Assembly (NCBI GenBank): GCA_037042185.1
Contig: JAXQJY010000031.1
Coordinates: 1,550,001-1,614,000, forward strand
Length of the DNA: 64,000 nucleotides
Reading direction: 5' to 3'
Source of the DNA: Sordariomycetes sp. S80-01Y
Taxonomy: Eukaryota > Ascomycota > Sordariomycetes
A program made the translations under genes and the position numbers. Of this stretch, positions 1 through 64,000 are shown piece after piece. The notes beneath the pieces are model-generated. The model was not told the DNA's origin. It ran no database searches and saw nothing but the letters and a program-made list of their open reading frames with translations. Every line of letters starts with the position of its first letter. Position 1 is the stretch's first letter.

Positions 1-1
1 C

Positions 2-1063
2 GCTGGGTTGAGCTCAGATACCGCGCAGATGCTGGCGTCTTCGCCCTTCCGTGATCTTCTATTCTCAGTCCCCACGGTACTTTCGATCCAAATACCGCCT
101 CCACTAGACATGGTGTTGTCGCCCTCCGACCTCAACCTCTACTCATACATCAACTCATATCTCATGGCGATGCGGCGTGCCCATATCCGACTCACAGATC
201 TATGGAAGATCACATCTTTGCGGAGACATCATCCTGCGCCCCGGGGTGCTGAAGACCATGCTGTTGAGCTGCGACAGCGATGGGGCGCGAGGATGACTAC
301 GATGCGCAGCTCGTGGACGACCGCCAGCGCTGCGATTTTCTTCCTTGCAGAGACTGAGGCATATCTCCAGACTGAGATTGTTGAGGGTCTATGGGAAGGC
401 TTCCACGCTTGGCTCACCTCCAGTTCTCGGTCCAAGCAAGACGAAGCCAAGGACCCGTCAAATCAAACTTCAGCTCCAAAACCTGCGGCAGTTGAGGGTG
501 CCGACGATGACGACGACATCTGGCTAAGGCCCCGTCAAGACCAACCGGAGGCTTCAAACCAGTCGCATACCTCGTCAACCCGACCACCACACGATCCGCA
601 GACCCTCTCCACAGCCCACTCGCTCTACCTCCGCACCCTCGTCTACAAACTTCTCCTGACCCAATCGACCTACATAAATCCGCTCTATGCGCTTCTCGTT
701 CATATCGACCACCTCATAGCCCACACGCATCGTCTCCACTCGATCTTCACCTCGCTTGACCTCGAAGCCGACGCTGGTGTTGTCGATGCCTTTGTCGATC
801 TACATGCCGAGGAGGCAGAGGTCACAGCCTCGTTGCGGGGAGTCGAGAGAAAGGTCAAGCATGGAATTGGGGAGGTTATTGCCAGTTTACGAGCGTTGGA
901 GAGCGATCCTGATTTTGCAGCGGAGTGGGAAGGGGAACAAGGAACAGAGGATGGAGAGCTGGGGGAGGACGTCGGGTATATACCTGCGAGAGTGGGGGGC
1001 ATCAACCGACTGTTGATGAAGTTGGACTTTGGCGGATGGTTTGGACGGACAGGCTTATACTGA
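2..1063 (+). CDS. Gamma-tubulin complex component (GCP4-type), 3' part
   Basis: The frame is open from the left edge to the stop at 1063, so the 5' part lies outside the window. About 353 residues remain. The block with PPPLDMVLSPSDLNLYSYIN, then a LYSYINSYLMAMRRAH stretch and a LTDLW motif, matches the C-terminal (GRIP2, gamma-tubulin binding) half of the Spc97/Spc98 family. A hydrophobic LYLRTLVYKLLLTQSTYINPLYALLVHIDHLI-type region follows. A low-complexity acidic insert (runs of D and E around 490-530) interrupts the domain, as is common in filamentous fungi. These proteins sit in the gamma-tubulin ring complex at the spindle pole body and seed microtubules. Assignment to GCP4 rather than GCP2/3/5/6 is by general likeness and is uncertain. 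The next gene starts about 260 bp downstream on the same strand. Confidence 0.75.
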   Translation, partial: AGLSSDTAQMLASSPFRDLLFSVPTVLSIQIPPPLDMVLSPSDLNLYSYINSYLMAMRRAHIRLTDLWKITSLRRHHPAPRGAEDHAVELRQRWGARMTTMRSSWTTASAAIFFLAETEAYLQTEIVEGLWEGFHAWLTSSSRSKQDEAKDPSNQTSAPKPAAVEGADDDDDIWLRPRQDQPEASNQSHTSSTRPPHDPQTLSTAHSLYLRTLVYKLLLTQSTYINPLYALLVHIDHLIAHTHRLHSIFTSLDLEADAGVVDAFVDLHAEEAEVTASLRGVERKVKHGIGEVIASLRALESDPDFAAEWEGEQGTEDGELGEDVGYIPARVGGINRLLMKLDFGGWFGRTGLY

Positions 1064-1321
1064 TACCCCTTGAATTCGAATATATGGAATACTTCAACTG
1101 TGCACCAGTTTCTGCAACCTGGTTGATATGGTCACATGCCTGTAGTGACCTGTACCTTGTGAAAAAGGGGTGTGGGAGGCTGACAAAATCCGTTTCTGTC
1201 GACAGGCTGCCCCGCGGTCGAAGGAACCTCCAATCGTCGACCCCACGTCGAACTTTTGAGTCATCGCGACAGCTTCAACTCCTCCCTCCAACAACCATCC
1301 ACGACCTCCCAACCCTTAACC

Positions 1322-2364
1322 ATGGCCGCCGAAGCCGCGCAAGCGCCCGCGCGGCAAGCATCATCGACTTCCGACTCGTTTGACATTGTCACGACCTACC
1401 ACACGCTCCTCCACTCCAACCCTGAACTCACCAAGCCCGTCATCGCGATCAAAGCCCTGACGTCCCTCCTCGACGCCACCACCGCGACGACGGCGCACGA
1501 AATCATCATAATCCTGAACGAAGCATCCAATAAGCTGCGCAACTCGGTCCGCAACCCGCTGCCGCTGCTCGCCGGGACGCACCTGTTCCTCTGGTTCGTG
1601 AGGCACAAGCTGAGGGACGAGGGCGGCAACTTTGACGCCGTGCGGCAGCACCTTGTGCAGAATGGACGCGTCTTCGCGCAGAGGGCCGTGGCGGCCAGAC
1701 GGGAGATTGGCGAGTGGGGCTTCAGGTACATCAAGAAGGGGGACGTGGTCATGACGCACGGCGCGAGCAGGGCCGTCATCGAGCTGCTGGAGCGAGCGCA
1801 GAAGGACATACCGGGGAGGTTCCAGGTCGTTTACGTCGAGGATTCGCAAGATCTCAAGCGAAGCAAGGAGACCGCCGACCGGCTTCGCGCTTCGGGCATC
1901 CCCGTCGCCGCCATCGCCGAGAGCAACGTGCTCGCAGCCATCAACTCCGTGCCCCGCGGCGTGACGAGCCTGTTCTTGGGAGGCGAGGTCATTACAAAGG
2001 ACGGCGGCATGATCTCGAGGATGGGCGCCGCGGGAATCGCGCAGGCGTGCTGGGAGAAGGACGTGACCGTCTACGCGTGCGGCGAGGAGCACAAGTTCGT
2101 GGCGCAGATGCCGAGCTGGAACGAGATTGGGTTCGAGCAGCCGATCGTCGACTTCACAGCCGAGAAGCCGCAGGCGCCGCCCGAGGAGCCCGTCGAGTGG
2201 GTGGTAAGTTCTAGCCTTCCTGAGAGACTCTTGGTAGCTGGTTACTGACATTGCGGGTTTAGCCACGGAAGTGGATTGACCTGCTCATCACGGAGACGGG
2301 CGTCCACCGACCGGAGTACGTTCCGGAGAAGATCTACGAGCAGTACGGCAGCTTCGATGGCTAG
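1322..2364 (+). CDS. GCN3: Translation initiation factor eIF2B subunit alpha
   Basis: Two exons, 1322-2203 and 2263-2364, joined in phase 0 across a 59 nt intron (donor GTAAGT, acceptor TTTAG), give 327 residues. The ATG at 1322 lies in a good context (AACCATGG). The protein matches the eIF2B alpha/beta/delta (ISOCOT) family: an N-terminal helical part (YHTLLHSNPELTKPVIAIKAL), then a Rossmann-like part with GDVVMTHGASRAVIELL, a THxxS-like loop, and FLGGEVITKDGGMISRMGA near the ligand-binding region. The C-terminal exon (PRKWIDLLITETGVHRPEYV) supplies the usual LLITxxGV tail. It is the regulatory subunit of the guanine exchange factor for eIF2, through which phosphorylated eIF2 alpha inhibits translation. 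The length fits the family (about 300-330). The reading frame on the opposite strand (1361-2266) is a shadow. Confidence 0.9.
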
Positions 2365-3881
2365 GAGGCACTTGATAGATTCATAAGGTAACGGCGTTTC
2401 GGGATTGGGGCGTTTGGAGTTGGCTTCCGAAAAGCTTCACGGCAGCCTAGGCTCAGCTGTGCATGGGCTGCCAGGACTAGAATAGACTATGGCTAGCAGC
2501 AGGCCTAAATGGGAAAATAATCTCAGCGAGCCTCTCAGCTCCCATTGGGTGTGAGGAAGGCCTGACTAAGACCAGGGATCGCGCGATGAACTCGAAGTCT
2601 CTCAATTTTAGTGAAGCTGGGGGACAGGAAGTCCAGCTCTAGTATAAGGGCTCATTCCGACTGTCTGAAGAAGAGGCAGAGGGAGGTCTTTGCTTATTAC
2701 ATCGCGTAGGTTGATACAGGCGCCACATAATCGGACTCATGCTGCTGTTTGTTTCAGATAGGCAGGCGCTGATTCACAGGGTAACAGATCTTGTTCTTTC
2801 AGTTCTCGATCTCGTGCATAGTGCCTGGTTGTGTGCATCCTTTCATTGTGGATTACCCTACGCCTTGGGACGGAAACGCCCTGTACCCTAGTTAACGATT
2901 GGAGTCCGAATTGCTCCTTGTTCCTTGCCATGCTATCAAGAGAGATGGAAACTTTGTTCTAGTTCTCGGTATTCTTTGCGACGCATAGGTCCTCGATAAC
3001 ACGCTTCTTAGACCACAGCCTTTGGTCCGTTTGTCCTTGTAAACAAAGGCGAGTTGGGTTGTTCGTCTGTTCCAATGTCACTCACCTCCAAAAAAGCAGG
3101 CGACCTTCCGCAGCCCACTCACCCTTCCGTTCTCTTACGCTCGGACCTACTCTCACGGGATCGTGCCCTGTCCTGTTTTGGGAACTTTCATCAGTGGGTG
3201 GTGGTGCATGGAGCCGAAGGATTCGGGGCCGATGACGTAGAGGGCTCGGAGCCGAGTGGCGTGGCGGCTGAGCGGTGGACCTGGGTCATGGTCGCAGGCG
3301 AGATGAAGCTGGTGTTTTTCTGTGAACGGGAGTTGTGCCCATGCTTCTTGGTGAAGTTCCCGTAGATCTGTGCTGGGGTGGTGAGGTCGTGGCTAGGCGT
3401 GATGATGTCAACGGAAGTCACGAAAGAGGCGTCTTTTGAACAGAATGATGAAATGTTGGAAAGGCAATAGGTCTTCTCCGTTGTGGCCGAGACAAGAGAG
3501 GAGCTTAACGATGGACATGCAGGTCAAGGGCATGAGACTTGTAAGGCTGTGAGGGTCGGCAGTGCATTATCACACACGCACGCGTAAGATAAGTGAGCAT
3601 TGTATGTATATATTCCTATGTAGTGATCGTATAAAAGCACACAGAAACGTAGATGACAGCCAGCATCATCATCGGGGCACCAGCCCTCACTCAATACATT
3701 TGCGTAAAGGCAAAAGGCGATGCAGTATCCCCCCCATGGGGCCGGTTAGGCGTGCCATGTGTTCCCGTGTCCGAAAGCCAGCACCCAGAAAACGCCCGTG
3801 TTAAACTCCTGCCCAATGACGCTGTGTAAAGCAATTCCCAAGTTTCTGGGTGTTTCGTGCGTCTCTTGTCCTTTTCTTTTC
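2365..3881. other. Intergenic, no gene recognised
   Basis: About 1.5 kb between eIF2B alpha and the convergent carrier protein gene. Several open frames of 60-100 codons occur on both strands (for example 3054-3365 plus and 3191-3421 minus), but none has a recognisable domain or plausible splice partner. It probably holds two 3' untranslated regions. Confidence 0.5.
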
Positions 3882-4589
3882 TTAAACCGCAGCCACCGAC
3901 ACGGTCGCGGCGTTGTCAACGTCCGGGAGCCTGATCTCGTGGACTTCTGTCGACGGCTGCGGCGCCACATTTGGGGCCACGGCAGGACCGGCTGGGTTTG
4001 ATCGCGAGATGACGAGGGCGGGCAGCTCGGCGAGGGTCTCGGAGCGCATGATGTCCGGCACGCGCAGCGAGACGTTCTCGCGCATCAGGCACTGGAAGAC
4101 CTGGATGGCCGTGAAGGAGTCGCCGCCGTTCTGCTGGAAGCTCCTCGTCTGGACGAGCTGGTCCTGGGGGATCTGCACCGCCTGGGCGACGATCCTCATG
4201 ATCTTGTCGTCCAGGCTCTCCACGGGCGCCTTGCTGCCCTCGTCGGGGGTGGTGGCCGCCGCCTCCATCAGCAGGTTCTGCCGCAGCGCGATGTCGTCGA
4301 CCTCGCCCGTGGGCGTCAGGGGCAGGGCGGCGGGGCGCGCCCACTTGCGAGGGACGACGGCCTTGCCGCCCACGTCGCGCAGCTTCTTGACGAGGGCGCG
4401 GCGGGCGGTGCGCAGGGCGGATTCGTCGGACTGCTGGACGTCCGGGTGCAGGGCGATGGCGATGACGAGGTCCTGCTCCGGGGCGTCGGCGGCGGCGAGG
4501 TCGATGACCTTGGCCTGGGTGATGGCTGCGTCCGAGAGGAGGGTTTCCTCGATGCGGGAGACGAGCTCGGGGGTGATGATGATGCCCAT
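3882..4589 (-). CDS. Free-standing peptidyl carrier protein with adenylation C-subdomain remnant
   Basis: Single exon, 235 residues from the ATG at 4589. Residues 8-100 resemble the C-terminal subdomain of an NRPS-type adenylation domain, ending in LPLTPTGEVD (89-98). This matches core motif A10 (LPLTPxGKVD), but the catalytic lysine position is glutamate (E96). Residues about 123-190 are a carrier domain with SFQQNGGDSFTAIQVF. Ser158 in GGDS is the expected phosphopantetheine attachment site. A proline- and alanine-rich tail of about 40 residues follows. There is no large adenylation subdomain, condensation or thioesterase domain, and no NRPS or PKS elsewhere in the window. A full adenylation domain would add about 400 residues upstream, and nothing there reads as one. 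The likely role is a discrete carrier loaded in trans; this is inference. The start is supported by a TATA box upstream and a long CT-rich leader. A longer frame reaching 4772 adds a low-quality N-terminus. Confidence 0.75.
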   Translation of the reverse strand: MGIIITPELVSRIEETLLSDAAITQAKVIDLAAADAPEQDLVIAIALHPDVQQSDESALRTARRALVKKLRDVGGKAVVPRKWARPAALPLTPTGEVDDIALRQNLLMEAAATTPDEGSKAPVESLDDKIMRIVAQAVQIPQDQLVQTRSFQQNGGDSFTAIQVFQCLMRENVSLRVPDIMRSETLAELPALVISRSNPAGPAVAPNVAPQPSTEVHEIRLPDVDNAATVSVAAV

Positions 4590-4852
4590 CTCGACGGTTG
4601 GCAGCGCTCGCAGCGAAGAGGCTTTGAGAGAGTTGATCTGAGGCTGCTGAGAGGCGCACAGAGAGAGAGAGAGCCGGTGGGTGTAAGCGACGTGCAACAG
4701 CCGCACACAAGGCGGTCGTAGTGTTGTAGATGGTAGTTCAGTCTGATACTTGAAGGGGACGGATCGACACAAAGAACGACTGAAGAGGCTGCTAGTTGGA
4801 CTCAGATCTTTGACCTTTTCAAGCTTCCAATCCGGGGCGGCGGCGACGGACT

Positions 4853-4861
4853 GTATATATA
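4853..4861 (-). promoter_or_regulatory. TATA box of the carrier protein gene
   Basis: CTATATATA read on the minus strand, about 265 bp before the ATG at 4589. The leader between them is CT-rich (GA-rich on the plus strand at 4661-4675), as is common near fungal transcription starts. The start site itself cannot be read from sequence. Confidence 0.4.
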
Positions 4862-7800
4862 GGATCCTCGCGGCGCTTCCAAGACTTGGGAGGCGGCGCG
4901 GCTGGTCCTGCAGACGGGCGCATGGAACCCTGGCGGGGTGGGAATCGGTGGGGTGGCAGGGCTGTCCTGGAGGCGAAAGCTCGGCCGGATGGTGGCCCCC
5001 TGAAGGTACCTGAATTAGGTACTGGTGCCGCTGGTGGTAAGTAGTAGGTATCTCGAGCGGTCGAGGGTACTTCTGGAACGGCGAGGGCGGCGATCACGGT
5101 CTTGGCTCTGGTTCCTGAAAGTCACGTTGCTGGCCAGCGAGGCATGGGGGCTCGACCGTAGCATAGCATAGCATAGCATGCTGCTTAGAGCGTCATGTGG
5201 AGGATGTGGCACAGGCTGACCTGACCCTCTGAGAGGCCGCGGCCTGTACTTGACGTAGCTGGAGCCTGTCACCGATTCCGCCGCGATCCTGCGGTTCCGT
5301 GGCTGCTGAAGGACCGCATGGTGTGAGATGGATTGATACTTGGAAGCGGCGCTGAACCTTGGTCTTTGCCAAGTGCACGCTCCATACGGAAGCCGATGTT
5401 TAGGTGCCGGCGGGAGTTGGGGATCCTGTAAGCGGACTGACTTTGCTCCCTGGCCGTCGTGCGCTCTGCATTGTCATCCGCAGGGGTTCATTACTCTCGT
5501 TTTGTGCATTGTTCAGAGCTACACGAGATAGTTCCCCTTCGCTTCGAGACCCGAAACGTGTTCTGAGCCGCGTCCGGCGCTGACATGCAACGGCTACATA
5601 CGCATAGGGGAGCTACCACATCAGGCCCTGATCACCACGCCCAAGAGTCGACCAAGTGCTGCAGAGGCGCCGACACAACCGATAGCATCAGTGGCGAAAC
5701 GGCCAAGCACTTGGCTCGCGACGTGACAGCTTTCTCAGGAAGGCTAAGTTGCCTTATTCTGGAACTGTAGGACAGAAGCCGTAGATGCCGGATCTGGTCG
5801 GGACCCTTGCCGTGCATCTCTCTGAATCCATCGACAGACCGCAATGCAGGAGACTTCCCAAGTCCGATTCCTTCGATCCCCGATTCTGGAACCGTTCCAA
5901 GCATTTCAACGCGACAAGTGTTCTTTGACGGATAGACGCCTCAACACAATTCTCCCCCCAATGAAGGCCTACGGGGGGCTCACCGGGACTTCACCCACAG
6001 GGGGAGACCCGCTGCCCGGCGCCGATCATTCTCCACTTCGGGAATAGAAACCACGGCGTCCGAAGGTCTGACCTCCGCCATCGCGCGGAACCTCAAAGGC
6101 GCAGCGAAGGGGGAGGCGGCCCAGAGCACGAATTGTGTAGCGATGCCGCCCGCTGCCAAGTGTGCGCCAAGGTCTTGTTCGTCGCCTGAATGATATAACT
6201 TTTGCCTTCCTCTGATTCTTTTCCACGAAGAAATGCTGCTGGAAGGCGTTCCGTACCAGCCCTACCGTCTTGCTGGCAGCGGTGCCGAGACGGAGAGGAC
6301 CAGGGAACGCTTTCTCGCTGGATCGGGCTGCTTCGGCCGGGATGCTACTCCTATCCGGCGCCGAAGGTCAGCACGTCTCTGGCGGTCTGGGCGCTGGACT
6401 TATCCGGAGAACATTCGACGCCATCAGATCCTGATTCGCCGTCCAGAGTTCCACGTCTCAAACAGGTCCCAAGCATGTAGGCAGAATCGAGGGAAACTTC
6501 CATCCGCGCAGGTGGCAAGCCGTCGCTTGTTTCACAGGTTCGACTAGGCTTCAGCCCGCAACTCGGCTAGCAAGCGATGTTCGCCTCTCACGTTTCTCGC
6601 TTTTGCCACTTGGGTTCTTCAATGTCGCGACACAGCTGGTGCGCGCTTGTTGAGAGGCTCTGCGCGCGACTCGTCCCCTGATGGCTGGCTGGCCCATGTC
6701 GGGACCCTGACACTGGTGCTGTTGATCGCAATGAATGGATCTTCAAAGCTGGGGGTTCTAGATCGACCCTTTCTAGTGAGCTCTGCTGATTTCTCAACTG
6801 GTCTTGCTGAAGTCTTTCTTCAACCGCTGTGAATTTGAAAGGAATATCTCCTTTGTTCTGGGCCCAGTGAGAGGAAGGCGTGCTTGTAGCGGCTCAGCTC
6901 CCTACAGTCGTCTAAGACATAGCAAAAGGCTTCAGAGAAGATTAGATCCAAATTTCAAGGATACCTGAAGCTCAATTGGCTGCGGCTTCAGGGAATACAC
7001 CTGGCCAGACGGGCTGCGAACAACGGGCTGTTGGTCGCTCATACGCGATGATACTCTAAATTGGCGTATAAAACACAACAATATGTGTATCGCAACTTCA
7101 AGCAAAACTCCATGGGATATTGGGCTTGACGGCCTTTGCGGGGGTCCGCACTTGGACCAAGCTCGTGCTTGCCGCTCGTCCCTACCGTTGGACAAATCTC
7201 ATAGCTGCCTGACAGTTGTATCTCTGGACAGCCTGGGTACTTGCGAGATATTTTCAAAGCATAACGTTCGCGGGAAACCGTGTACCTAGTGTCGTTCTCT
7301 TGACCAGGGGTTTCGGCCAGGGAAGTGCTGTCCACGTACAAGTGAAGCCATCTTCTGGCCTCCGCGCAAGGGGATTTGCAGCGGCCTACGTAACAGGTGT
7401 CGCTCGTCCCGAAGAGAAGCCTCCCCAAAGTATCCTGCGAGGAGCGCTAGGTACAGCTTTTCGCTTCATGACGCCATGAAATTCGGTCTCGTCCGAGATA
7501 TCACTCGATCCTACCCGTTCATCCCTGACGGTAGTGTCAACCCAGTGCGTACCGAACGAAAGCTTTCAGATAAACACAAATCACTCAAAAATAGACCAGA
7601 CGCGAGCGCTGATCTGGGGACGAAATCCTTAGCGCCAGTGTTGGACATGCTCCGAGAGCTACGCAGGTACTGGACCCTGGAGGTAGGATCGTTGGTCCCT
7701 GGATGATGATGATTGCATGTGTACCGTCCTCTGTCTCATCATCTGGTTGTATTCAGAATTTCCTTCAGACTTCCTCATTTCCTTTGGCAGAGAGCCGCAC

Positions 7801-8207
7801 AACGTGCGTGAATTCAAAGCTTGTGGTTGCTGGTGTTGACGCTTGAACAGTTCTTGAGGCTTGGAAAGGCATCGGCCAGTGGGATCGGCGCCAAGATCCA
7901 ACTGCCGAGAGCCAACATGTATAAGTGAGCCTCAATGACGTAGTCCCAGGTATTCCTGCTCCGTTGGGTGAGCATACCGTATACCTTCCATGCTAAAGAG
8001 TCAGGGAGGTCCGAGCCGGCTCCGCCGTCTTGCGTGGCTCAACTTTTGTTTCAAGACTACAGGGCTATCTAAAATTGTTTCATGATGTAGGGCAACGAAA
8101 AATCGGATCGAAAGGACTTCTTTTTACCCCACAGATGCCACGGCGTCATCGGCTAGGGTCCACTGCGCCAACCGTGCTCAGACCACCCATCGATCCTCCC
8201 GAAGGCA
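4862..8207. other. Long stretch without a recognisable gene
   Basis: Roughly 3.3 kb between the carrier protein promoter and the region below the aldehyde dehydrogenase. Open frames up to about 130 codons exist on both strands (for example 7039-7428 minus and 6233-6547 plus). None shows a familiar motif, a hydrophobic segment pattern or a convincing splice join. Base composition is mixed rather than strongly AT-rich, so there is no obvious sign of RIP-mutated transposon DNA. It could hold degraded repeats or non-coding transcripts, but I see no direct support for either. Confidence 0.4.
5159..5179. repeat. Short tandem repeat, 5 bp unit
   Basis: Almost four perfect copies of GCATA (TA-GCATA-GCATA-GCATA-GCAT). 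It lies upstream of the carrier protein gene in non-coding DNA. Confidence 0.8.
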
Positions 8208-8387
8208 TCATTTTCCTTCTAGAAGATCCCCAGAACCTTTGATGCCTAGAATTTGCGTGACCTGTTCCTCAGTGTCGGGACGTCCGTCTCCACGATACCA
8301 GGGTGAGAGACCGGGAATAGTGGTCCTTCCGCCGCTCATGGCAGCGATGGCCTCGCACATCGGCTCGGACTCCAGCCAGGCTGCCTC
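8208..8387 (-). other. Short coding-like open frame below the aldehyde dehydrogenase
   Basis: A stop-to-stop frame of 59 codons starts directly after a stop at 8388-8390 and lies 27 bp beyond the aldehyde dehydrogenase stop. Its composition looks protein-like (EAAWLESEPMCEAIAAMSGG, then PGLSPWYRGDGRPDTEEQV), unlike most non-coding frames nearby. The first internal ATG would leave about 50 residues. I do not recognise the family. It may be the last exon or relic of another enzyme gene once next to the dehydrogenase, or chance within a 3' untranslated region. Confidence 0.2.
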
Positions 8388-8413
8388 CTAGACGCAGGAT
8401 CAAGTTTCGATCA

Positions 8414-10092
8414 CTACCCCATTGAAATCGACTTTGATTGTGTCCAGTCCAACAGACCCTCCTTGCCCATCTCCAACCCGCACCCGCTCTCTAGTCACGT
8501 CAGTTCGGTCATCCTGCAGAGCAACGCATGCAAGAGAGTGGCACTTACGTTTCCATCCGCCAACAGGTGCCTTGACACTTAACGAGCCGGCACCGTTGAT
8601 GCTGATGTTCCCAGCCTCCAGTTTGCGGCCCAGCCTCATCGCCCTCTTCACGTCCTTCGTCCAAGCGTATGCCGCCAGGCCATACTCGGTGTCATTTGCC
8701 AGCTGGAGCACCTCCTCTTCCGTCGAAAACTTAACAATCACCAGCACGGGCCCAAAGATCTCCTCCCTCAAAACGCGGGCGTCAGGCTTCGGGTCGATAA
8801 ACACAGTCGGCTCAACGTAACAGCCAGTTTGGCCGAGGATGTTACCGCCCGTGAGAAGCGTTGCTTCCTTCTTGCCGGACTCGATATACCCTCGGACCGT
8901 CTCGAGCTGTGCGTGATTGTACAGCGGGGAGCCCTGTGTTGTGGCAGCCGTTGGGTCACCGCCCAGCCCCTTCGCGGCGCCCTCGAGGATTGGCACGAGC
9001 TTCGAGGTCACATCATCTATAATGTCCTCGTGAACGTACAGACGCGTGGGTAGAGCACAGCCCTGACCATTGAATGCGAGAAACATCGCCGACGCCGGAA
9101 CCGCCTTCTCGAGATCTGCGTCTGCGAAGATGATGTGCGGCGACTTCCCGCCTAGCTCCGTAGTGACGCTCTTCAAGTTGGACCGCGCCGCCGCTATCTG
9201 GACCTTCTTGCCCGTCGGCACACTTCCTGTGAAGCTGATCTTCCGGATCCTCATGTGCGATGCCAGTGCCTCTCCAATATCGGCGCCTCCGACCAGACAA
9301 TTGATGGTGCCGTCCGGAATCCCGGCCTGTTTGGTCAGAGAAGCGAGGAACAGGGCGGAGAACGGATTGTATTCGCTCGTCTTGACGATGATTGAGTTTC
9401 CAGCCGCCAAGGCCGGAGCGGCCTTCATGGCAAACGTCACAAGCGGTGCGTTGAAGGGACAGATACCAGCTGTGATGCCCCAGGGCTGGCGGATGGTGTA
9501 GGTCATAAAGTCGTCCGTACTGGTTACGACTTCGCTTGATAGCTTGCCTATCCAGTCTGCGTAGTCTGGGAACGAGTCAGTCTACTGCCAAATTGGTTTC
9601 GCAGAATTCTTGTACACGTAATTACTTCGGCAGCAAGCGCGCACTCAAACATTGAGAAGCCATAGTCCTTCCCGACGAGCACGGCTTCAAGCCAATGCAG
9701 ACGTTCTTGATTCTCCTTAAGCAGCGACGCAAACTTTAAGAGTGCCTGTTTCTGTTCGGCCTGTAGGGAGTTAGAGTGGCTTTCATTTTCTGAATTAGAA
9801 GAGATTACCTCGCCAATGGCTTGCCATTTCTTCAATCCTTCGGCCGCGGAGTCGACAGCGGCCTCAACATCGTTGGCATCTGCCCACTGCAGCTCTGCTG
9901 CGCGTTAGATTCGGCCAGCACACTATCGGGAACGAATATTCGCTGACCGTTCGTGACGACTGAGTCATTTACAGATGAGGTCAACGTATGCCTTTCTCCG
10001 CTGCTGGAATCTCTGTACTGCCCCCCAATCCACGACTGAAGGGGCAGAGGATGTTTGGTCAAGTTGACCTCAGGGACCTTGAAAGCTGGCAT
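8414..10092 (-). CDS. NAD(P)-dependent aldehyde dehydrogenase
   Basis: Five exons on the minus strand: 10092-9948, 9897-9809, 9760-9616, 9565-8549 and 8490-8414. The four introns are 48-58 nt and carry CTAAC or CTGAC branch sites. The product is 490 residues. It has the PWGITAGICPFNAPL segment, the catalytic glutamate in TELGGKSP (about E263) and the nucleophile in FNGQGCALPTR (about C296). It also has EEIFGPVLVI near the NAD site and the usual APVGGWKQSG end, which is completed only when the last intron is removed. Splicing also joins VITN to AELQWADANDVEAAV and AAEVIT to YYADWIGKL, both typical of the family. It oxidises an aldehyde to the acid in the cytosol. The sequence most resembles aromatic (vanillin or salicylaldehyde type) dehydrogenases, but the substrate cannot be read from sequence. 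Confidence 0.9.
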
Positions 10093-11345
10093 GGCGGAGT
10101 GATGCTGAGAAGAGCTTAAGTGATATAGTTTAGGGACCCAGGAAGTTTAAGCTGGCTCTACGATCTCTTTTGAAGGTCTGGTGGCTTTGCGGCACAGCCT
10201 GGCATACGGGAGTCTGTTTCGCCAATGTGGAGACTTTGTCAACGCTGCGGCGCTTTCTAATAAGGCTACAGCCGACATTCGAGAGCACCTGCGTGCATTT
10301 CGATCCCAAGGAAACGACCCCGCTATCTGCGTGGAGTCCTGCTTGTGACTGCGTTTAGAGATACCTTTCGTAGGTCTGCGAATTTTACTGAGCTAGTCTC
10401 TCGAAAGATGTTTGGGAAGTCTGTCCAGTCGCTGAAGAACGTGATCACGACATAGTATCTTTAGCTATCTTGCAGGTTACGGCAAATGCGGAAAGATGAG
10501 CAGTATTGACTCAGGACGCATACTATCAGACCCTTTTCTTTTTTTTCACATTGAGCAACTCTCCCGAGGAATATTCAACTTGGATGTTAGGTAAGTTTTC
10601 TGTGACCGAGGACCTTCGATCTCTAGAACTAAATCGTCGTACTATCAATTCATCATTGGCCAAAAAGGGATGATCCTACACCATGCTGCATCTCCAAGGG
10701 TCTCCGTGCTGTGTTGGGGGCGGAAATCCAGATGCCGGATTTCCACCGCCACCTGTGCTCAGACATCAGAGCCCACGGCGACCGATGTGCAATGTCCTTC
10801 AAGAAGAACGCAGAGTATGAGACGAAAAAACAAGAGAAAAAAAAACCTGCGTAGAGTCCTAGCTGCCTTACATTCAGGGCTTGAGATCCTCAAATGATGC
10901 GCTTGCTCAGCCCTAACATGAGCTGTTCTGGCTGGTCCGTGTGGACTAAACCCGCGCTAAAGTCGTGCCCTTTTGAGTATCGGTACGATCGATGGGTCTG
11001 TTAATATCAAGACAGGGGCACAGAGGTTATGAGGCGACCAGTAAGCCCGCCGGGCGTAAGAAAGGCACTTCAGTGCAGATAGTTGGTGGTAACTGTAATG
11101 ACAATAGTGATAATTCATCCGCTTTTACACCAGCTACATATCCATCATTCAGGGTATCTCATATCCGGCCGTTGCAAGCATACGTAGTCTCGTGAGAGCT
11201 CGTCTAGGTTGATGCTCCCCATCTCCTGCGTACAACTCATTGAGCATCACACCGGGGGCGCTTCGGGCTGTGTCTTGTTTGACCCGGCCACGAGAACAAA
11301 TACAGATGAGCTTTCTTTGAATCAAAGTATCAGAGCGAGTCGCGA
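10093..11345. other. Intergenic, no gene recognised
   Basis: About 1.25 kb between the start of the aldehyde dehydrogenase and the 3' end of the transporter gene. It contains the dehydrogenase promoter. Frames of 60-75 codons (for example 10670-10897 plus) look non-coding. Confidence 0.5.
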
Positions 11346-12830
11346 TCAGAAAGTAGCTGACCGCCCGCCCTCACGTGTCTCCCTCCGCGCAAGTTTCTTC
11401 ATCTTGCTCCTCTCCGCCTTCACGTCGTGCTTGTAGTTCACATCGTCCACGCCCACGTCCTTGCCCGGAGCCAGGAGCTCCCGGTTCCAGATGGCGCGCC
11501 CTTGGCAGATGATGCACATGAACCACAGGGGAATCATGATGACGGTCACCACAGATCCGGCAATCTTGATGGGCTTGCTGTTGAGAGCTTCTCCGATGCG
11601 GATCGTCGCAGTGGCGAGACCGACGTTGGGGAAGATGAAGGACCACCATTGCAGCGCAAAGCTCATCTTCTTGATGCTGTGGAAGACCGAGACGGTCGAC
11701 AGGGCAGAGAACCAGATCGCGATGAGCCACAAGAAGAGCGCAGCTGGCACGGCCACTGCGTACCACAGCTCGCCCACAGGAAGAGAGGTGACCCCCAGGA
11801 AATCTGGCGGCAACGCCGACATGGCTTGCTTGCCGAGCGTGAGGAGACCAGCGCAGGTGTAAGCGGCGGGACCGACGGACATGTACATGCCTGGGCGAAC
11901 CGACGCATCGGGCATGTCGTTGTGAATCAAGCGTGTGAGATAAACCGTGTAGACCATGAAGGCGAGGATCCAACCAAGCCCCTGCCCAGCAAGACCACCC
12001 ACGATGAGCTCAATGGCGGCCTGCTGGGGCTGTGTCTTGGCAATCGACGACGCCAACACGCCAGTAACCAAGAAGGGGTACGCCGGGAAGATCCACACAG
12101 GCATCGCGTCGCCGGGCTTCATCTTCTCGACTTCAAAGATGACGTGGTATTGCAAGACGGCCACAATCATCGCACAGGCGTAGTAGATCCAGAAGAGGAC
12201 CCTCACCGCCTGCACAAGCCACGGACCACACGCCGGGACGCCGTAGACCTGCATGCCGTAGATGACGAGGGCCACAGAGGTCCAGAAACCGCCAAAGAAG
12301 AAACTTTCGCTCGGGTGGTGAAGACTAGTGCTAATGGCGCGAGGCTTGCGGACGAAGCGGGCGATGATAAGACTGAGCAGAGCGAGGAACATGATCAGGC
12401 TGACGATATAGAAGATCTTGCCAATGGTTACCAGGCCGGTAAAGGTGTAGGGCTGGATCGAGAGGAGGATTGAGATGGAGCCGGTAGACAGACTGGCGGG
12501 GAACCAAGCCCAGGTAATTCGGATGGATCGTTGCGCAAAGGATAGCTTAGGGCGACGGTGGGCATGGTTTGAGTTCCGGCTGGCCGCAGCTTCGAGATCG
12601 TTGCCATTCGTCTTTTCGTGACCTGAAGATGGCGAAGGCTCGTCTTTACCAACGCCATGACGTCCATCTCCAGGCTGTGATTCGGTCTTTTCGTTGAAGT
12701 CGTCTGAGGCACTATGCTGCGACCGCTGATGCACGGCCGGGACATTGTCATTGGCATGATCATGGCTCTGCACGCCAGAAGCATGTTGAGCATTGTCTCC
12801 CAGAGGAGGTTGAGCGCCGTTCGTTGCCAT
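11346..12830 (-). CDS. C4-dicarboxylate/malic acid-type transporter (TehA/Mae1 family)
   Basis: Single exon, 494 residues. An N-terminal polar tail of about 95 residues (rich in N, H, D, S and E) faces the cytosol by inference. About ten hydrophobic segments follow, beginning at FAQRSIRITWAWFPASLSTG and including FFGGFWTSVALVIYGMQVYG, WIFPAYPFLVTGVLASSIA, GLGWILAFMVYTVYLTRLI and WWSFIFPNVGLATATIRIGE. This is the layout and motif set of the voltage-dependent anion channel/tellurite-resistance superfamily, which includes fission yeast Mae1 malate permease and Ssu1 sulfite pumps. WWSFIFPNVG with TIRIG is characteristic of the malate permease branch. A short charged C-terminal tail (KAERSKMKKLARRE) follows. 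The substrate (malate, succinate or sulfite) is not certain. Confidence 0.85.
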   Translation of the reverse strand: MATNGAQPPLGDNAQHASGVQSHDHANDNVPAVHQRSQHSASDDFNEKTESQPGDGRHGVGKDEPSPSSGHEKTNGNDLEAAASRNSNHAHRRPKLSFAQRSIRITWAWFPASLSTGSISILLSIQPYTFTGLVTIGKIFYIVSLIMFLALLSLIIARFVRKPRAISTSLHHPSESFFFGGFWTSVALVIYGMQVYGVPACGPWLVQAVRVLFWIYYACAMIVAVLQYHVIFEVEKMKPGDAMPVWIFPAYPFLVTGVLASSIAKTQPQQAAIELIVGGLAGQGLGWILAFMVYTVYLTRLIHNDMPDASVRPGMYMSVGPAAYTCAGLLTLGKQAMSALPPDFLGVTSLPVGELWYAVAVPAALFLWLIAIWFSALSTVSVFHSIKKMSFALQWWSFIFPNVGLATATIRIGEALNSKPIKIAGSVVTVIMIPLWFMCIICQGRAIWNRELLAPGKDVGVDDVNYKHDVKAERSKMKKLARRETREGGRSATF

Positions 12831-14094
12831 TTGAGCTCGTGCCTCCCGTTTCTTGAGTTCACAGAAATTTCTCGCCCTTGCGTCGCGCCAATCACTGAAT
12901 TCCCCAAGCAGGGAACGAAGAAGCGTAGGAGAGGAATCTCATGGATACGTTGCGCAACAAAGAATGTAGGGCCGTGAGAAGGATAAGGACGGATGCTGGA
13001 GGACAATACGCGTAGGATGTTTGTTAAGGTGCAAGATGCAGGTGACTTGTGGGAGATATTGCTTGTTAACTGGGGATTACGCAACGCGCTCGGGATGCGA
13101 TCGCTGCAAGCCGGTTTTAGGTGCTTGGCTGATGTCAGTGATAACGGGGATTATCTGGGGACTAACAGCAGGAAGGTCCATTCGCTGAAACACATGACCC
13201 GCGTCTGCCCGTTTTCGGAGTAGCTTAACAGCCTCCATCGTGATCCACGCTCCAAGACGCGCAACACTCACGGTCTTGAAATTTTCCTTGGCTTGAAGTT
13301 CCCAGCATGATGGCAGCGCTCAGGTGATTGACTCTTCGCGGGTTCGGCACGAGCAGTAGTCTCCACCCCTGAAGTTCATGACTCGACAAATATGAAGATG
13401 CGAGGCGAAGCTGGCAGGTGGGAGAAGCCGTGGGTCAATCGGAGCCGAATACCTTGACATGGCAGAAAAAAGAAAGGAGCGAGGCGTTCGGGATTGAAGA
13501 TTGGCGGGCGAATGCGGACCTCGGGCCCGCGTCCCCGGCCGGCCAGATCCCGGCCAGGCCCACTTCTCTCCGGGTCGTCGGCTCACTCGTGGCCCGGTTC
13601 AGGGTTCGAGGCCGGACTCGGTTCTCTGGGCAGTGGGTGGACTCGGGGGGATAATACAGCCCATGATCGAGGTGTGTAGCTGCTCTAATGTAGGAGTGGT
13701 TTGCTAGAATGCGTCATTATCTCCAACATCGTTTATACCCCTCAGCACGTGCAGGAGGGGGGAGTGCACCAGTGTGGCGTCATCCGGTGTACCGTTGTCC
13801 ATGAGAAGATGATGGTAGTTACATGACCATTTTTGCGCGGCCTTGAGATGAAGTAGGGGTTCTTGGAAGAGACATCGAGGTGGTTTGATTGATTTGCTAT
13901 GCTGTCTGGTATCCCTAGCACCGTTACCGCCCAAAATGAATCCTCTGACCCCGTTGGTCTCCAACAACCATCGTCTTTGCGTGCCGCGCAACTATCGGAA
14001 GCGGCCGTGAGGTGTTCCGAGGCGGAAGCACTCCATATTTGTCCGAGATGTTGTTGAATCACATCGTGGTCACTGCATGCCTCGAGCGGCGCAT
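12831..14094. other. Intergenic, no gene recognised
   Basis: Holds the promoter and leader of the dicarboxylate transporter (from 12831) and the 3' region of the metallothionein gene. A GC-rich patch at about 13500-13640 opens several short overlapping plus-strand frames with no recognisable product. Confidence 0.5.
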
Positions 14095-14229
14095 TTAGTG
14101 CTGCAAACAGGTTAGCATCAAGCGAGGTCAGAGGTTCGTTTTCTGGCTGGGACCTACGCCGCAGGAAGAGCAAGAGCAGGAGTCGCAAGAGCCGGAGCAG
14201 TTGCAGCTGGAGCAGGAGCAGGGAGACAT
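14095..14229 (-). CDS. Metallothionein, 25 residues, two exons
   Basis: Exon 1 is 14229-14158 (24 codons) and exon 2 is 14100-14095 (His plus stop). Between them is a 57 nt intron with donor GTAGGT, branch GCTAAC and acceptor TTGCAG. The peptide starts MSPCSCSSCNC and has eight cysteines at positions 4, 6, 9, 11, 15, 18, 20 and 23. Apart from Met, Pro, Asn, Asp, His and two Gly, the rest is serine. The CxC-xx-CxC-xxx-C-xx-CxC-xx-C spacing, with no aromatic residue, is that of small fungal copper metallothioneins such as the Neurospora protein, which has seven cysteines. It binds Cu(I), and possibly Zn or Cd, through thiolate clusters in the cytosol for storage and detoxification. A TATA box lies about 106 bp upstream. 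A longer frame over the same DNA (13742-14416 minus) reads the cysteine codons as leucines and is a shadow. Confidence 0.88.
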
Positions 14230-14334
14230 GTTGACTGTTGTTTTGGGTGAAGTGGTTGAACTTAAGTTGTGTTGCTGTTAATGTAGGATGAGCTTGGGAG
14301 AAACAAGACTCTAGAATGCGACACAACCCGAGCC

Positions 14335-14341
14335 CTTTATA
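14335..14341 (-). promoter_or_regulatory. TATA box of the metallothionein gene
   Basis: TATAAAG on the minus strand, about 106 bp before the ATG at 14229. This spacing suits a short leader of roughly 75 nt and a strongly inducible promoter. I did not find a motif I could firmly call a metal-response site. Confidence 0.6.
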
Positions 14342-17300
14342 CCCATCTCCAACCGAGCTCCCCTCCAACATCCCACCCTCAACTGTCATGTCCGTCGGAG
14401 AGCTTTTGCCCCCCATGCAAGCTCGTAGCCTAACATGGCGGCCCGCATAAAGATGGCAGCGTGACGCTCAATAGATTCCGAGCAAGGATGAGCCAACCAA
14501 CGTGGCGTGTCTTCCAGACAGAACGCCTGTGAGGAGCCTAGAAGTTGCTCATGGCGGCTTCACGGCATCGATAAGACGGTGGGTGGGCCGGTGGTCCCCT
14601 CGCGGGGCGAGGGTGTCATTGGCTGCGACGCTGGACAGAGTGGGTGTGGTGCTGCTTCACATGCCATGAGCTCTGCATGGAGCTAGGGAAGATTCATGCT
14701 TCTGTTTCGACTGTTCTTCTGCGGGAATTCGACGAAATGCAGACTGGGTTTAAAGCTCTATCTCGGATCGTAAACAGTCTTGCAGGCGACTCGTCGCACG
14801 GGAGTCCAGCCACTTGGGGATACATCCTTGACAGCTTGCACGGACAATGAACAAGTGAAACTCGAAGCTCAAGAATGCACACGGTCCAATGGATCTAATG
14901 CTGGGACAACGGTCACGCCGCTCAAACCCCCGAAGTCACGAGAGCTTGGACCTGTAAGCAACCCGAGCATAGTTCCCGAGGTCCCAGCTAGCCATGACTA
15001 GCGGCTCATAGCGTGGGGCATTCCCGTCTCGAAAGCTTAGCTCCACTGGTCATCTCTCAGCCATGCGGCCACGCGAGGTTGCCTATGTCTAGCAGTGGTT
15101 GTTGTTCCTAGGGTGCGAACACGTGTTCGACAATCTCAAGTCTGTTTAGGATCTCGCAGAGGCTTTGTCTCGCGATGTGCACTCTATAAATCTCAAAGAT
15201 TTTATCCTGAATCAACAGCACTTCGCGATCTGACTCTGCAGAGTTGCTGGCCCGGGCACAGTAGTGTAGCCGTCACAAGACGATAAGCACCACTTGATGA
15301 TCTCCGAGGAAAGGCCAGGTCAAGGGCTGTGTTAGCCCAATGAAAAAGCCTGATTTACGTAAAGAGCCTTTGAATCCAACAGCTAAGAGGGATCAAAGCG
15401 CCCTTGGCCCTGACCAATTCGGCGACGCCGCTTAAAGTCGCATCGTATGAAAACAGGGCGCGAGGAAGCGCGTTACGCCAACGGACCAGGGATAGCGGTG
15501 GAACCACGGGCGGGATCCAGCGGGAATGCCCGACGGGTGGGAACCTGTCGCGGGATATTTGGACTTGATTCGGGGTGCGAGGCCGCGAGCGTGAGGCGGA
15601 AGCGTCTCGTGATGCGGATGATCTTGGGCGGCGTCCAGGTGTGAGTGGACAGTTCTTGAGTGACCCCCACGAGACGGATTCAGAAGACGAAAAGAGGGGA
15701 AGCTTGGGAGGGGGCTGGTCTGCCGCTTCAAGCGACGGAAAAAGGAGGTGACGGAAAGGGAGGAAGGTGGGAAAGGGGTACAGACCGAGCTGCGACGGTG
15801 AGGGAGCTGATGCCTGGGCCGATGAAGCGAGGTTATGGAGAGGGCGGACAGAGAGAGAGGGTTGGAAGAGAAGAAGCCTCACTGTAGTAGAACCAGACTG
15901 CCAGCGTCTTGTCGTTGAGTTGCAAACTGATCAACTCAGTCACGGTCTCCTGTGACAAGAAGGAGCATGCAGCGACAACAAGTGCTTCATGAACAGAGAA
16001 AGGCTCAAGTCCCAGGCTGTTCAAGGGCTTCTGATGTTGCACAAGAATTTGTGCAGCAGGTGCCTGATGAGAACAAAGGACGAGCGGTTGTCGACGACAC
16101 GGGACAGCGTCTTCCCTATATAGTGGCCATCAACGCCCAGCACGGCCTGGCCTTCAGACCGCCCTTTAAAACGTGCTCGCCTTCTCGTGGAGACTGCGAC
16201 TCCGTTCTCCAACGAGAAGCCATCACGAGATGGCGATAACGACGGACTCGTAGGCGTCGGCGAATGAAACAACGGCGACGACGACCTCTGCGCACCTTGA
16301 TGGACCGTTGCGGCCATCAAGGTTCTTGAGCGCATGCGTCTGGACGAGAACGGAAAAAGGATGACAGATGCTGTCTGATTCTCTTCTTTCTCTGATCTAT
16401 TACTTGTCCCGATCTACAATTGTTGCTTTCACTTAGAAATGGGCAGCTTTGCCACGCGCAAGTGCTGTTCCGCGGGCGACAGGCCACCAACGACGCCGCA
16501 GCCACGACGAGGGCCGTAACGGCATCAACTGCCACAGATGACGATGGGACAAGCGATAGGTACTTGATGGGGATGGCAATGATGTTCTTCCTCTCAGGTT
16601 CATGTTCGACTGCCTGATGGCCCCAGCCTCCGTCTCCTGTCCGGCCTCGAGCATTCAACACCAAACCAGCCGACCCTTCCCGTCGACCGCGAAGGAACAC
16701 CAGCTCCTGAACCATATCAGGTAGTATGGAAATCACAGGCCTGGGGCCGTGCAGTGCGATCCATCTTTCCCTCTGGGAGACGGCTTCGGTTCTAGTCCGG
16801 TGTTGTGTTTGAGCGCGCGTGGTCAAGCTCGCGCCTCTCCTCGAGCGACGAGACATCCCTGCAAAAGGCCCCAAGACAACAGGCCTGCTTTGTGCTCTAA
16901 ATAAGCATCAGTCATGGCTTTCCGCTGTAGTGCCCCAACCCCAGAGTTTCTCATGGGGCCATCACCGGCCGGCGACGTCGATACCTCCAGTCCGAATAAA
17001 GCCGACGCCTACAAAACGAATTGTCAACCCCGGTTACTGTGGCTTCTCCACGGGGACCCCCCATCAGAAGATGATGTAAAACCATATGCAGTCCCTCAAG
17101 ACGTCTGGAATCACCGATTATAGTCCAAGAGGTCTGCACAGGCCCGCAATCTGCTGGACACAAGATCATCAAGCGCCTACTGAAGACGATAGCGCGCTGC
17201 AAAAGAGTCCAGTTCGGCGGGCTATAAGGGAAAGACGGGTATAGGTCCCCTCTTCAGTCGAAACCAAAAATACACAGGGCTTCACGCAGACCGATAGATT

Positions 17301-17664
17301 TGAGAGAATGATGCGACCTTGGTTCGGTTCACGACCGATGATAACCTGTGTTGACCTGCCCATGACGATTCCCTAGCATATTGTGCTCTTTCACCATCTG
17401 CTGTCCAATATCTGCTGCCTAAGTTGAGCTCTCGACTACTTATCCACAGACCACACCAACTTTAGCTCTTGCTTATCGTCGTCTTCAATGAATGGAGTAA
17501 TCATGAAGACGGCCAACTGTGTGGTTGAAATGAATTTACATGGCGCAACAGTACCTAAGCCAGGACTATTGTCCGTCGAAAGTCGAAAGAATTGCCGTTC
17601 TTCCCTAAAGGACAAATGCTGAGAAGAACTCCGCCCATTATCCTCTAAATATTGTTGCCACCCC
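14342..17664. other. Long stretch without a recognisable gene
   Basis: About 3.3 kb between the metallothionein promoter and the 3' end of the NOD-like receptor gene. Open frames reach 175-185 codons on the minus strand (15355-15882, 16317-16874). They are arginine-, serine- and proline-rich, have no known motif, and overlap frames on the other strand in GC-rich DNA, so I do not call them genes. Confidence 0.45.
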
Positions 17665-20600
17665 CTAGGAAACCTTGTGCTTGCGCAACGTTAAGTCATG
17701 GGAACTGCTGCGACACTGAGCACCCATCTCAAAACACTCCAAGCAGACATCGAAGTCACCATCGTTACAAATAGAACAAACGCAGCGAAGAGCCCCAGCC
17801 GCAACCAATCGAGTGCATACATCACACCGCCTCGTCGATCCGCCTATCTCCATCAAGCTGGGCCCCCCCGTGAAAGTCACCATCGTCGATTTGGATATCT
17901 CTTCCACGAGCGAATTCAAGCACTGCTTGAGCGACTTGAGCATTGCCCCTCCTGGTCGCCCACCAGAGCAAACTCCGACCGAAGAAACCATGGAAGTCCA
18001 TGCAAGCATCTTCAATGCCAAGCAAACACGCAACAACTTCCGCGTGTCCATTCCTTGTAGCCGCAAAGATTGGCGTCGAGCCATACCTATCTTTCGTGTT
18101 TGCCAGACTTCCACACGAGCAGAGTTGCTCAACAACTCGCACGTGACCTTGAGCGGATGCTATGAAGAGCGAAGTGAGTCCGGAGATATCTTTGGCTTCA
18201 GTGCGTGCTCCGTTCTCGAGAAGTAGCTTAACCACCTCGAGATGCCCTTGAAAAGATGCCAAGTGCAGTGGCGTCCGATCGTAGTCGTCAATATTCATAA
18301 CGTCAGCTCCCTTCTCGAGAAGCAGCTTCACTACTTCGGTGTGGCCAGCGCTTGAGGCTCTGTTTAATGGTGTCTGTCCATGATTATCGGAAGCATCGAT
18401 ATCGGCTCCATTGTCAAGGAGAAGCTTAGCCGCATCAACATGCCCACTAATCATTGCTGAATGGAGCGGTGTTATTCCTGCTTCATGAGCAAGAGCTACA
18501 TTGGCTCCGTTCTCTAGAAGGAGCTTGATAGCCTCGATGTGGCCATTGCTTGAAGCAAAGTGGAGTGGTGTCCATCCGTCTTTATCCGTAGTGGAAAGAC
18601 TAACTCCCTTCTCGAGGAATAGCTTCATAACCTCGGTGTGGCCTTTATATGAAGCTAAGTGTAGTGGGGTCCATCCGTCTTTAATCGTAGGGGAAAGACT
18701 AACTCCCTTCTCGAGGAGTAGCTTAACAACCTCGGTGTGGCCAGTACATGAAGCTAAGTGTAGTGGTGTCCATCCGTCTTTAATCGGAGTGGAAAGACTA
18801 ACTCCGTTCTCGAAAAGTAGCTCAACAACCTCGGTGTGGCCATTACATGCAGCTACGTGAAGTGGTGTCCGTCCAATTTTATCTGGGGTCGTTAAATCGG
18901 CTCCCGCATCGAGCAGTAGCTTAACCACCTCTACGTGTCCCTGATGTGAGGCGTGGCTCAACGACGTCAACCGCTCACCATCTTCGGCTTTGACATCCGC
19001 CCCCTTCAATAAAAGAAGCTTAACCAAGTCGATAAACCCACACGCCGAGGCTGCATTCAGAGGGCTCCAGTCGTCGTCGCTGGTTAGGGCGACGTCGGCG
19101 CCCGCTTCAAGCAGCATTTCCGCAACTTCAAAGTGCCCATTGGCACAGGTGACTTCGAGTATTGTCCTTCCTGAGCTGCCTTTTTCGTTTGCACTATACT
19201 TGTGTTCCCGAAGGAAGTATTTCACAGTAGGAGTCAAGCCAAGTAGCGATGCATAATATAGAGGGCTCGATGTCCTGCTCTTCTTTGGCAGCGTTGCACT
19301 TGCTGACTCTTTATTTTTCCAGTCAAACCATTCCCTCCATGCATCGCAGGCAGCAGTACTTGGATCAAGCAGGATAATCGTGAGCCTCAGTATGTCGGGA
19401 TCGTTTGAGGCTCCCGCTGTTGTATGCTTATACCACGAGCGCGCTGCGTAATCTCGAAATGATCTCAGGGCATGGTTCATGTCGTCGTGAACGTCGTCCC
19501 AAACGCTGGGAATGATCATGTAACGGAGACACGCTCTAGCTAGCTCAGTGATTTGAATTGCTTCATGCGAAGACCGGAGTTGTTCGTTCGCCACCAGGAA
19601 CCCCTCTTTGCCAGGCATCTTGGATATGAAATATTGCTTGACCGAGAAATGGGTGAGATGCACAGTTCTCAACCCGATGTCGGGCGTTGGCGGCTGTTCT
19701 GATGCCGCGCTCCGAATCTCCAAGAGGGATCCGCATAGTCGCAGTATCTCGCTATCGACGTAGTCCTCATCGATGGAATCTGGCATCTCATCCAGAGGGA
19801 GATCATCGCGATCCTCGTTGATGAGCACGGCCACAGTGATTTCAGAGACTGTTAGGGGTCGCACAGCAAATGCTGCCCACCGTAATAGGGAAAAGGTGCG
19901 TAATCGTTCTTCTTCCGGGAAGCCTAGGATTTTATCCCAGTTCCGGTCATAGAGGCGCTCCAGTCCGGTAGGCGCCTTGTCAATGGCATTGTGAAGCTGT
20001 TTCTTGTTCCTGCCACTGCGGAGCTCAGACTTCTGAAGTCGTAGCCATAAGAATTGACCCTGGCAGCGGGTAGCCAGCTTCTGAGAGATCTCGCCTCTGA
20101 CGTTTTCGTCCTTGTTGTGTAAATGACTGTCGACAAGACTTCTAGAATATAATACGGTGTCGTGTTGAACGTCCTCGGGAGAGATCTTGTATTCGAAGGT
20201 CGTGATATCCGCCCGACGAACGATGCATTGTCGTATTTCGGGCTCATCGCGACTAGTAATCATGATGCGGGTGGTCGTGCCGGCGACTGCTTGCTGAACC
20301 ATCCTCAAGAAGCTGGACACGGAGCTTGTGTTGTCCGAGTCCCACCCTTCACCACAACCAGCGCATTCGTCCAGTCCATCCATAATAAAAGTGCATCCCG
20401 GAAAGGCGTGGACGACTTCACGAAATATCCTGCCAATGTCGGCACGAGTTGCTGCCTGGCCATATTGGGCTTCCCATCTCTCACACACCAGTTCGAATAC
20501 GTCTGGGTGACATATCAACTGAGCAATCCATGATCTGATGGCGACAAAGGGGTCCCTACGGCTCTCAAAGTCCGACGAGAAGAAGAAATGCGCTGCCGGC

Positions 20601-21587
20601 TTTTCAAGTACGGATGACAAGTGCTCGACTATCCTTGCACAGAGAACCGTCTTCCCGAAACCAGCGGGCCCGTTGACCCAAAGAACCTTGGCTGACTCCA
20701 GCGGGAAATCGGGAGAGGCCCAGTCCAAAAAGGAGGCTCGTGTCAGGATCCAGTCGCAGGTACCGTCCAATCTCGTCTGAACAGCATTATCGTAGAGTTC
20801 GTTGGCGGTGTAGCGTCCAAGCAGCCATGCGTGGAGGCCTTTACGCGTCTCGGCTGCAACAGTTAACAGGGCTCGATGGTGGGACAGTAGAGAACCAACC
20901 CTCACGCTGCCTCTCCAGCCGAGCCAAGATTTGCTTGTATTCGGTCAAGAAGTCTCTGTTAGCACAAGCCACTGGAAATTCAATTAGCTTGTGCAATACA
21001 ATATCTCGAGGAGGGACAGTACCATCCAGCTGCTCGAGGGCATCATCACCACTCCTTCCTTGCACGGGCGTTGTATCCTTTGCTCCATCGGGAGGTACCA
21101 GGTTGTGAAGATCTTGCACCAGCTGTCCGAGCATTGCCAATTTCAATTCGCATTTATCTTTGTCCCACATCGCCCATCTGAGCCTCTGCCTTCTCGACTC
21201 GGACGCTGTGCTTGGGTACGGCGGTGTCCGACCTCTCGCAAACAGTCCATGCTTGGGATGCCCGCCGCCTGTGCCATGCCTAAGCAGAGATATATCGTCC
21301 GCGTCACTGCAGATGGTTCTGATGATCGATAGGTGCTCATGGACCCTCGACTCTATTCGGGGATCATCGAGTGCTTTGCGATGGCCGCGCGATGTTGCTT
21401 CTTGGCCGAACCCAGCCGCCTGGCCCCATCTCTCCAGGCGGAGCTTCTCGGCCTCGAAGTGAGCGCCTAGAGCACGGGAGTCGTCCCCAAAGTTCTTCCA
21501 CGCGTCGAATCTCTGGGCAGCTTCCAAACAGGAGCTAAATAAGCCGGCGAGCCCCGCAAGTCCAGCGGCAAGCCCTATAGGTTCCAT
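17665..21587 (-). CDS. NOD-like receptor: HeLo - NACHT - ankyrin repeats - ZZ finger
   Basis: Exon 1 is 21587-20906 and exon 2 begins at 20853. The 52 nt intron between them (donor GTGAGG, branch GTTAAC, acceptor TGCAG) joins LERQ to PETRKGLHAWLLGRY. Residues 1-220 are a HeLo domain (GLAAGLAGLAGLFSSCLEAA, then FGDDSRALGAHFEAEKLRLERWGQA). The NACHT domain has Walker A GPAGFGKT at about 289-296 and Walker B TFIMDGLDEC at about 382-391. About 13 ankyrin repeats span residues 755-1200. A ZZ zinc finger (CDVC, CVCSIC, CLECF and a final H) closes the protein in a different frame at 17665-17830. The join to it must lie near 17825-17925, most simply through one more short intron (a GATAG acceptor is present), but the exact donor is unclear. 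Fungal proteins of this kind sense non-self signals and trigger cell death through the HeLo domain. Length is about 1270 residues. Confidence 0.82.
18571..18867. repeat. Tandem 99 bp coding repeats (ankyrin units of the NOD-like receptor)
   Basis: Three consecutive 99 bp units start at 18571, 18670 and 18769. Each encodes one 33-residue ankyrin repeat. By eye, neighbouring units differ at about 10-11 of 99 positions. The flanking ankyrin units are far more diverged. The similarity at silent as well as replacement sites points to recent duplication or gene conversion among units. Confidence 0.85.
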
Positions 21588-22421
21588 AGCTGCGCGCGGT
21601 ACGCTGATACGACGTGACCGGGCGTGTTCATGTGAGAGGGTTGGACAAGATGATGATGCTAGAACTTAGTCGTTCAGTTTTATCGAGATAATGGAGACAA
21701 TCATGTCGATATCCTCCAAGGCAGACTGGAGACCTCAACACTGCCTCGATTGTGTCTACCTTGCAGTCTGGCCAGCCAACCCCGCACCAGCTGCCATTGC
21801 GAGGCTGACCAAACTTGTGTCGCTCGCCATCTCATGGACTTCGCTGCAAGCTCAGCTACACATTAATATATTTATCATTCTTGTAAGGAAACTGGTAAAG
21901 GTATTGTAGCATTAGTCAGATGTATGATTTGATACTGAGATCATACGTAAAACTGGGCTTGTTGAGGGACATTGTCGGTTTAACCCCTTATTAGATAGAT
22001 CCCCATTGAAGTATTTATACATATGTTAATAAAAGTAGTCGCAATATATAACACGCATGTATACCATCATCAAAATGAAGCCATCACTGAGTAGTATATA
22101 TTATTATGTGAACAGCTATGAATAATCGTACGTCAGGACCTGGATTGTTGAAGAGAGTGAAGAGGTGCGGCTGAGGACTGTATTAATCTCTTAAAGTTCT
22201 AAGCTGCTCGAGCTCTCCGTCATGCTTTTGTGCATGTACACACAAGACTGTTACTTGAAGCAGGGCCCTCGCTGCTGGGTCCTCTCCAGGTTCCTGACAG
22301 TGTACCGTCAATAATAGCGGCGGCAGCGGCGTTACACCTCGTCGTCAGGCCAGTGCAAGAGACACCTTTTGGGGGGAGCATATGGTCTTTTAGACTCACG
22401 TACACTATCTTACAGCTTATC
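21588..22421. other. AT-rich intergenic region
   Basis: Holds the receptor promoter and the 3' end of the transcription factor gene. From about 21840 to 22140 the sequence is clearly more AT-rich than its surroundings, with TATATA and TTATTA runs. No gene is seen. Confidence 0.5.
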
Positions 22422-24104
22422 CTATGACGACCCAACAGCAAGACTCCCAAAGTCAATCGCCGGATATAGGCTCTGCAGCATGTCCACCTTCTCCCGCATA
22501 CATCTCCTTTCCTCCACGCTGATTCTCTCAAACCTGAACAGAAACGCCACCAGAAACACGAAATCCTCCATCCGCGATCGCCACTCCTCGGTGCCCGCCT
22601 GTCCACCCGCCGGCAGGGCGAGCACGTCTGCCACCGTCGTCGTGATCTCGAAGAGCTTCTGCAGGATGCCAGACCCGTGCGTGCCGATGGAAGCGACCGA
22701 CTCGAGCTTGCTGACCAGCGATCGCAGCTGCGACGACAGACGCTGAGCGGGAAAGTGTAGCGAAAGCCCCTGGTGTGCCGTTTGGGCTGGCGCGGAGCGG
22801 AGCAGGCCCTGCGACAAAGCAAGCTGCCAGATCAGAGTTCTCAACCACAGACGGGTAATGAATAAATCAGCATGTTGCAGCTCAGTCAGCCCCGCACCGG
22901 AGACATTCCGCAGCGTCTCCTCTTCGGCTGCTGACTCGGTCTCGTGCGCATCGAGCTGGGCTTGTTTGCTCTCTATCCATTCCGCGGTCATCGGCTCCCC
23001 AACCTCCCTGTGCTTATCCTGCAGCGAATTCCAATGCGCCAGGAAAGATTCGTCCATGACTCGGAACAGGGAGATCAAGAGACGGAAGCCGTGATCCACG
23101 TAAGGCGGAATGCTAGGGTCGCGGAGCGGCAAGCCCTTGCCCAGTGGCGGCAGCAGCGATGGGCATCCGGACATGATGTTGACGAAGCGCTCGTGTATGA
23201 AGCATTCCCAGTAGAGCCTTTGCCTCCGCGAGATCTCGTGGTTTGGAAGTGTGCAGGCTGGATCCTCAGGGTCGTACTCGAAGACCCGCAACGTCTGCAC
23301 GAGGGCAATGGCTTCCCTTAATATTGCGAAGCTCCGTTGGAATAGCCGAAATGCCATCATGCTGATCTCGAGAAATATGCAAGTCATGATTCGCTTCACC
23401 GTTACAGGAAGCTCACCCAGGACCATGCCCGGCCGCAGGACGCCTTGAGCTCCCAGGTCAGCCATCCGATGCGCCGCCAGGCTCCGTTGCATCAAATCGG
23501 TCATCTGAGCCGCCACGTCCCCATTCAACGTCCACGATGTCTGGGTGAGGTTGATGGTTACTGCCGCAAATCCATAAACCAGGGCCGCGTCTTCCAAGCA
23601 GCTGTGCATGGTGCCGATGGCGCTGCGGATCTCGTCTGGATGGATAATAGGATTGACCGGATAGACCAGGGACGAGTACGATGGTATGAGCGAGTGAAAA
23701 AACGCAGGGTCGTAAGCCTCCTGCGAGGACATGGGCGGTGAGGTTGGCGTAGGCGATATAGGCGGGTTCATGAGACTGTTGATGGAAACCGCCGGCGGTG
23801 AAGTCGACGCTTGCGAGGCAGCATAAGGGGGTTGAGTGGCCCCTCGACCTGCATCGTAGCTCTCAGGCCGAGGCTCAAGCTGGCGGCTCAAATTTCCAGT
23901 CTCATCGCCCCGAGACCGCACAGCCCCATTCTCCCTCAGCTGCTCGACCAGGCGGTTCCGAACACCGGGCTTGCGTTTGCCGGTGGGGGGACTGAAGTGA
24001 CAGGAGAGGTCGAGATGCGAGCACTGCGAGCAGGGCTTCTCGCCGTTGCACTTGACCTTGCGCACTCTGCAGCCGTCGCAGGCCTTGTTGATGCGGGTGA
24101 CCAT
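22422..24104 (-). CDS. Zn2Cys6 binuclear cluster transcription factor
   Basis: Single exon, 560 residues. Cysteines at 9, 12, 19, 25, 28 and 35 form a CX2CX6CX5CX2CX6C zinc cluster (KACDGCRVRKVKCNGEKPC). A basic stretch follows (TGKRKPGVRNRLVEQLRENG), then a proline/serine-rich linker (residues 90-140). The fungal middle homology region contains YWECFIHERFVNIMSGCPSL and PYVDHGFRLLISLFRVMDESF. It is a nuclear, sequence-specific regulator. The general form (zinc cluster, KR-rich linker, RLYWECFIHERF segment) recalls regulators of sugar use such as yeast MAL activators. A maltose permease and maltase lie 4-10 kb away, so control of that pair is a reasonable guess, but two other features lie between and I cannot show it. 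Its 3' end lies over an AT-rich spacer; its promoter faces the glutamine synthetase relic. Confidence 0.85.
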   Translation of the reverse strand: MVTRINKACDGCRVRKVKCNGEKPCSQCSHLDLSCHFSPPTGKRKPGVRNRLVEQLRENGAVRSRGDETGNLSRQLEPRPESYDAGRGATQPPYAASQASTSPPAVSINSLMNPPISPTPTSPPMSSQEAYDPAFFHSLIPSYSSLVYPVNPIIHPDEIRSAIGTMHSCLEDAALVYGFAAVTINLTQTSWTLNGDVAAQMTDLMQRSLAAHRMADLGAQGVLRPGMVLGELPVTVKRIMTCIFLEISMMAFRLFQRSFAILREAIALVQTLRVFEYDPEDPACTLPNHEISRRQRLYWECFIHERFVNIMSGCPSLLPPLGKGLPLRDPSIPPYVDHGFRLLISLFRVMDESFLAHWNSLQDKHREVGEPMTAEWIESKQAQLDAHETESAAEEETLRNVSGAGLTELQHADLFITRLWLRTLIWQLALSQGLLRSAPAQTAHQGLSLHFPAQRLSSQLRSLVSKLESVASIGTHGSGILQKLFEITTTVADVLALPAGGQAGTEEWRSRMEDFVFLVAFLFRFERISVEERRCMREKVDMLQSLYPAIDFGSLAVGSS

Positions 24105-24538
24105 GATTTGCGAGCGAGAGACGAGGCTGAGGTGACGGGTGACGGCTGAGGAAGAAGCAGAGGCGCATTTCTAGAGTTGGAGGTGACAGGTAGGGAGACG
24201 ATTGCGGGGAGGCCCCACACACGACACCTCTGCCGCCCCGGATGGGGAGCAGCCAGACAGAAATGACCAGCGAGGTCGAAGATTGAGTCTCGCCTTCGCT
24301 GTTGGGTGAATGAAGGTTGTCTTGAATCCGGTGTGCACTATGCCATGTCGTGTCTACTGAGATCCACTCAACAAGCCGACTGCAGCATGGCGAAATACAG
24401 CTCGTGGAGCGTCCCTGCAGCATGTAACCTCGTAGTGCCTGTGTCGGGGTCCTGCGGGTTGTGTCAGGAACCCCGCCGTGGCCTAGCCTCGGGATCGCTG
24501 CGGCCATTAAGCAAGGATCACGTGGGCGCACGTACAAG

Positions 24539-24896
24539 ATGTCTGCCACAGAGTACCCGGCAGGGGCTCACGGCCACCATGGCCCCCAGGCCGAACGATT
24601 TGAGCTCGCACTCGCCGCGGTATTGAGCGCTGGCATGATGGGCTGCCCTGGGGAGGAGCCGTTTCAAGGGCCAGACACGGGTTTTATCGACGAACACTAC
24701 CCGGTGAACGGCACACTCCTGCCCCGGTCTATCGAAGCGTCATTAAATCGACTGCAGGTCATACTACCTGACTTCCAAAATGTTATGGGGAGCCAAGATC
24801 ATCCGGCACTACCTCAGTGCCAAGAGATCTGAAGCAGCCAAGCTGCAGGGCATGTCTCCCAAGGCAGTGCGGCAGTTTCTGAACGAGGTCTTTTAG
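24539..24896 (+). pseudogene. Orphan C-terminal fragment of a glutamine synthetase-like gene
   Basis: From 24539 one frame reads RFELALAAVLSAGMMGCPGE, then EEPFQGPD and LPRSIEASLNRLQ. This is the order of the C-terminal glutamine synthetase catalytic domain (xYLALAAILSAGLxGI, then LPxSLEEALxxL). After about 24785 the reading continues in another frame with AKIIRHYLSAKRSEAAKLQG and ends MSPKAVRQFLNEVF at 24896, which matches the family's usual end (YLxVKRxE). No upstream part with the ATP or glutamate sites is visible; the preceding 430 bp are the promoter of the divergent Zn2Cys6 gene. The fragment covers perhaps a quarter of the normal length and changes frame once, so it is most likely a relic of a FluG- or polyamine-ligase-type gene. 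Family assignment is by eye. Confidence 0.5.
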
Positions 24897-25373
24897 CTCT
24901 ATGTCTTGGTCCATCCGCCAGTGGGATTGGCGGTTTTGGGCCTCTGCGTGCTTATCGACCGGAGCTGACTGCCGCTGCGATGGCGCTGCCCAAGATTGGG
25001 CACTAGCACCGTTGACGGGTGCGAGATCGGGCTGCCGAGTGAGCCGACAAATGCTCGTCGATGAGAAAACAAGAATGATTGCGCTAACACCTCAAGCAAG
25101 CACGTAAACGTTAGTGGCGATGTCGGAAGGGTTCGTGGGGAAATAGCTTGAATGGGAAGAGTTATGGAGCTTCGAGGAAGCTACAAGAGGGCCGGACCAT
25201 ACCCCCCCCCTACGCACGCCTCAAGGCCCAAAAACTCTAGGAAACGTGTTTCTATCGTTGCATAAAAAGATCTTATCATTGTTGGACTGATTGTTCCGTC
25301 TACTGGCGAGAAAGAATCCCTTATGTACTTTCTCTCGTATACCTGACCTCGGATGTGCTCACACCACAAATCT
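24897..25373. other. Intergenic, no gene recognised
   Basis: Between the glutamine synthetase fragment and the 3' end of the MFS gene. A homopolymer of ten C occurs near 25201-25210. No feature is seen. Confidence 0.5.
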
Positions 25374-26984
25374 CTATTGACCCAGACCAGTTCTGGTGTA
25401 TTTCGAGCTCTGCCTCCAGCGAGATCCGTAACGCAAAATAAGCACAGGGATGAGGCCGGCTATGAGACTTGCCATTGCCAGGGCGTTGAATCCCCAACCA
25501 TACCCGCGATTCTCAATCAGTTTTGCCGCTGCCAATGGCAAGAAAGCACCGGCCAAGCACCGGATCACAATGACACCGGTCAGAGCTGTTGCGGAATATA
25601 GGCCGCAAGCATCCACCACATACGGCATTATCGGGAGGAACGCGAGCGTCATGGATGCGCGGATCCAGACGATGGAAAGCAGGAACACGGGCAGAGGCAG
25701 TCGATACTCAGCACACCAGCCATAGAGTGCCACAGCCGGGGACACTGTTATCACCCCAACAATGGTAAGTGGCAGCCGATATTCGGGTAGGCCAACGCCG
25801 TTGTTGGCATTACTGAGCTTAATATATATCCTGTCGAGGGCCACCCTGCAGATTCCGACGCCAATAACGGAGCCAATTCCTGACCGTTGTGTAAGTCTAT
25901 GGCGTTCGGGAGATGAAAACGGGAAAGTTCGATCCTCACCATTTGCTAAGAAAGCCGACCCTGTCATGGAGGGTGGAAATTTGTACACATCTTCCAATAT
26001 GCTCGGAATTGTTACAGCCGTGACGTAAAAGTACGAATACATGAGAGATCCGAATAGCGACAGGGCAGCGAGAACCCCAGAGCCAAAGAACACGCCGGCG
26101 GGCCGCATCATGGAAGCCCACAAGCCAGCCGGACTTTTCATCAGATTGAGCTCTTTACTAAGAGACTGGATTCTTGCGGCATCATCAGTCTCTTTGCAAG
26201 GCCTAGCAACCTTTTGCCGGAGGATGGAAATCTTATACGTCTCTGGGAGGCGCGTGAAAAAGGCAAGCTCGCAAAGACCCGCAAAGGCGAGGCTAATCCA
26301 CAGCACAGAGCGCCAGCCCAGGCTATCCGCGATGATGCTGCTGACGGCGGGCCCAACAGAACTGGCCACGAGCGGCGCAAACATGATGCAGCTCATGGCC
26401 GCTCCCCTCTGCTCGGATGGGAATATGTCCCCAACAATTGCTGGATTCAGTACATTGGACGCCACAGCCATACCTGTCAGCGCGCGTGATGCATAGAGCT
26501 CTCCCATATCGTGAGAGAGAGCCCCGAACAATATTGCCACCATGAACAGCACAATGGCGGTGTTGTACACCGGCCAGCGCCCAAACATCTCCGCTAGTGG
26601 CGCGATCAGGAGCGGCCCGGCCGCCTCTCCCAGCTCCCAAATCGTGACCAAGAGCGTGGCAGAGGACTTCCCACTGCTATCGCCGTCGAGTTCGCTGGCA
26701 ATGCGTGAGGCCATCGGGGCGACCGAGAGGCAAGCGTATGTGCTAGTATTCCGTCAGCTCCAGCCCCTCCCGGTGTTTTCTTGCCGGGCCAATTGCGCAT
26801 ACACTGTAAAGGACGAAAAGGATAGCAAGGCCACAATTCTCCATTTGAAGGACGACGGCCACTCCTGGGGGTCGTCGGGAGAGCCATTGAAGGCCGCGGG
26901 CTTGGTGTTTGGGTCCTCACAACCACGGACGCAGTCCCGTCGTCCGTTTTCAATTTCGCCCAGCAGGGGACTTGTTTCGTCCAT
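25374..26984 (-). CDS. MFS transporter, DHA1 (drug/polyamine antiporter) type
   Basis: Three exons, 26984-26803, 26742-25940 and 25879-25374, with two 60 nt introns, give 496 residues. The first intron (donor GTATGC, branch GCTGAC) restores FTVTYACLSVAPMASRIASEL, the usual first membrane segment. The second is a multiple of three and could be read through, but removing it joins SAFLAN to GIGSVIGVG as expected. The protein has a polar N-terminus with DPQEWPSSFKWR, then WELGEAAGPLLIAPLAEMFGRWPVY (motif A and flanks), RALTGMAVASNVLNPAIVGD, and a long central loop after RLPETYK. About 12 hydrophobic segments are present. Members export drugs, fungicides or polyamines by proton antiport at the plasma membrane. 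ATG 26984 is used because the frame upstream has no other ATG. Confidence 0.85.
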
Positions 26985-27233
26985 CGCAATGGAGGCCAAA
27001 GATTGCCAGTGACTCAATTGGCCGTGAGAAATGGCTGCAGATTTGATGACGGCGAGGGATTTGGAAGCACGGACTTAGGCGCAACTCATCTTCTTCCGCT
27101 CGAGTCGAGAGACTATTTTCATCCTCTTAAGTAGGAATAATCGGCTTCGTAGAATGGTACATAAGTTTGTAGCTACGCATGTGTTTGACCTACGTTAATA
27201 CTCAATTATGCTAATTATTAAACCTCTCGCTCC

Positions 27234-27299
27234 GCCGTGTCTCTCCCTCCCTCTGCTATGCCGTGTCTCTCTCTCCCTCCGTTACGCCGTGTCTCTCTT
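27234..27299. repeat. Minisatellite, 26 bp period, about 2.5 copies
   Basis: GCCGTGTCTCTC begins at 27234, 27260 and 27286. The units are separated by CT-rich filler ending GCTAT or GTTAC. It lies about 250 bp upstream of the MFS exporter start codon. Confidence 0.75.
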
Positions 27300-28380
27300 T
27301 ATACTGGGTCTGTCCATCCTTTGTCTCATTCTTCCGCATCACTCTGTCGTCCTCAAGTCTGTTATCTCGTAATGCGCCCCGGTTTCCCTCTCTCCACCAA
27401 CCTATTCCAAAGCTGCTCGGTTTCTGGCGCAGGTCTGCAGATCGAGTTTTCGGATTCTATTGATTGGAGACGTAATAGTGCCGTCGAATCGAGAATTCTG
27501 CACCATAAAGACCGCCGCAAATTTCTTGAAGAGAGCGCCTAGTTGCCAGAGTTGTACACAAAGCGCATTTTCCCTGGAGATTGGTTGGTCCGCGAGTTCA
27601 TAGCGTAAACCAGTTAAAGATGCCCCGGTTATTGTAAGTGAGCGACCTGAGACGAGTTTTCCAGACAGGTTGGCCTGCATCGCGGCAAACCCGTTGCTAG
27701 CGCCTTTCGAGCCTCACGAGGATGCACTTATAAATGAGCCAATCCCTTGGTCTACACGGCCAGTGTGTGTTTCCTTGACCGTATGCCTTCTATAAAGGTC
27801 TAGTCACAGGCTCGGGCTAGGGTTTCCCCAGTCCTCGACCATCGAGCTGGGGGCCACCATGTTATACCGTGTTTCTCAGAGAGCGTTAAAACGCAACAAA
27901 TACTCAAAAGGGGGGAGGGGTGCGAATAAGAGTAGGGTCTGCCGAGCATAGATGCGATAGAGCTAACGAAGCCATAGTTATATTTATATACTCCTGGTGG
28001 GCATATGCACGCTGAATCCCTTTTCTATTTTCCTTTCGAGACTTTGAAGTGCAGCCTGGGGCATCCAGCGCCCCAGAACCGCGACACAGGCATTAGAGTT
28101 GCGGTGACTGATGTAAGGCTCCTACCAGTGTCTATCTTGCAGGTAACAGTCTTTCCCGATCTTGCGTCTCTTGCAATCTGCTTGGCCTACTGGCCTTCTA
28201 GACGTGGCATTACAATCTCGAGCTGGACTCCACCAGTGAGATTGAGTAAAGCACGGTATTTAGTCCACTCATCGTAAACAGTCAAGTCTGTTAATTATCG
28301 AGTTCTGGTAGACGATCGACTTGTCATGAATGCAACTTGGTTTGATGAAGATCAACGTAATTCTCTTTCGCTTGCTCTCC

Positions 28381-28410
28381 ATTGTTCTGCATTGTTCTGC
28401 ATTGTTCTGC
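28381..28410. repeat. Perfect 10 bp tandem repeat, three copies
   Basis: ATTGTTCTGC three times in a row without change. It lies about 120 bp beyond the 3' end of the alpha-glucoside permease gene. Confidence 0.9.
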
Positions 28411-28533
28411 AAGAAAAATCTACACAGTATCTGCAAGAGAATCGATCTCTCGCTATTTATCTGCGACACCGGATCTTTCCTCTGAACCGCTGGGTCGCAA
28501 TGCTACTCAGCATCGTATCATGGGAATCATCTC

Positions 28534-30358
28534 CTATTGGTGCTCGGCGTGAGAAACATTCACGTTGGCTCCGGTCACACCCTTCTCTCCCATTGGCGAA
28601 GTCTCGAGGCCCTCGTCCAGACGCTCGACCTTTGTGCTGGCGAACTTGCGAGCATTGACGCAACGTTCAAAGAGCTGGTCGAGCTCGCTGTAAGTCCTGC
28701 CTCTGGGCTCGGGCAGGCGGAAGAATGTCCATGTCGCGCAAATGAAGCACGTACCGGCAAAGAAGAAGCCACTCTTCGCCCCCCAGTTGAGAGATGACGG
28801 GTTGAGCATTCTCGGGGTAATGATCTAGGGAGGGATTAGCTCGGTCTGAGGTGGTTGGGCCAAGACACTTACGTTTGTAATGACGCCGGAAATGTTGTAC
28901 ATGTTGCGGGCCATGACAACAGACTTGGTTCTCAGGCGGGTGGACGTGAGCTCAGATACCAGGGAGTAGCACACCGGTCCCACTGTGCAGTTGTAGGATA
29001 GGGTGTAAATGAGCAGAAGGCTTCCAATAGCCCACTGGGCGGCAACGTTGTCAGCGCCTGCAAAGCTCGCGCAGCCGACCGTGACCAAGAAGAGGCACAT
29101 CACAATCTGTCCGGTGAGGTAGAGCGTGCGGCGGCCGAACCAGGACATGAGGAACCAAGACGACATGGTTCCAACGGCGCCGATGGCGTACTGGGCAAGA
29201 CTCATGTTGAAGGCGTTCTCGGTGGCAAGGCCGGCGTTCTCGTAGAAGTATGTGCTGTAACCCATGAAGCTGCTGCCGCACCATGCTTGAATCATCCACG
29301 TAGCTGTACTGCGTTAGCTAGGAAGCGAGAGAAGCGGACGGGTAGGCTCTTACCGCAGACAATCTCCGTTCGGCGGAGGTTGACACCCCTGAACAGATCC
29401 AAGTAGGAAGTACCAGCAGTTTGCTCCTTCTCGAACTCGTTCGTGTGAACCATCATGGAAATCGTCTCGTCGGGCTTGAACTCGAGGCCAGTGTTGCGTT
29501 CGGTGAGGCGGATGAGGGAGCGCTTGGCATCTTCCAGGCGGCCTCGTCGGACCAGCCACCAGGGCGACTCCGGGGCGAAGTAGACACCAATGGCGATCGG
29601 AAGGGGCCACATCCACTGCAGGGCGAAGGGGATCTTATATCCCCACTTGTCGTCACGTTCCAACATGGCGCGGAGCACAGCTGAGGCGAGGAACTGGCCC
29701 ATCACCCAGCACAGGTTGACGTAGGTTGTGAGGTAGGCTCGAAGATGCGTCGGGCAGACCTCTGCGGCGTATGTTGGCGCCAAGGTCTGGAAAACACCCC
29801 TGAGAATGGTCAGAAATCTGTCACGGGGCGAGTCTCCTCAGGGATCTGGAAAGTGGAATAGGCTTACCAAGGGAAACCGATGAGGATCTCTCCAATCAGG
29901 AGCTGAACGAGGTTCTCCGAGAAGAAGATGACGAAGATGGCGCAAGTGCAGGCAAACATGGCGCCCATGATGGTCTTTCGGTAGCCAAACCTGTCGGCGA
30001 TGATACCGTTGATGAAGAGACCCAGAATCTGACCACAGAGAGCACCGTTGGAGAGACCAGACTGCCAGGCAGCGGTGAGCTCGTACGAACCGTCGGGTTG
30101 CTCAACACCAAACTGGCGCTTGAAGCGCGGGTAGGCGTATAGGTTGTTGATGAGGGTCATGTCGAATCCCTCCATGATAATGGCGGTACTCAAGAGGATC
30201 GACCACAGGCATGCCTTCTTGTAGAGCTTGAAGGACTTGATGATGCCGAGATTCTGCTCGTTCTCGACGGCCTGCGCGGCCTCGTGCACAGTGTTCTTGT
30301 CGACATGAGGGTTGACGACGGAGACACGGCGAACCGCGTCCTGGTGGATGGAAGCCAT
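28534..30358 (-). CDS. Alpha-glucoside (maltose-type) permease, MFS sugar transporter
   Basis: Four exons, 30358-29868, 29799-29354, 29303-28873 and 28824-28534, give 552 residues. The introns are 68, 50 and 48 nt with GTAAGC, GTAAGA and GTAAGT donors. The order is a cytosolic N-terminus, LLSTAIIMEGFDMTLINNLY (first membrane segment), ADRFGYRKTIMGAMF (motif A, with R-K in the loop), and a central PESPWWLVRRGR. WFGRRTLYLTGQ and FRLPEPRGRTYSELDQLFE at the C-terminal end complete the sugar porter pattern. PESPWWLV and the MEGFDM segment are typical of fungal alpha-glucoside:proton symporters (MAL61/AGT1/MalP group). It would import maltose or related disaccharides at the plasma membrane. It is divergent from the GH13 maltase, with 1.8 kb between them, so shared control is likely. 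Confidence 0.9.
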
Positions 30359-32164
30359 GACGATGGCAGAGATAGAGGAGCGGATAGAACAGTGAAAGGG
30401 GTGTGCTACAACAACGACTTCAGGGGCATTGGGATAGAAGGATCGCCCAGCATACTTATACTTCTGGAGGTTAGGAGGTTGCCAATTCTGTCGGAACGAA
30501 AGATTTGGGAAGGGACATGGGCTCTGCGGTGCTCAATTGGGCTTGTGATGCGCGGCCTTGTCCGGAAGCCCCCATGGCATACGGATTTTGTCAAGCGTCC
30601 ACTCGTGTAGCTCGACCCTCCCCCAGACTCCCTTCCGTCCAATCCCCAGGCGCGTGCGGAGGCGAGCCGTGTCCCAGGTCTTGGGCGCTAGCACCAGTTC
30701 GGCAAACCACGCCAACCGACGCTCTGGCGTGGCTGGAACTTGGGGTTGGCCTCGGCGTTGCACTGACGGGCGCTCGCGGGGGGTTTTCCCCATGTGGGTG
30801 AGGCCCAATTGGCCTTTGGGATGGGGAATGGGACCTTCTCTTCCTTGATTCTCGATCTGTCCTCGATTTCGTCGGTCCGTCACGACGCTTCGTTATTGCC
30901 TCAACGATGAGCCGCGTCGGATGGGCAAGGCGTTGGCGGTTTAGCTTCAGGTGGCGCGTGCGGTTGTAGGGCCGAAAGTAGGCCAAATCTGGTGAAGATT
31001 GCAAGGCGGAGCGCCATATGGCTTGCATGCGCTTCTACACCTTCATCCTTCCAAGCACACCGGCAGCACCTCTCTCGGTCTGATCACGGCGCCTCCATGT
31101 CGACGGGACGATGATCAACAGACCAACATCTCGTCTTACCCGTGGGGATTATTGGCTTTCTCCAGTTATTCCCCAGGGAATCTTACGATGCTCTGTCGGT
31201 CCGGCATCATGCGGAGTCTCCTCGTGCTCGGTCTTATTCGCTTCCCCAATCAATTTCAGGATCAGTGGCGCGCCGAGACCCCCAGTACCGGAGTGCCAAG
31301 TGAGCGGAAAACACACACATGGTAATTGGATTAGCACAGTGCTTCTGCTGTTTCGACCATCTTTTCTGGGCGAAGATTCGCGGCTCACGTTGGCCATGAC
31401 CCGTGCACGGTTTCAAGTGTTTTCGTGCCAGGCCTAATACGTCCTCAAGCCATTGCTCCGCCAGTGCTTGGGCGTTCTGCTTGATCATGAACCATATATC
31501 GATATTTTCCAAGTCCAATTCTGTTGTCTGCGGCTTGCGGCTTCAAGTGTCAGTTGGGGTTCAGCATCCAGGACTGTGCACATTGACAGACTGACCTGTG
31601 CAATCATGTTGGCCCCTGGACCATCGAGCCTAACTACCGCTTCTCGTCGGATCGACAAGGAGCCAATCAACGACGAGCAGCCTCGTCTCCTGTGCTCACC
31701 TGACGCGATTCATCGAGTCGCGAGCTTGTGCGGGGTCTCGTTGAAGAAGCTGGATAGTGCGGACGCTGCCGGCCCGAGATGTTCTTCTCCAAGCATTCGA
31801 AGGTAGCCTAGAGGGGCTGGCCCAGAAAGTCTCCGTTGGCATACATAATTCGCCGTCGCTTGCTCCTCCTGGTAGGAGATATCCGGTCTTCGCTGCTACA
31901 ACAATGGGGACGGGACGCCTGGAGGTTGCACGTGTGAGGAGGCTCTCCACTGAAAAGCGCATTTAAGAGGGTGCGAAGGAACCAAAGAGCAGACTGCGGT
32001 GACTTTGTTGCATTTCTTGTTTCTCTCTTCGCTTGAATTAACCATTTTGTTGCGACGTCTGTACTCTTGAAGGCTACATATTTCGCGGGACTACCTCTTC
32101 ATCGCGCACCGAAGCTACCCTACGCTCTTCATCGTCTGCTCATTTCTTTGTCGCAATCGCCAAG
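30359..32164. promoter_or_regulatory. Divergent intergenic region between maltose permease and maltase
   Basis: 1.8 kb between the two start codons. It must hold both promoters and is the natural place for maltose-responsive control. Several CGG triplets occur, but I could not assign a clear AmyR/MalR-type paired site by eye. Short frames here (for example 30533-30883 minus) look non-coding. Confidence 0.5.
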
Positions 32165-33967
32165 ATGACTGTCAACAAGCGTGTGCAGAAGTGGTGGAAG
32201 CATGCAGTCATCTACCAAGTTTACCCGGCATCGTTCTGCGACAGCAACGGCGATGGCATGGGTGATTTGGCCGGTATCACATCAAAGCTAGACTACCTGA
32301 AAGAACTGGGCACAGACATTATTTGGGTTTGTCCGCACTATGATTCCCCCCAGGTCGACATGGGCTACGACATCTCAGACTATGAGAGCGTTTACCCACC
32401 ATATGGCACGGTTGAGGATGCCGAGATCCTCATCAAGGAGACTCACGCTCGCGACATGAAGATCATGTTCGACCTCGTCATCAACCACACATCCGACCAG
32501 CACGCCTGGTTCAAGGAGTCGCGGTCAAGCAAAGACAACCCCAAGCGGGACTGGTACATCTGGAAGCCCGCCTCGTACAACGACAAGGGCGAGCGCGTGC
32601 CCCCGAACAACTGGCGCTCGAATTTCGGCGGCGACAGCTGCTGGGAGTGGGACGAGCACACGCAGGAGTACTACATGCGCCTGTTCGCAAAGGAGCAGCC
32701 TGACCTCAACTGGGAGAATGCCGAGATGCGCAAGGTGCTCTACGAGTCCTCGATGCACTTCTGGCTGAAGAGGGGAGTCGATGGATTCAGAGTTGACACG
32801 GTCAACATGTACAGCAAGCCTCCCGGCATGCCCGACGCTCCCATCGTCGATCCCCAGAGCTTTACTCAGCCTGCAGGGCCCGTCTACTGCAACGGCCCTC
32901 GCATGCACGAGTTCCTGAGCGAGATGAACGAGATCCTTGCCCAGTACGGCGCCATTACTGTTGGTGAACTTCCCAACACGCCGTCTATGGAGAAGGTCCT
33001 CAAGTACGTCAGTGCCGAGGCCAAGCAGCTGGACATGGTTTTCCAGTTTGACGTCGTCGATCTCGGCCACGGCACTGCCCACGCCTACGACACTCCGCCT
33101 CGAGCCTTCACCCTTCCTGAGATGAAAGCTGCTATTGAGCGGACACAAGCCTTGATCCGTGGCACTGATGCCTGGACGACCGTCTTCCTGGAGAATCACG
33201 ACCAGGCTCGGTCGGTGTCCCGCTTTGCAGACGACTCTCCCCGCTTCCGTGAGGCGAGCGCCAAGATGCTTGCTCTCATGCAGGCATGCCTTAGCGGGAC
33301 GCAATACGTCTACCAAGGCCAGGAGATCGGCGTCATCAACGCGCCCAAGGACACATACCCCCTGGAGAACTACCTCGATCTCAACAGCTACCTGTACATC
33401 GACATGGTGAAGGAGCGCTACGGTGCCGACAACGCTGCCAAGATCGACGAGGCTTTCACTGCCCTGCAGTACCTCGCGCGTGACCACGCCCGCATCCCCA
33501 TGCCGTGGAACAGCAAGGGCAAGTACGGCGGCTTCTCCGACGTTGCCGAGAAAGAAGGCAAGGAAGTCAAGGAGTCGTGGATGAAGCCCCACCCCCTGAG
33601 CAACGAGATCAACGTCGCCGCACAGCAGGGCGACCCCAAGAGTGTTCTCAGCTTCTGGAAGGAGGCGTTGGCGTTCCGCAAGAAGAACGCCGATGTCATG
33701 GTGTATGGAGACTACGAGACCATCCAGATGGGAGACAGGAACGTCCTGTCATTCTTGAAGGAGACACAGGACGGCCAGAAGAAGGCCGTCTTCGTCGGCA
33801 ACTTCACAAAGGAGGAGCAGAAGTGGGCTGTTCCCGAGTCGCAGGAGCTCGGTCTCCCTGATGGAGCAACGGTACAGTGGGAGCAGGTCGCCTCTACGCA
33901 CGGGAACAAGGACGTCAGCCAGCCCCTGGCGCCATTCGAGGGACGGACATACCTCGTCAAGTCGTAG
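32165..33967 (+). CDS. Maltase / alpha-glucosidase, GH13 (intracellular)
   Basis: Single exon, 600 residues, no signal peptide. ATG 32165 lies in CAAGATGAC. The enzyme starts WWKHAVIYQVYPASFCDSNGDG (family GH13 region, oligo-1,6-glucosidase subfamily). The catalytic set is the nucleophile D211 in GFRVDTVN, acid/base E268 in VGELPN and D346 in ENHDQARS. DLVINHTSDQH supplies conserved region I. The residue after the nucleophile is Thr, as in yeast maltase; yeast isomaltase has Val there, which points to alpha-1,4 rather than alpha-1,6 preference. It hydrolyses imported maltose to glucose in the cytosol. The divergent alpha-glucoside permease upstream makes a MAL-type pair. The 355-codon frame on the opposite strand is a codon-bias shadow. 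Confidence 0.93.
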   Translation: MTVNKRVQKWWKHAVIYQVYPASFCDSNGDGMGDLAGITSKLDYLKELGTDIIWVCPHYDSPQVDMGYDISDYESVYPPYGTVEDAEILIKETHARDMKIMFDLVINHTSDQHAWFKESRSSKDNPKRDWYIWKPASYNDKGERVPPNNWRSNFGGDSCWEWDEHTQEYYMRLFAKEQPDLNWENAEMRKVLYESSMHFWLKRGVDGFRVDTVNMYSKPPGMPDAPIVDPQSFTQPAGPVYCNGPRMHEFLSEMNEILAQYGAITVGELPNTPSMEKVLKYVSAEAKQLDMVFQFDVVDLGHGTAHAYDTPPRAFTLPEMKAAIERTQALIRGTDAWTTVFLENHDQARSVSRFADDSPRFREASAKMLALMQACLSGTQYVYQGQEIGVINAPKDTYPLENYLDLNSYLYIDMVKERYGADNAAKIDEAFTALQYLARDHARIPMPWNSKGKYGGFSDVAEKEGKEVKESWMKPHPLSNEINVAAQQGDPKSVLSFWKEALAFRKKNADVMVYGDYETIQMGDRNVLSFLKETQDGQKKAVFVGNFTKEEQKWAVPESQELGLPDGATVQWEQVASTHGNKDVSQPLAPFEGRTYLVKS

Positions 33968-34318
33968 AATAGAACTCAGGATAGAATAATTCTTGTAAAT
34001 TCTATTGACGTACTTAAAAACCCTTGATCTGCCTTACTGTGACTTACTGATGCCCCTCGTCCTCTTGTCGTAGCAGTGTCACTTGCGTTGTGAGGAGGGG
34101 AGCGGCCCCCGACAAACGTGCTTCAAAGGCGGATGACAATCGTGTCATAAAGTCAACTTTCGCAAGTTTCCCAAAGATATACATCAATCCTGTTGCACAA
34201 AGTGTCGTTGAGTGGGCGCCTTACCCTGGAATGGATGAGTTAGCAGGGTTGCGCAACGTGGTCAGTCGAGTAACAACTTTCGGAAGTCGGATAAACATGT
34301 AATTTATTCGTGGTCAAA
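33968..34318. other. Intergenic between convergent genes
   Basis: 350 bp between the maltase stop and the stop of the convergent membrane protein gene. An AATAGAA/AGAATAAT stretch just after the maltase stop may serve in 3' end formation. Nothing else is seen. Confidence 0.5.
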
Positions 34319-35725
34319 TCAAATATCCAAGTAGCTCTTTCCCGGCGGGCCTTGATTGTGTGGTGATATGCCTCTTGATCGTGTAGTTGTTATACTCCTC
34401 CACGAGGGCTGTGCTGCTCTTCTAGGCGCTGCAGTCTCGACTTCTTCGCAGCTGCCAAGATATTCCAGCGAACCGGAACTCCTGGGCAAGGGAAGAGCGA
34501 TCAGTTCTACCTCTGAACGATCTGAAGCCACCCTGTCCAAATCCAGTGATGCGTCTCTACTGTCGCCCGAGCCCGGATAGTAAGCCGTCGGCTTGCCTTG
34601 ATTTCTCAGCCGCGCCTCGCTTCCCATCTTGTTGCTGACTTGTGTTATCTCTTTCGTCACCGAGATACCCTGAATTTCCTCCTGGCGACCATCTTCATCG
34701 CCGGTCTTCGAAGCGCTGATGACGGAAATATTGCCGTTCGCTGGCGCCTGTTGTCGGCGTGTTCTCCCTGATGCCCGGGTCGCCAGAGCCCCGGGACCAC
34801 CGATATAATGTTTGCCCTCCCCGATATGGTCCTTATTGGGCCGCGGCAGAATCCTCCGCATGAACCCACGAAAGCCCTTCCCGTTTTGCGATGCCGGATC
34901 GGAGGCATCGATGTCAACGCCCGATAGCCTGGTCTCCCTCGAAGCCTTGGCGATTCTCATGAGTTGATTGAGCACCGCAAACTCGACTTTGAGCTTGACG
35001 CTGTAGATCGCGCCCTTCATGGCGACTTCCAATGAGTAGTATCCGAGGAACTCAACGACCAACATGGCCAGATCCATGATAATGATGGCAACGTTGATCC
35101 ACAGGAGCTGTAACATAACTGAACGGATCTGCCGCTGGTAGAAAGGGCGGAGGAATCGAAGCGTTGCCCAAATGTAAATGCCGGAAATGATCGATTCTTG
35201 AATGACGAAAATTGTCATCTGAACCTTTTCCATGATCCGGTAGCCGTAGCGGAAGTCGTCATTTTCCGGCGAGTTCGTTCCATAAGTCAGAACCGTTGTT
35301 GGGATATGCAGTGTGATGGCGTTCCATACAATCATGAACAAGACGCCTCTGATGATCCAAAGCTCGCTCACAATGAGATGCAGCCGTGAGTACAAGACCA
35401 GACTCTGGCCTGTGACCATCAGATACCACCCCACCGTGACCATGCTAATCGTAATCTGGTAGATGGTGACGACTCCATAAAGTTTGAGGATGAAGGCGAG
35501 GGAATGCAGCAGGATCCCCTGGATCGAGAGGAAGACGCTCCAGAAATACAGGCCTGACTTTCGACGAAACACCATATATACGGAGATGTTCAGCTCAAGA
35601 ACATTGTACCATGCGATGCCGGTAAAGGCCGCTATCGCCATATGCTTGGGGATGTTGTGCGGGTCGAGGGGTTCATTTGTCGTGCCGTCGCTGACCTCGC
35701 GAGGGTTGAAGGTCAGGTAGTCCAT
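34319..35725 (-). CDS. Seven-TM integral membrane protein, DUF7703-like
   Basis: Single exon, 468 residues. About seven hydrophobic segments lie in the first 270 residues. The opening FTGIAWYNVLELNISVYMVFRRKSGLYFWS is the signature of a fungal family of membrane proteins of unknown function (DUF7703). LVLYSRLHLI follows, then a pair of segments around VQMTIFVIQESIISGIYIW and LLWINVAIIIMDLAMLVVEF. The remaining 200 residues form a polar, basic cytosolic tail rich in G, R and S with no domain I know. The layout resembles fungal receptor-like proteins, so a sensing role at the plasma membrane is possible, but no function has been read from sequence. It converges on the maltase gene. Confidence 0.75.
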   Translation of the reverse strand: MDYLTFNPREVSDGTTNEPLDPHNIPKHMAIAAFTGIAWYNVLELNISVYMVFRRKSGLYFWSVFLSIQGILLHSLAFILKLYGVVTIYQITISMVTVGWYLMVTGQSLVLYSRLHLIVSELWIIRGVLFMIVWNAITLHIPTTVLTYGTNSPENDDFRYGYRIMEKVQMTIFVIQESIISGIYIWATLRFLRPFYQRQIRSVMLQLLWINVAIIIMDLAMLVVEFLGYYSLEVAMKGAIYSVKLKVEFAVLNQLMRIAKASRETRLSGVDIDASDPASQNGKGFRGFMRRILPRPNKDHIGEGKHYIGGPGALATRASGRTRRQQAPANGNISVISASKTGDEDGRQEEIQGISVTKEITQVSNKMGSEARLRNQGKPTAYYPGSGDSRDASLDLDRVASDRSEVELIALPLPRSSGSLEYLGSCEEVETAAPRRAAQPSWRSITTTRSRGISPHNQGPPGKSYLDI

Positions 35726-37236
35726 CTTGGTGGGTTATCGAAGCCCACCGATGTGACAAAGCCCTGCAAAGACGAGGAAGGAACTTTGTACTCGACGCAC
35801 CCTTCGAAAAGGCGGGATGCTGTGCCGTCGCCGACCATCGAGGCTGCGCTGATGGAGCGGGCGCCGGGTTCGCAAGGCTCGCACGATCAGCCACTAATCG
35901 CGGCCTTGCCAGCACGTCGTGGAGGGTCAGCTCCAAGAATAGTCAGGAAGAGACGACGGTAAACGCCAATCCAGATACATGGGCAATGCGATCTCGAGGT
36001 GTTGTCAGGAGCAAGATCAACTCGGGCCAAGGCGCCATCAAGGGGCAGACTCGACAGCTGACCGGGGCGGTTTTGCAGTGGGAAACGATGGACAATCTGG
36101 GGAAGCTGGGCGTCAATCTCCCACCCTGGCCTGTTGGTGGCGTTGCATCGGAGCAGGTCGTTGCCGTGTGCCGCTGAAGACGAGGCCAACACTGGGCAAC
36201 GATTGGGTGACGGACCTTGGCATGCACTCGAGGGCTGCTGTCGATCTTCCGTTGCATCTTCTCCTGCATTTCCGCCCGTACGCATTGTGCAGTCGGTGCC
36301 TGGACCTGAAGCCTGGTGAGCATGGGATTATCGAGAGAAGATGGCTTTTCTTTAGTCGCCAGTTTAAATGAATGAATGAATAGTTCATTACGAGAAAGAG
36401 AGAACCAAAGCGACTTCGAGTACATGGTCCCTTACACCACCAGCTGTTGTGGGGCCGCTGTCTATAGGCAGATGTCAGGGTCGGTACCATAGTAGGAGTC
36501 GTCAAAACAGTCTTGACCGAGAATACTTTCCATCGGCAACTTGCATGTTTGCTACGGAGTTCCCGACACCGAGGCACTCTTAGATTTTGGCCACATTCGT
36601 TGTGTTACGAGTGCTTGATTGCGCTAACGAGAGATGGCATGCCTTAACGACCTCTGCGACAGCCCACTTGCACGTGCAGGCCCTTGGCTAGCTGATCATT
36701 CCAGGCTCATCGTAGAGACCACCTGATTGCAAGATGTACAACCTGCCAAAGCCTTAATACCAAGTTCAGTGTGCCCAGGCAGCTTCAACATCGCCAATTG
36801 CAGGACTTCGACATTGTGCGGGGTCTGTCATCAGCGGGAAGAGTCGGTTATTGCTCGACAAGGAGCTGCAATCACGTCTTTGCAAGGAATCAGAAGCTCA
36901 CCAGAGGTTCGAGCTTTCAGAGAAGCCCCCATTCAGACATTTTCCTATGTGAATTATCCCTCGCAATTGATGCATCCTGCCGCAAGAGGCTCTGAAAAGA
37001 GCGTCCCAAGAACGGGGCCTCGGCCAGACAGCCAATGGCGTTATACCGACGGCAGCCGCTCCGAAGGTGGGGCCGCCCCGGCCCTCCGCACGCCCTACGG
37101 CGCCTTTGGCAGTCGTCACGAGACATCTGGACCCTCGATTAAGTAACTGTTAGAGCATCGCAACCCGTCTTTCCTCTTCCACACTCCCGTCCGTTTGCCG
37201 CCTCCTTTGTCCTCTCGCAACTCTGTCCCACCCACC
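35726..37236. other. Intergenic, no gene recognised
   Basis: 1.5 kb between the start of the membrane protein gene and the start of pyruvate decarboxylase, which diverge. A short (AATG)4 run lies at 36367-36382. Frames up to 160 codons (35943-36425 minus) show no motif. Confidence 0.5.
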
Positions 37237-38946
37237 ATGAAACTCGCCGAGTACCTCTTCACCCGCCTCAAGCAGCTGGGGTTGGGCTCCATGCATGGAG
37301 TTCCCGGCGACTACAACCTCACCCTCCTCGACCACGTTCGGCCCTCAGGTCTGTTCTGGGTCGGCAATGCCAATGAGCTGAATGCCGCTTATGCCGCTGA
37401 TGCGTACGCGCGCATCAAGGGGATAGGGTCTCTGGTCACGACCTTTGGTGTTGGCGAGCTGTCCGCCATCAACGCCATCGCTGGAGCGTACGCTGAGCGT
37501 GCCCCTGTGGTTCACATCGTCGGCACACCGCCCAGAGTCAGTCAGGATAAGAGATTGCTGATTCACCACACTTTCAATGACGGCGAGTATGGGAGGTTCC
37601 GCGAGATGCACAGGCATGTCACCGTCGCTCAGGCGAAGCTATACGAACCGCGCTTGTGTCCTGGCCAGATCGACGCTACGCTGAGAGAGTGCTTGGCTCA
37701 GAGTCGACCGGTGTACATTGAGGTACCCGTTGATATGGTCGGCGTCGAGGTAGAAGCTGAAGGGCTTAAGACGCCAATCACCGTCCCGCAGCTGCCCCTT
37801 ACTGGCACGCACAGGGGCATCATCAAGCAAATCGTCGACAAGGTCGCAGCTGCGAAGCGACCCATGCTGCTCGTTGACGGCGAGACGCGACCGATGGGTA
37901 TCATGCAACACGTCCAGAAGTTGATGGAACTCAACTGGCCGACGTACACCACCCCCTACGGAAAGGGTCTCCTCGACGAGACCCGGGATAACTTCCACGG
38001 CGTCTACATGGGCAGCTTCGACAAGCCCGAAACTCAGGAGTTTATCAAGAGCACCGACTTGGTCCTCAACTTCGGCCCTCACTTCAGCGGCACGAACTCC
38101 TACGCATACTCCACCATACCAGACCCCGAAAAGACCGTCTCCTTCACTGGTCGCGAGATCACTATTGGCGCGGAAACGCACAGGGACATCCCGCTTCCGG
38201 CTTTCCTTGAGGAGCTGAACCAGCAGCTTCGCGACGCCAACGCACACAAAGCTTACGATTCCTATCCAAAGCTCGCTCGCGATTACAAAATCCCCTTCCC
38301 AGATGCTCCGTCCGACGCACCTATCGCGCAAGACCGTGCGTGGAGGGTTTTGGCGAACTTCCTCAGGCCGGGGGACATTGTCATGGGCGAGACTGGCACG
38401 CCTGGATATGGCGTGCGGGAAATGCCCTTGCCAAAGGGATGCCGGCTGTTCAACCCGGTTACGTGGCTGTCAATCGGTTATATGTTGCCAGGCGCCCAGG
38501 GTGCCGCCTTAGCCCAGCGGGACTCCCCCGAGTACCGCGACGTCAAAGACGCACGGACGGTGCTCTTCATCGGCGACGGCAGCTTCCAGATGACGGTGCA
38601 GGAGCTCGGCACCATAATCCGCCACAACCTCGACGTGGTCATCTTCCTCATCAACAACGACGGCTACACCATCGAGCGCTGCATCCACGGGGCCAATCAG
38701 GACTACAACGACGTCCCCAAGTGGCGGTATCTGCAGGCGCCCGGCTTCTTCGGAGCGGCGGAGGGCTGTTACACTGCGACTGCGCGCACCTATGGGGAGC
38801 TGGAGAAGGTTCTGGCCGATGAGAAGCTTGTTAACGGCAAGGGTCTGAGGATGGTTGAGGTCTTCATGGATAAAGATGATGCACCGGTCGGGCCGCTGAA
38901 GTACTTCATGGATCAGCAGAAGGCTGGCAAGGGCATACTCGAGTAG
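37237..38946 (+). CDS. Pyruvate decarboxylase (thiamine diphosphate-dependent)
   Basis: Single exon, 569 residues from ATG 37237 (CCCACCATGA). The frame extends 14 codons further up without an ATG. The N-terminal thiamine-binding part has HGVPGDYNLTLLDHV and the catalytic glutamate in NANELNAAYAADAYAR (about E47). The active-site histidine pair is present in LLIHHTFND (about H110, H111). The C-terminal part has the thiamine diphosphate motif GDGSFQMTVQEL with NNDGYTIE. The enzyme turns pyruvate into acetaldehyde and CO2 in the cytosol, the first step of fermentation or of the route through acetaldehyde to acetate. The pairing of catalytic Glu and His-His favours true pyruvate decarboxylase over indolepyruvate or other 2-oxo acid decarboxylases, though these families overlap. 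Confidence 0.9.
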   Translation: MKLAEYLFTRLKQLGLGSMHGVPGDYNLTLLDHVRPSGLFWVGNANELNAAYAADAYARIKGIGSLVTTFGVGELSAINAIAGAYAERAPVVHIVGTPPRVSQDKRLLIHHTFNDGEYGRFREMHRHVTVAQAKLYEPRLCPGQIDATLRECLAQSRPVYIEVPVDMVGVEVEAEGLKTPITVPQLPLTGTHRGIIKQIVDKVAAAKRPMLLVDGETRPMGIMQHVQKLMELNWPTYTTPYGKGLLDETRDNFHGVYMGSFDKPETQEFIKSTDLVLNFGPHFSGTNSYAYSTIPDPEKTVSFTGREITIGAETHRDIPLPAFLEELNQQLRDANAHKAYDSYPKLARDYKIPFPDAPSDAPIAQDRAWRVLANFLRPGDIVMGETGTPGYGVREMPLPKGCRLFNPVTWLSIGYMLPGAQGAALAQRDSPEYRDVKDARTVLFIGDGSFQMTVQELGTIIRHNLDVVIFLINNDGYTIERCIHGANQDYNDVPKWRYLQAPGFFGAAEGCYTATARTYGELEKVLADEKLVNGKGLRMVEVFMDKDDAPVGPLKYFMDQQKAGKGILE

Positions 38947-39471
38947 CGCTGCGCCGGCCAGATAGATTCTACAAGGCAATAATTTCTAGAGGCTAAAGAG
39001 CGTAGTTACACAATTTACCGGGACTACGTGACGGCTCTTTTTACCCATTCAGATGTCTCGGAAGATCTGCCATCTTGCTTACACGTATGTCTATTTCGGA
39101 GTAGACGGAATCCAAAGACAGTCCAGAGAGTGCTGGCTGATATGCTGTCACACACGCGAGGAATAATTCCGTCCCACCCCCGGCTCCCGCTTGTTTCTTC
39201 CTATAAAGATAGCAGCCCTCCGCACTTGGCCCCTTGGCACTGGTGGGCCTCCCCTAGGCATCCTCATTCAGCCCCAGCTGATCTTGGCGGCATGGATGCA
39301 GCGCAGTACAAAGCTTAACGATCGATCGAAGCGGGCCCATGTCAGTCGATAGACTACAGTCGGGCGTCCATAACAAATCAATGAGGGTTCTCATCCCTCG
39401 ACCTCCGGTCTCGAATCCAATGCGTCGTCCACAATCGGGGTTTTTCTACAATCCTCACATTCCCTGACAAC
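38947..39471. other. Intergenic, no gene recognised
   Basis: 525 bp between the pyruvate decarboxylase stop and the next gene on the same strand. It contains that gene's promoter. No distinct feature is seen. Confidence 0.5.
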
Positions 39472-41524
39472 ATGGCGCCGTCAACAACTGCAAGTCTGGA
39501 CGCCACGCAAGGCAGGATCGACGAGCTCGTCGCCCAAGTCTTCGAACAATGCCCATCGGCCAGGGGAGATCTGAAAAGGACGCGAGAGATGGGCGAGAAA
39601 GTCTGCTTCGCCCTGCGGGGCCTCGACCAGAGGCAGCAGAACGGCACGCAGCACCTGCCCGACGTCGACGTGCTGTTCCGCAAGACCGGGGAGATGCTCG
39701 AGGTTTTCGAAAGAACGCTGCTAGCTCACGTCAGCGGCGAGAACGGGTCTTTGATGGTGTGGCACGCCAACGAGAGGGAAGTTGTGAGGGGTCTGGGCAC
39801 CGTACTCGAGGTATACGGGCACACCTCAGGACTGGTCCTGCTGTACAATGAGACGTCAGTACTCTGTAGCAAATTCCACCAGAGAGGTATTTCTGACCGT
39901 GTCCAGCCTCGAAGCCTTTGCGAAATCAGACCCGAGCGACCAAATGGCCGCTTACTGCAGAATTGTGCAAGAAGTGACGAGCAATAGGGCGGAGTGGCAT
40001 GCCAAGTGCAAAGGGCACACGTTCGATCCCGAACCTATAAATGATCTCTTTAACACTCTCGGCCGAGAGAGCCGGCTGCACCTGACACCGGCGAACTCAT
40101 CCCTAGGTCCCCTGGGCCCTGGCCCGGAAGATGCGCCCCCGGCCTATGAGACCGTGTAGGCTCTGCAAAAGCATGTCCTCATCGAAAGCAGGCTGACGTT
40201 GTGATTTAGAACAAGTAATACGACAAAAACCTCCAGCTCGCCCCGTAGTGGCAGGAAGGCTCCCCAGAAGGCAGAGTCAAGCGTGGCTAGAGCTGCTGCC
40301 AACCCTTCATCCTCATCATCCTCCAAAAACAACAGCAACAACATCAATTCGACCAAGATCAGTCCGCGAAAGATTATCTCCATCCCTAGAAGATCACGTC
40401 AGAACGAAAAGGTTCATGTGTCACTGACACCGGACGCCTCTGGTATCGTCATCTGGTCTGTGGACTCGGTTGAGTTCTACAGCTCGGGTACAGCCGGCCA
40501 GATCTGGCGGCTCGGGAGCGAAGACGCCGAGCTTTCAAAGAACGGGATGCCCTGCCAGTTTTCCAAGCTGTGCTGCTTCTCGCCCGACGGGTCCCTACTC
40601 GCCTTTACCACCACATGCGGCTTGACGGGGGAGCTCATCGTGATACGCGCCAGCGACGGTCAGATCCTCGGGAAGCGACAAGTCATCGCTCGTCAGGTGC
40701 TTTCCGTGTCCATCTCGCACTCCAATCGTAAAATAGCCTTGTCCTGCCTCTCACACGGAAAGTCAAATGGCGGCATCACCCTGATCTTGCGGTTTGACCC
40801 GGCGCAGCCAGAAGGGTTCTGCTTCATCGGCGCCGGGGACGACCCGGAGATGAAGGAGGTGGACGAGAAGCTACCCGTCCCAACGGTGGCAAGCCGCTTC
40901 ACGCCGGACGACGTCCATCTGATAGTTTCGGTGGAGTTGATCCAGACCACCACCAAGCCCGCAGGCTACATCTACAGACACCACCACATCCGCATATTCG
41001 AAGCGGGGCGGAGGGCGGTCTTGATCAAGGAGTGGAAGGTTGGCCGTTCGAAGACCATGAACCAGCCCGCCTGCGACGCGGAGTTCCTGTTTCCCCGCGA
41101 CGAATCGACAGGCAGGCACAAGTGGCTGATGGCCTGGAACGGGGAGGACACCCTGGATCCGCTGAAGTTCAAGCTGGCGGACGTGGCACACGAGGAGACG
41201 CTGATGGAGATCAAGGAGGGGCACCACGCCCTGTCGTTCCGCCAGTTCTGGAGCGGTCTGTGGAAAGGCGCCATCTGGGCAAAGGTCCGCTTCTGCGACG
41301 ACGGCACGTGGACGTACATTGTGCGAAGGGGACGCAGGGGACAGGGCAGGATTTCCTTGACGAGGGGCTGGTGGGACGGGGCTGGGTGGCATGCCAATCC
41401 GAAAGATAGCACGGCGACGATGTTGACGATTGGTGTCGACGACGATTGGCAGATCTCGAACGATGGCAGGCTGGCGGTCACGTATCAGAAAGACAAGGGG
41501 TGGGCTGAGCTGTGGTCGTTGTAA
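39472..41524 (+). CDS. WD40-like protein of unknown function with a PPxY motif
   Basis: Three exons, 39472-39854, 39907-40155 and 40210-41524, give 648 residues. The introns are 52 nt (donor GTCAGT, branch CTGAC) and 54 nt (donor GTAGGC, branch GCTGAC). The N-terminal 220 residues are mostly helical (TQGRIDELVAQVFEQC, then TLEAFAKSDPSDQMAAYC after splicing) and end in APPAYETV, a PPxY motif of the kind bound by Rsp5/Nedd4 WW domains. A low-complexity S/N/K/R linker follows. From about residue 245 the sequence looks like a degenerate beta-propeller (VHVSLTPDASGIVIWSVDSV, CCFSPDGSLLAFTTTCG, SVSISHSNRKIALSCLSHG). The last blades end in a WAELWSL-type strand. I recognise no family. The N-terminal helices resemble those in fungal repeat proteins of the NOD-like receptor group, but no NTPase domain is present. 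Confidence 0.7.
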
Positions 41525-42170
41525 AGCAGGCGTGATACTAGGACTTCATCTTTATCTGAGCATTATCGTAGCGCTCGACTATCTTCTACGGGGCAACGAC
41601 TTGAAGCAAACTCACAATTGGCCATAACATGGGTAACAGAGTCTTGAGGCACAAGAGCAGTGACAGTTTGACTTCTGTCTTGGAAAGTACATGTGTTGTT
41701 TTCGAATCGTCACTTCATTCTCTAGCATCCTTATGCTATGGAGTCTTTTACATTGCCCGGCATCCAACGAGAAAAAAAAGGTGTTTCGTAAATAGTCTAC
41801 AGTCTTCGTGTATCGCGCTGTCTTTGCGTGTCGTGTGAGCACGTAGCGAAACAACAGACACATGGTGTGGGTTAGCGGCCGGTACAATGTTTTGAGTATG
41901 CGAGTATGGGAAGACTGGCGCAAACATCCAAACGAAAGCCCTGTTTCTGGAGGTTTGGAGAAATGACACATGAACTTCACAGGATAGAGCCCGTTGAACG
42001 AGCGGCGCAGTATGACAGGGAAAATATATTGACTGAGGAATACAAGCAAGCATACTCAGTAAACCAATCTGCCTAGTTTCATATCCCTAAAACCCTGCCC
42101 GTCTGATCACACCTTTTTTTCCCCCGCCTTCCACACAGGCCCCACTCTCTCAGGCGGATACCCTGAGAGC
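41525..42170. other. Intergenic between convergent genes
   Basis: 650 bp between the stop codons of the WD40-like gene and the ENA ATPase. An AAAAAAA run at 41771-41777 and some AT-rich stretches are seen, but no gene. Confidence 0.5.
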
Positions 42171-45100
42171 TTAAACAGTACCAGCAGCAGCACTGCCATT
42201 CAGCCCGTTGGGGTATCTATCGATACCCAAACCCATGGCGCGCTTCACGGCCTTCCAGCTCTCAATCAGGGCGATGTAAAGAATGACACCACCAGCAACG
42301 ACTCCCCACTCCCAAGTCAAGCCTCGGTGCTTGAAGACCTGAGTGTTGAGGTGAGGAATGTAGATCAAGGGGAACGTGATGACGAAACCAGCAACGACAG
42401 ACCAAAAGAGGAACTTGTTGTGGTAGATGGTGCGGAAGACGGAGAAGGGTCCCTTCCAGCGCGGGTCCATCGCGAAGAGAGAGCGGTGGAAGTGTTTCAC
42501 CTCCCAAGAGGTGACCAAGAGGAGGAAGCTGATGGTCGCGAAGGTGGTGGCGCGGGACCTGAAAACAAGCTCGCATCCGGCGCTAGCCTCTTCGTTGCAA
42601 CCAGTGGGAAGGTCGTGGAAACCCTGACCAGAACCAGCGTAGGCGACAAGCATGAAGACCATGAGACAGACCGAACCCATGCATGTACCGTAGACGAGCT
42701 GGTCGCGAACGAGATCCTTGGTGAAAACACCAGTGCGCAGGGAGCGGGGTGGGCGTTCCAGAATATCAGGCTGAGCCTCTTCGAGACCCAGACCAAGGGC
42801 AAGGGGCGAGGATGTTATCAAGTTCGCCCAAAGAATCTCGAGGGGCGAAAGCGGGAACACGGAGTGGTCCTTGGAGTCCTTGAAAGCAAGACCAATAAGC
42901 AGCAGAACAACCTGGGCCAAGTTGGAGGTAAGAAGATGGAGAAGAAACTGAATCGGTTAGTACACAACACGTAAGCAGAGCGAGCGTTGACTGACCTTCT
43001 GGATGTTGTCGGACAAGCGACGACCTTCCTTAATGCCGGTAACAATGGAGGCAAAGTTGTCATCAGTGAGGACCATGTCGGATGCCTCCTTGGCAACGTC
43101 AGAGCCACGGTCACCCATGGCAATACCGACATCAGCCTGCTTGAGGGCGGGCGAGTCATTGACACCGTCACCAGTCATGATGCAGAAAGCCTTTCGGCGA
43201 TGCAAACCCTGGATCATGCGGACCTTTGTAAGGGGAGAGCAACGAGCCAGGACGACAGGGAGGGCTTCGAGGTTGTCAATCTCGTCATCGGAGAGGTTGG
43301 CAAAGTCGGAAGCAGCCATGACGGTGCCAGGACGAAGAGGCACATCCTTGTTGAGGATACCGACCTCATAGGCGATGGAAGTAGCCGTCTTGATGTGGTC
43401 ACCAGTGACCATGTGCACAGTGACGCCAGCCCGGTGGCAGGCTTTGACGGCACCGGCGGTCTCTTGGCGAGGGGGATCGTACAGACCAGCGAGACCGAGG
43501 AAGGTGAGGTCCTTCTCGACCTTCGGGCGATCCTCAGCTTCTTCTTGAGAAGCGCCATCCATAGACTTGCTAGCGATGCAAAGAACGCGAAGGCCCTGAC
43601 CAGCAAGTTCATCAGCCTTGGCCAAGATCTGCTTCTTAAGCTCTTCGTCTTCCTTGAGAATGTTGAGCATAACCTCAACTGCACCCTTGGTATAGACGGT
43701 GCGGCTACCTTCGACCTTGTTGCCATATACGACGGACATGAGCTTGATGGAAGAGTCAAAGGGGTGCTCAGTGATAAGCTCATCAGAACCGCCATGGTTC
43801 TTGCCGAAGCGCATTGAGAATACCTTGAGGGCAATCTCAGTGGGTTCACCAACGGCCTTCCAAATAGAAGCGTCGTTGGCCGTGGTGACACTACTAGAGT
43901 CCGTGTCGACCTCCTTCTTGCCGTCGGTAACAGTGGAGTTGTTGCAGAGAACAAGTGTAGTCAGGAAAGGGCTCAAAACGCTGCCAGCGAGAGGAGCAGA
44001 CCACGACACAGTACCACTGCCCGGGTCGTAGGGGTCTCCGGCACCTTCGACAGTACCCTCAAGGTTATCGCGCAACCAGACCTTTCGGGTGATCATACGG
44101 CCTTGAGTCAGGGTACCAGTCTTGTCGGAGCAGATATTGGTTACACCGCCGACAGCCTCGAGGGAGGGCATCTGACGGACAATAACATTACCCCTGACCA
44201 TGGCCTTAGTGGCGACAGCCATGGTGACGGTCAGGACAGCGAGAAGAGATTCAGGAATGACAGCAACACCAACGCAAATACCATACAGTAGCACTTCACC
44301 GTTAATGTCGAATTTGGACGCGGAGAAGACAATGATGACGAGGAGGATAGCGAAGGCGAAGAGCAGCAGGGCGAACTTGGACAGCGTGACCTGCAGAGGG
44401 GTTCCTTCGAGACCCATGATACCGCGGAAGCTCTGGTAGGCCTTGATGGTAAACTTGGCGAGAGGAGACTTGCCGGTGGTGTCACGCTTAGTCTGGCGAA
44501 GCAGCTCGGCAATCTGACCAACCTCGGTCTCCATGGCCGTGGCGATGACGATACCGGCACCGCGTCCGCGCGTGACCGAGGAACCGGAGTAGACCTGGTT
44601 GGTGCGGTCACCAATAGGCATGTCGGCCTCGGTGAAGATGGCATCAGGTTTCTTGGAGATGGCGATGGATTCACCGGTGAGTAGAGCCTCATCGGTGGCC
44701 AGATTCATGCCATGAATAAGGCGGAGATCAGCGGGGATGACATCGCCGGTAGCCAACACGACGACATCACCCTTGACGAGGGTCTCGGCCTTAACGGTGT
44801 CGGATACACCATTGCGGATGACCTTGCACTTGGGGGTGGACAGGGCATAGAGCGACTGGATGGTCTGCTCAGCACGGTAGTCCTGGACCAAGCCAACAAC
44901 AATGTTGAGCGCAATAACCGCAGCAACTACACCTCCCTCGATGTAGTCGCTGATTGCAAAAGACAAGATCATGACCGCGATCAGGACGACGGTCAAGGCA
45001 TTGGCAACCTGAGCCAGGAAGATCTCCCAGACAGAGGGGCCCTTGGCCGTCTTGATAGTGTTGGGGCCGTCCCGGTTCAACCGGGCGGCAGCCTCATCAG

Positions 45101-45305
45101 AGCTCAAGCCATGGTCGATGTGGGTGCCGAACTGGTCAGCAACCGCAGCGGCCGATAGCGTGTGCGGAAGATTGGATTTCTCTATGATCGCATCTGGGGG
45201 TTCCGCTATAGGGGGCTGGTCGTCTGGGGAGACGATGGCCGACGAGTCCGAAGAGGAGCTGGCGTGGACTGCACCATTCGTACTTTTAAGTTCGGTTTCT
45301 CCCAT
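42171..45305 (-). CDS. ENA1: ENA-type sodium/potassium-exporting P-type ATPase
   Basis: Two exons, 45305-42996 and 42947-42171, with a 48 nt intron (donor GTCAGT, branch TACTAAC, acceptor TTCAG), give 1028 residues. Splicing restores DNIQKFLLHLLTSNLAQVV, the start of the C-terminal membrane domain. Motifs in order: actuator TGES (210-213), membrane segment GVAVIPESLLAVLTVTMAVATKAM, phosphorylation loop SDKTGTLTQG (D394 is phosphorylated), and hinge TGDGVNDSPALKQADVGIAMG. IPESLLAVLT in segment 4 and the general pattern fit the type IID (ENA) group rather than SERCA or PMR1 calcium pumps. It exports Na+ (and K+) at the plasma membrane and is usually induced by salt and high pH. The next gene upstream is 2.7 kb away, which leaves room for a large control region. 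Confidence 0.88.
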
Positions 45306-47979
45306 CGAATGGGTGTGGTGGTGATGCTAAGAAGCGGTGGGGGTTGAGGTTGGTGGCGATGCTTGAAAGCAGATGCTTGAATCCGAGGTCTAAGATCGAG
45401 TGCGCGGAAGCCGAGTCGAAATCGATTTGATGAATCGAAAGAAAGGGTAAACCCAGAAGAGGATAAGAGGGAGCGAGAAAGGGAAGAAGAAGGCGAGCGA
45501 TGGACGGCCCGGGCTATTTAATCACGATGCTGGAGGGGATGGTAGTGGATGCTTCAACTGCGGCATGGCGGGAAACATGGATGCGGACAGTGAGGCGCTG
45601 GCAGGGGTGGGGGTGCAATTGGCGGGGGTTCCCTTCCAGCTCCACTGGCACCCACTTCGGACGACCTCAGAGCCTCGATGCACTGTGCCACAGCGACGGT
45701 CGGGTGTGCTCGTAGGTGTTGAGCCGCTGGAACTCTGGTTCCCGGCGCTGACGTGCGGGGGCTGTGCAGGGGCGATTAGAGATCGCACTGTGTCCCTTGC
45801 ACATCCGGGAAGTCTGAGCAGCCACCACGGGTGAATACACGTATGCCTCACCGTCCTCTGTGCGTGCTCGAATCGGATACGTGTACCGCAGCATCAGCAA
45901 TGCAAACTTCCTACGCATGAGGCACGAGCACCACGCATGCACCTCATCGTCCTCCTTCGATAGAGCGGTCTGCCCTGGGCAAGATCACAATGACATCAGG
46001 GACTCCCACCGGCGTGCCTAGCGCTCCGACTTCAAGGAATCGTGCTGGAGGCCTACTGATGGTTATCTATGATTGGGCGGCGCACTGTAGCCGGAGACTG
46101 TGCTCTCCCATGTCCGGCTGCCCGCTACTGCAGCGCTGGTCACGAGGCTTGGCTTATGGTGGAGCGTCCAAGGTGCACCAATGTGTACTGTCATTGGGCA
46201 GCTCCAGGCAATTCAGCATGCGTCGTCATCACTCAATCATGGCGAGCGCTGCGCTGCCAAGATTCACTGGTCCTCGGAATTGCAGCTTGCGCTTGCTGCT
46301 GTGAGAAGCCCGCTGGCCCGCAAGCCCGTCATGACTACTACTACTTACTGGCATCTGCGAAGGTCAACTCCGCGTATCATTTCGCAACAGTCCTCTGTGA
46401 GAAGCCGGAGCTGCAGCAAAACCGGGGAACCCCTCCAACTCGCCGTGAAAGGCGCAACTCTAATTCAACCCGGAGCCGCCCAGACTGTCAATTACGACAC
46501 TCGCTCCTGCCTCATCAAACTTCCCCTCATCTTGGCGAGCTGTGCTTCTGTCAGTGTGTGTGCAGCTCTCGGGATCTCTCGTCGACGCTGGCTGGCCCAA
46601 CATGCCGAAGCTTAGCATCGTCGTTGCCGGCGCCACGGACGATGTCCGTCGCTCACAGCCAGGGTGCCGCCGCACGAGACAAGCATCTACGGCTATGCAC
46701 GTGTAGGTTAATCGTTCCTTCGGCTAGAATCTTCCAATCAAGTGATTCAAAGCCCAGCATCGTCTTGAATCCAGGAGGGAGAGTCCATCAATGAGGCCTC
46801 CTTGTGCTCGCGAACGGGACAAGATGTGGCTGCAGTGCGGGGCGCTAACTTTAAGCATATTTTGGCCCAGGCGTGGGTTGCCGCGCCGAGAGCCAATCCA
46901 GGCGACAGGGCGCAGCATCCACGACACCTTCAGGGCAGCTTTTACCGTGAGCAAAGAGGTCCGGTCTCTCATGGATATCCGCTAGGGAGGACAGAATCAG
47001 TCTATTCTCACCGATATCATCTCAATCTACCAGTCCCATGGGCTGGAATGGCAGCAGAGGTGTTCATCGTCGGTGTGAAGACTTCCAGGCTGGTGGGCTG
47101 AATACGCGGACGTGGTCGGAAACCGAGCGTCACCACTTCCCTCGCCGAACCGCTCCCACGCACTCAAACCGAAGCTGGACCCTCCCCCTCAACACCGTCC
47201 CCGAAGATCCCACCACGATCACGAAAGGCCGCCGAAGGGGTGCTCCACCTGCGAGCAAACGTAAGCCGAGCCCGGTCCGGAGGCCTCACGGGCTTTACGG
47301 AGTTTCTCTGCATTGTCTCGACGCCGCTTCCCAGAAATACATCCCGGCGACCGCAGCGATAGCTGGCATCGCAGCAAAAGCAACCATCGAAAAAAGTGAT
47401 GCGATGCACTGTGTGGACTGATATCTGCAGCTAGTTTCTAGACGGATGCATCCCCCATGCTCGTGCTACAGCTCGTGCTACAGGCTGTCACCGTCTCTCC
47501 GCGTACAGCTTGGCAATATCGTCGGTCATTGTCCGAGTTCTTCACCTCGGTATTCAACTGTAAGATGCAACTCTTGCCCACAAGCCCGATATTTCCTATT
47601 GTCAAAGATGGAGAAGCTTCTAAGTAAGCTTAATTTGGTGGGTTTTTGCTGCTTTCTTCATTGGGGATACGGGGCTGCACCACGGGAAGTGTCGAGCCCT
47701 CGGCATAAACACCGGTGCCGTTGGACTTTGGGCAGCACAGCCAAATACCGACGGCATCTCTTAGGGGAAGAAACTCGGAATTTCAAGACACCTGTGCTGT
47801 TCCGAACGGACTTTGTCCGAGTAACCGAGACACAACCACGGTCGCTTTCCAAGAGTCCCGTGCAGATGTACCAGAAACACATGCGACGTTGCTCCATCTT
47901 CTCCATAACCCCAGGCCAGCCCTCCTCTAAAGATGACAGAGATCCATCCTGGATCCATCGAAGCCCATGGGGTCCCAGT
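45306..47979. other. Large intergenic region upstream of the ENA ATPase
   Basis: 2.7 kb between the ENA start codon and the 3' end of CLP1, both on the minus strand. A purine-rich leader lies at 45440-45500 and a weak TATA-like ATTAAATAG at about 45511-45519 (minus strand). Frames up to 265 codons (46069-46794 plus, 47446-48243 plus) are rich in Cys, Arg and Ser with no motif and look non-coding. The region may hold a long salt/pH control region. Confidence 0.45.
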
Positions 47980-49530
47980 CTAGCCCAGGAGATTGATGAA
48001 CGGCTCTGGCCACTTCCCCCAGATCATAGGCCGATCTCCAAAACGCCCGCTCACTGGCGCCAGCATCTTCACCTTGCGCCGTTCCTCATCTACATCCGAC
48101 ACGTAAATATAGCCCATCACGTCCGCGGCACGGACAACGTCCGGAGGGTCGCGGGTCGAGGCGTGCATGATGGCGAGGGTCCAGTGCTGCATTACCGAAG
48201 ATGGCTCCTCGCCGACGAGGGCTTGGCCGGAGGTTGGGTCTAGACGCCGTTAGTTTTGCCCCTTTTTCGTTTTTGCGCAATGAAAGCCTGGAAGCAAGGG
48301 CAGGAGGCCACCTACAGTCTGGAACCTTGTAGAGGGTGAGACTGGAGAAGTCGACTTGCTGGATTTGTGGACTCAGCGTCCTACGTGAGTCGCCAAAGAA
48401 GTATTCCTTGATCACCGCCTGCCTTGCGTGCTCCGCCAGAGCTGGACTTCGCTCGACAGCGCCGTCTGACTTGTCGAGGAAGATGACAGCAATAGGTTCC
48501 CCAAGACTCGTCTTTTCGTCGGCGAAGCGGCGGGCAATCTCATCGTTCACGCGAGTCGTACCAATGACCACAACCACATTGACTGTCGAGGTTAGACGAC
48601 GTTTCGTCAAACTGCGTACTGACTTACCAGAGAATTCATCAACAACATGTGCAAGCATGTCCACCCCCTCGTCCTTCTCTCCAACCGACGTCCCGTCGAT
48701 GATCACGCCCGACCGACGAACCTCGATATCCTCGCTCAATCGTCCGCTCACACTTCCTGCAAGCCGTGATACAACCCCCTTATACTCCTGTGGATCCTCT
48801 TCCGGCGTTCTTCGACCGTAGTATTGCACCAGCGGAAGCTTTACAGGCACGTTGCTCGGACCGCTGGTGGGCGTGACTCCCCAGCCGTCCACAGCCTCCG
48901 GATCCAATATCGTAGCGCAGACACTTGCGCTCAAGCAACCAGGCAGTGTCAACATGCCCTCCGCCGGATCCATGTTCACAACCAGAGGCTGGTAACCTTG
49001 CCTCGTAGCATATCCAGTCAAGGTTCTCGCGACGACGGTCTTCCCACTACTGCCCTCCCCAGTGACTAAAATCCTCGGGCCTTCCCGTGCTTCTCTCCCC
49101 GCCGCATCGCGCAAGCCATTCAGCTTATCATGTAGGTTCAACAGAGAATTGCCGGGGTTTTCTGCAAGCGTAGCATATTGAGCGACAGACTCCTCGCTCG
49201 TGGCGCCTTCGACTTCGATCTCGCAGCCGTGCCAGGTTGTGATTTTGGTGCGGACGTTGGAGAAGGTGTAGAGGTTGCGCGGGGCGAGCTCAATGCCGTC
49301 CTTCTCAGCCGTGCCGGATTGTAGCTTGATCGTCACGGGGGAGGATGGCGGGGTGGTGAAGCGGAATTCCCAGGCTGGCCGTAGGGTGATCGTTCGGGTC
49401 GCTGAGGTCGTAGGCTGCGCGGACCGTTAGACATTGCTCGTTGTTGCAGAATTCGATACCACGTGGGGGATCTATGAGAGATTGGGAGGCTCACCTGTGA
49501 TGGGATCTGCCCCAGGCCTGGAATTGACAT
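47980..49530 (-). CDS. CLP1: mRNA cleavage and polyadenylation factor CLP1
   Basis: Four exons, 49530-49495, 49414-48628, 48582-48316 and 48239-47980, give 449 residues. The introns are 80, 45 and 76 nt, each with a TAAC branch site. The tiny first exon encodes MSIPGLGQIPSQ; exon 2 continues PTTSATRTITLRPAWEFRF. The P-loop GEGSSGKT (about 131-138) and VNMDPAEGMLTLPGCLS belong to the polynucleotide-kinase-like NTPase domain. The middle intron (45 nt, in frame) must be removed to join DEFS to VNVVVVIGTTRVN. The last exon gives the C-terminal domain ending WGKWPEPFINLLG. CLP1 binds ATP and links cleavage factor IA with Pcf11 in nuclear pre-mRNA 3' end processing. The size and four-exon form fit fungal homologues. 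Confidence 0.92.
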
Positions 49531-50075
49531 GACGGCTACATTGAAAGTGTCGTAGTCAAGGGATGACGTTGAAAGAAGCCGTGCGGCTCGGGATGTTGGA
49601 GCTGAAGCTCCCAGTTTTTGGGGTGCGTCTCCACACCCGCGTTGCTACCCTAGGGGAATCGAGGAAACCCCTTTTGCGCCATATAGAAGCATTGACAATC
49701 GTCTGGTATGGAAAGTATCCTGTTACACGAACGGAATTCCAATCTGGCGGCTGTTCTTGTGTCAGGTATTCAGGCACGCTTATTTGCAGCCAAAGACAGA
49801 CATCCCATGTTAACCGAGGTGTCCTGTGGTGTCTCCGAAGCATGCATTTCACTTCACCACAGCGCACCGAACAAGTCAAAGATTGAAAGCACAGGTGTAT
49901 ATTGGTTCAAAACAGGTCGTCTAGTCGTAAATGCTCTTCTCCTCCGAGGAGACATATCTATCATCCACTTGGGGGTATCGTACCGCTCTTAAAAACCAAA
50001 TGCCCTCCTTGTATGCATCGGTCGTGAATAGGATATCTTCAGGTCTTCCATCATCGTGGCACCGTTGCCTGCAGC
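49531..50075. other. Intergenic, no gene recognised
   Basis: 545 bp between the CLP1 start and the 3' end of the inositol kinase gene. It contains the CLP1 promoter. Overlapping frames of about 100 codons on both strands have no motif. Confidence 0.5.
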
Positions 50076-51291
50076 TCACTGCGCCAACTCCTCAAAGATG
50101 TTCTTTACGCTGCGGATTCCCATCATAAAGTTTTCATCCGGCCCTGAGCCTTCGGGCAGGAATTTGGCGTGCGCGAAGTCGATGAGCTGGACGGAGTACA
50201 TCGGTGGCCCCGCAGGTATATCAAACTCGCCTTCGTCATCGAGGACGATACCGCTGTCAACGCGCTTAGCGGCAATCGGGCCCTTCTCCTTCACCTCGAC
50301 GACTTGGTTGTTGTGCGCGATAGCCCTTTCAAGAGCCTTGCCATCACCTTCTAGGGCAATAAGTAATGAAGCAGAGTACATCGTCACATCATGCTGCGAT
50401 AGGACGTCCGCGATGTTGCCTACTTCCCGCGCCAGCGCGGCGCAAACCGCCTCGCCGAGGTCTCTATCAATGCCGGCTTTTTCGTTGAAGACAAACTTCC
50501 CAATGGTCTCCTTGAGATTTCTATCATCAACCAAGTCACGGCCGTAGTTCTTGTCGTAAACCATGAACTCTTCAGTATCAAGCTGAGTGGCGTCGTCCGA
50601 CCCGCGGTACGTCTTCATGCCAGCTATCCGGAAGCCGTAGCTCTTGTGCGTTGTCGATCCAGAAAGCTTATCCATCTTTTGCTTCTTCGCTGCGGGTGCG
50701 TCATCGGCGTACAAGCGAACCCCGAGCTTGAGATCCAATATGTTGGGCTTCACAAAGCCGTGCGACGCGTTGCCCAAGACGATAGCCGTGTCAGTTTTGA
50801 TCTTGCCGCCACCTGTGGGCACCCATTCCTCCCTCTTCTCTGGTTTTTGTACCTCTCCTTGCGCTTTCGCCTCAGGGGGTGGTATTTGTTCCGCAGCCGT
50901 AGCCTTGATCCCGTTCTCATCTGTCTTCACCGTCCCAGTCGCATCGACCGCTGCTGTGACGATATCCTGCAAGCTTGTGTCTTTCGGATCGGTGAGAACC
51001 AGGGTACCCATAAAGAGTGGCATGATGTCGCGCAGCTCGCGGAACTTCTCCTTCGCGGGGTGCGGGTCGGAGGCTTCGCGTTGGACGGTTTGGTAGAAGT
51101 TGATTTCTTTGTCGGTACAGGGCTTGATGAAGAGCTTGCCGGAGTCATCTTGGAGCGTACCAGCGCTGCGCGATCCCGTCAGTATACGTGCGAGGGGAAG
51201 CATGGGCGCGCAATGGCACTTACTGTCCTGCGACGGCGTGGCTGTAGTCCTTCAGCTGGCTGATGTCTGGTAATCGTGCGTCCTTCTCCAT
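50076..51291 (-). CDS. Inositol polyphosphate multikinase (IPK2/Arg82 type)
   Basis: Two exons, 51291-51224 and 51165-50076, with a 58 nt intron (donor GTAAGT, acceptor CGCAG), give 385 residues. The intron split falls inside the conserved AVAGHAGTLQDDSGKLFIKP start. The family signature PxxxDxKxG is present as PNILDLKLG (about 163-171). SLLIALEGDG and QLIDFAHAKF supply the SSLL-like and IDF metal-binding motifs near the C-terminus. A charged insert of about 50 residues (KTDENGIKATAAEQIPPPEA...) separates the N-lobe from the core, as in other fungal members. The enzyme phosphorylates inositol trisphosphate and tetrakisphosphate in the nucleus on the way to inositol hexakisphosphate; the yeast member also assists arginine-responsive transcription. 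Kcs1-type InsP6 kinases are longer, so IPMK is preferred. Confidence 0.9.
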
Positions 51292-53228
51292 GGTGTGTGT
51301 GGGAGCGGCCAAGCCCGTCGTCTTTTCCTGGAACGAGGGCGAAGATCGAGAGATCGCAGGGTCGCCCGCACTCGAGGCGTCCGGTGGTGTTGTTAATGGC
51401 AGTTGGCAACCTGAGCGGGAACGGTTTGCGACGCGCGAGACGAGTACACGTAAAGGAGGGGCAGCAAATGACGGCGGTGAGGGATCATAGACAAAATGGA
51501 CGGGAAGCAGCGAAGGAGGGGTCGGATATATGTCATATGGGGGATGTAGCGGTCAGACAAAGCGGCGGATAAGTCGATCTAAATTTATCAAGGTATCAGG
51601 TAAGGTGAGAGCCGCTTCCCATCCCCTTGAAGCCGCGCAAGCATCGCACTTTTGGACGGGAATGGGGATTTCGGTGGCACAGGGGTCGAAAATGCCCTGT
51701 AAGTTGCAGCCGCCTGGGGCTGGGGCGGCACTATCTTGGCCAACTTCAGGTCTGATTTTCGCGGGACCCCCACAGCTCTACAAGGGCTTGCGAGTCCCCT
51801 GTATTTGCCCGAAGGTATTTTCCGACCTGGCTAATGGGAATCATGCTGTGAAACATCAGGCTGAGCAGCAGGCGGTGCGCTAAGTCGGAGGTGATTCTGC
51901 CTGTGAGATGGAGTGAGATGATGCGGTAACGCTGAGCCACGAGCGTAAAAGAGGATGCCCCAGGTTGATGTGGCCAATGAGAGATAGAGCGCATCCGCAA
52001 GGCAGATTCGACAGTGCCTGTGGCCGCAGACCCGAAACCGCAAGCGAGGATCCGCGCTCTCGAGGCCAATCGTTCCGCTTCTTGCCAGTCGAGGCAAACG
52101 CTCAGGCAGTTTGACGCGCCGACTTGGCGTCTTGTGCTCGGGGTCGGACTCGCTTTGCCAATGGGCCGACTGGCCCTGCGCATCAAGCCTGGAATGCTTG
52201 ACTCGCTCAGGGGCAAAGGATGCGTGTCCCTCTGGCAAACGTCATTGCTCTAGCGCTCAGCTTGAAATGGTATCGTTTGTTGTCACCAGACCACGGCATT
52301 CGGCAACGGGACGGAGCTCTTGGGCGAGTGCTATATGTCACTGGCTAGGTCGGACACTGCCCGTTGGTCAACCGCCACGCCGCACTATTCATACATTATG
52401 GCGACTGCGTCTCGAGCTGATGCTGATTCACCCTCGTGAGTTTCAAAGGCCATCTACCAAAGGTCGATTGAGCCTGCCAGTTGGTTAAGTGCTTCGCCTC
52501 CAGGTTTGGAAACCAACAGTCAGCTGATTCTCCCCAGCCTCTCTTCTCCATGTGCATTAGTGTTTCCGCGCAGAGGATTTCCTCTATTACCCTGCCATAA
52601 ATACGGGCGACAAATCCCCGTTCCCGAGTTTATTGAGTGGAAAGGGCCGAATCGTAGTGTTAAGGCTGACAGGGGCGGACAAAGCATTACTACAAAATCG
52701 CATGGCGGAGGTGTTGATTGATCTTGTAGAGGTTGGAACCTGGAATGCCACAAGATTAGAAGGAACAAAATATAGTCGTTTAAGCACTATTAACTAACAC
52801 TAAGTAGCATGTCACAAGCCACGTTCGACCTGATGGGCAAACTACATGCGGGCGGTAAGCAACATAGAGGAAAGGCCCCTGAATGAAGAGTAGCAGCTGC
52901 CGCTGAGAGTTTCCCAGTTCAGCAGTAAACTTTCTGACCTCACGTGCGTGATTTAAGGCTACTCTGTCCCGAAAATGGTCTTTCCAGTTCTATTTGTCGG
53001 CTGCTCTTGCCTTGCTCAGAAAGCTGCTGTCAGTTCAGGTTGCCCTCAACTTCAAGTGAAGGCATCCTCCAAGATACCAACTCACGCCATTATCAAACCT
53101 TGAAACACCACCATAATACCCTAGTGGTAAAGCTAGGGAATTCTTCGGCGAGGCTGATTGTAGGGAACGTAAATCCTGCCTGTTCTTCGTGCAAGTCTTC
53201 CCTCATCGAGACCTCAAGCAACGCGGCA
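51292..53228. other. Divergent intergenic region, no gene recognised
   Basis: 1.9 kb between the start codons of the inositol kinase (minus) and ARB1 (plus). It carries both promoters. Frames on both strands up to 156 codons (51746-52216 minus) lack any motif. Confidence 0.5.
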
Positions 53229-54813
53229 ATGGCAGCTCCGGTTCCCCCAGCGGCACCCGAGTTCGCCCCCAAGGTCGAAGGTGGCGCCACGACAGACAAG
53301 AACAAGACGAAGAAGAAGAAGAGCAAGGGTGGGAAGAAAAACCTTGCCAAGCGTGGTCCAACTGCGTTACCAAACAACCGCGGTACAGGCCTCGAAGGTA
53401 AGCTCGCACGCCCCACGCACAGGATGAAACATGGACACTGATGGATTATAGAGTACTTCGCCGACCCGCCATTGACTGCTCATGAAGCTGCGGAAGAGCA
53501 GGATGATATTTACTCCGCGTAAGTCTGCCTTTGAATGCGTACTCATGACGACGACTGACAGAGCATAGTGAATTGCCTTTTGAAGAGTAGGCCCACGGCG
53601 GTATGATTCTGTGAGAGAACTGATGCTGACGAGGTCTAGGCGCATACAATCTTGCATCATCCGCTTTCGTTCCCGCCGCCGACTCCAAGAGGAGACCGCC
53701 CGGTACTTCAACGAGTACCTCTTCCTTGGCGGAATCGATACGAACCCTAACCCCTTTTCGGGTCAAGACCCCGGAGAACTCAAGAAGCTTACCCCGACAG
53801 AGAGACGACACGCAGTCGCCCATGATGGGATTCACACTCATCTGGACGATGAAGAAAGCCGCAACAACCGCTTCTACTGCGGCGACCTGGAGAATTGGTC
53901 TGTCGACTTCACAGGTATTGTCTCGGGCTTCTTCTCCATGTCCGTGATACCAATGACGGGGCTCGAACCTCAAGCTTTGGAGAAAGCAGTAGGAGTAATT
54001 GACAATTTCTTACGATATGCCCTTCAGCATGATGTCTGCCCCGAATACCAAGATGACCTCGAGAAGGCCATCCGGGTTTGTGAGGACGCCCTGACGGAGT
54101 GGCCTATGATTATGAAGGCGCAGACTGGCATGCCTGGTCAATTCAACTTTGCCTGCTCTCGGAAGTTCGACGCTTGGGTTGAGTCTGACTGGCACCTGGC
54201 TGATCCGTTCAAGGCGAGGATAGACCCGAACGCCGTCTTCCTCACGTCACTGGCACTAGCTGAGCCCAAGCTATTCGACAAGGTCAGCCCCAAGACTGAG
54301 GTTATCCGCGAGTTTGACACGACCGTCGAGATTGTCAAGATCTTACGTCCCGGAAACGACACAGTCGAGCGCTTTAAGTCGCTCAAACTCGACGAGGAGC
54401 TTTTGGGCCTTGTGCCCATTGGTAAGATTCAAGTAAAGCCCGCCAGCATCGAAGATGAATGGGAACCATCCGAGACCGGAAACCTTTTCACCACAGGCTT
54501 AATGACGCTCTATTTCGACGACAGCATCTTAGACAACCTGAGAATCGGGATGAAAATGTCGCTCAGGGTTTGCCAGCTCGACATCAACCTTAAATTCGTC
54601 AAGACGCTTTACAGCCTCGCCCCGACCTTCAACACCTTTCTGCCCCAGGACTTGATGAGGTACTTCAAACCTCCAAGGGTAAATGAGAGGCCTCCGCCAT
54701 CGATTCACGACAAAGCTGGAGGCGAGCCTGAGGACTACGACGGCGAAGGAGGCGCCAATGCTGAGAACCAAGTCGACGAACTAGATATTGAAAGGACCGA
54801 ACAAGAGAAGTAA
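53229..54813 (+). CDS. ARB1: Argonaute siRNA chaperone complex subunit Arb1
   Basis: Four exons, 53229-53397, 53452-53518, 53569-53586 and 53640-54813, give 475 residues. The introns are 54, 50 and 53 nt; the last two have GACTGAC and GCTGAC branch sites. Exon 3 is only 18 nt. Joined, the exons read GLEEYFADPPLTAHEAAEEQ, then DIYSAELPFEERIQSCIIRF and RRRLQEETARYFNEYLFLGG. This is the continuous Arb1 domain start (YFADPP, LPFEERI, RYRxRRR, FxxYLFLGGID). The N-terminus is a Lys-rich, low-complexity stretch (KNKTKKKKSKGGKKNLAKRG). In fission yeast Arb1 and Arb2 hold Ago1 with duplex siRNA (ARC complex) and help heterochromatin formation. The C-terminal 40 residues are acidic. A gene model without the microexon would lose frame. 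Confidence 0.88.
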
Positions 54814-55215
54814 GCTCCAGAAGACGAGAACGGGCCAGAAGAGAGATGCTGCGACGGCAAGGTGAGGTTACGCACGTGAACCGTATCCAGTGCCGACTCT
54901 CACGAAAGGGTGATGAGGATGCCGATGATTTGAGGAGCCTAGGACAGATCATGGGGCCATCTCAAAAAGTCTTGCTGATATTTCTTCGCTATCTCGATCT
55001 CCGTGGTCCTACGATCCTGTGCATGAACTCCTGTTCCCGTCCAACACCGCCCTTTGGGGCCTAACTTCATATTCGTGGAAAAAGGGAAACCCGCAGCAGA
55101 TGAAACAAAATCTAGTGATCACCTCTGCGGTGATCATATTGTACAAAATAAAACCCCCATTGACGCTGTGTCTTGGATTTGGGTTGTGAGAGGTCAACAA
55201 GCTTCATGCGTGACC
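54814..55215. other. Intergenic between convergent genes
   Basis: 400 bp between the ARB1 stop and the stop of the Sna3-like gene. It holds a perfect 8 bp hairpin, listed separately. AT-rich stretches near 55130-55160 could serve 3' end formation. Confidence 0.5.
55116..55136. repeat. Perfect inverted repeat (hairpin)
   Basis: TGATCACC, a five-base loop TCTGC, then GGTGATCA. It lies about midway between two convergent stop codons. A role at the shared 3' end is possible; chance is not excluded. Confidence 0.6.
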
Positions 55216-55674
55216 CTACTCGCGGGACTGAATCTTGTTGTCCCCTGCCACTACATCGGCATAGCTGGGCGGCACATTCGGATCCTGGTTACTCCCACCA
55301 ACACCAGCGTCCTGCTGCTGCGTGCCATAGCCCTGGGACCTTCCACCGGACGGCCTAGGCTGAGTCTGGGGCTGGCCCCGGACCACGTACACGACCCTGC
55401 GCGGCTGTCTCTCGCGATCGGGCAGGCTCTCGTACTCGTAGTCGTACTCATCGGGGAACTTGGCGATGATGTACCATGCGTGCAGAAGACCAGGGATGAA
55501 GCCGAGGACGCAAAGCAAGATGTTAATGACGGAGTCAGCAGAGCAGATACCGCGCTTGACCCATACTATTTGTCTCGTTAGATGACGGTGATGAGGGGGG
55601 ATTGGCTGGAGCTTACCAGGTAGTGGGGGGAAGAGGATGGCGAGGACGCCGAGGAATATGTCGGATGAACACAT
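55216..55674 (-). CDS. PMP3/Sna-family membrane proteolipid with PPxY tail (Sna3/Sna4-like)
   Basis: Exons 55674-55617 and 55565-55216, with a 51 nt intron (donor GTAAGC, branch TCTAAC), give 135 residues. The intron is a multiple of three and can be misread as coding; removal joins FPPLP to VWVKRGICSADSVINILLCV, the standard PMP3 (UPF0057) core. Two membrane hairpin segments are followed by FIPGLLHAWYII and a polar C-terminal tail of about 70 residues. The tail ends with VPPSYADVVAGD. Short PMP3 proteins (about 55 residues) lack this tail. Yeast Sna3 (133 residues) has it with a PPAY motif that binds the ubiquitin ligase Rsp5 on endosomes, so Sna3/Sna4 is the better match. It probably follows the multivesicular body route to the vacuole. 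The 5' side faces PRP22. Confidence 0.88.
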   Translation of the reverse strand: MCSSDIFLGVLAILFPPLPGKLQPIPPHHRHLTRQIVWVKRGICSADSVINILLCVLGFIPGLLHAWYIIAKFPDEYDYEYESLPDRERQPRRVVYVVRGQPQTQPRPSGGRSQGYGTQQQDAGVGGSNQDPNVPPSYADVVAGDNKIQSRE

Positions 55675-56105
55675 GATGATAGCCTGCGGTTTGCTGTGAA
55701 GTTGAGGAGGTTCGAATTGTAAGTTGATCGTTGCAGAGAAGAAGAGAAGATGTAGGCGAGGTCTCGTGGCAGCCTGGAGCTGGTGGCGCCGAGGAATGAC
55801 GCAGCTACGGTGCTGGGCTGAGGCTGTGAAGACCGAACGAAATACGATGAAATGATTGGCTGGCATTGTCCGACGATCCACCTGAAGCGATCAAGGGTCT
55901 AACATGCGAAAGTTAGTGCCGGTGTTTAGCCTCCTGGTAAAGATTTGCGTCGCGTCACACTCAGCGCCGAGACTAGCACTATCTGCATGCGCGACGTCAA
56001 ACCCGCCCGGCTTTTGGCACTCTCCGTGCGCGACAATCTCGGAGGACAGTCGCGCGACCATCACAACCTCACTCGACAGCTGCTGGCGCAGTGACCATTC
56101 TCGCC
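55675..56105. promoter_or_regulatory. Divergent promoter region, Sna3-like gene and PRP22
   Basis: 430 bp between the two start codons. It must hold both promoters. No TATA box is evident on the PRP22 side, as is usual for a housekeeping gene. Confidence 0.5.
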
Positions 56106-59100
56106 ATGGATGAGCTCATGGACCTCGGGGACTTGGAGTTCCTGAACCTGGTCTCCAAGGTCACCTCCGAGCTGAAGAATCATCTGGGTGAGGGCGACAG
56201 AACTCTCGCAGAATTCCTAATCTCGACGCGTGCCAACAGCAGCTCTGTTGATGAGTTCCTTGAGAAGCTCGGTCCCTCGGCCGACGAGCTTCCGCGGAGT
56301 CTGATCGACAGTCTCGACCGATTAGTCCTGACGATGCACCCAAAGATGAAGAACAAGGCGCCCCCGAAGTCGTCGCGAACCATGGAGCAGAAGGAGAATG
56401 TGTTTGGTGCACTTTCAATGCCTGACCAGGAGGTGCCAAAGGACGACGCGATCGACGATGCACTTGCCATGTTCGAGCAATTAGGCGGGGAGCAGAAGAG
56501 GTCGAAACGTCGGAGTAGGAGCCCTGATGGCGAGCGCAGGAAACACAAACGAAGGAGGGAAGATCGGTCGCGAGAACGACGAAGGTCGAGGTCACGATCA
56601 CCACACGACGGCGATGATAATAGGAGGAATGGCCATCGAGACTCTGACAGAGGCCGGAGGCGCACAAAGGAAGACGAATATGACGACCGACCGCCGCGCC
56701 GACACCGAGAGCCAGAGATGGACGAAAGGCCGGAGTTGGACAAAATATACGAAGGCCACGTCAGGGGGATAAAACCCTTTGGCGCCTTCGTCAAACTGCA
56801 TAATGTCCGGGGCCAACCGGATGGTCTGGTCCACATATCAGCTATGCGAGAAGGAGAACGAGTCGAGTATCCTGAGGAGGTCGTCTCACAAAACCAGCCT
56901 GTGTGGGTCAAGGTCGTCAGTGTCAAGGAAGAAGACCGGGGCAGGATAAAAATCGGGCTTAGCATGAAGGAGGTTGACCAAGACACAGGCGAGGACTTGA
57001 AAGCACGAAGGCAGGATCAGTTCATGACTGGCGCAAACTCGGCTCCCTTGGGAGGTGTTCCAAGTTCTCACATGCCAAGGGATACGCTTGGAGCTCCCAG
57101 GTCGAAGAAGAGGATATCGTCGCGAGAAAGGGCAGAGCTGGAGTTGCTCGTCAAGGCTGGCGTCTACAAGCGTTCAGACCTCCCGGAGCTCAACGAAGAG
57201 TTCAACGCTTCCATGCGCGGCGAGACCGACGACCAGACGCAAGACGAGACAATCGCCGAGTTCGTCAAATCCGAGCCACCTTTCCTTCAGGGACAGACAG
57301 AGCAATCCCTCGAGCTATCGCCCATCCGAGTAGCTGCGGCACCAAACGGCTCAATGAGTCGAGCGGCCGCGCAAGGGTCTGAACTGGTCACCAGTTTCAA
57401 GGAGCAAAAACGGGAGGAAGCTCAGGCGAAGCGGGAGGGCCGCGGTGAGGACGGCACTCCCCAGCAGGCTGAGGGGAGCGGTGCAAGCTTTGCTCCTCAG
57501 ATGAGGCCAAATGCTCAAAGGAAACCTGCTGCGTCGATGCCCGGTAAGCGAGCCAACATGAGCATGAAGCAGCAGCGAGAATCTCTGCCTGTGTTCGAGT
57601 TCCGGAAGCAGCTGATCCAGGCCGTCGAGGACAATCAAACGCTGGTTGTTGTGGGCGAAACTGGTTCAGGAAAGACGACGCAGTTGACGCAATACCTGGC
57701 GGAGGCTGGCTTTGCGGAGAACGGGGTCATCGGCTGCACGCAACCTCGTCGAGTGGCTGCCAAATCCGTTGCTGCGCGTGTAGCTGAAGAACGAGGCAGT
57801 CGGCTCGGAGACGAAGTCGGATACAATGTGCGATTCGATGCCAACTTCAGCGACAACACGAAGATATTGTACTTGACGGACGGTATGCTCCAGCGTGAGC
57901 TGATTCAGGATAAGGACCTCAGGCGATACTCTTGCATTATGCTCGACGAGGCGCACGAACGTACCGTCAGTACTGATGTGTTGTTCGCTTTGCTGAAGAG
58001 GGCGCTTAAAAGGCGTCCTGATCTTAAGGTCATTGTCACCTCAGCCACACTTGACGCCGACAAGTTCTCGTCCTACTTCCACGAATGCCCCATCTTCACG
58101 ATTCCCGGGCGAACATTCCCCGTGGAGGTGCTCTACTACAAGGAGCCTAGTTCCGACTGGGTTGCAGACGCACTGGAGGAAGTCATGAAAATTCACTTGA
58201 CAGAACCGGCAGGGGATATCTTGGTGTTTTTGACTGGTCAGGATGAGATTGATGATGGTGTGGACATCCTGAACGAGCGGATGAAAACGATGTTTAAGGA
58301 CAACCCCAATATTCCTGATCTCCACGTATTACCTATGTACGCTCAGCTGCCACCCGACAAGCAGCAACTTGTCTTCGAGCCTGCGCCAGAGGGATCAAGG
58401 AAGGTCGTTCTGGCGACCAACATCGCCGAAACCTCCATCACCATCGACGGAATCTGCTACGTGGTCGATACTGGCTACGCCAAGCAGATGGTCTATGATC
58501 CCAAAATCGGCATGGACTCTTTGGTGGTCACACCGATATCACAGGCTCAAGCTAAACAAAGAGCCGGGCGTGCCGGACGAACTAGCCCCGGCAAATGCTT
58601 CAGGCTGTACACTCAGGCTGCATACGAGACAGAGTTGTTACCAACGCCCGTTCCTGAAATCCAGCGCCAGAATATGTCGACCACGATCCTATCGCTCAAG
58701 GCCATGGGCATCAACGACCTTCTACACTTCGACTTCATGGATGCTCCGCCAGTCAACACCATGCTCACGGCCTTGGAAGAGCTGTATCACATCGGTGCCC
58801 TGGACAAGGAGGGCCTCCTGACCCGTCTTGGTCGCCGCATGGCCAACTTTCCCACCGAGCCGTCTCTCGCCAAAGCCTTGCTTGCTGGCGTGGACTATGG
58901 CTGCACAGAAGAACTACTCTCTATCCTCGCAATGGTCACCCTCCCCAATGTGTTCTTCCGCCCTAAGGACAAGCAGACCCAAGCCGACCAGAAGAAAGCC
59001 AAGTTCCACGATCCCCACGGCGACCACCTCACGCTTCTCAACGTCTACAACAGCTGGAAGCAGAGCGGGTCGCAGAACGCTTGGTGTTCGGAAAACTTCA

Positions 59101-59594
59101 TCCAAGCACGAAGCATGCGGGCCGCTCAGGATGCCCGTGATCAGTTCGCCAAGATTCTCAAAAGCCAAGGTCTACCGAATATATCGTGCGGCTATGACAC
59201 ACAAAAAGTCCGTCAGGCCCTCTGCGCGGGCTTCTTCCGCAATGCCGCCCGCAAAGATCCAAAGGAAGGTTACCAGACTCTCACTGAAAGCACGCCCGTA
59301 TATCTCCATCCCAGCTCAGCGCTGTCGGGGAAACAGGCAGAATGGGTCATTTACCACACGTTGGTGCTCACTACGCGCGAGTACATGCGTTATGTGACCA
59401 GTATCGAGCCGAAGTGGTTGGTGCAGGCGGCGCCGACTTGCTTCGAGCTGGCGGATTCCGCGAAGCTGAGGAAGAGGCGGGACGCAGAGGGTATCCAGCC
59501 TCTGCTTGCCAAACACCAGACTGGCGAAGATTGGAGGTTAAGTGCGCAGAAGAAGGGAGGACGGACTGGAGGTGGAGGCACGTTCGGGGGCTAG
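56106..59594 (+). CDS. PRP22: Pre-mRNA splicing DEAH-box ATPase PRP22 (DHX8)
   Basis: Single exon, 1162 residues from ATG 56106 (TCGCCATGG); the open frame starts five codons earlier at a GTG. Order: an N-terminal helical part (LEFLNLVSKVTSELKNHLGEGDRTLAEFL), an RS/RD-rich segment (residues about 135-200), and an S1 RNA-binding domain (about 210-285, YEGHVRGIKPFGAFVKLHNV). A spacer with SRERAELELLVKAGV and SMKQQRESLPVFEF follows, then the helicase core. The core has GETGSGKT (517-524), DEAH, SAT and QRAGRAGRTSPGKCFRLYT, then the winged-helix/ratchet and OB-fold end (EPKWLVQAAPTCFELAD). The S1 domain separates PRP22 from PRP2, PRP16 and PRP43. It releases spliced mRNA from the spliceosome using ATP. 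It is close to ARB1 and CLP1 but on independent promoters. Confidence 0.95.
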   Translation: MDELMDLGDLEFLNLVSKVTSELKNHLGEGDRTLAEFLISTRANSSSVDEFLEKLGPSADELPRSLIDSLDRLVLTMHPKMKNKAPPKSSRTMEQKENVFGALSMPDQEVPKDDAIDDALAMFEQLGGEQKRSKRRSRSPDGERRKHKRRREDRSRERRRSRSRSPHDGDDNRRNGHRDSDRGRRRTKEDEYDDRPPRRHREPEMDERPELDKIYEGHVRGIKPFGAFVKLHNVRGQPDGLVHISAMREGERVEYPEEVVSQNQPVWVKVVSVKEEDRGRIKIGLSMKEVDQDTGEDLKARRQDQFMTGANSAPLGGVPSSHMPRDTLGAPRSKKRISSRERAELELLVKAGVYKRSDLPELNEEFNASMRGETDDQTQDETIAEFVKSEPPFLQGQTEQSLELSPIRVAAAPNGSMSRAAAQGSELVTSFKEQKREEAQAKREGRGEDGTPQQAEGSGASFAPQMRPNAQRKPAASMPGKRANMSMKQQRESLPVFEFRKQLIQAVEDNQTLVVVGETGSGKTTQLTQYLAEAGFAENGVIGCTQPRRVAAKSVAARVAEERGSRLGDEVGYNVRFDANFSDNTKILYLTDGMLQRELIQDKDLRRYSCIMLDEAHERTVSTDVLFALLKRALKRRPDLKVIVTSATLDADKFSSYFHECPIFTIPGRTFPVEVLYYKEPSSDWVADALEEVMKIHLTEPAGDILVFLTGQDEIDDGVDILNERMKTMFKDNPNIPDLHVLPMYAQLPPDKQQLVFEPAPEGSRKVVLATNIAETSITIDGICYVVDTGYAKQMVYDPKIGMDSLVVTPISQAQAKQRAGRAGRTSPGKCFRLYTQAAYETELLPTPVPEIQRQNMSTTILSLKAMGINDLLHFDFMDAPPVNTMLTALEELYHIGALDKEGLLTRLGRRMANFPTEPSLAKALLAGVDYGCTEELLSILAMVTLPNVFFRPKDKQTQADQKKAKFHDPHGDHLTLLNVYNSWKQSGSQNAWCSENFIQARSMRAAQDARDQFAKILKSQGLPNISCGYDTQKVRQALCAGFFRNAARKDPKEGYQTLTESTPVYLHPSSALSGKQAEWVIYHTLVLTTREYMRYVTSIEPKWLVQAAPTCFELADSAKLRKRRDAEGIQPLLAKHQTGEDWRLSAQKKGGRTGGGGTFGG

Positions 59595-60046
59595 TATATT
59601 TGACGGCTTCTCGAATGAAATGGTGCACTATCTACATATTACAATAAAGAAGGCATTCCACCGATTCGAGCAGATAATTAAGTTCCTGACGCATACCTTT
59701 AATCGCTTGGCCACGTTGAAGAGTCACATCAACTTATCAGTAGGTACTACGCTATCACGTGACGTTCTCCGTACTTGGTCGCACCTCAGGCCGCACTCAG
59801 TCGACATTACTTTCGCATTTTAGATTTCTACCAAACATTCAATGGCCAAACTTTGAAACGACTGATGCGATGCAGTTATATCAAGCGCATGAGCCACGGA
59901 TGACATGACCCTATCTTGTATTGTGTGTGCAGCCTCGGACGGTCAGTACAGAGCCCACACGCAATCAAGACGACCCGGAGACACACCCACGGCGTTACCA
60001 TACACCCACAGCGAATAAATGATCGACATACGTGTTGGATGGAACG
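59595..60046. other. Intergenic, no gene recognised
   Basis: 450 bp between PRP22 and the ankyrin protein gene on the same strand. AAT-rich just after the PRP22 stop (AATAAAGAAGG at 59642-59652, a likely 3' end signal). Confidence 0.45.
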
Positions 60047-63000
60047 ATGACCATGGCTCGCTACGATGTAGCGTCTCTTGATGAAGACATCCGATCAATC
60101 ACGGCAAAGCTCGATATCGGCCCAGACCTCGCACGAAAATCTCACTCGTTGGGCAGCTTGGTTGAGCTCCGATGTGAATTAGAGGCAACCACGCTATCCC
60201 TTAGAAACCATATACAGGCACGGGGCCAGGACGAGCCAAGTTGCATTGCTTTGGAAGCTCGACCGCCAATCTTGACGAGATTCAAAGCATGGGCAGATGG
60301 GTTGGATCTGGAGGAGCTGGCAAGCTCAGCCACACCGGATGCGACTGTCATATGCACAGCACTATGGTATCTTCGCACACTCAAAAACAAATCAAAATGG
60401 ACGAAGACCCCCGGCGGATTTTTGTTGTACCTTGCTCATCTACCCACCGAGCAGCCGCAGTCTTTCGCGTGGGACTCGGCAGACGTGCGCACCGCTCGGT
60501 GGTGGGACCATCGCGGGAGCTTTGAGTACGGAAACATCACCAGCGACATGTCCAGATACATAGGCTTGTTGAATGCCGAGATCAACAATCACGAACCGGA
60601 AGAGTACCACAGAGAGTGCCTGTGGAATGAGGTCAGAAATGCCGCCGTTCCCGAGTACTTTGATGCCGTCACAATCTGGATACCCCATGCAAACCAACAC
60701 TGGGATGCACTCCGGCCACAGATATTCACTCTGTTCAACCCTTCCAACAAATATAACTTCATCCAGTGGATGCTGCAATGGGCTCGTAGGGTAGAGCCCG
60801 AGATCTTCGGAAGCGGGCACGGGGCCGATGCCACGCAAGCAGCAGCAGTGATTGATCTTACCAAAGATCTGTGCAGTGGTGAGCTTTCACCTCTGCACGT
60901 AGCAGCGGTTCTCGGCCTGCCTTACCTATGCCGCGATCTTGTCTCGGCTGGAGCGGACCCCCGACGCACATGGCAAGGTAGACTACCTCTGAATCTCGGA
61001 TTTGAAGGGGACACGAGCGGCTTTTGGAGCTACACAAGGGCGTCGAAAGCGTTCACAAAGAAGTTTTCACCATCTGAATTCAGATTCAACCGTTTCAATC
61101 CGGAATTTCGCGCAGAAACGATTAGCTACCTCTTGGATGTCGGCCCTAAAGTCTGCAGCGAGCCCAACGATGGGACGACTGATACAGCGTGTTTGGCCAT
61201 GTGGGCTTCTTTCAAACTTGGTGATCATAGACTTTTCGAGAGATCTTTTGATCGGATCCCAAAACATGGTCAAAGGTTCTTTGAATTCTTAACGGACAAG
61301 GCCCTTACCCCAACAACGGCTTTGGAGAAGGAATGCTTGTCAAGGATCTTCACGCACATCCAAGGAACTTTAATCTCAAGGGAAGAGGACTTTGAGACAT
61401 CATTGAGGGCCAACAGCAAGATCGAAGAGGCAATGACACTACATGAGGTTGACTTGTACATCGTCAACGGAGAATGTGAACTGCCGCAGGTAACGCCAGA
61501 ACGCCTTGCGGAGCTCGCGCGCTACAGCATCATCGAGCGCCTTCCATTCAAGTTGCGCCGGATCTCCTTGGATCCACGGTTCGACCCGAACCCCGTTCCT
61601 GGGGATCCTGTCTTCGAAAGAGAAACCCTTCTGCACATGGCCGTCGAGATAGACAATCTCGAGATGGTTGATGCTCTCCTGAGGGCAGGTGCAGATCTGA
61701 ATGTTCTGGACGAAGACGACCGCACACCCCTGATGAATGCTGAAACGCCCAGAATGGCAGAAATGCTGATTATACAATACGGCGCATCCACAGAGGCACA
61801 AGACAGTGAAGGGCGAACCGTCTGGCACTCTGCAGCATACAACAACGACTTTCACATGCTCAGATCGTTGGCTCATTATGACCCTTGGAAGGACAAGAAC
61901 ATGGTGAGGACCACGGACGAGGGCTGCACCCCATTAGCGGAGGCGATGCTTCTCGTCGAGCGGTTGAAAGAGGTCCCGAAAAGAAAGGAGCGTGCGCCGG
62001 AACCCCTTGCTGCTCGGTACCTACTCGGTCTAGCCGCCCTGCACGGTGGTGATGAGTGCCTCGCGAGTCCCATTCCCCTCACACATCTGGCAGCGGCTTG
62101 GGGTGAGATCGAGATGATTGAAGATCTTGTGGCTTGCGACGCGGACTGGCATCAATTGGATGATGAGGGCCGGACTGCTTTGCACTGGCTCAACTTCTCC
62201 GCGACACCGGAGGTAGTGCGTCGGCTTCAAGAGCTTTGCTCTGGAATTCCCAGCAATGAGAGTTTCCACTGGGACCCTTGGAGTGTTGTAGAGAGCTTGT
62301 TCCTCAACGTCCCAGCTCCACCTCTAGATTGGGATTTCAAGCCTTCACAGCATCCTTCGTGCCAACAGGAAATGTCTCGAGAATCGTTTGAGCTGCTCCT
62401 AAACCCTCTGAAATCCGAGCTTCGTCGCCCAAGTGGCTCAAGTGGGCGCGACGGGTGGCAACGATTCTGCCTAGCTCTGATCGCCACTCCTTTGCTGGGA
62501 CGACTCAGTTTGATCAGCAGATCGTCGGAAACTGCTTTACGCTGTGTAATCAGGGCAGGAGTCCTCGAGGAGTATGAGCAATCCTCAGGCCAAACTGGCA
62601 TTCTCTGCTTGAGAGAAAACCATCCCCCCAGTGCCCATCGCACTAAGCTATCGAATAATGGCTGGCTACCACAGGTCGGGTCGTTTCCAGCAATCGAAAT
62701 CCTCCAGCACTCTCGCGAGCACCTGAGCAATGCGTTTTACCGATCTCATGATGCCACCCTGCTCCTTTCACACGCTGTGAAGAGGGATGACTTAGCCCTT
62801 GTCCAGTTTCTTACCTCCGCAGGCGTCAAGGTCTTTGCCCCCGACGATCAGGCCAGTGTAGCCAACTCACCACTTCTCACGGCTCTCCGCACACCTGTCG
62901 TTGACCTGGTTATCCTGGACTGCCTTCTGCAATACGTGGGAGTGAAAGAACTGGCCGCCGGTTTGCGGCATATAATGAACGTTCTAGTCGGCGAAATCAT

Positions 63001-63733
63001 GATAGCGAGGTCAAAAGATCACAAGAAGAATCAAGTGGACAAACTTCGGTTGCTGTTGAAGTATGGCATGGAAACCAGTGGCGTCCGTAACGGGTACGCT
63101 TTCAGCTACATTCTTCACACAACAACGAGCGACAGGCATTTCGACTTTGGTAAGCTCCTCCTGGACGGCGGTGCTGAGCCGGATCAACCGTGCGACCTCT
63201 GCGAGCTGCCCAACTTGGCACTTTGCGCTGCTCGCTGCTGCCATCTGGAATGCCTCAAGTACTTGATTATATCGCTTGGTGACGACTTCCCGTGGGGTGC
63301 CGACTTGGCTAGCGACGGCGGGACAGCACCTGAGTCACTGAATTCCGCCTTGATGCAAGGCATCATCTACCCTGAGGTGATTGATCTCATCGCAAGCCAG
63401 ACGCCTGCCAAGGGACGCCTCCAAGAAGCCGACTTTATGAAGGCATGCTTCAAGAACTTAGACATCGAAGGCTTGAGCCTGCAGAAACTGGTGCCGTGCT
63501 TGCAGATGCTTCAAAAGCATGCTCCGGACACCTTCCTGGAGTCACTACGAGACGAATCCGCCTTCATCCTACACCTGATCCATCAATTCCTTCGAGACTC
63601 TCCGGATCGCATGGACGAGAACACCGTCCTAATGGTTCGTTCCTTTATGCGGCAGCCCGAACTCAGGGAACATTTCCAGGAACTGATTAATACGCATTAC
63701 CCCGAGAGGTCAAGTTGGCTAAAGGAGGAGTAA
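60047..63733 (+). CDS. Large ankyrin-repeat protein, otherwise unknown
   Basis: Single exon, about 1228 residues. ATG 60047 and ATG 60053 (CCATGG, better context) are both possible starts. The first 270 residues have no domain I know. They are mainly helical, with a conserved-looking WYLRTLKNKSKWTKTPGGFL stretch and WWDHRGSFEYGNITSDMSRY. Ankyrin-like units are scattered rather than packed: ELSPLHVAAVLGLPYLCRDL (about 278), TLLHMAVEIDNLEMVDALLR (about 525) with two following units, PLTHLAAAWGEIEMIEDLV (about 673), LLLSHAVKRDDLALVQFL (about 905) and a weak pair near 1020-1060. There is no NTPase, HET or protease motif. It is not a paralogue of the receptor at 17.7 kb, whose repeats are regular. 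The function is unknown; protein binding is the only safe statement. Confidence 0.75.
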   Translation: MTMARYDVASLDEDIRSITAKLDIGPDLARKSHSLGSLVELRCELEATTLSLRNHIQARGQDEPSCIALEARPPILTRFKAWADGLDLEELASSATPDATVICTALWYLRTLKNKSKWTKTPGGFLLYLAHLPTEQPQSFAWDSADVRTARWWDHRGSFEYGNITSDMSRYIGLLNAEINNHEPEEYHRECLWNEVRNAAVPEYFDAVTIWIPHANQHWDALRPQIFTLFNPSNKYNFIQWMLQWARRVEPEIFGSGHGADATQAAAVIDLTKDLCSGELSPLHVAAVLGLPYLCRDLVSAGADPRRTWQGRLPLNLGFEGDTSGFWSYTRASKAFTKKFSPSEFRFNRFNPEFRAETISYLLDVGPKVCSEPNDGTTDTACLAMWASFKLGDHRLFERSFDRIPKHGQRFFEFLTDKALTPTTALEKECLSRIFTHIQGTLISREEDFETSLRANSKIEEAMTLHEVDLYIVNGECELPQVTPERLAELARYSIIERLPFKLRRISLDPRFDPNPVPGDPVFERETLLHMAVEIDNLEMVDALLRAGADLNVLDEDDRTPLMNAETPRMAEMLIIQYGASTEAQDSEGRTVWHSAAYNNDFHMLRSLAHYDPWKDKNMVRTTDEGCTPLAEAMLLVERLKEVPKRKERAPEPLAARYLLGLAALHGGDECLASPIPLTHLAAAWGEIEMIEDLVACDADWHQLDDEGRTALHWLNFSATPEVVRRLQELCSGIPSNESFHWDPWSVVESLFLNVPAPPLDWDFKPSQHPSCQQEMSRESFELLLNPLKSELRRPSGSSGRDGWQRFCLALIATPLLGRLSLISRSSETALRCVIRAGVLEEYEQSSGQTGILCLRENHPPSAHRTKLSNNGWLPQVGSFPAIEILQHSREHLSNAFYRSHDATLLLSHAVKRDDLALVQFLTSAGVKVFAPDDQASVANSPLLTALRTPVVDLVILDCLLQYVGVKELAAGLRHIMNVLVGEIMIARSKDHKKNQVDKLRLLLKYGMETSGVRNGYAFSYILHTTTSDRHFDFGKLLLDGGAEPDQPCDLCELPNLALCAARCCHLECLKYLIISLGDDFPWGADLASDGGTAPESLNSALMQGIIYPEVIDLIASQTPAKGRLQEADFMKACFKNLDIEGLSLQKLVPCLQMLQKHAPDTFLESLRDESAFILHLIHQFLRDSPDRMDENTVLMVRSFMRQPELREHFQELINTHYPERSSWLKEE

Positions 63734-64000
63734 ATGTTTGAACACGAGGCAGGACTGGCTTGTAAGCACTCAAAGCAGGTTCCACCAAAATGACGAGATG
63801 TATTTGGACTTATTACTCGGTAGGGGTGGCCTTATTGGTTAGTGAAAGTCAAAATATATTCTGAACGCTGTGTATAGTCTTGTCTTTTGGGCGCCCAACA
63901 CCCCTGCCCTGGTACTGCAACTTGCTCTCTTCATGCTTTGGATGTTAACGCCGATTCAGGTGATGATGGAAAATCACAAACTCAGTGTAGAGCTATATAA
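63734..64000. other. 3' flank of the ankyrin protein gene to the window edge
   Basis: 267 bp of AT-richer DNA after the last stop codon. No feature is seen. Confidence 0.4.

Follow-up and report, generated by a model that had tools for sequence, protein, structure and literature searches.

The minus strand of the 64,000-nucleotide stretch of Sordariomycetes sp. S80-01Y DNA analysed in this study (hereafter the window) very probably carries a genuine and easily overlooked fungal metallothionein gene. This assignment is supported by the Cys pattern of the predicted product and, above all, by a match to the Rfam family RF01504 (Afu_254), the consensus of which reads as a metallothionein ORF.

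A short Cys-rich ORF with a putative intron before its last codon

Joining the segments 14229-14158 and 14100-14095 of the minus strand yields an ORF that translates into MSPCSCSSCNCSGSCDSCSCSSCGH, a product of 25 residues with 8 Cys (Table 1). This product shows the traits of the metallothionein superfamily: a length of 25 residues, eight Cys arranged in CxC/CxxC and an absence of Phe, Trp and Tyr. The initial annotation had proposed an ATG followed by 24 codons with eight Cys in CxC/xxC spacing, nearly all-Ser spacers, a 57-nt intron one codon before the stop and a TATAAAG 106 bp upstream. Each of these elements was recovered from the minus strand: the ATG and the Cys codons lie at the positions listed in Table 1, Ser accounts for 9 of the 12 spacer residues between the first and the last Cys, the sequence elements GTAGGT...GCTAAC...TTGCAG are followed by CAC TAA as exon 2, and the final base of TATAAAG is located 106 nt 5' of the A of the ATG. 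No ATG occurs within these 106 nt, and the reading frame contains a TAA at 14280, 16 codons 5' of the metallothionein ATG. Read without splicing, the frame stays open for 9 codons past exon 1, giving 33 residues that end with the tail CGVGPSQKTNL and lack the His.

Table 1. Features of the metallothionein locus and of its vicinity (positions refer to the window)
Feature	Position	Strand	Details
Putative TATA box, TATAAAG	14335..14341	-	Read in the sequence; TATAAA at -112 from the start codon
CGCATTCTAG element separating TATA box and leader	14311..14320	-	Read in the sequence; possibly close to the transcription start
Putative 5' leader	14230..14310	-	G-poor; 14300-14230 aligns with RF01504
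RF01504 (Afu_254) match, full model 1-158	14148..14300	-	63.8 bits, gathering 60, E 4.3e-8
Exon 1, coding part, MSPCSCSSCNCSGSCDSCSCSSCG	14158..14229	-	72 nt, 24 codons, ATG at 14229
Putative intron, donor GTAGGT, acceptor TTGCAG	14101..14157	-	57 nt; sequence motifs
Branch-point-like GCTAAC	14111..14116	-	Branch A 11 nt before the intron end
Exon 2, coding part	14095..14100	-	1 His codon (CAC) and stop (TAA); translation
Overlapping long frame, 224 aa	14416-13742	-	ORF list; Leu-rich over the exon 1 bases
Second promoter-like block: TATAAA, CGCATTCTAG, CCTACATTA, same order as in the metallothionein promoter	13670-13743	-	Alignment

The locus matches an Rfam family filed as a small RNA

The window was scanned against all 4227 Rfam families. 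RF01504 was the sole family matched at the gathering threshold, by a hit spanning the leader and exon 1, and with 63.8 bits for a cut-off of 60 the locus belongs to the family by Rfam's own threshold. RF01504 is filed as 'A. fumigatus sRNA', type 'Gene; sRNA', with an annotated structure, and Afu_254 reportedly stems from a 2008 small-RNA survey. In the RF01504 consensus, taken from the printed alignment, a single AUG is found, at position 74 of 158; it opens MSPCSCNCCSSNCNSCSCCSCGL, a sequence of 23 residues including 9 Cys, which is followed by a UAA stop. As the only AUG of the consensus opens a metallothionein-like ORF, RF01504 looks like a metallothionein mRNA misfiled as an sRNA, and its status as a non-coding RNA family appears in doubt.

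Alignment of MSPCSCNCCSSNCNSCSCCSCGL with MSPCSCSSCNCSGSCDSCSCSSCGH revealed identity at 17 of the 23 aligned positions, with all 8 Cys of the window product placed on Cys, and none of 2000 letter shuffles reached the score of this alignment. Both products start with MSPCSC and end with SCxSCSCxSCG; however, the consensus ORF differs from MSPCSCSSCNCSGSCDSCSCSSCGH by its nine Cys, its length of 23 residues, the absence of His and the lack of two residues mid-chain. At the nucleotide level, the single insert of the window relative to RF01504 is 6 nt long (i.e., two codons), and the differences between the two number 5, 4 and 4 (of 21 each) at the three codon positions, the third showing no excess. 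The leader (14300-14230), aligned to the first 73 positions of the model, is identical at 33 of the 71 bases compared. When scored separately, neither part reached the gathering value of 60: exon 1 obtained 35.9 bits, and the leader together with seven codons obtained 30.3 bits.

No RF01504 match was found in 16 TGC-rich loci (133,843 bases) belonging to the 239 loci of the Cys-spacing scans described below, and none above the cut-off in 3 whole genomes or in 14 control genomes, although weak sub-cut-off matches were present in 1 of the former and 11 of the latter. The match is thus not generic to TGC repeats.

These data also bear on the view that the locus produces an Afu_254-type non-coding RNA with a function of its own, the ORF being incidental. 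The filing of the matched family as 'Gene; sRNA' and its annotated structure speak for such an RNA. However, (i) the sole AUG of the consensus opens a metallothionein-like ORF, (ii) the helices drawn for RF01504 fall within this ORF, the leader being drawn unpaired, and (iii) the window carries, relative to the structure, a 6-nt insert inside a helix and one non-standard pair. We therefore regard a non-coding function of the locus as most improbable.

RF01504 may correspond to the metallothionein of an Aspergillus species, for example CmtA of A. fumigatus. According to a passage of PMC6514546, cmtA (Afu4g04318) is the only metallothionein gene of that species. If RF01504 is indeed a metallothionein mRNA, Rfam-based annotation assigns sRNA status to a coding gene and a regulatory role to its transcript, and the model would serve as a useful detector of such genes.

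The Cys pattern is rare in the window

The spacing C-x-C-x2-C-x-C-x3-C-x2-C-x-C-x2-C has one match in the window, and 100 dinucleotide shuffles of the whole window gave none. When the 60-nt core was itself dinucleotide-shuffled, which preserves its TGC-rich composition, an open frame with at least 8 Cys appeared in 9 of 20000 cases; the exact spacing appeared in none of them. Among the 24-codon open stretches in the six frames of the window, the runner-up has 7 Cys.

The spacing was also searched in IMG/VR and GTDB genome contigs, where it occurred in at least 120 and at least 119 stretches, respectively (239 loci screened). These 239 loci contain 871 matches, all passed through one filter; 18 of them, from 5 loci, lie in a short ATG-started ORF. 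Four of the 5 loci are poly-Cys-type repeats and the fifth, L058, is an out-of-frame shadow of a 147-aa ORF; no relative resembling the gene was found among the 18 filtered matches and the 15 most similar of the 871. The matches in the two collections are mostly repeats. Because it arises in TGC repeats and, once (L058), as a frame shadow, the Cys spacing alone is no proof of a metallothionein gene. The L058 case, located at 5283-5372 (minus strand) of a viral contig, is a 29-residue Cys-rich ORF that looks like a metallothionein and overlaps, out of frame, the 147-aa ORF, which has a signal-peptide-like start; it calls for caution in Cys-pattern searches.

The longer overlapping frame mentioned in the initial annotation does exist, with 224 aa (Table 1). 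Codon statistics were trained on 11 long ORFs of the window. Over exon 1, the plain codon score was -11.0 for the metallothionein frame, +2.3 for the long frame and +7.9 for one opposite-strand frame, the low value of the metallothionein frame being expected from its odd amino-acid make-up. With the synonymous-only score, the values were +5.3, +4.6 and, for one opposite-strand frame, +5.0. Two opposite-strand frames were positive on one or both measures, and codon usage over exon 1 does not clearly favour the metallothionein frame.

Might the Cys-rich reading then be a mere shadow of the 224-aa frame, or of a CTGCTC-type simple repeat? Cys-spaced shadows do occur, as the 5 loci above illustrate, weak 15-nt tandem repeats are present within the metallothionein stretch of the window, and the codon scores of exon 1 show no preference for the metallothionein frame. 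However, the 224-aa frame scores negatively on both flanks of exon 1 with the synonymous measure (-10.9 over the 62 codons before, -10.3 over the 119 codons after), its early ATGs all lie 5' of the TATA box, and Pfam and NCBIfam searches gave no match for it. Further, a repeat cannot account for the start context, the intron and stop, or the RF01504 match, which the TGC-rich repeat loci do not give. A shadow or repeat origin of the Cys-rich ORF is, on these grounds, quite improbable.

A putative intron would supply a terminal His

The strict signature GTRNGT...GCTAAC...YAG is found once on the minus strand of the whole window, where it corresponds to the metallothionein intron, and is absent from the plus strand; in 20 shuffles it occurred on average 0.15 times per strand. 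Loose intron motifs, in contrast, numbered 16 and 17 on the two strands for a shuffle mean of 13.85. As these looser signatures scarcely exceed the shuffles, support for the intron comes from the strict form. The GCTAAC hexamer is presumably the branch point, judging from the fungal consensus. Motif evidence by itself supports the putative intron well.

Splicing at these sites would be the only source of the terminal His, and retention of the intron would yield the 33-residue form without it. A metallothionein gene that is real but consists of a single exon of 33 codons, ending in CGVGPSQKTNL, is the alternative to be weighed here. It agrees with the frame being open for nine codons beyond exon 1 and with the RF01504 consensus, which likewise runs to a stop shortly after its last Cys (…SCGL-stop), but it leaves aside the combination of strict donor, branch and acceptor, which is unique in the window. 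It also deprives the product of the terminal His, whereas a histidine is presented as of interest for metal binding in what is described of the metallothionein of Heliscus lugdunensis. That protein apparently ends in His. If so, the one-codon exon codes for an established type of metal ligand, a point in favour of genuine splicing. We therefore consider the unspliced, single-exon gene unlikely.

A more elaborate proposal makes the intron a metal-selectivity switch: the spliced Cys8-His form would suit Cd/Zn, the retained 33-residue Cys8 form, with its neutral tail and no His, would suit Cu(I) better, and the efficiency of splicing under stress would set the metal handled, RF01504 being in addition a metallothionein mRNA catalogued as a small RNA. 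We give this combined proposal little credence. The one-codon His exon offers a simple test of whether splicing alters the metal preference of a metallothionein.

Promoter and surroundings of the gene

The CGCATTCTAG element that separates the TATA box from the leader possibly lies near the transcription start. CATTCTAG has only two sites in the window, both on the minus strand and each after a TATAAA. In the 1 kb upstream, metal-response motifs were counted against expectation: 1 ACE1-like motif for 0.95 expected, 2 STRE for 2.00 and 2 MRE-like for 0.86, with no Mac1-like or Yap1-like motif in this interval. These motifs are not clearly enriched, and no regulator can be named.

A second promoter-like block (Table 1) follows the metallothionein promoter on the same strand, ~604 nt further downstream. 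It aligns with a score of 33, which none of 1000 shuffles attained (largest value, 32), and the next best alignment elsewhere in the window scored 28. A second metallothionein copy at this place was ruled out, as no Cys-rich or metallothionein ORF follows the block and similarity to exon 1 is at chance level, with 153 of 300 shuffles scoring as high. The block is perhaps the relic of a duplication or the start of another transcript.

A Zn2Cys6 regulator and other domains encoded in the window mark it as fungal. On the same strand as the metallothionein ORF and starting 1264 nt past its stop, an ORF (12830-11346, minus strand) encodes a SLAC1-family anion channel/transporter (Pfam PF03595, E 1.2e-86), for which our guess is Ssu1-like sulfite export. 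A 1027-aa ORF (17822-20905, minus strand) encodes a NACHT/NPHP3-type NTPase domain followed by ankyrin repeats, an architecture known from fungal NOD-like proteins.

A model for the metallothionein gene

Taken together, these results make it highly likely that this locus of a filamentous fungus encodes a metallothionein, through a TATA-driven and spliced gene with a metal-binding product, and that RF01504 represents the messenger of an Aspergillus gene of this kind. In the model that we propose, a TATA-driven transcript would begin near 14310, translation would start at its first ATG (14229), and the 57-nt intron would be excised just before the last codon. MSPCSCSSCNCSGSCDSCSCSSCGH would be a cytosolic peptide in which eight Cys thiolates are arranged in CxC and CxxC pairs with mostly Ser between them. 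From its residue make-up, the peptide should bind soft metals through thiols: the Cys thiolates are predicted to hold Cu(I), Cd(II) or Zn(II) ions in one small cluster, and the terminal His derived from exon 2 could be a ninth ligand for divalent metals. RF01504 (Afu_254) would accordingly be read as an mRNA of this kind in Aspergillus and not as a non-coding RNA.

With only 25 codons and a last exon of one codon, such genes are too short for the length limits of most gene finders, and metallothioneins of this layout are therefore probably under-annotated in fungi.

Comparison with known metallothioneins

Pfam searches with the 25- and 33-residue forms, an NCBIfam search with exon 1 and a PDB sequence search with MSPCSCSSCNCSGSCDSCSCSSCGH gave no match, and a literature search with sequence strings of MSPCSCSSCNCSGSCDSCSCSSCGH returned no paper. 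As Pfam likewise has no match for the solved Neurospora protein, the database blanks carry no weight.

The initial annotation had likened the product to the copper metallothionein of Neurospora, whose gene also has an intron. The Neurospora crassa protein (PDB 1t2y) resembles MSPCSCSSCNCSGSCDSCSCSSCGH in the 25 residues of its solved chain, its CxC pairs, the SSCNC and SCSxCG segments and the absence of aromatic residues, but it has seven Cys, another spacing and no His. Its alignment score with MSPCSCSSCNCSGSCDSCSCSSCGH was reached in 12 of 2000 letter shuffles, which indicates a weaker sequence kinship. A passage of PMC4755600 gives the spacing of the Neurospora/Agaricus proteins (fungi-I, family 8) as [CXC]-X5-[CXC]-X3-[CXC]-X2-C. 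This pattern fails on MSPCSCSSCNCSGSCDSCSCSSCGH and passes on the Neurospora control; of the family 8 definition of seven Cys in ~26 residues, MSPCSCSSCNCSGSCDSCSCSSCGH fits the length but, with eight, not the Cys count. Cys spacing and Cys number thus rule out a Neurospora-type copper metallothionein in the strict sense: the product departs from the spacing as given in that part of PMC4755600, and eight Cys with a His fit the Heliscus kind better.

Two other filamentous ascomycetes can be set beside this gene. Fusarium oxysporum Mt1, by the description given in a passage of a review (PMC9036806), is a single metallothionein, needed for full Cu, Zn and Cd resistance and regulated by Zn. In Podospora anserina, the reverse primer applied to genomic DNA for PaMt1 in PMC2654708 runs from the ORF end into CTATAG. 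This CTATAG could mark the end of an intron located a few codons ahead of the stop, and thereby hints at a late intron in a further fungal metallothionein.

Among known proteins, the eight-Cys metallothionein of Heliscus lugdunensis appears to be the closest relative. Compared with the presumed Heliscus sequence, which text and PDB searches did not return, MSPCSCSSCNCSGSCDSCSCSSCGH has the same Cys spacing, a His that is likewise terminal and 17 of 24 residues identical; the seven that differ are mostly Ser here for Thr/Ala there. The features that the Heliscus (Neonectria) protein shares with MSPCSCSSCNCSGSCDSCSCSSCGH in the part of the literature that describes it are a small chain, eight Cys and a histidine, the latter being present here only if the transcript is spliced. 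It is introduced in a passage of PMC13107397 as a small fungal metallothionein with eight Cys, and the title of a study cited there (Perinelli et al. 2020, reference 45) calls it cadmium-specific and refers to a histidine whose behaviour differs between Cd and Zn. Copper is possible as the bound metal but not favoured, since the upstream region shows no conspicuous copper-response motif and cadmium specificity is ascribed to the nearest relative. The one extra Cys relative to Neurospora, to which the initial annotation drew attention, holds as a count (8 versus 7) but not as a novelty, because an eight-Cys metallothionein has already been described in Heliscus, as that passage of PMC13107397 records. 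The one-codon His exon is more useful than the extra Cys, as is the finding that RF01504 is likely misfiled, and any novelty may lie in the layout, with the His on a one-codon last exon.
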